16,902 bases of DNA from NCBI GenBank assembly GCA_002384765.1, contig DGBM01000145.1, forward strand, positions 30,852 to 47,753, read 5' to 3'. Position numbers and translations under genes: made by a program. Each line of letters starts with the position of its first letter. Positions within the stretch are counted from its first letter, which is position 1. Positions 1 to 16,902 of this stretch are shown here, one piece after another. The DNA is from Demequinaceae bacterium UBA4004 (GTDB taxonomy: Bacteria; Actinomycetota; Actinomycetes; Actinomycetales; Demequinaceae). The notes beneath the pieces are model-generated. The model was not told where the DNA came from, made no database searches, and was given only the letters and a program-made list of their open reading frames with translations.

Positions 1-2
1 TG

Positions 3-461
3 CTGCTGCTCGACGAGCCGTTCAACGGCATGGACCCGCGCCAACGCCTGCACCTGATGGAGCTGCTGCAGTCGCTCGCGGCCCAGGGCCGCACGGTGCT
101 GTTCAGCAGTCACATCCTTGAGGAGGTGGAGCAGATCGCCGGCACCATCGAGGTGGTGGTGGCGGGCAGGCATGCGGCCTCCGGGGACTTCCGGCGCATC
201 CGCAAGCTCATGACCGAGCGGCCGCACCAGTACACGATCCGGTCAAGCGACGACCGCGCGCTCGCGGCCGCCATCATCGCCGACGGCTCGGCGGACAGCG
301 TGGATGTTTCCTCCGGGGCCCTTGCCGTCCAGGCGTCGGACTTCGGGCGATTCGTGCGCGCGCTGCCCAGGCTCGCACGCGACCGCGGGGTGCGCCTGCT
401 GGAGGTCACGCCGGCGGACGAGTCGCTCGAGAGCGTGTTCGCATACTTGGTGGCGCGATGA
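3..461 (+). CDS. ABC transporter ATP-binding protein, C-terminal part (cut by window edge)
   Basis: This is the end of the nucleotide-binding subunit of an ABC exporter, which hydrolyses ATP on the cytoplasmic face to drive the partner permease. The reading frame is open from base 3. It begins inside the Walker B motif (LLLDEP) followed by the D-loop (NGMDP), and the switch-loop histidine lies in FSSHILEEVE. The remaining roughly 100 residues are the regulatory tail typical of ABC-2-type (NatA/CcmA-like) ATPases. Walker A and the signature motif must lie upstream of the window. The stop overlaps a small reading frame that leads into the permease gene at 487, so the two genes form one operon. 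The substrate cannot be told from sequence. Confidence 0.93.
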   Translation: MLLDEPFNGMDPRQRLHLMELLQSLAAQGRTVLFSSHILEEVEQIAGTIEVVVAGRHAASGDFRRIRKLMTERPHQYTIRSSDDRALAAAIIADGSADSVDVSSGALAVQASDFGRFVRALPRLARDRGVRLLEVTPADESLESVFAYLVAR

Positions 462-490
462 ACGCGCACGGAATGGGGCTGTCACGATGA
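458..490 (+). other. Ten-codon linking ORF between ATPase and permease
   Basis: A minimal reading frame (MNAHGMGLSR) starts with an ATG that overlaps the ATPase stop (ATGA, 458-461). It ends with a TGA that overlaps the permease start (ATGA, 487-490). Seen directly: both junctions are four-base ATGA overlaps. Inference: terminating ribosomes could be handed from ATPase to permease through this short frame, coupling their translation. It may equally be chance, since the permease start has only a weak purine-rich stretch (GGAATGGGG) upstream. Confidence 0.3.
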
Positions 491-1215
491 ACGTCACCGT
501 CATGCAACTCACCGCCCGCAATCTGCTGGGCCGGCGCAGGGCGATGCTCCTGGTGATCCTGCCGGTGCTGCTGTTCGTTCTTGCCGGGCTCACCAGGTGG
601 GCTTCGGACGGTTCGGCGGCCTCGTCGAGCCAGCTCGCCAACGGGTTCGCGATGGGCACCCTGCTGCCCCTCATGTGCCTGCTCGTCAGCACCGGGGTGA
701 TCGGCGCGGAGATCGACGACGGCTCGATCGTGTACATGCTCGCCAAGCCGCTGAGGCGCAGGGTGATCCTGTTTTCCAAGCTCGTGGTCGCGCTCGCGGC
801 CGTGCTGGTGTTCGCCGTGGTTCCCACGATGGTGGCAGTCGCGATTGCGGGGGACGAGGGCGGGAGGCTGACGCTCGCCTACGGCGCCTCCGCTGCGCTT
901 GCTGGCATCGCGTACACGGCAATCTTTGTGACGCTGGGGATCGCGACACGCAATGCCGTGGTGTTCGGCCTGCTCTACGCCCTGCTGTGGGAGACCGTGC
1001 TGGGCGGCTACGTGCCCGGCATCCGCGCGGTCAGTGTGCGTCAGTGGGCGCTGTCGGTGGGTGAGCGGATGCTCGGGACCGACGCCGGCCCCTGGGCCGT
1101 GACGTCTGAGGTGGGGTTGACCACCGGGCTCATCATGCTCACACTCGTCACCGCCGGGGCCGTGTCCCTCGGCATACGCAAGCTGCAGACGCTCACTCTC
1201 ACGTCCGCCGAGTAG
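487..1215 (+). CDS. ABC-2 type transporter permease
   Basis: This is the membrane subunit partnering the ATPase just upstream, about 242 residues. Hydrophobic segments lie near residues 19-36, 54-73, 95-120, 132-155, 160-175 and 212-233, giving about six membrane spans, the usual ABC-2 fold. Between spans two and three lies the family's cytoplasmic stretch GAEIDDGSIVYMLAKP followed by basic residues, matching the conserved E-x-x-x-G-(S/T)-x3-L-x-x-P pattern of ABC-2 permeases. I chose ATG 487 because it gives a normal N-terminus (a basic stretch before the first span) and overlaps the upstream stop. The same frame is open further upstream, but that part overlaps the ATPase. It probably exports a drug, lipid or peptide; the substrate is unknown. 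Confidence 0.9.
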   Translation: MNVTVMQLTARNLLGRRRAMLLVILPVLLFVLAGLTRWASDGSAASSSQLANGFAMGTLLPLMCLLVSTGVIGAEIDDGSIVYMLAKPLRRRVILFSKLVVALAAVLVFAVVPTMVAVAIAGDEGGRLTLAYGASAALAGIAYTAIFVTLGIATRNAVVFGLLYALLWETVLGGYVPGIRAVSVRQWALSVGERMLGTDAGPWAVTSEVGLTTGLIMLTLVTAGAVSLGIRKLQTLTLTSAE

Positions 1216-1227
1216 GCTGGGATCGTC

Positions 1228-1593
1228 GTGCCCCCCCTTCGCGGGACCTTGCTGACCTGCCTGCGCATCGAGCGCTGGGCGGATGACCTTTTGGGCCGTT
1301 CGTACAACACGATGTTGGAACGTGAGCGCACCGCGGTGGCCGCGGCGATGTCTCTGAGCACCGCCGACCTCACCGGCCGCCTGGCCGACGGCCGCGCCGC
1401 GTATCAGCAGCGCTTTGGCCGCACGTTCGTCATCAGAGCGGAGGGTCGTGACCTCGCGGAGGAGGTGACGGAGCTGGAGCGCCGCCTCGCGAACGACGAC
1501 GTGGCCGAGCTCGCCGAGATCGCGAACCAGTTGCGGGGCATCGCGTTGGTCCGGCTGCGCGCCGCCTACTCGGATCAGTTCGACGCGGCCTGA
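1228..1593 (+). CDS. OHCU decarboxylase-like protein lacking the catalytic segment
   Basis: This short protein (121 residues, GTG start) resembles 2-oxo-4-hydroxy-4-carboxy-5-ureidoimidazoline decarboxylase, the last enzyme of urate-to-allantoin conversion. The N-terminal part (LLTCLRIERWADDLLGRSYNT) matches the family's C-x-S-x-R-W-A...R-P-Y opening. The C-terminal half (AAYQQRFGRTFVIRAEGRDLAEEV, then ERRLANDD) matches the family's N-x-x-Y-x-x-(K/R)-FG-x-x-F-(I/L) and R-L-x-N-D blocks. The family is usually about 165 residues. The missing 40 or so residues are the middle block, including the HP-x-I-G motif with the catalytic histidine. No other purine-catabolism gene is nearby. The frame is intact, so it may still be expressed, but urate-pathway activity is unlikely. 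TAGGCT at 1213-1218 could be a -10 element for a near-leaderless transcript. Confidence 0.62.
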   Translation: MPPLRGTLLTCLRIERWADDLLGRSYNTMLERERTAVAAAMSLSTADLTGRLADGRAAYQQRFGRTFVIRAEGRDLAEEVTELERRLANDDVAELAEIANQLRGIALVRLRAAYSDQFDAA

Positions 1594-1690
1594 CGGTACG
1601 GTCTGAAGAAGTCCCGCGGTTCTTGAGCGTAGGCCGCGGGCTGCTCGAAGGGCGCGAAGTGACCGCCCCGCTCCGGCGTCCATGGTGCGA
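1575..1690 (-). pseudogene. Epoxide hydrolase C-terminal remnant
   Basis: Read on the minus strand, the last 35 or so codons before the TGA at 1577-1575 encode PWTPERGGHFAPFEQP followed by a tail ending DFFRPYRQAASN. This is the characteristic end of alpha/beta-hydrolase epoxide hydrolases, where the GGHFA-x-x-EQP block carries the catalytic histidine and a D-x-R-x-FFR-x-x-R tail follows. Nothing recognisable as the rest of the enzyme (nucleophile elbow, cap domain) lies upstream; the sequence there belongs to another fragment on the opposite strand. Only the 3' end of a lost gene remains. It overlaps the end of the OHCU-like gene by 19 bases. Confidence 0.6.
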
Positions 1691-1834
1691 TGGTGTGAGG
1701 GGGACGTGTGGCCCGTGGTGGTCGGCGAAGGCACCTCGTTCTACCCGCCCGGCGTCCGGCTCGACCCTGAATTGGTGGTCCAGCGGCGCTTCGGCAACGG
1801 CGTGGTGTACCTGGACTACGCCGTGCGCACCTAG
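1682..1834 (+). pseudogene. RibD-C / dihydrofolate reductase-like C-terminal remnant
   Basis: A 50-codon frame ends at TAG 1832-1834. From about 1703 it encodes DVWPVVVGEGTSFYPPGVRL and, a few residues later, the end QRRFGNGVVYLDYAVRT. This matches the C-terminal part of the RibD_C-type reductase family: strand PVV-(L/V)-G-x-G, a -(L/F)-(F/Y)-P-x-G- turn, then a final FGNGVVYL-x-Y strand. The family is normally around 180-200 residues, so only the last quarter is present, and no ribosome binding site fits ATG 1682. Its stop shares the bases CTAG with the stop of the minus-strand DUF2231-like gene. With the epoxide hydrolase tail it marks a junction near 1690 where two genes lost their other parts. 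Confidence 0.55.
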
Positions 1835-2316
1835 CCGAGCAGGCCGCCCCACACCGCGCGCGCCCCGGAGTCGCCGATGAGGACGATGAGGACCAGGCTG
1901 CCGACGCTGACCACCACGCTCGCGACCGCGAGCAGCACGGGCGCGGCGGCGGCAAGGGAGCTACGTGCGGGAGCGTAGCGGAGCACCCCCCAGCGGAACC
2001 ACACCCACTGCGCCGCGGCGACCAGGAACAGCGCGACAGCCCACGGCAACAGCATCGTGCCGTAGTTCTGGTGCGTCTGCACGGCGGGGAGGGGGCCGAC
2101 CAGGCGGGCCAGGGACTGTCCCGCGGCGACGGTGAGGGGAACGAGCACCAGCACCACGAGCGCCGCGAGCGGTGTCACGATGCCGAGGCGTCGCCGTGCG
2201 GCGGGCCAGAATTGAGTGAGCAGCACGGCAACCACCGTGAGGGGCAGGAGCACCACGACCGCATGGACCAGGAGCGGGTGAAGGGGAAGTCCGGCGACTT
2301 GCAGCGAGGTGTCCAT
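1831..2316 (-). CDS. DUF2231-like integral membrane protein
   Basis: This 161-residue protein has four hydrophobic spans (near residues 15-35, 45-66, 90-107 and 122-147). It opens with GLPLHPLLVHAVVVLLPL, the conserved start of the DUF2231 family with its two spaced histidines. Members are predicted inner-membrane proteins, often found near redox or electron-transfer genes; heme or metal binding through the histidines is speculative. No Shine-Dalgarno sequence precedes ATG 2316. Instead a TGAACC-N16-CGTGCT promoter ends six bases before the ATG, so the transcript would be leaderless or nearly so. It is divergent from the sigma factor gene and shares its promoter type, placing it in that sigma factor's predicted regulon. 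Confidence 0.78.
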   Translation of the reverse strand: MDTSLQVAGLPLHPLLVHAVVVLLPLTVVAVLLTQFWPAARRRLGIVTPLAALVVLVLVPLTVAAGQSLARLVGPLPAVQTHQNYGTMLLPWAVALFLVAAAQWVWFRWGVLRYAPARSSLAAAAPVLLAVASVVVSVGSLVLIVLIGDSGARAVWGGLLG

Positions 2317-2322
2317 AGTGGA

Positions 2323-2350
2323 AGCACGACGGCGACGCCCTCTCGGTTCA
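2323..2350 (-). promoter_or_regulatory. ECF (SigL-like) promoter for the DUF2231-like gene
   Basis: On the minus strand TGAACC (2350-2345) is followed by 16 bases and CGTGCT (2328-2323). The -35 element, spacer length and CGTG core are identical to those at 2381-2408 and 3708-3735. The -10 element ends six bases before ATG 2316, so transcription should start at or next to the A of the start codon. Confidence 0.75.
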
Positions 2351-2380
2351 CCCGCCGCGCCCTCCACTTCTAGAGTGAGG

Positions 2381-2408
2381 TGAACCGCAACCGCACACGT
2401 CTCGTGAT
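2381..2408 (+). promoter_or_regulatory. ECF (SigL-like) autoregulatory promoter of the sigma/anti-sigma operon
   Basis: TGAACC (2381-2386), 16 bases, CGTGAT (2403-2408). This resembles the promoter I recall for mycobacterial SigL (TGAACC-N16/17-CGTG followed by variable bases). The start of transcription would fall near 2415, which rules out the upstream in-frame ATG at 2380 and fits the GTG at 2479. It implies that the sigma factor transcribes its own operon. Confidence 0.78.
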
Positions 2409-2478
2409 CAGGGCAGGGACCGACGGGCGCGACAGCGGTTCGGCTCCGGGACGACGCGCACGACTGAGGAGGCGCACG

Positions 2479-2985
2479 GTGACGGTCGACAGGCAGTCGG
2501 TCCTGCGCGAGCTGCACGACCTGCACGCGGCGGTGATCTGGCGGTACGCGATGCACTTGACGCGCAACACGTCGACCGCGGACGACATCGTGCAGGAGAC
2601 GTTGCTGCGCGCGTGGCGCACACCCCGGATCCTCGATCAGGATCCGGCGTCGGTGCGCCCGTGGCTCTTCACGGTGGCGCGCAATCTGGTGATCGATGAC
2701 GCCCGTAGCGCGCGCCGCAGACACGAGGTTGCGGTGGAGGACCCGCCCGACCGAGGCGTTGAGGATGGCAGCGACGGCCTCTTCGACATCCTGCTGGTGG
2801 AGGAGGCGCTCCAGGCGCTCAGCGAGGACCATCGCGCCGTGATCGTGCGCGCCTACTTTGGAGGTCAGAACACTGTGGAACTTGCGGCGGAGCTCAACAT
2901 TGCGGAGGGTACGGTGAAGTCCCGGCTCCACTATGGACTCCGTGCTTTACGCCTGGCACTTCAGGAAAGAGGGGTGACCCGATGA
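2479..2985 (+). CDS. ECF sigma factor (SigL/SigK-like)
   Basis: This is a group 4 (ECF) sigma factor of about 168 residues that directs RNA polymerase to a small regulon. Region 2 is clear: TADDIVQETLLRAWR (2.1-2.2), then RPWLFTVARNLVIDDAR (2.3-2.4). Region 4 is ALSEDHRAVIVRAYF, then TVELAAELNIAEGTVKSRLH, a helix-turn-helix that reads the -35 element. The start is GTG 2479 because GAGGAGG at 2466-2472 sits six bases upstream. A longer frame from 2380 would begin inside the promoter. The stop overlaps the anti-sigma start (ATGA, 2982-2985), a classic coupled pair. Predicted targets are its own operon, the divergent DUF2231-like gene and the downstream lipoprotein, all with TGAACC-N16-CGTG promoters. 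Confidence 0.92.
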   Translation: MTVDRQSVLRELHDLHAAVIWRYAMHLTRNTSTADDIVQETLLRAWRTPRILDQDPASVRPWLFTVARNLVIDDARSARRRHEVAVEDPPDRGVEDGSDGLFDILLVEEALQALSEDHRAVIVRAYFGGQNTVELAAELNIAEGTVKSRLHYGLRALRLALQERGVTR

Positions 2986-3674
2986 GCGCCGACCACGAGA
3001 TGTATGCCCGGTGGGATGCGAGTTATGTGCTCGGCGCGTTGACGCCAGGGGATCGCCGCGCGTATGAGGCGCATCTTGAGGAGTGCGAGCGCTGCCGCGT
3101 GTCCGTGGCGGAATTCGCTCCGATGCCAGGGTTGCTGGCGCGAACCCGGCCCGAGGTGGACGGGTGGGACGACGCGCGGGCGGCGGGCCCGCCCGCCAAC
3201 CTGGTCGACCTCGTCACGGAGCGTCGCCTGCGCCGCGATCGACTGCTTCGCAAGCGCGCGATTCTTGGTGTTTCAGCTGTGGCGGCCGCGGTCGCGCTCG
3301 CCGTTGCGGTACCCATGGCGCTCCTCGGCCCGTCCGCGCCCGAACCGGCACGGACGGTGGCCATGACGGCCGTGGGTGACTCGACCATGGCGGTCACGCT
3401 CGAGCTCAGCCCGGTCGCGTGGGGCACCCGGATCGGCGTGACGTGTGACTATCCGGCGGGCGATACGTGGTCGGGCGAGAACGGCCCGTGGGCCTACAGC
3501 TTGGTGGTGACGGACGAGGCCGGGGTCACCAGTCAGGTGTCGACGTGGACGGCCGTGCCGGGAAGGACCATCCACCTGGATGCGGCGACGTCCGTTTCCC
3601 TCGATGAGATCGCGTTGATTCAGGTGCGGTCGGTTGGCGGCGAGCCCATTTTGGCAAGTTCGCTGACGGGCTGA
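2982..3674 (+). CDS. Zinc-finger anti-sigma factor, single-pass membrane protein
   Basis: This is the anti-sigma partner of the upstream ECF factor, 230 residues. The N-terminal cytoplasmic domain (residues 1-80) has the ZAS signature H31-x3-C35-x2-C38 (HLEECERC) that holds the sigma factor and can respond to oxidation. After a basic stretch (RRLRRDRLLRKR, 81-92) a single membrane span covers about residues 94-116. The remaining 115 residues are extracytoplasmic, predicted beta-rich, and resemble the RskA/RslA-type sensor tail. It shares four bases with the sigma gene, which keeps the two in balance. The signal is unknown; by analogy with RslA it could be thiol-redox or envelope stress. Confidence 0.9.
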   Translation: MSADHEMYARWDASYVLGALTPGDRRAYEAHLEECERCRVSVAEFAPMPGLLARTRPEVDGWDDARAAGPPANLVDLVTERRLRRDRLLRKRAILGVSAVAAAVALAVAVPMALLGPSAPEPARTVAMTAVGDSTMAVTLELSPVAWGTRIGVTCDYPAGDTWSGENGPWAYSLVVTDEAGVTSQVSTWTAVPGRTIHLDAATSVSLDEIALIQVRSVGGEPILASSLTG

Positions 3675-3707
3675 CTCCGGACTTTCGGGACGTCTTCGTC
3701 GATCCGG

Positions 3708-3735
3708 TGAACCGCGGGGGGCTCGGCGACGTGTT
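3708..3735 (+). promoter_or_regulatory. ECF (SigL-like) promoter of the lipoprotein gene
   Basis: TGAACC (3708-3713), 16 bases, CGTGTT (3730-3735). This is the third copy of the promoter in this module and the closest to the SigL consensus. Transcription would start near 3742, leaving a leader of about 38 bases that carries the GAAGGGA ribosome binding site before ATG 3780. Confidence 0.78.
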
Positions 3736-3779
3736 CCAGGTGACCGTGCCCGCGGTCGCATCGAACGAAGGGAACCCCC

Positions 3780-4304
3780 ATGAACTCACGAATCGCCGTC
3801 GGCATGGCAATATCAGCGCTCGCCCTTCTTGGCCTGTCGGCGTGTTCGGCAGATACGGCAGGCTCCAGTACATCGTCGGCGGCTCCTGCCACGAGCACCC
3901 CTGAGGCCTCGTCCATGACCACGTCGGAGCCCACCGAGTCGATGGATGACTCCGGCGTTGCGCTGGAGACGGCCGAGTCCGCACTGGGCACGATCGTGGT
4001 GGACGGCGACGGCATGACCGTCTACCAGTTCGACAACGACACCCAGGGTGGAGACTCGTCCACCTGCACGGGCCAGTGCGCCACGAACTGGCCAGCAGTG
4101 CCCGGCAGCGCCGCCCCCGAACTCGAGGGCATCACCGGAACGGTGGCGACCATCATCGGAATCGATGGCGAACCACAACTGACCCTCAATGGGTGGCCGC
4201 TGTACTACTTCGCCGGCGACGCGGCGCCGGGTGACACGAACGGTCAGGGCGTCGGCGGCGTGTGGTGGGTCCTGACGCCCGCAGGGGAGCTCATCAAGGG
4301 CTGA
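3780..4304 (+). CDS. Secreted-repeat lipoprotein (PF03640 / COG4315-like)
   Basis: This is a predicted cell-surface lipoprotein of 174 residues. The signal peptide ends in a lipobox LSAC with the lipidated cysteine at residue 22. A Ser/Thr/Ala-rich linker follows to about residue 60. Two copies of the secreted repeat of unknown function come next: the first holds GTIVVDGDGMTVYQFDND and CTGQCATNWPAV, the second LTLNGWPLYYFAGDAAPGD and a VGGVWWVLTPAG end. This is the standard arrangement of the family, whose biochemical role is unknown. GAAGGGA lies a few bases before the ATG. The preceding TGAACC-N16-CGTGTT promoter places it in the sigma factor's regulon even though it also lies directly downstream of the anti-sigma gene. 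Confidence 0.88.
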   Translation: MNSRIAVGMAISALALLGLSACSADTAGSSTSSAAPATSTPEASSMTTSEPTESMDDSGVALETAESALGTIVVDGDGMTVYQFDNDTQGGDSSTCTGQCATNWPAVPGSAAPELEGITGTVATIIGIDGEPQLTLNGWPLYYFAGDAAPGDTNGQGVGGVWWVLTPAGELIKG

Positions 4305-4366
4305 CATCGGGGGTCCCGCGCACGGTAGTGTGTCGCCAGCGACGAGGTGTTGGCTGACTGGCGCGC

Positions 4367-4394
4367 GGGAATACCTCGCCCCTCACTGGGGTTG
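4367..4394 (+). promoter_or_regulatory. SigR/SigH-type promoter before the thiol oxidoreductase gene
   Basis: GGGAAT (4367-4372), exactly 18 bases, GTTG (4391-4394). This is an exact match to the promoter recognised by the thiol-oxidative-stress sigma factors SigR (Streptomyces) and SigH (mycobacteria). Transcription should start near 4400, giving a leader of about 68 bases before GTG 4468. The 163-base gap from 4305 to 4467 otherwise holds no gene that I can support. Confidence 0.72.
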
Positions 4395-4467
4395 TGGCTG
4401 GCAGAAGGTGCGCCATGTCCCCGACGGACCTCCATTCTGTGAAGATCTTGAGCGTCTGAGGAGCCCC

Positions 4468-5124
4468 GTGATTGCCGTTGATGTCTGGTCCGATGTGGCG
4501 TGCCCGTGGTGTTACCTTGGCAAGCATCGTCTGGAGACGGCGATCGACGCCTCGGGCGAGGATGTGCAGGTCACGTGGCACAGCTACCAGCTGAACCCGA
4601 CCATCCCGCGGGGCGAGCACACTCCCCACGCGGAGGCGCTGGCCAAGAAGTTACAGGCGCCCGTGGAGAAGATCCGGGCGATGAACCAGCGACTCATCGA
4701 CCTGGGCGCCGCCGAGGGCGTCGAGTACAACTTTGACCGCTACGTGCAGGCCAACACGCGAGACGCCCACCGGGTCATTCACTACGCGCAGGAGCAGGGG
4801 CTGGGCAACCAGATGAAGGACCGCCTGATGCGCGGCCAATTCACCGAGGGCGCCGTGGTGGACGATCCTGGCCAGCTCGCGGCCATGGCCGCCGAGGTGG
4901 GCCTGAACGCCGCCGAGGTGCGCGCGATGCTCGAGACCGATGCCTACGACGACGCGGTCCAGGCCGACATCGATGAGGCAGCTGCCGCGGGCGTGACGGG
5001 CGTGCCCTTCTTCGTGTTCGACAGCACGTACGCGATTGCCGGTGCGCAGCCCGTTGAGACGTTCGCGGAGGCGCTGCGTCGGTCAGCGGAGCAGCGTTCT
5101 GCGGAGCGCCAAGCGACCGCGTGA
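4468..5124 (+). CDS. DsbA-family thiol oxidoreductase (FrnE-like)
   Basis: This is a 218-residue cytoplasmic thioredoxin-fold protein of the FrnE/DsbA group. The redox motif C12-P-W-C15 sits in DVWSDVACPWCYLGK near the N-terminus. The cis-proline loop is GVTGVPFF (P180), and the helical insertion between them is full length. FrnE proteins act as disulfide isomerases or oxidoreductases and protect against thiol oxidation. The GTG at 4468 is preceded by GAGGAG with four bases between, and no signal peptide is present, so an upstream in-frame ATG at 4330 inside the promoter region is rejected. The exact SigR/SigH-type promoter upstream agrees with a role in thiol stress. It is convergent with the heliorhodopsin gene, 19 bases apart. 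Confidence 0.92.
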   Translation: MIAVDVWSDVACPWCYLGKHRLETAIDASGEDVQVTWHSYQLNPTIPRGEHTPHAEALAKKLQAPVEKIRAMNQRLIDLGAAEGVEYNFDRYVQANTRDAHRVIHYAQEQGLGNQMKDRLMRGQFTEGAVVDDPGQLAAMAAEVGLNAAEVRAMLETDAYDDAVQADIDEAAAAGVTGVPFFVFDSTYAIAGAQPVETFAEALRRSAEQRSAERQATA

Positions 5125-5127
5125 CCC

Positions 5128-5141
5128 GCCGCGGGCGCGGC
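5128..5141. terminator. GC-rich hairpin between convergent genes
   Basis: GCCGCG-GG-CGCGGC is a perfect inverted repeat in the 19-base gap between the stops of the thiol oxidoreductase and heliorhodopsin genes. It has no T-run on either strand, so it is a weak candidate for a two-way terminator or pause site. Confidence 0.35.
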
Positions 5142-5143
5142 CC

Positions 5144-5902
5144 TTATGAGGCGAGCGCCCCGGAGAACACCTGCCATGCCAGCAGCGTCTTCGCGACGAG
5201 GCTCAGCACGATGTAGGTGCGCTCCCCGCGAAGGTAGTCAGCCCACTTGCCCTTGGCGCGGTACTGCTTCCACTGCACCACGCCGAACGCGTTGAAGAAC
5301 ACGAACAGCGACACGATGATGCCCCACACGAACCCGGGCACCGTAGCGTCGGACGTGTTGCCGGGCCCGGCGAGGTTGATGGCGATGATGAGCCACGGGA
5401 CGATGCCGACCATGCTGCCGAAGATGAAGGGCACCAGGTCGCCGTCGCCGGGGGTGGTGTAGCGCTCCTGGAGCCAGCCGAACAGGATCATGCTGGCGTT
5501 GACCGCGAAGAGGCCCGCGAGCGCGGCGAAGTTGGCGAGGCCGTTGAGCTGCAGGATGAGCACGATCATGATCGAGGAGGAGAGCGAGTACTCGACCCAT
5601 CGGAACGTGTTGTGGTGCTCGCGGAGGCCGGCCACATATCGAGGGAAGAACGTGGGCGAGACGATGAGGAAGTGGAAGAACGCGGAGATCAGCAGGAATC
5701 CGGCCACCGCGTACCCGATGTTGATGTCGAAGAGAGTGATCGGGTCGCCGTACGCGCCCGAACCGGGTGGTCCGGTGAGGTACGTCGCGGTGACGGGCAG
5801 CGCGGCGTCGTTGGCGAGGAAGAGGATAGCGACGAACGACGCGAGGTGCAGCAGGCCTGCTACCAGGTTGAACGGGCGGAGCTTGGCAAGTGCGGTGTCC
5901 AT
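5144..5902 (-). CDS. Heliorhodopsin
   Basis: This is a retinal-binding, seven-helix light-sensing membrane protein of the heliorhodopsin family, 252 residues. The Schiff-base lysine is K238 in LSLVAKTLLAWQVF (helix 7). The counterion glutamate is E104 in RWVEYSLSSSIM (helix 3). The two conserved histidines of the internal polar cavity are H19 and H77 (LLHL, AFFHF). Helix 5-6 motifs such as MILFGWLQE and FNAFGVVQWKQY also fit. In the family the N-terminus faces the cytoplasm and the photocycle is slow, suggesting signalling rather than ion pumping. ATG 5902 is chosen because GAGGAGA lies just upstream; an earlier in-frame ATG at 5944 lies within the leader. A GGGAAT-N18-GTTG promoter precedes it. 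No retinal-synthesis gene is in the window. Confidence 0.95.
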   Translation of the reverse strand: MDTALAKLRPFNLVAGLLHLASFVAILFLANDAALPVTATYLTGPPGSGAYGDPITLFDINIGYAVAGFLLISAFFHFLIVSPTFFPRYVAGLREHHNTFRWVEYSLSSSIMIVLILQLNGLANFAALAGLFAVNASMILFGWLQERYTTPGDGDLVPFIFGSMVGIVPWLIIAINLAGPGNTSDATVPGFVWGIIVSLFVFFNAFGVVQWKQYRAKGKWADYLRGERTYIVLSLVAKTLLAWQVFSGALAS

Positions 5903-5948
5903 GGGGTCTCCTCGGTGTTCGGCGGTGAACTGCGCCTTTGACACTCGA

Positions 5949-5976
5949 CAACACCCCAGGTAATGAGCGGATTCCC
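5949..5976 (-). promoter_or_regulatory. SigR/SigH-type promoter before the heliorhodopsin gene
   Basis: On the minus strand GGGAAT (5976-5971), exactly 18 bases, then GTTG (5952-5949). It is an exact match to the SigR/SigH consensus and identical in design to the one at 4367-4394. The transcript would start near 5941 and carry a leader of about 40 bases with a good ribosome binding site. It begins seven bases after the stop of the upstream minus-strand gene. Confidence 0.72.
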
Positions 5977-5982
5977 GGCGAA

Positions 5983-6267
5983 CTAGGGCGCGTCCTCGCC
6001 AAGCTCCCCGCGCAACACCTGGGCCCAGTCATCGTCGGCTAGGCCGGCGCGGTCCAGCAGGTCCCGCCAGTCCACTTGGGCGTGTTCAAGCGCATCCTGA
6101 AATAGCGAATAGTTACCTCGCGCCGCGATCAGAATGGCCGCATGGATGCGTTCCGGATCCACCTGAGGCGTGATCTTGAGCCTTTCCAGCGTGTTGAGCA
6201 TCGGCGGCGTGCTGGTCCCAAAATCGTGGGCGAGACGTTCGGCGACGCGGTGGCTGGGGACGGGCAT
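5983..6267 (-). CDS. Conserved hypothetical protein
   Basis: This small soluble protein (94 residues) has no signal or membrane segment. It begins SHRVAERLAHDFG and ends HAQVDWRDLLDRAGLADDDWAQVLRGELGED. The block IHAAILIAARGNYSLFQDAL followed by VDWRDLL-x-x-AGL resembles a family of short actinobacterial proteins of unknown function that I recognise by pattern only. Predicted structure is all-helical. ATG 6267 gives the best conserved start, but no clear ribosome binding site precedes it, and the frame is open further upstream. It lies just upstream of the heliorhodopsin on the same strand, but that gene has its own promoter. Confidence 0.7.
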   Translation of the reverse strand: MPVPSHRVAERLAHDFGTSTPPMLNTLERLKITPQVDPERIHAAILIAARGNYSLFQDALEHAQVDWRDLLDRAGLADDDWAQVLRGELGEDAP

Positions 6268-6345
6268 GGGAGGCAGTTTCGCATGCCGACGGTCGTGCGC
6301 GGCACAGGGGCCGCCAAGACGTCCGTCCCGTCGCACACGTGGAAT

Positions 6346-6540
6346 ATGCGCGTTCAGCTGCTGTACGTCGACGGCTGCCCCCACTGGGAGGTGGCACAGG
6401 CTCGCCCACGACGCAGCAACCGGTGGAGGCGATGGTCGCGTGACCACGCGAGCTGCAGGGCGGTGCGCCGCATCCTTCACCGGGCGGCAACGTCGGCGTC
6501 CAATATTTTGAATGACTCAAGATTGTGCAATACTCGGTAG
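6346..6540 (+). pseudogene. Broken thioredoxin-like protein (N-terminal remnant)
   Basis: The frame starts MRVQLLYVDGCPHWEVAQAR, which matches the opening of small thioredoxin-like proteins (V-(E/Q)-LLY-x-x-GCP-(H/N)-W-x-x-A). After about residue 20 it loses all similarity and becomes Arg/Ser-rich. A one-base shift restores a short plausible stretch (RLAHDAATGG), so a frameshift has probably occurred. The family's later block (GSPTVL-x-DG) is not seen in any frame. The frame stops exactly one base before the furA ATG, and its tail runs through the AT-rich Fur-box-like site, so the tail cannot be genuine protein. Confidence is good for the motif and low for any function. Confidence 0.45.
6505..6523 (+). 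promoter_or_regulatory. Fur-box-like palindrome and promoter before furA
   Basis: ATTTTGA-ATGAC-TCAAGAT is an inverted repeat with seven-base arms and one mismatch, in an AT-rich patch ending 17 bases before the furA ATG. FurA of actinobacteria represses its own furA-katG operon from such an AT-rich site. A weak promoter, TTGAAT (6508-6513)-N17-TACTCG, overlaps it. No ribosome binding site is visible, so furA may be leaderless. Confidence 0.55.
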
Positions 6541-7017
6541 ATGACCACATCGACGCAGGCACCGCTCGACGCGGACGTTGCGGAGGTCATTCGCGGCGCG
6601 GGTTTGCGGCTCACCAAGCCGCGGGGCGCGGTGCTCAGAGCGTTACACGATCGCCCGCACGCGAGCGCTGACGATGTGCTGAGTAGTGTCGCGGCAGTGT
6701 TTCCCAAGGCAAGCCTGCAGTCTGTCTACAACGCACTGAGCGACTTTGTCTCCGCCGGGATTGTGCGCCGCTTCGAGCCTGCCGGGAGCCCCGGACTCTA
6801 TGAGTTGCGGGTCGATGACAATCACCACCACCTGGTCTGTACGCAATGCGGCGCGGTCAGCGATGTCGACTGCGCGGTAGGACACGCGCCGTGTCTGACG
6901 CCGTCGGAGACCCAAGGATTCGTCGTTCACCAGGCGGAAGTCACCTACTCGGGACTGTGCGCCGCGTGCGCATCGACCACCACGACCACCGACACCACCA
7001 AGACCACCACGGGTTGA
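6541..7017 (+). CDS. furA: Fur-family peroxide/iron regulator FurA (CatR-like)
   Basis: This is a DNA-binding metalloregulator of 158 residues that represses the adjacent catalase-peroxidase gene until peroxide oxidises it. The N-terminal winged helix spans residues 10-85, with the recognition helix in SLQSVYNALSDFVSAGIV. The dimerisation and metal domain carries HHH (95-97) and two CXXC pairs, C100-T-Q-C103 and C140-A-A-C143, the structural zinc site. The last 14 residues are Thr-rich and unusual. Placement 39 bases before katG is the conserved actinobacterial furA-katG operon. ATG 6541 follows a Fur-box-like palindrome closely and no Shine-Dalgarno sequence is seen. Confidence 0.93.
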   Translation: MTTSTQAPLDADVAEVIRGAGLRLTKPRGAVLRALHDRPHASADDVLSSVAAVFPKASLQSVYNALSDFVSAGIVRRFEPAGSPGLYELRVDDNHHHLVCTQCGAVSDVDCAVGHAPCLTPSETQGFVVHQAEVTYSGLCAACASTTTTTDTTKTTTG

Positions 7018-9348
<2,331 letters not shown>

Positions 9349-9374
9349 CGGGGGTGGTGGCGAGGTTCGGACTT

Positions 9375-9449
9375 ATGTCTGCGCCGCACATCTCTGCCAC
9401 CGAGGGCGACTTCACCCCGGACGCCCTGCTTGCCGGCGATCCCCGCGGC
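9375..9449 (+). pseudogene. Purine nucleoside phosphorylase (DeoD) N-terminal remnant
   Basis: ATG 9375 opens a frame reading MSAPHISATEGDFTPDALLAGDP, which matches the start of DeoD-type purine nucleoside phosphorylase (M-x-TPHI-x-A-x-x-GDFA-x-x-VL-x-PGDP). Similarity stops after about 25 residues, and the rest of a roughly 235-residue enzyme is absent: the PASTA-domain gene on the other strand begins its 3' end at 9518. Only the 5' tip of a lost gene remains. The 169-base gap between katG and that gene holds nothing else I can support. Confidence 0.55.
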
Positions 9450-9517
9450 GTCGGCCGCGCACACCGACTCGGACATGACCGCGCCTCGCGGCCCACGGGA
9501 CGCTCGCAGGCTGACGG

Positions 9518-9853
9518 CTATGGCTTGTTGGCGTCTGGCCCGCCGACCGTGTGGGTGCCGGAGGCATCGGTGTAGGTGAGGATGAAGTTCTGGTACCGGA
9601 ACCAGCGCTCGCCTGCGCTGGGGTGCTGGTCGACGACCGTGCCGTCCGCGCCGGTGATGTCGATGGGGATCCCCGCGTCGTGGAGTGCCTGGGCGGCCTC
9701 GTCCACCGAGTCCCCGGTGACGTCCGGCGCGATCTTGTACATGCCGAAGAACCAGATCACGAGTGCCAACGCCACCACGGCCAAGGTCCCCAATGCGAGG
9801 GCGAATCCCCACAGCACCTTGTCCGGCGACGGCAGAAGCCTTCTGCGCGTCAT
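9518..9853 (-). CDS. Single-pass membrane protein with PASTA domain
   Basis: This is a 111-residue protein with a short basic N-terminus (MTRRRLLPSPDK), one membrane span (about residues 14-37) and one extracytoplasmic PASTA-like domain. The domain runs from APDVTGDSVDEAAQALHDAG to the end of TVVDQHPSAGERW. PASTA domains bind muropeptides or the cell wall in serine/threonine kinases and penicillin-binding proteins. Here there is no kinase or transpeptidase part, so it may be a small wall-sensing or accessory protein. ATG 9853 is preceded by GGAGG with seven bases between, which decides the start over a longer frame. It is a single gene, divergent from the phzF fragment. Confidence 0.82.
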   Translation of the reverse strand: MTRRRLLPSPDKVLWGFALALGTLAVVALALVIWFFGMYKIAPDVTGDSVDEAAQALHDAGIPIDITGADGTVVDQHPSAGERWFRYQNFILTYTDASGTHTVGGPDANKP

Positions 9854-9971
9854 CACGCACCTCCAAGCATCGATTCTTGTCGACCGTAGCAGGAAGTTCA
9901 TAGCCAAGAAGGTCAACCTGTTGAGTTTCTTGTGGGGACATATCCACTCCCCGGCGCGGTACCACCGCGCC

Positions 9972-10001
9972 CTGACTGGCCGCATCCCCGCCAGGTAGCG
10001 T
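9972..10001 (+). promoter_or_regulatory. Probable promoter of the phzF-like gene (leaderless)
   Basis: CTGACT (9972-9977), 18 bases, TAGCGT (9996-10001), then seven bases to ATG 10009. The spacing would start transcription at the start codon, and no ribosome binding site is seen. The rest of the gap from 9854 holds the ribosome binding site of the divergent PASTA gene and nothing else clear. Confidence 0.45.
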
Positions 10002-10008
10002 CGGCTGC

Positions 10009-10737
10009 ATGACAACCCGCCCGTTTCGCATGATCGACGTGTTCCCTTCAAGTGCGCCGCAGTCCGGCAACCCCCTCGCGGTGGTGCTTGATGCGGACGG
10101 GTTGACCACCCAGCAGATGGCCGCGTTTTCCGCGTGGACCAACCTGTCGGAGTGCACGTTCGTGCTGCCGCCCACGGACCCCGCCGCCGACTACCGGGTG
10201 CGCATCTTCTCGCTCACCACGGAGTTGCCGTTCGCGGGCCACCCCACGCTGGGCACGGCGCGCGCGTGGCTGGATGCCGGGGGAGTGCCGCGCGCGCCGG
10301 GCCGGGTGGTGCAGGAATGTGGCGTGGGGCTGGTGCCGGTGAAGATCGACGACGACGCGCTCGCGTTTGCCGCGCCGCCGCTGATCCGCTCGGGCCCGGT
10401 GGCCGACGCCGACCTTGCCGTCGCGCTGGCCGTCCTGGGCGTCACGGCCAAGGACGTGGTGGAGGCCAGGTGGATCGACAACGGCCCCGGCTGGCTGGGC
10501 GTGCTGCTGCGCGACGCCGACGCGGTGCTTGCGTTGGAACCCGACCTCACGGCCCGCGTGGGTCAGCCGAACAACTCGTCGACATCTACCCGTTCGCCTA
10601 CCTCGGCGTGCAGCGCGCGCACCAGCCCCAAAGCCCCGGCCGCCGACCGCCGGTCGCGCGCCGCGGGCTCCTGGCCCTGGAGTTCCTTGGCGGCCGCTGG
10701 CGCACCCTCGGTCGGAACCGGTTTGAGTCTGGCCTAG
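10009..10737 (+). pseudogene. Truncated PhzF-family epimerase/isomerase
   Basis: The first 184 or so codons are a good match to the PhzF family (diaminopimelate-epimerase fold, isomerisation of small metabolites). PFRMIDVFPSSAPQSGNPLAV opens the protein, NLSECTF carries the catalytic glutamate, and FSLTTELPFAGHPTLGTA follows. The first domain continues through ARWIDNGPGWLGVLL. After about base 10560 the frame becomes Ser/Arg/Ala-rich (from QPNNSSTSTRS) and has no PhzF character. The second-domain signature (F-P...EDPVTGS-x-N) is missing in every frame. The family is usually about 280 residues, so the last third is lost and the formal stop at 10735-10737 is accidental. The missing half contributes to the active site, so it is very probably inactive. 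Confidence 0.75.
10563..10733 (-). pseudogene. Possible C-terminal remnant of an unidentified gene
   Basis: On the minus strand an open frame with GC-rich third positions runs to a TGA at 10565-10563. It encodes KPVPTEGAPAAAKELQGQEP and ends ALGLVRALHAEVGERVDVDELFG. Its composition is more protein-like than the plus-strand frames over the same bases, and its end coincides with the point where PhzF similarity stops. It has no start of its own: it follows directly, in frame, after the stop of the membrane protein gene at 10734. I do not recognise the family. It may instead be chance openness in GC-rich DNA. Confidence 0.3.
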
Positions 10738-11072
10738 CTCAGAGGGACCAGATGCGACCGACGATGACGCTCGACACCTGCCACGGTGGCCGATGCAGCC
10801 ACGCAGAGTAGTAGAAGGGCTGAGAGCGGGTAGACAACCGAGGGTGCCGCGACCACCAGGAGCGCACCGAGCCAAACGAACCCCATCCCGCGGGACAGCC
10901 ATACGACTGCCGCTCCAAGGACACCGAGAACAGCCAGTGCGACCAAGATCGCATTCGCACTGCCCCACCCCGCCAAACCGAGGTACACGACGCCTTCGAC
11001 GGCCTCGATTAGAGCGAGGGCCTTTATCCCTTTTCTCAAATATGACGCAAGCGCTTCGTGCTCAATACGCAT
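10734..11072 (-). CDS. Small membrane protein, unknown function
   Basis: This 112-residue protein is mostly hydrophobic, with spans near residues 16-37, 38-58, 63-80 and 82-98, and a basic C-terminal tail (VERHRRSHLVPLS). The N-terminus is cytoplasmic-looking (MRIEHEALASYLRKGIK). The start at 11072 is supported by GGAGA eight bases upstream. It is the last of three minus-strand genes whose first two encode a secreted protein and a lipoprotein, 50 bases downstream of the lipoprotein. I do not recognise a named family; it is broadly like small DUF2127-type membrane proteins. Codon use is a little less GC-rich than in the flanking core genes. Confidence 0.7.
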   Translation of the reverse strand: MRIEHEALASYLRKGIKALALIEAVEGVVYLGLAGWGSANAILVALAVLGVLGAAVVWLSRGMGFVWLGALLVVAAPSVVYPLSALLLLCVAASATVAGVERHRRSHLVPLS

Positions 11073-11122
11073 AGCAGTCTCCAAATTTCTAGTCGGACCC
11101 AACGATTCGGGTCTTTGCAAAA

Positions 11123-11968
11123 TCAATAGCTCGACAGTTGTTCTGTGCTGACGACTTCGACTCCGTCCAGAATACTCTCCGGGGTCAGCTCAACGCCATC
11201 CGTAGTTCTGACCATTACGATCCAGTCGCCGCGCACCTCGACTACAAGCCGCGCCTCCGGTACTGGCTGGCCGTCAGCCGCACCCAGCGCCGGGAATGTG
11301 TAGGTGGCCCGTTCGCCCTCGTCTGTACGCCCAGCGACGGTGTCGAACCACCAGTCGAGCACATCGAGATCGCCGGGCTGCGCCGCGTATCCACCGACAG
11401 CGATTGACTGCTGGTCCACGCCGTCCACCCCAGTCCCATCCAAGACGTATGCAGCGACAGTTCCGGTGTCATATGGAGAGATTGGTAGCGATCCGAACCC
11501 CGGCACGCGTGCGTGACTCTGGTCCGCGACCGCGCCGTAGCCAGGAATGCTTGCTGTCCCGTCGTTGCTCAACGACAACTCTTCAGCAACCTGTTCAAGA
11601 TCCCCTTGCCTCGAGGCGACAACTACTTGCCAACCGCCCATGCAAATGCTGAGCCCAGGAAGGTTCTCCCTCAACTGAACTGGACCCTCTTCGCATGCCT
11701 GCTCGCTTTGAACCGTATAGATACCAACGACGCCTTCTTCATCGTTCTGAAGCAGCTGCAGCCGGTAATCAGGTATGTCGAGGCCATTTGGGAATTCCGC
11801 GAACCCCACTTGCTGGAAGCCATCTGGCGTTGAGTCGAGTCCCCACCCTTTGCCCGTGCTTGGAGCAACGGGCGAAGGGTAGGTGCAACCGACGAGCTGG
11901 GAAAGGAGGACTACGAGGAGAGATAGTCGCCCTGCCGCTCGAGCGGGGGCTGATGCGTGACTTACCAC
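11123..11968 (-). CDS. Putative lipoprotein, unknown function
   Basis: This is a predicted lipoprotein of 281 residues. A basic, then hydrophobic start (PARAAGRLSLLVVLLSQLVGC) gives a lipobox LVGC with the cysteine near residue 27. The mature part is acidic, predicted beta-rich, with two further cysteines (QACEEG and SICMGG) that could pair, and no recognised domain. GTG 11968 is chosen because it overlaps the upstream gene's stop (GTGGTAA) and gives a normal signal peptide. No ATG is available before the lipobox, and no Shine-Dalgarno sequence is seen, so translation is probably coupled. It sits between the secreted protein and the small membrane protein, apparently in one operon. GC content looks lower than in katG or the ABC genes, hinting at transfer. 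Confidence 0.7.
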   Translation of the reverse strand: MVSHASAPARAAGRLSLLVVLLSQLVGCTYPSPVAPSTGKGWGLDSTPDGFQQVGFAEFPNGLDIPDYRLQLLQNDEEGVVGIYTVQSEQACEEGPVQLRENLPGLSICMGGWQVVVASRQGDLEQVAEELSLSNDGTASIPGYGAVADQSHARVPGFGSLPISPYDTGTVAAYVLDGTGVDGVDQQSIAVGGYAAQPGDLDVLDWWFDTVAGRTDEGERATYTFPALGAADGQPVPEARLVVEVRGDWIVMVRTTDGVELTPESILDGVEVVSTEQLSSY

Positions 11969-12708
11969 TGGTTGTACGTGGTGTTCATCTTCTTGGCTGT
12001 CGCCATGTGAGTGAGCGAGCAAGTCTTGGACTGGGAGAACGACGCTGAGTAGGAGCCTGGTGAGCGAGTAAGCGTCGTGTAGAGCGTGAAGTTCTGCCCT
12101 GGCTGCAGATTGCACCACAGGAAGTCACTGTGGAACGCACCGGATGCCTGAGCGGTAGCCGCGCTGGTGGTGTACGTGCTGGTGTACGGCCCGTATGAAG
12201 GCGTGCTCGCGTGGTTCCACGCTAGGTTGCCGTTCCACGAGTTGACCATCCGCCACGTCGTGAACTTCACGTAAGACAAGCCCGTGCCCGACTGAACGGT
12301 GGCCTCGTGGGCATAGCGGAAACGCGAGATGTCGAGGTTGACCGCGTCCTGAAGTGTCTGGCTCGAGTGGATGACGTTCGACGTGTAGACCACCGCTTGT
12401 GGAGAAGGTGCGATGGCCGAGATCGCCGATGCGGAAGCCCCCTTCACGTCGGGGACCTCGGTGTGGCTGACGATCGACGTCGAGCAGTCGTCACCGATCT
12501 CGTAGACGTCGGAGTAGACCACGCCTTCGACGAGTTCCTTGGAACTCGCGTCGGGGAGGGTGGTCAGCCCTGACGAGCACTGCGCGGTCGCCGCCAGTGC
12601 GTCCGGGTTGGGTTCGCTCGCAGCAGCAGTCGCGGCGGTGGCTGCTCCCACAAGTGCCACGATAGATATCAACGATGTAAAGACGGTTCGTGACGCGTGA
12701 ATAGACAT
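11962..12708 (-). CDS. Secreted protein, unknown function
   Basis: This is a predicted exported protein of 248 residues. The signal peptide is SRTVFTSLISIVALVGAATA with a likely cut after AATAAA (near residue 30). The mature protein has four cysteines (QCSSG, DDCST, LWCNLQ, KTCSLT), probably two disulfides. Its second half is rich in Ser, Thr, Tyr and Trp (FTTWRMVNSWNGNLAWN, PSYGPYTSTYTTS), suggesting a beta-sandwich. It is not a recognised family. ATG 12708 follows a purine-rich GGTGGGGAAA site. A 16-base perfect inverted repeat lies about 33 bases upstream. It is the first gene of the three-gene envelope cassette and its stop overlaps the lipoprotein start. Confidence 0.72.
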   Translation of the reverse strand: MSIHASRTVFTSLISIVALVGAATAATAAASEPNPDALAATAQCSSGLTTLPDASSKELVEGVVYSDVYEIGDDCSTSIVSHTEVPDVKGASASAISAIAPSPQAVVYTSNVIHSSQTLQDAVNLDISRFRYAHEATVQSGTGLSYVKFTTWRMVNSWNGNLAWNHASTPSYGPYTSTYTTSAATAQASGAFHSDFLWCNLQPGQNFTLYTTLTRSPGSYSASFSQSKTCSLTHMATAKKMNTTYNQW

Positions 12709-12740
12709 AATTTCCCCACCCTCGATTTTCCTTTTCTGGG

Positions 12741-12756
12741 CGAGCATCATTGCTCG
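12741..12756. repeat. Perfect inverted repeat, candidate operator of the envelope cassette
   Basis: CGAGCA-TCAT-TGCTCG is a perfect six-base-arm inverted repeat lying 33-48 bases upstream of the secreted-protein start on the minus strand, in its leader or promoter. It could be an operator or a leader hairpin. A second small palindrome, GTTAAC, lies at 12767-12772. Confidence 0.4.
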
Positions 12757-12852
12757 CAGAGCACAGTTAACACCCGGACCTTCGTCCTAGCAATAGGCGA
12801 CACGAAAGCTTTTTGTTTGCCGCCTGACGCGAACGGGGAATTGCTTTTCAAC

Positions 12853-12869
12853 GAGCCTCAGAGGGGCTC
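12853..12869. terminator. Hairpin downstream of hipA
   Basis: GAGCCTC-AGA-GGGGCTC can fold into a seven-pair stem (one G-U pair on the plus strand). It lies about 100 bases past the hipA stop, in the 258-base gap 12709-12966, without a T-run. It is a weak terminator candidate; nothing else in the gap can be supported beyond the repeat at 12741. Confidence 0.25.
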
Positions 12870-12966
12870 TTCGCCGTTGAGTGTGGGGTGAGTGCGGCGG
12901 GTTGAAGTCAGATGGGGTCGAGATCCCCGAAAATCAGAGCCCGTTTACACCGGCGACTGCTTCCGA

Positions 12967-14271
12967 CTAGGCGAGCGCCTCGCGCGCGACGTCGCAAGAC
13001 TCCGCGATCCGCTCGATCATGCCGGAGTCGAGGAGCCGCTGTTGAGCCGTCAAAGGCGCCTCGCTGCGGCGGATCGCGTCGACAAAAGCGTCCGGCATGT
13101 TCGCCACGAGATCGCGCACGATCTCGCCGCCGGTGCCGTTCAGGGACAGGCCCGCGCCACGCAAGGCCGCCGCCCAGTCGCTCCCGGTCGCACGGGTGAA
13201 CTCTCGCTGGGCACCGATTGACATGGCTGCTCGGGGGAACCGTCGCGAGCCATCGGGACGCGAAGCTATCGCTCCGGATGCGGCGTCGTACATGGGTGCG
13301 AGGTTGACCTCGGTGCGTTCGTCGTACATCAGTGCGTAGTTCTTCGCATGTGCATCGGAGCTCTCGCTCAGGTAGTTGAACGCGACCATGATCGCGAAGC
13401 GTGCGACATTGGCCTCTGCGTCGGCGGGCACAGCGACGGCCGACCACAGCACGCCAGCAACGGAGGAGAGCCCAGGGCCGCCGTCCGCCTCGTACTTGGC
13501 GGTCGAGTCCACTCCGAGGGCCTGGCACACGTCCTCTTGGTGGATGCGTCGCAGCATGCCCGCGTTGTCGCGGTAGCGATCGAATCGCTCCACGATGACG
13601 GCTGGGGTGCCGTCGAACTCGTAGTAGCTGGTCTGTGCCGCGTCCACCCCCAGCGCCCTCGCTGCCGACATGGTGACGTGCTCGACCAGGGCCTGATCTC
13701 CGGCGCTCACGCCGGCGAACGAGCCAATACCAGGCTTGATGATGTGGCTGTGCGGCTCGGTCCCGATTGCCACGTGCCACGTTCCGGACTCGGAGCGCAG
13801 CGCCATCTTGTGTTGGGCTCCACTGACCGACCAGTGCTCGTCGTACTCAAGAGGCTCGACCGGCCCGGACTCGTCGCCAAGCATCGCGCGCAGGCGGGCA
13901 CCGATGTGCGCATCGGAGACCGGAATCAGCCCGCCGGAGCCCTCCGGCAACGTGTCCTCGCGGTAGACCTGTACGGCTCCGGCGCAGTCGAGACCGCCCT
14001 TGTCGAGCAGTGCGAACGTGGAGGTATCGAGGCTGCCAAAGGATCGCGCCATGCGCAGGCGAGCGTCGGGGCCGTCGGGCAGTAGGCCGTTGAAGAACGG
14101 GGACGCCTTGTCCGCCGAGTAGCGCTTGCGGGGTGCCGACGGCATCGACAGTGAGAGCGAGATGTCGAGAGGGACGTCGTGTGCGTAGCGGAACTCCACG
14201 CCGTTGGCGGTCTTGCGCTGCAGCGTCCCGATGCGGCGGCCGTGCAGGAACACGAAGAGCGAGGCGGCCAT
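12967..14271 (-). CDS. hipA: HipA-type serine/threonine kinase toxin
   Basis: This is the toxin of a type II toxin-antitoxin pair, 434 residues, a normal HipA length. In E. coli HipA phosphorylates glutamyl-tRNA synthetase, halts growth and promotes persistence; the target here is unknown. The N-terminal HipA_N region (residues 1-105) includes FFNGLLPDGPDARLRMAR. The kinase core has SVSGAQHKMAL (148-158), the ATP lysine in HIIKP (K179) and ERFDRY (229-233). The catalytic D306 and N311 lie in SESSDAHAKNYALM, and the magnesium-binding D329 in LAPMYDAASG. All expected active-site residues are present. ATG 14271 lies one base after the hipB stop, so the pair is co-translated. Confidence 0.95.
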   Translation of the reverse strand: MAASLFVFLHGRRIGTLQRKTANGVEFRYAHDVPLDISLSLSMPSAPRKRYSADKASPFFNGLLPDGPDARLRMARSFGSLDTSTFALLDKGGLDCAGAVQVYREDTLPEGSGGLIPVSDAHIGARLRAMLGDESGPVEPLEYDEHWSVSGAQHKMALRSESGTWHVAIGTEPHSHIIKPGIGSFAGVSAGDQALVEHVTMSAARALGVDAAQTSYYEFDGTPAVIVERFDRYRDNAGMLRRIHQEDVCQALGVDSTAKYEADGGPGLSSVAGVLWSAVAVPADAEANVARFAIMVAFNYLSESSDAHAKNYALMYDERTEVNLAPMYDAASGAIASRPDGSRRFPRAAMSIGAQREFTRATGSDWAAALRGAGLSLNGTGGEIVRDLVANMPDAFVDAIRRSEAPLTAQQRLLDSGMIERIAESCDVAREALA

Positions 14272-14272
14272 G

Positions 14273-14518
14273 TCAGTCCTTGGGGTCCAGGTCCAGGTCC
14301 ACCGTCGCCACGAGGTCGACCCCGAGTGTGGCAAGCACGCCGAGCACCTTGCTGATCTCTGCGCCAGGCGTCTTGCCGTTTTCAAACATGGAGAGCCACC
14401 GCGTAGACACCCGCGCGCGTGAGGCCAGTTGGGCCTGGGTGAGACCGGCGGCCCGGCGCGAGGCGGCGACCACCTGGCTGACGTCCATGGGCCGACGAAG
14501 ACGTACCTGTGCGCTCAT
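14273..14518 (-). CDS. hipB: HipB-type antitoxin, helix-turn-helix regulator
   Basis: This is the antitoxin and autorepressor of 81 residues. A Cro/C1-type helix-turn-helix spans about residues 13-68: VVAASRRAAGLTQAQLASRA (helices 1-2), then RVSTRWLSMFENGKTPGAEISKVL (recognition helix and helix 4). The C-terminus is acidic (TVDLDLDPKD), as expected for HipA contact. ATG 14518 is favoured because a TTGCTC-N17-TATCGT promoter ends seven bases before it, implying a leaderless transcript. An ATG at 14488 is possible. It should repress its own operon through the palindrome lying between the -35 and -10 elements. Confidence 0.9.
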   Translation of the reverse strand: MSAQVRLRRPMDVSQVVAASRRAAGLTQAQLASRARVSTRWLSMFENGKTPGAEISKVLGVLATLGVDLVATVDLDLDPKD

Positions 14519-14525
14519 GAATATG

Positions 14526-14554
14526 ACGATACACTCACAACTGTGAATGAGCAA
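14526..14554 (-). promoter_or_regulatory. hipBA promoter with embedded operator palindrome
   Basis: On the minus strand TTGCTC (14554-14549), 17 bases, TATCGT (14531-14526), seven bases before the hipB ATG. The spacer and its edges form an 18-base imperfect palindrome (14532-14549, seven of nine pairs) centred on TCACA-AC-TGTGA. A protein bound there would block RNA polymerase, as expected for HipB autorepression. Confidence 0.6.
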
Positions 14555-14558
14555 GAGT

Positions 14559-14583
14559 GATCATATTGTTGGATCGTATGATC
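14559..14583. repeat. Perfect 7-base inverted repeat upstream of hipBA
   Basis: GATCATA (14559-14565) and TATGATC (14577-14583) are separated by 11 bases, placing the arm centres 18 bases apart. It lies just upstream of the hipBA -35 element and could be a second HipB or HipBA site. A separate ten-base pair, ATGACGATAC at 14523-14532 and GTATCGTCAT at 14610-14619, forms a wider inverted repeat around it. Confidence 0.4.
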
Positions 14584-14693
14584 GCAGGCTCATATCACGA
14601 AATGCGCAGGTATCGTCATCGGGCGGCTTGGGGCCCCGGTACTGGAGCCTCGTCACGGAGGCGCCGCCTGAGTGACTTCCTTGAACAACGGGC

Positions 14694-14733
14694 GTCCATA
14701 TTTCGGGATGTCGCGACATCCTCGAATATGGAC
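14694..14733. repeat. 40-base near-perfect palindrome
   Basis: Outer arms GTCCATATT (14694-14702) and AATATGGAC (14725-14733) flank a perfect 16-base core GGATGTCG/CGACATCC (14706-14721). Only the three-base blocks between arm and core (TCG on both sides) do not pair. The palindrome lies in a gene-free stretch (14519-14824) between hipBA and an unknown gene and has no T-run. It is a candidate recombination, mobile-element or protein-binding site. The rest of this stretch holds only the repeats listed separately. Confidence 0.7.
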
Positions 14734-14824
14734 GGGTACCGTCGACGTTGCAGGGTGGGCCGACGCTAGCGTTCGCTGCGCCGACGATGGCTCGGTCGGG
14801 TCGGGTGGTCGGCGCCGTCGAGGC

Positions 14825-15406
14825 CTAGTCGTACCGAGCGACCGGCGCAGCCGGATCGGCCGCCACGCAGTCGAGCCCAGGCACCGCGAGCAGGCGCGAA
14901 ATCGCGGGGGCGCTGGCCCCCACCCCTGCCCAGTGGGGATCCACGTCTGCCGCAATGCACCACGCGTGATCGGCTGGCCAGATGAAGGATGGATGGTCGT
15001 ACGGGTTGAGGCCGAGATTGTCGTACCACGCTCCGAGTTCCGCCAGTGGACCCTCGATGAGGAACGAGTCTCGTAGGGGGACCTCGATGCGCGCGTTCCC
15101 GCGTGGCACCGGCGACGTCATCGGCACACCGCTGTCCCAGACGCAGAAGTAGCCGGGATTGGGCGAACTCGTGAACGGGATCAGCGCATCGACCGCGCGA
15201 ACGAGGGTCTCGAGCTGCATGCGAGGCGAGATGTCGAGTGGATCAGTTCCGCCTTCGGGCTCTCCCACGTAGGCAGGGTCCCGCAGGAACCTCAGGCGCG
15301 CATAGGCGTCAAACCCGGCGGGCCCGAAGGCAATGAGGCGGCCCGGCTCGGTGTCGCTGTGAACGATCCAGTCCGCATGCGCGACCGCACCCGAGTACCT
15401 GAGCAT
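14825..15406 (-). CDS. Conserved hypothetical protein
   Basis: This is a cytoplasmic protein of 193 residues with no signal or membrane segment. Recognisable blocks are PGYFCVWDSGVP in the middle and SFIWPADHAWCIAADVDPHW near the end. They recur in actinobacterial proteins of unknown function that I know by pattern only. The Trp-rich, acidic make-up suggests a small globular alpha/beta fold, broadly of the kind seen in immunity or SUKH-like proteins, but I cannot assign it. ATG 15406 is supported by GAGGAGG eight bases upstream. It stands alone between the 40-base palindrome and the fic gene, 150 bases from the latter. Confidence 0.75.
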   Translation of the reverse strand: MLRYSGAVAHADWIVHSDTEPGRLIAFGPAGFDAYARLRFLRDPAYVGEPEGGTDPLDISPRMQLETLVRAVDALIPFTSSPNPGYFCVWDSGVPMTSPVPRGNARIEVPLRDSFLIEGPLAELGAWYDNLGLNPYDHPSFIWPADHAWCIAADVDPHWAGVGASAPAISRLLAVPGLDCVAADPAAPVARYD

Positions 15407-15556
15407 GTGCGAGGCCTCCTCACTCTCATTCGCGCCCGCATGAGTCCCCCTCAGATTACGACGTGGGCGAGTGGCGGCGGCTTTCACCGCGGCGGGTAGC
15501 CGCACAATGCGTGGGAGCGGCGAACGTGCGAGGGCACGTCAGCGAACCGGGGCGAC

Positions 15557-16786
15557 TCATCGCCATTCGTTTCCAGGCGCGCTGCGGAGGCCGATGCGTT
15601 CCTCGAGCTCGGAAAGCTCGTCCATGACGGCCGACGCTACCCAGACACGTGAGCGCGAGGCTCCCGTGATCTCGCTCAGGACTCCCGCCTTGGTGAGGTG
15701 GTCGAGCGCGTCGTAGGCGCGGGGGCGGCTGGCGCCCGTGACCGATTCGGCCCGGGCGATGTCCAGGATGGGCGCGGTGAGGAGAGCGTCGATCAGGGTC
15801 CGGGTGGAGGAGCCGCGGCGCGCGGTGACCTGCTCGTGCCACAGACGTGGGAGCTCGGCGAGGCCGTCGGCCGTCACGAGTGCGGCCTCGGCCGCGGCGG
15901 AGGTACAGTGCGCGACGTAGCGCACCAGCGGCTCGAGGTCGCCGGCGCGGTAGCTGGCAAGGTGTGCAAAGTAGGCGTCGGTATCGGCGAGCATCGCGGC
16001 GGCGACGGGCACAGTGGTTGCTGAGGTCAGCCCCCGGTGCCGATACGCGGCGCCAATGAGGGCTCTGCCGATGCGTCCGTTGCCGTCGGTGAACGGGTGG
16101 ATGGCCTCAAACTGGCCGTGGACGATTGCGGCTTGGGCCACCACCGGCACGTCGGTGCGTGCCACGAACGCGATGAGGTCTTCCAAGAGCGGCCGCACGA
16201 GGTCCGGTGGAGGTGGGACGTGCAGTGCGCCGCGCGGCGAGAAATCCGAGCCCCCTACCCAGTTCTGCACGGGCCGGTACTGACCCGCGTGCTGCCCTTC
16301 TAAGAGGTCGCCGGCAAGCAGCACGTGATGGGCGGTCAGCAGTGCGGCGTGTGTAAGAGGCCTGCCGGCGCAGGACGCTGCGAGAGCGGTGAGTGCCCGG
16401 CTGGCGGCGACGGTGGAACGCGCCCCTGCGGCGGCATCGGCGCCAATCGAAGCGCGTGCGAGATCGTCGAGACTTGAGTAGACATGCTCGATCTTGGATG
16501 AGGCCACGGCCTCGCTGCGCACCAGCAACTCGCCGAGCCCGGCGAGGTGGTCGGAGCGGCTCTCGATACGGGTGATCGACGTGACGGCGTGCTCCAGCTC
16601 CGCGTTGACTGCGGGCGACAAGGCGACAGCATGGTCGGCGATCTGGGCGGGGATCTCCACCACAATCTCGGTGAGCATCCGGTCGGCCTGATTGGGCCGG
16701 TTGCCGGAGGGTCCTCGCTGATCGGGGTTGGTTGCCCATGGACGTGCCTCGTGAGCGGCGGCGGGCCAGGCGCTATCGCGAGTCAA
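15557..16786 (-). CDS. Fic-domain protein (probable AMP-transferase) with winged-helix C-terminus
   Basis: This is a full-length Fic protein of 409 residues that transfers AMP or a related group to protein hydroxyls. The active-site motif HPFTDGNGRIGR is intact at residues 230-241. An N-terminal inhibitory helix motif, SSKIE (96-100) in EAVASSKIEHVYSS, matches the (S/T)-x3-E pattern that blocks ATP binding, so the enzyme is probably self-restrained. The C-terminal 80 residues (DIARAESVTGASRPRAYDAL and after) look like a winged helix that may bind DNA. TTG 16786 is chosen because the resulting start (DSAWPAAAHEARPW, RGPSGNRPNQADRML) fits the N-terminus of this Fic subgroup and follows GGGAAGG. 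ATG 16678 is the alternative. It has no separate antitoxin gene nearby. Confidence 0.92.
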   Translation of the reverse strand: MTRDSAWPAAAHEARPWATNPDQRGPSGNRPNQADRMLTEIVVEIPAQIADHAVALSPAVNAELEHAVTSITRIESRSDHLAGLGELLVRSEAVASSKIEHVYSSLDDLARASIGADAAAGARSTVAASRALTALAASCAGRPLTHAALLTAHHVLLAGDLLEGQHAGQYRPVQNWVGGSDFSPRGALHVPPPPDLVRPLLEDLIAFVARTDVPVVAQAAIVHGQFEAIHPFTDGNGRIGRALIGAAYRHRGLTSATTVPVAAAMLADTDAYFAHLASYRAGDLEPLVRYVAHCTSAAAEAALVTADGLAELPRLWHEQVTARRGSSTRTLIDALLTAPILDIARAESVTGASRPRAYDALDHLTKAGVLSEITGASRSRVWVASAVMDELSELEERIGLRSAPGNEWR

Positions 16787-16818
16787 AGGACCTTCCCATC
16801 TGTTTTTTGTGCACCACC

Positions 16819-16846
16819 ATGATAACAGTTATATCTATAAGTGTAA
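16819..16846 (-). promoter_or_regulatory. fic promoter overlapping AT-rich palindromes
   Basis: On the minus strand TTACAC (16846-16841), 16 bases, TATCAT (16824-16819), about 32 bases before the TTG start. Two palindromes lie within it: TTATA-TC-TATAA (16829-16840) and ATAAC-A-GTTAT (16822-16832), which overlap by four bases. They are candidate operators, possibly for the Fic protein's own winged helix. The last 56 bases of the window hold nothing I can support. Confidence 0.55.
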
Positions 16847-16902
16847 CTAAGCAGGTTTCCTAGTAACGCTTACAGGGCGGTGCGATGTTCCAGTGCCACC
16901 GC

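Follow-up and report, generated by a model that had tools for sequence, protein, structure and literature searches.

A conserved SigR-type promoter upstream of heliorhodopsin genes in the Demequinaceae suggests membership in a thiol-oxidative stress regulon

Introduction

The closest described systems to the locus reported here are the SigR-RsrA pair of Streptomyces and the SigH factors of mycobacteria and corynebacteria. Streptomyces SigR is autoregulated. Disulfide stress releases SigR from RsrA (cf. PMC4960319). The promoters used by these sigma factors carry the boxes GGAAT-N18-19-GTT (PMC9205884, PMC10012870). In C. glutamicum, promoters of the GGAAt-GTT form are used by SigH only, and those of the GGAAC-cGTT form are read by both SigH and SigE (PMC10012870).

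Most proposals for the function of heliorhodopsins (HeRs) rest on the genes that surround them. Actinobacterial HeRs have been tied to oxidative-stress genes encoding glutaredoxin, GSHPx, catalase, and peroxiredoxin by Bulzu et al. 2021 (PMC8612252), who call the control of HeR transcription unclear and in whose main text the words promoter and sigma are absent. Other reported HeR partners are glutamine synthetase (PMC9529153), an ABC transporter (PMC11109279), and photolyase (PMC9769723). In the literature searched, which includes few subscription papers, we found no rhodopsin gene described as having a SigR or ECF promoter.

Here we analyze a stretch of 16,902 bases from a member of the Demequinaceae, referred to as the window, and compare it with related genomes (G) and loci (L). 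All positions are those of the window.

Results

The heliorhodopsin gene and its neighbors

The HeR gene (5144..5902, minus strand) encodes 252 amino acids that match the heliorhodopsin profile PF18761 with an E-value of 1.4e-92 and 309.9 bits over residues 8-250, as well as NCBIfam NF038020. The profile match spans the full length of the protein, which places it in the heliorhodopsin family. Residues E104 and K238 are invariant in an alignment of 19 sequences, and K238 is presumably the retinal lysine. The first in-frame start of the open frame is a GTG at 5944, at about the predicted transcript start; because the N terminus MDTALAKLRPFNL is conserved, we set the start at the ATG at 5902, which is preceded by GAGGAG. 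The closest named HeRs belong to Demequina and are 86% identical to that of the window. The gene is patchily distributed in the family, being present in 9 of the 44 Demequina-group genomes and in 11 of the 47 genomes of the family. Two plasmid records of HeRs were also found, and one HeR gene is annotated at positions 4155-4922 of a 10.5-kb Lactococcus petauri plasmid (NZ_CP141705.1).

Convergent to HeR, with 19 nt between the gene ends, lies a gene for a DsbA/FrnE-like thiol oxidoreductase with a CPWC motif (4468..5124, plus strand; 218 amino acids; PF01323, E-value 3e-48), hereafter FrnE. Further to the left, three genes stand in a row on the plus strand (2380-4304), encoding an ECF sigma factor (2380-2985), an adjoining zf-HC2 anti-sigma protein, and a Lipoprotein_15 secreted-repeat lipoprotein. 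The ECF factor matches the NF007227 subfamily and not SigH_actino.

Two exact promoter motifs in the window

The original prediction stated that GGGAAT-N18-GTTG occurs twice, properly oriented, before the FrnE and HeR genes, and that no other exact copy exists on either strand. A pattern scan of both strands of the whole window confirms these statements, including the coordinates and strands, and both sites lie at a distance from the genes that suits a promoter: the only two exact matches lie at 4367-4394 (plus) and 5949-5976 (minus), with no third copy on either strand. In the HeR promoter, the -35 box GGGAAT occupies 5971..5976 and the -10 box GTTG 5949..5952, both on the minus strand; the motif begins 74 nt upstream of the HeR start, and 46 nt separate GTTG from the ATG at 5902. 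In the FrnE promoter, the corresponding boxes lie at 4367..4372 and 4391..4394 on the plus strand, with 73 nt from GTTG to the GTG start codon at 4468.

In 200 dinucleotide shuffles of the window, the exact motif occurred 0.01 times on average and never twice (0/200). The looser pattern GGGAAY-N15-20-GTT also finds just these two sites and is not significant by itself, with a shuffle mean of 0.70 and at least two matches in 36 of the 200 shuffles. A further expectation was obtained from the real rate of GGGAAY-N18-GTTG in ten Demequinaceae genomes, which hold 152 such sites against 27 for a reversed control; at this rate, a stretch of 16.9 kb should hold 0.10 sites, and the probability of two or more is 0.005.

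Conservation of the site upstream of HeR genes

A total of 199 HeR loci or pieces were reduced to 177 unique ones, of which 170 have at least 120 nt of upstream sequence and were scanned; the seven with short upstream sequence, G005 among them, and eight partial HeR places lie outside the count. A lack of conservation upstream of orthologues was one of the outcomes that the original prediction had named as refuting it. Instead, GGAAY-N17-19-GTT stands before the HeR gene at 9 of 11 loci from the Demequinaceae, compared to 1 of 159 other HeR loci, and a tenth Demequinaceae locus (G001) carries the variant GGGAGT-N18-GTTG, which brings the count to 10 of 11. The remaining one, the Demequina-group genome G036, has no site upstream of its HeR gene. 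With the reversed pattern, the frequencies are 0/11 and 5/159, respectively.

The 159 loci from outside the family are mostly acidimicrobial and other actinobacterial ones, together with some saccharibacterial and two viral loci, neither of the latter having a site. The sole match among them (L104, GGAAC...CGTT) corresponds to about the chance rate. We also considered the site as a general rule for HeR genes and rejected it, since the frequency outside the Demequinaceae does not exceed chance or the reversed control. The predicted SigR-type wiring is thus bounded to the Demequinaceae, and other HeR lineages are probably under different controls.

The ten Demequinaceae sites all have a spacer of exactly N18 and begin 65-77 nt before the start codon; their -35 boxes read GGAAT in seven cases, GGAAC in two, and GGAGT in one. 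With these ten promoters aligned on their boxes, mean pairwise identity reaches 0.87 (-35 box) and 0.91 (-10 box), compared to 0.34 for the spacer and 0.29-0.31 for the flanking sequence. The boxes are maintained while the sequence between and around them has drifted to near-chance similarity. This footprint bears on the notion that the sites are chance matches, or functionless remnants inherited by close relatives, for which one could cite the abundance of the motif in these genomes, where some copies apparently have no gene to serve, and the lack of significance of the looser pattern in the window. We consider such an origin very improbable, given that both boxes persist amid diverged sequence, that the motif keeps the same place relative to the start codon in all ten loci, and that two distant HeR lineages carry it when the per-region chance of GGAAY-N18-GTT is 0.0035.

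Two HeR lineages carry the same promoter

One supported clade comprises the HeRs from the window and from G001-G005, G016, G020, and G037; it is nested in a larger clade whose other members are mainly acidimicrobial and in part saccharibacterial. G036, G194, and G762 have HeRs that are placed elsewhere in the tree, with 51-59% identity to the window group, and a tree that holds all twelve HeRs of the family as one clade is rejected (p-AU 3.6e-5). Despite belonging to this distant lineage, the HeR genes of G194 and G762 are preceded by the exact GGGAAT-N18-GTTG. Since both of these lineages carry the site, HeR has apparently been brought under a putative SigR-type promoter twice within one family.

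The setting of the gene in G194 and G762 differs from that in the window group. Judging from the translations, the next upstream gene on the HeR strand encodes a tRNA-synthetase-like protein; it adjoins HeR in G762, and in G194 two small genes of the opposite strand lie in between. In both genomes (L239 and L293), HeR also adjoins genes whose translations resemble small secreted, pilin-like proteins.

Changes in the neighborhood also speak to whether most HeR transcription might come from an upstream gene or from some other promoter, with the SigR-type site playing a minor part and the window's ECF factor possibly involved. In the window, a co-directional open frame, whose extent (5983-6270, minus strand) is our own reading, ends 6 nt before the -35 box of HeR, and the ECF and zf-HC2 pair is at a distance of about 1.5-3.5 kb, an arrangement that would suit such transcription. 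Yet in G016, G037, G001, and G003 the relatives of this small open frame are found 0.9 to 3.4 kb upstream of the HeR gene; in G004 the relative is 5.7 kb from HeR, and none was found near HeR in G002. The site stays in all these genomes. Relatives of the ECF sigma and anti-sigma genes were found beside HeR in none of the 11 compared loci. Transcription chiefly from elsewhere is therefore improbable, and the ECF pair was rejected as the reader of the HeR promoter, both for its subfamily and for its absence beside HeR in the compared loci.

SigR as the probable reader of the promoter

The presence of SigR and RsrA was read in the genomes of relatives. SigH_actino (TIGR02947) scores over its curated cut-off in 42 of 44 Demequina genomes and in all four of G194, G762, G005, and G036. 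RsrA adjoins sigR, as indicated by a TIGR03988 match in G020 and by motif in 28 of 30 sigR loci, a reading that gave spurious frames for L181, L190, and L236. The sigR gene is itself preceded by RGGAAT-N18-GTT in all 27 loci tabulated, as well as in G194 and G762; four of the 30 loci (L181, L195, L197, L199) lack an anchor and are outside the tabulation. One sigR locus (L173) has a second candidate site with GGGAAC, which was left out of promoter scoring along with the duplicate L236 and with L285, identical to L282.

The next-closest sigma gene is SigE-like, and in 20 of 20 Demequina loci (L269-L288) its nearest site is GGGAAC-N17-CGTT (GGGAACAT...CGTT); more distant GGAA-type sites, present in six of these loci, were disregarded. 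That this ECF gene carries its own GGGAACAT...CGTT promoter in 20/20 genomes is in itself a clean autoregulatory signature.

By log-odds scores between weight matrices of the two promoter types, 8 of the 10 HeR sites are SigR-type, with 8.4 to 23.9 bits in favor of SigR over SigE. The two GGGAAC sites score -0.7 bits (G037), assigned to neither type, and -4.2 bits, the latter (G002) leaning towards SigE, and G001 has a weak SigR match, 5.5 bits over background. The HeR sites do not follow the sigR consensus at every position: all ten have G or T immediately before GTT, where most sigR promoters (22/27) have C. The features of a SigR-type promoter, namely GGAAT, GTT, a spacing of 18-19 nt, and a promoter-like distance from the gene, are all found at HeR, and the SigE-type combination of a GGAAC -35 box with a cGTT -10 box is missing from eight of the ten sites, those of G002 and G037 having GGAAC without cGTT. 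The distinction between T and C at -31 agrees with the SigH and SigH/SigE promoters measured in C. glutamicum (PMC10012870). The SigR/SigH-type assignment made in the original prediction is supported, in that the motif also precedes sigR and most HeR sites score as SigR-type.

These comparisons also make it unlikely that the SigE-like envelope-stress factor is the main reader of the promoter, or shares it with SigR, in which case HeR would answer envelope or general stress. The two kinds of site do share GGAAN-N18-GTT, the G002 and G037 sites have GGGAAC, that of G002 with a SigE-like score, and GGAAC-cGTT promoters of C. glutamicum are read by both factors (PMC10012870). However, eight of the HeR sites have T in place of the C found in all 20 SigE-like autopromoters, none of the ten has C before GTT, and the same eight favor SigR by the scores given above.

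FrnE, its leader hairpin, and furA-katG

The FrnE gene is, as far as its upstream regions indicate, a separately conserved, predicted SigR-type target. RGGAAT-N18-GTT precedes it in 21 of the 26 Demequina loci examined (27 were found, L267 being outside), and 21 of 22 FrnE sites are SigR-type by log-odds, the site of G017, at -1.4 bits, being assigned to neither type. The FrnE and HeR genes converge in the window and in G001, G002, G016, and G037, and FrnE does not adjoin HeR in every genome that has HeR. No FrnE relative was found at an E-value of 1e-40 or lower in G003, G004, and G020; because the HeR promoter is kept there, it is not a by-product of FrnE.

A hairpin lies in the FrnE 5' leader, just 3' of the promoter. 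In the window it reads AGGTGCGCC-ATGTCCCC-GACGGACCT (4400..4441, plus strand) and matches a covariance model with 53.3 bits, a score that is not independent, since the window is among the sequences from which the model was built. The hairpin has up to 12 base pairs and a conserved GTCCC loop and occurs in 11 Demequina loci (the window, L242-L250, and L252); the window's copy is imperfect, several relatives have a longer, better-paired version, and in some a T run follows. Covariation is modest, with 3 of 12 pairs changed on both sides and 88.5% of cells paired. Over 44 genomes, the model gives ten matches with an E-value of 1.8e-9 or lower, which are the ten FrnE leaders used to build it, and 12 weaker matches (E-values of 1e-5 to 0.009), some of them on the opposite strand of the same hairpin. 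An Rfam search of positions 4300-6100 gave no match with an E-value of 1 or lower. Candidate roles for the hairpin are those of an attenuator, an RNA element, and a DNA operator. The same leader contains a short open frame in the window (4415-4459, plus strand), MSPTDLHSVKILSV followed by a stop codon; in G002 and G037, the ATG at the equivalent place shares the FrnE reading frame.

The neighboring furA-katG operon had been thought to fit the same theme. This part of the original prediction was not borne out: relatives of furA-katG are beside HeR only in the window and G016, and were not found within 7 to 10 kb on each side of HeR in G001, G002, G036, and G037 or within about 6 kb on each side in G003 and G004, the flanks of G020 (2.9 kb on one side), G194, G762, and G005 being too short to judge. 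We therefore dropped furA-katG as part of a unit with HeR and FrnE.

Other sites in the genomes of the family

The ten Demequinaceae genomes contain about 15 GGGAAY-N18-GTTG sites each. The gene context was inspected for all 36 sites in G037 and G020, a set that mixes SigR- and SigE-type sites and in which many have no well-placed gene. The well-placed genes include sigR, the SigE-like gene, FrnE, HeR, and a gene for a ClgR-like regulator, whose NF041677 match is below the curated cut-off. Ten downstream proteins were chosen for Pfam naming, which gave short-chain and F420-type oxidoreductases, an AhpC/TSA peroxiredoxin, MsrB (SelR), MauE/DoxX, an aldo/keto reductase, an Fe/Mn superoxide dismutase, a ferric-reductase-like protein, DUF5701, and an MFS transporter.

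Discussion

Our results indicate that the HeR gene of the Demequinaceae probably belongs to the SigR (SigH) regulon of thiol-oxidative stress, a reading to which we assign a probability of roughly 0.86. Within this family, SigR control of HeR is well supported as a prediction from sequence alone. In the mechanism that we propose, disulfide stress would oxidize the zinc anti-sigma factor RsrA, and the freed SigR would direct RNA polymerase to GGGAAT-N18-GTTG before HeR and to its counterpart before the convergent DsbA/FrnE gene. SigR would thus transcribe HeR, and thiol oxidants would be expected to induce it. The opsin would then be put into the membrane together with thiol and peroxide enzymes, the redox enzymes with such sites in relatives including a peroxiredoxin, a superoxide dismutase, and an aldo/keto reductase, and it might serve as a light-dependent part of the oxidative-stress response.

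The source of the retinal was considered separately. An RPE65-type retinal-forming oxygenase (PF03055) was found in none of the 11 HeR genomes (G001-G005, G016, G020, G036, G037, G194, and G762), 2 of 14 controls being positive, and Blh (PF15461) in none of the 47 genomes of the family, in a search where no positive control gave a match. Because the known retinal-forming oxygenases were not found in these genomes, whose completeness is unstated, the retinal of HeR may come from outside. A more tentative idea, which we regard as possible and rather doubtful, is that HeR, two distant genes for it having been wired to SigR, is a redox-gated effector instead of a standing light sensor, made only once thiols are oxidized. 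With no retinal-forming oxygenase found, its opsin may capture outside retinal and thereby couple light to the stress response or trap a reactive aldehyde.

For a protein that has mostly been interpreted through its neighbors, a sigma-factor promoter that is conserved and was apparently acquired twice indicates more plainly under which conditions the cell wants it. The interest of the result lies in which protein would join the known SigR regulon. What is already known is the link between HeR and oxidative stress by gene neighborhood; what is new, relative to the literature searched, is the predicted SigR-type promoter on HeR itself.

The system described here resembles SigR-RsrA of Streptomyces and SigH of mycobacteria and corynebacteria in its promoter boxes and their spacing, the sigR-rsrA pair, autoregulation, and redox targets. 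It differs in having HeR as a putative target, no rhodopsin target having been found for this regulon in the literature searched. With the work of Bulzu et al. (PMC8612252) it shares the connection between HeR and oxidative stress, which was drawn there from neighboring genes and co-transcripts and is drawn here from a sigma-factor promoter that persists when the neighbors change. The reported partner systems likewise present HeR as a regulatory or helper membrane photoreceptor; their partners are neighbors in the same operon, with promoters predicted by generic tools (PMC9529153, PMC11109279), whereas the HeR gene of the Demequinaceae appears to have a stress-type promoter of its own, and the next gene downstream is convergent to it.
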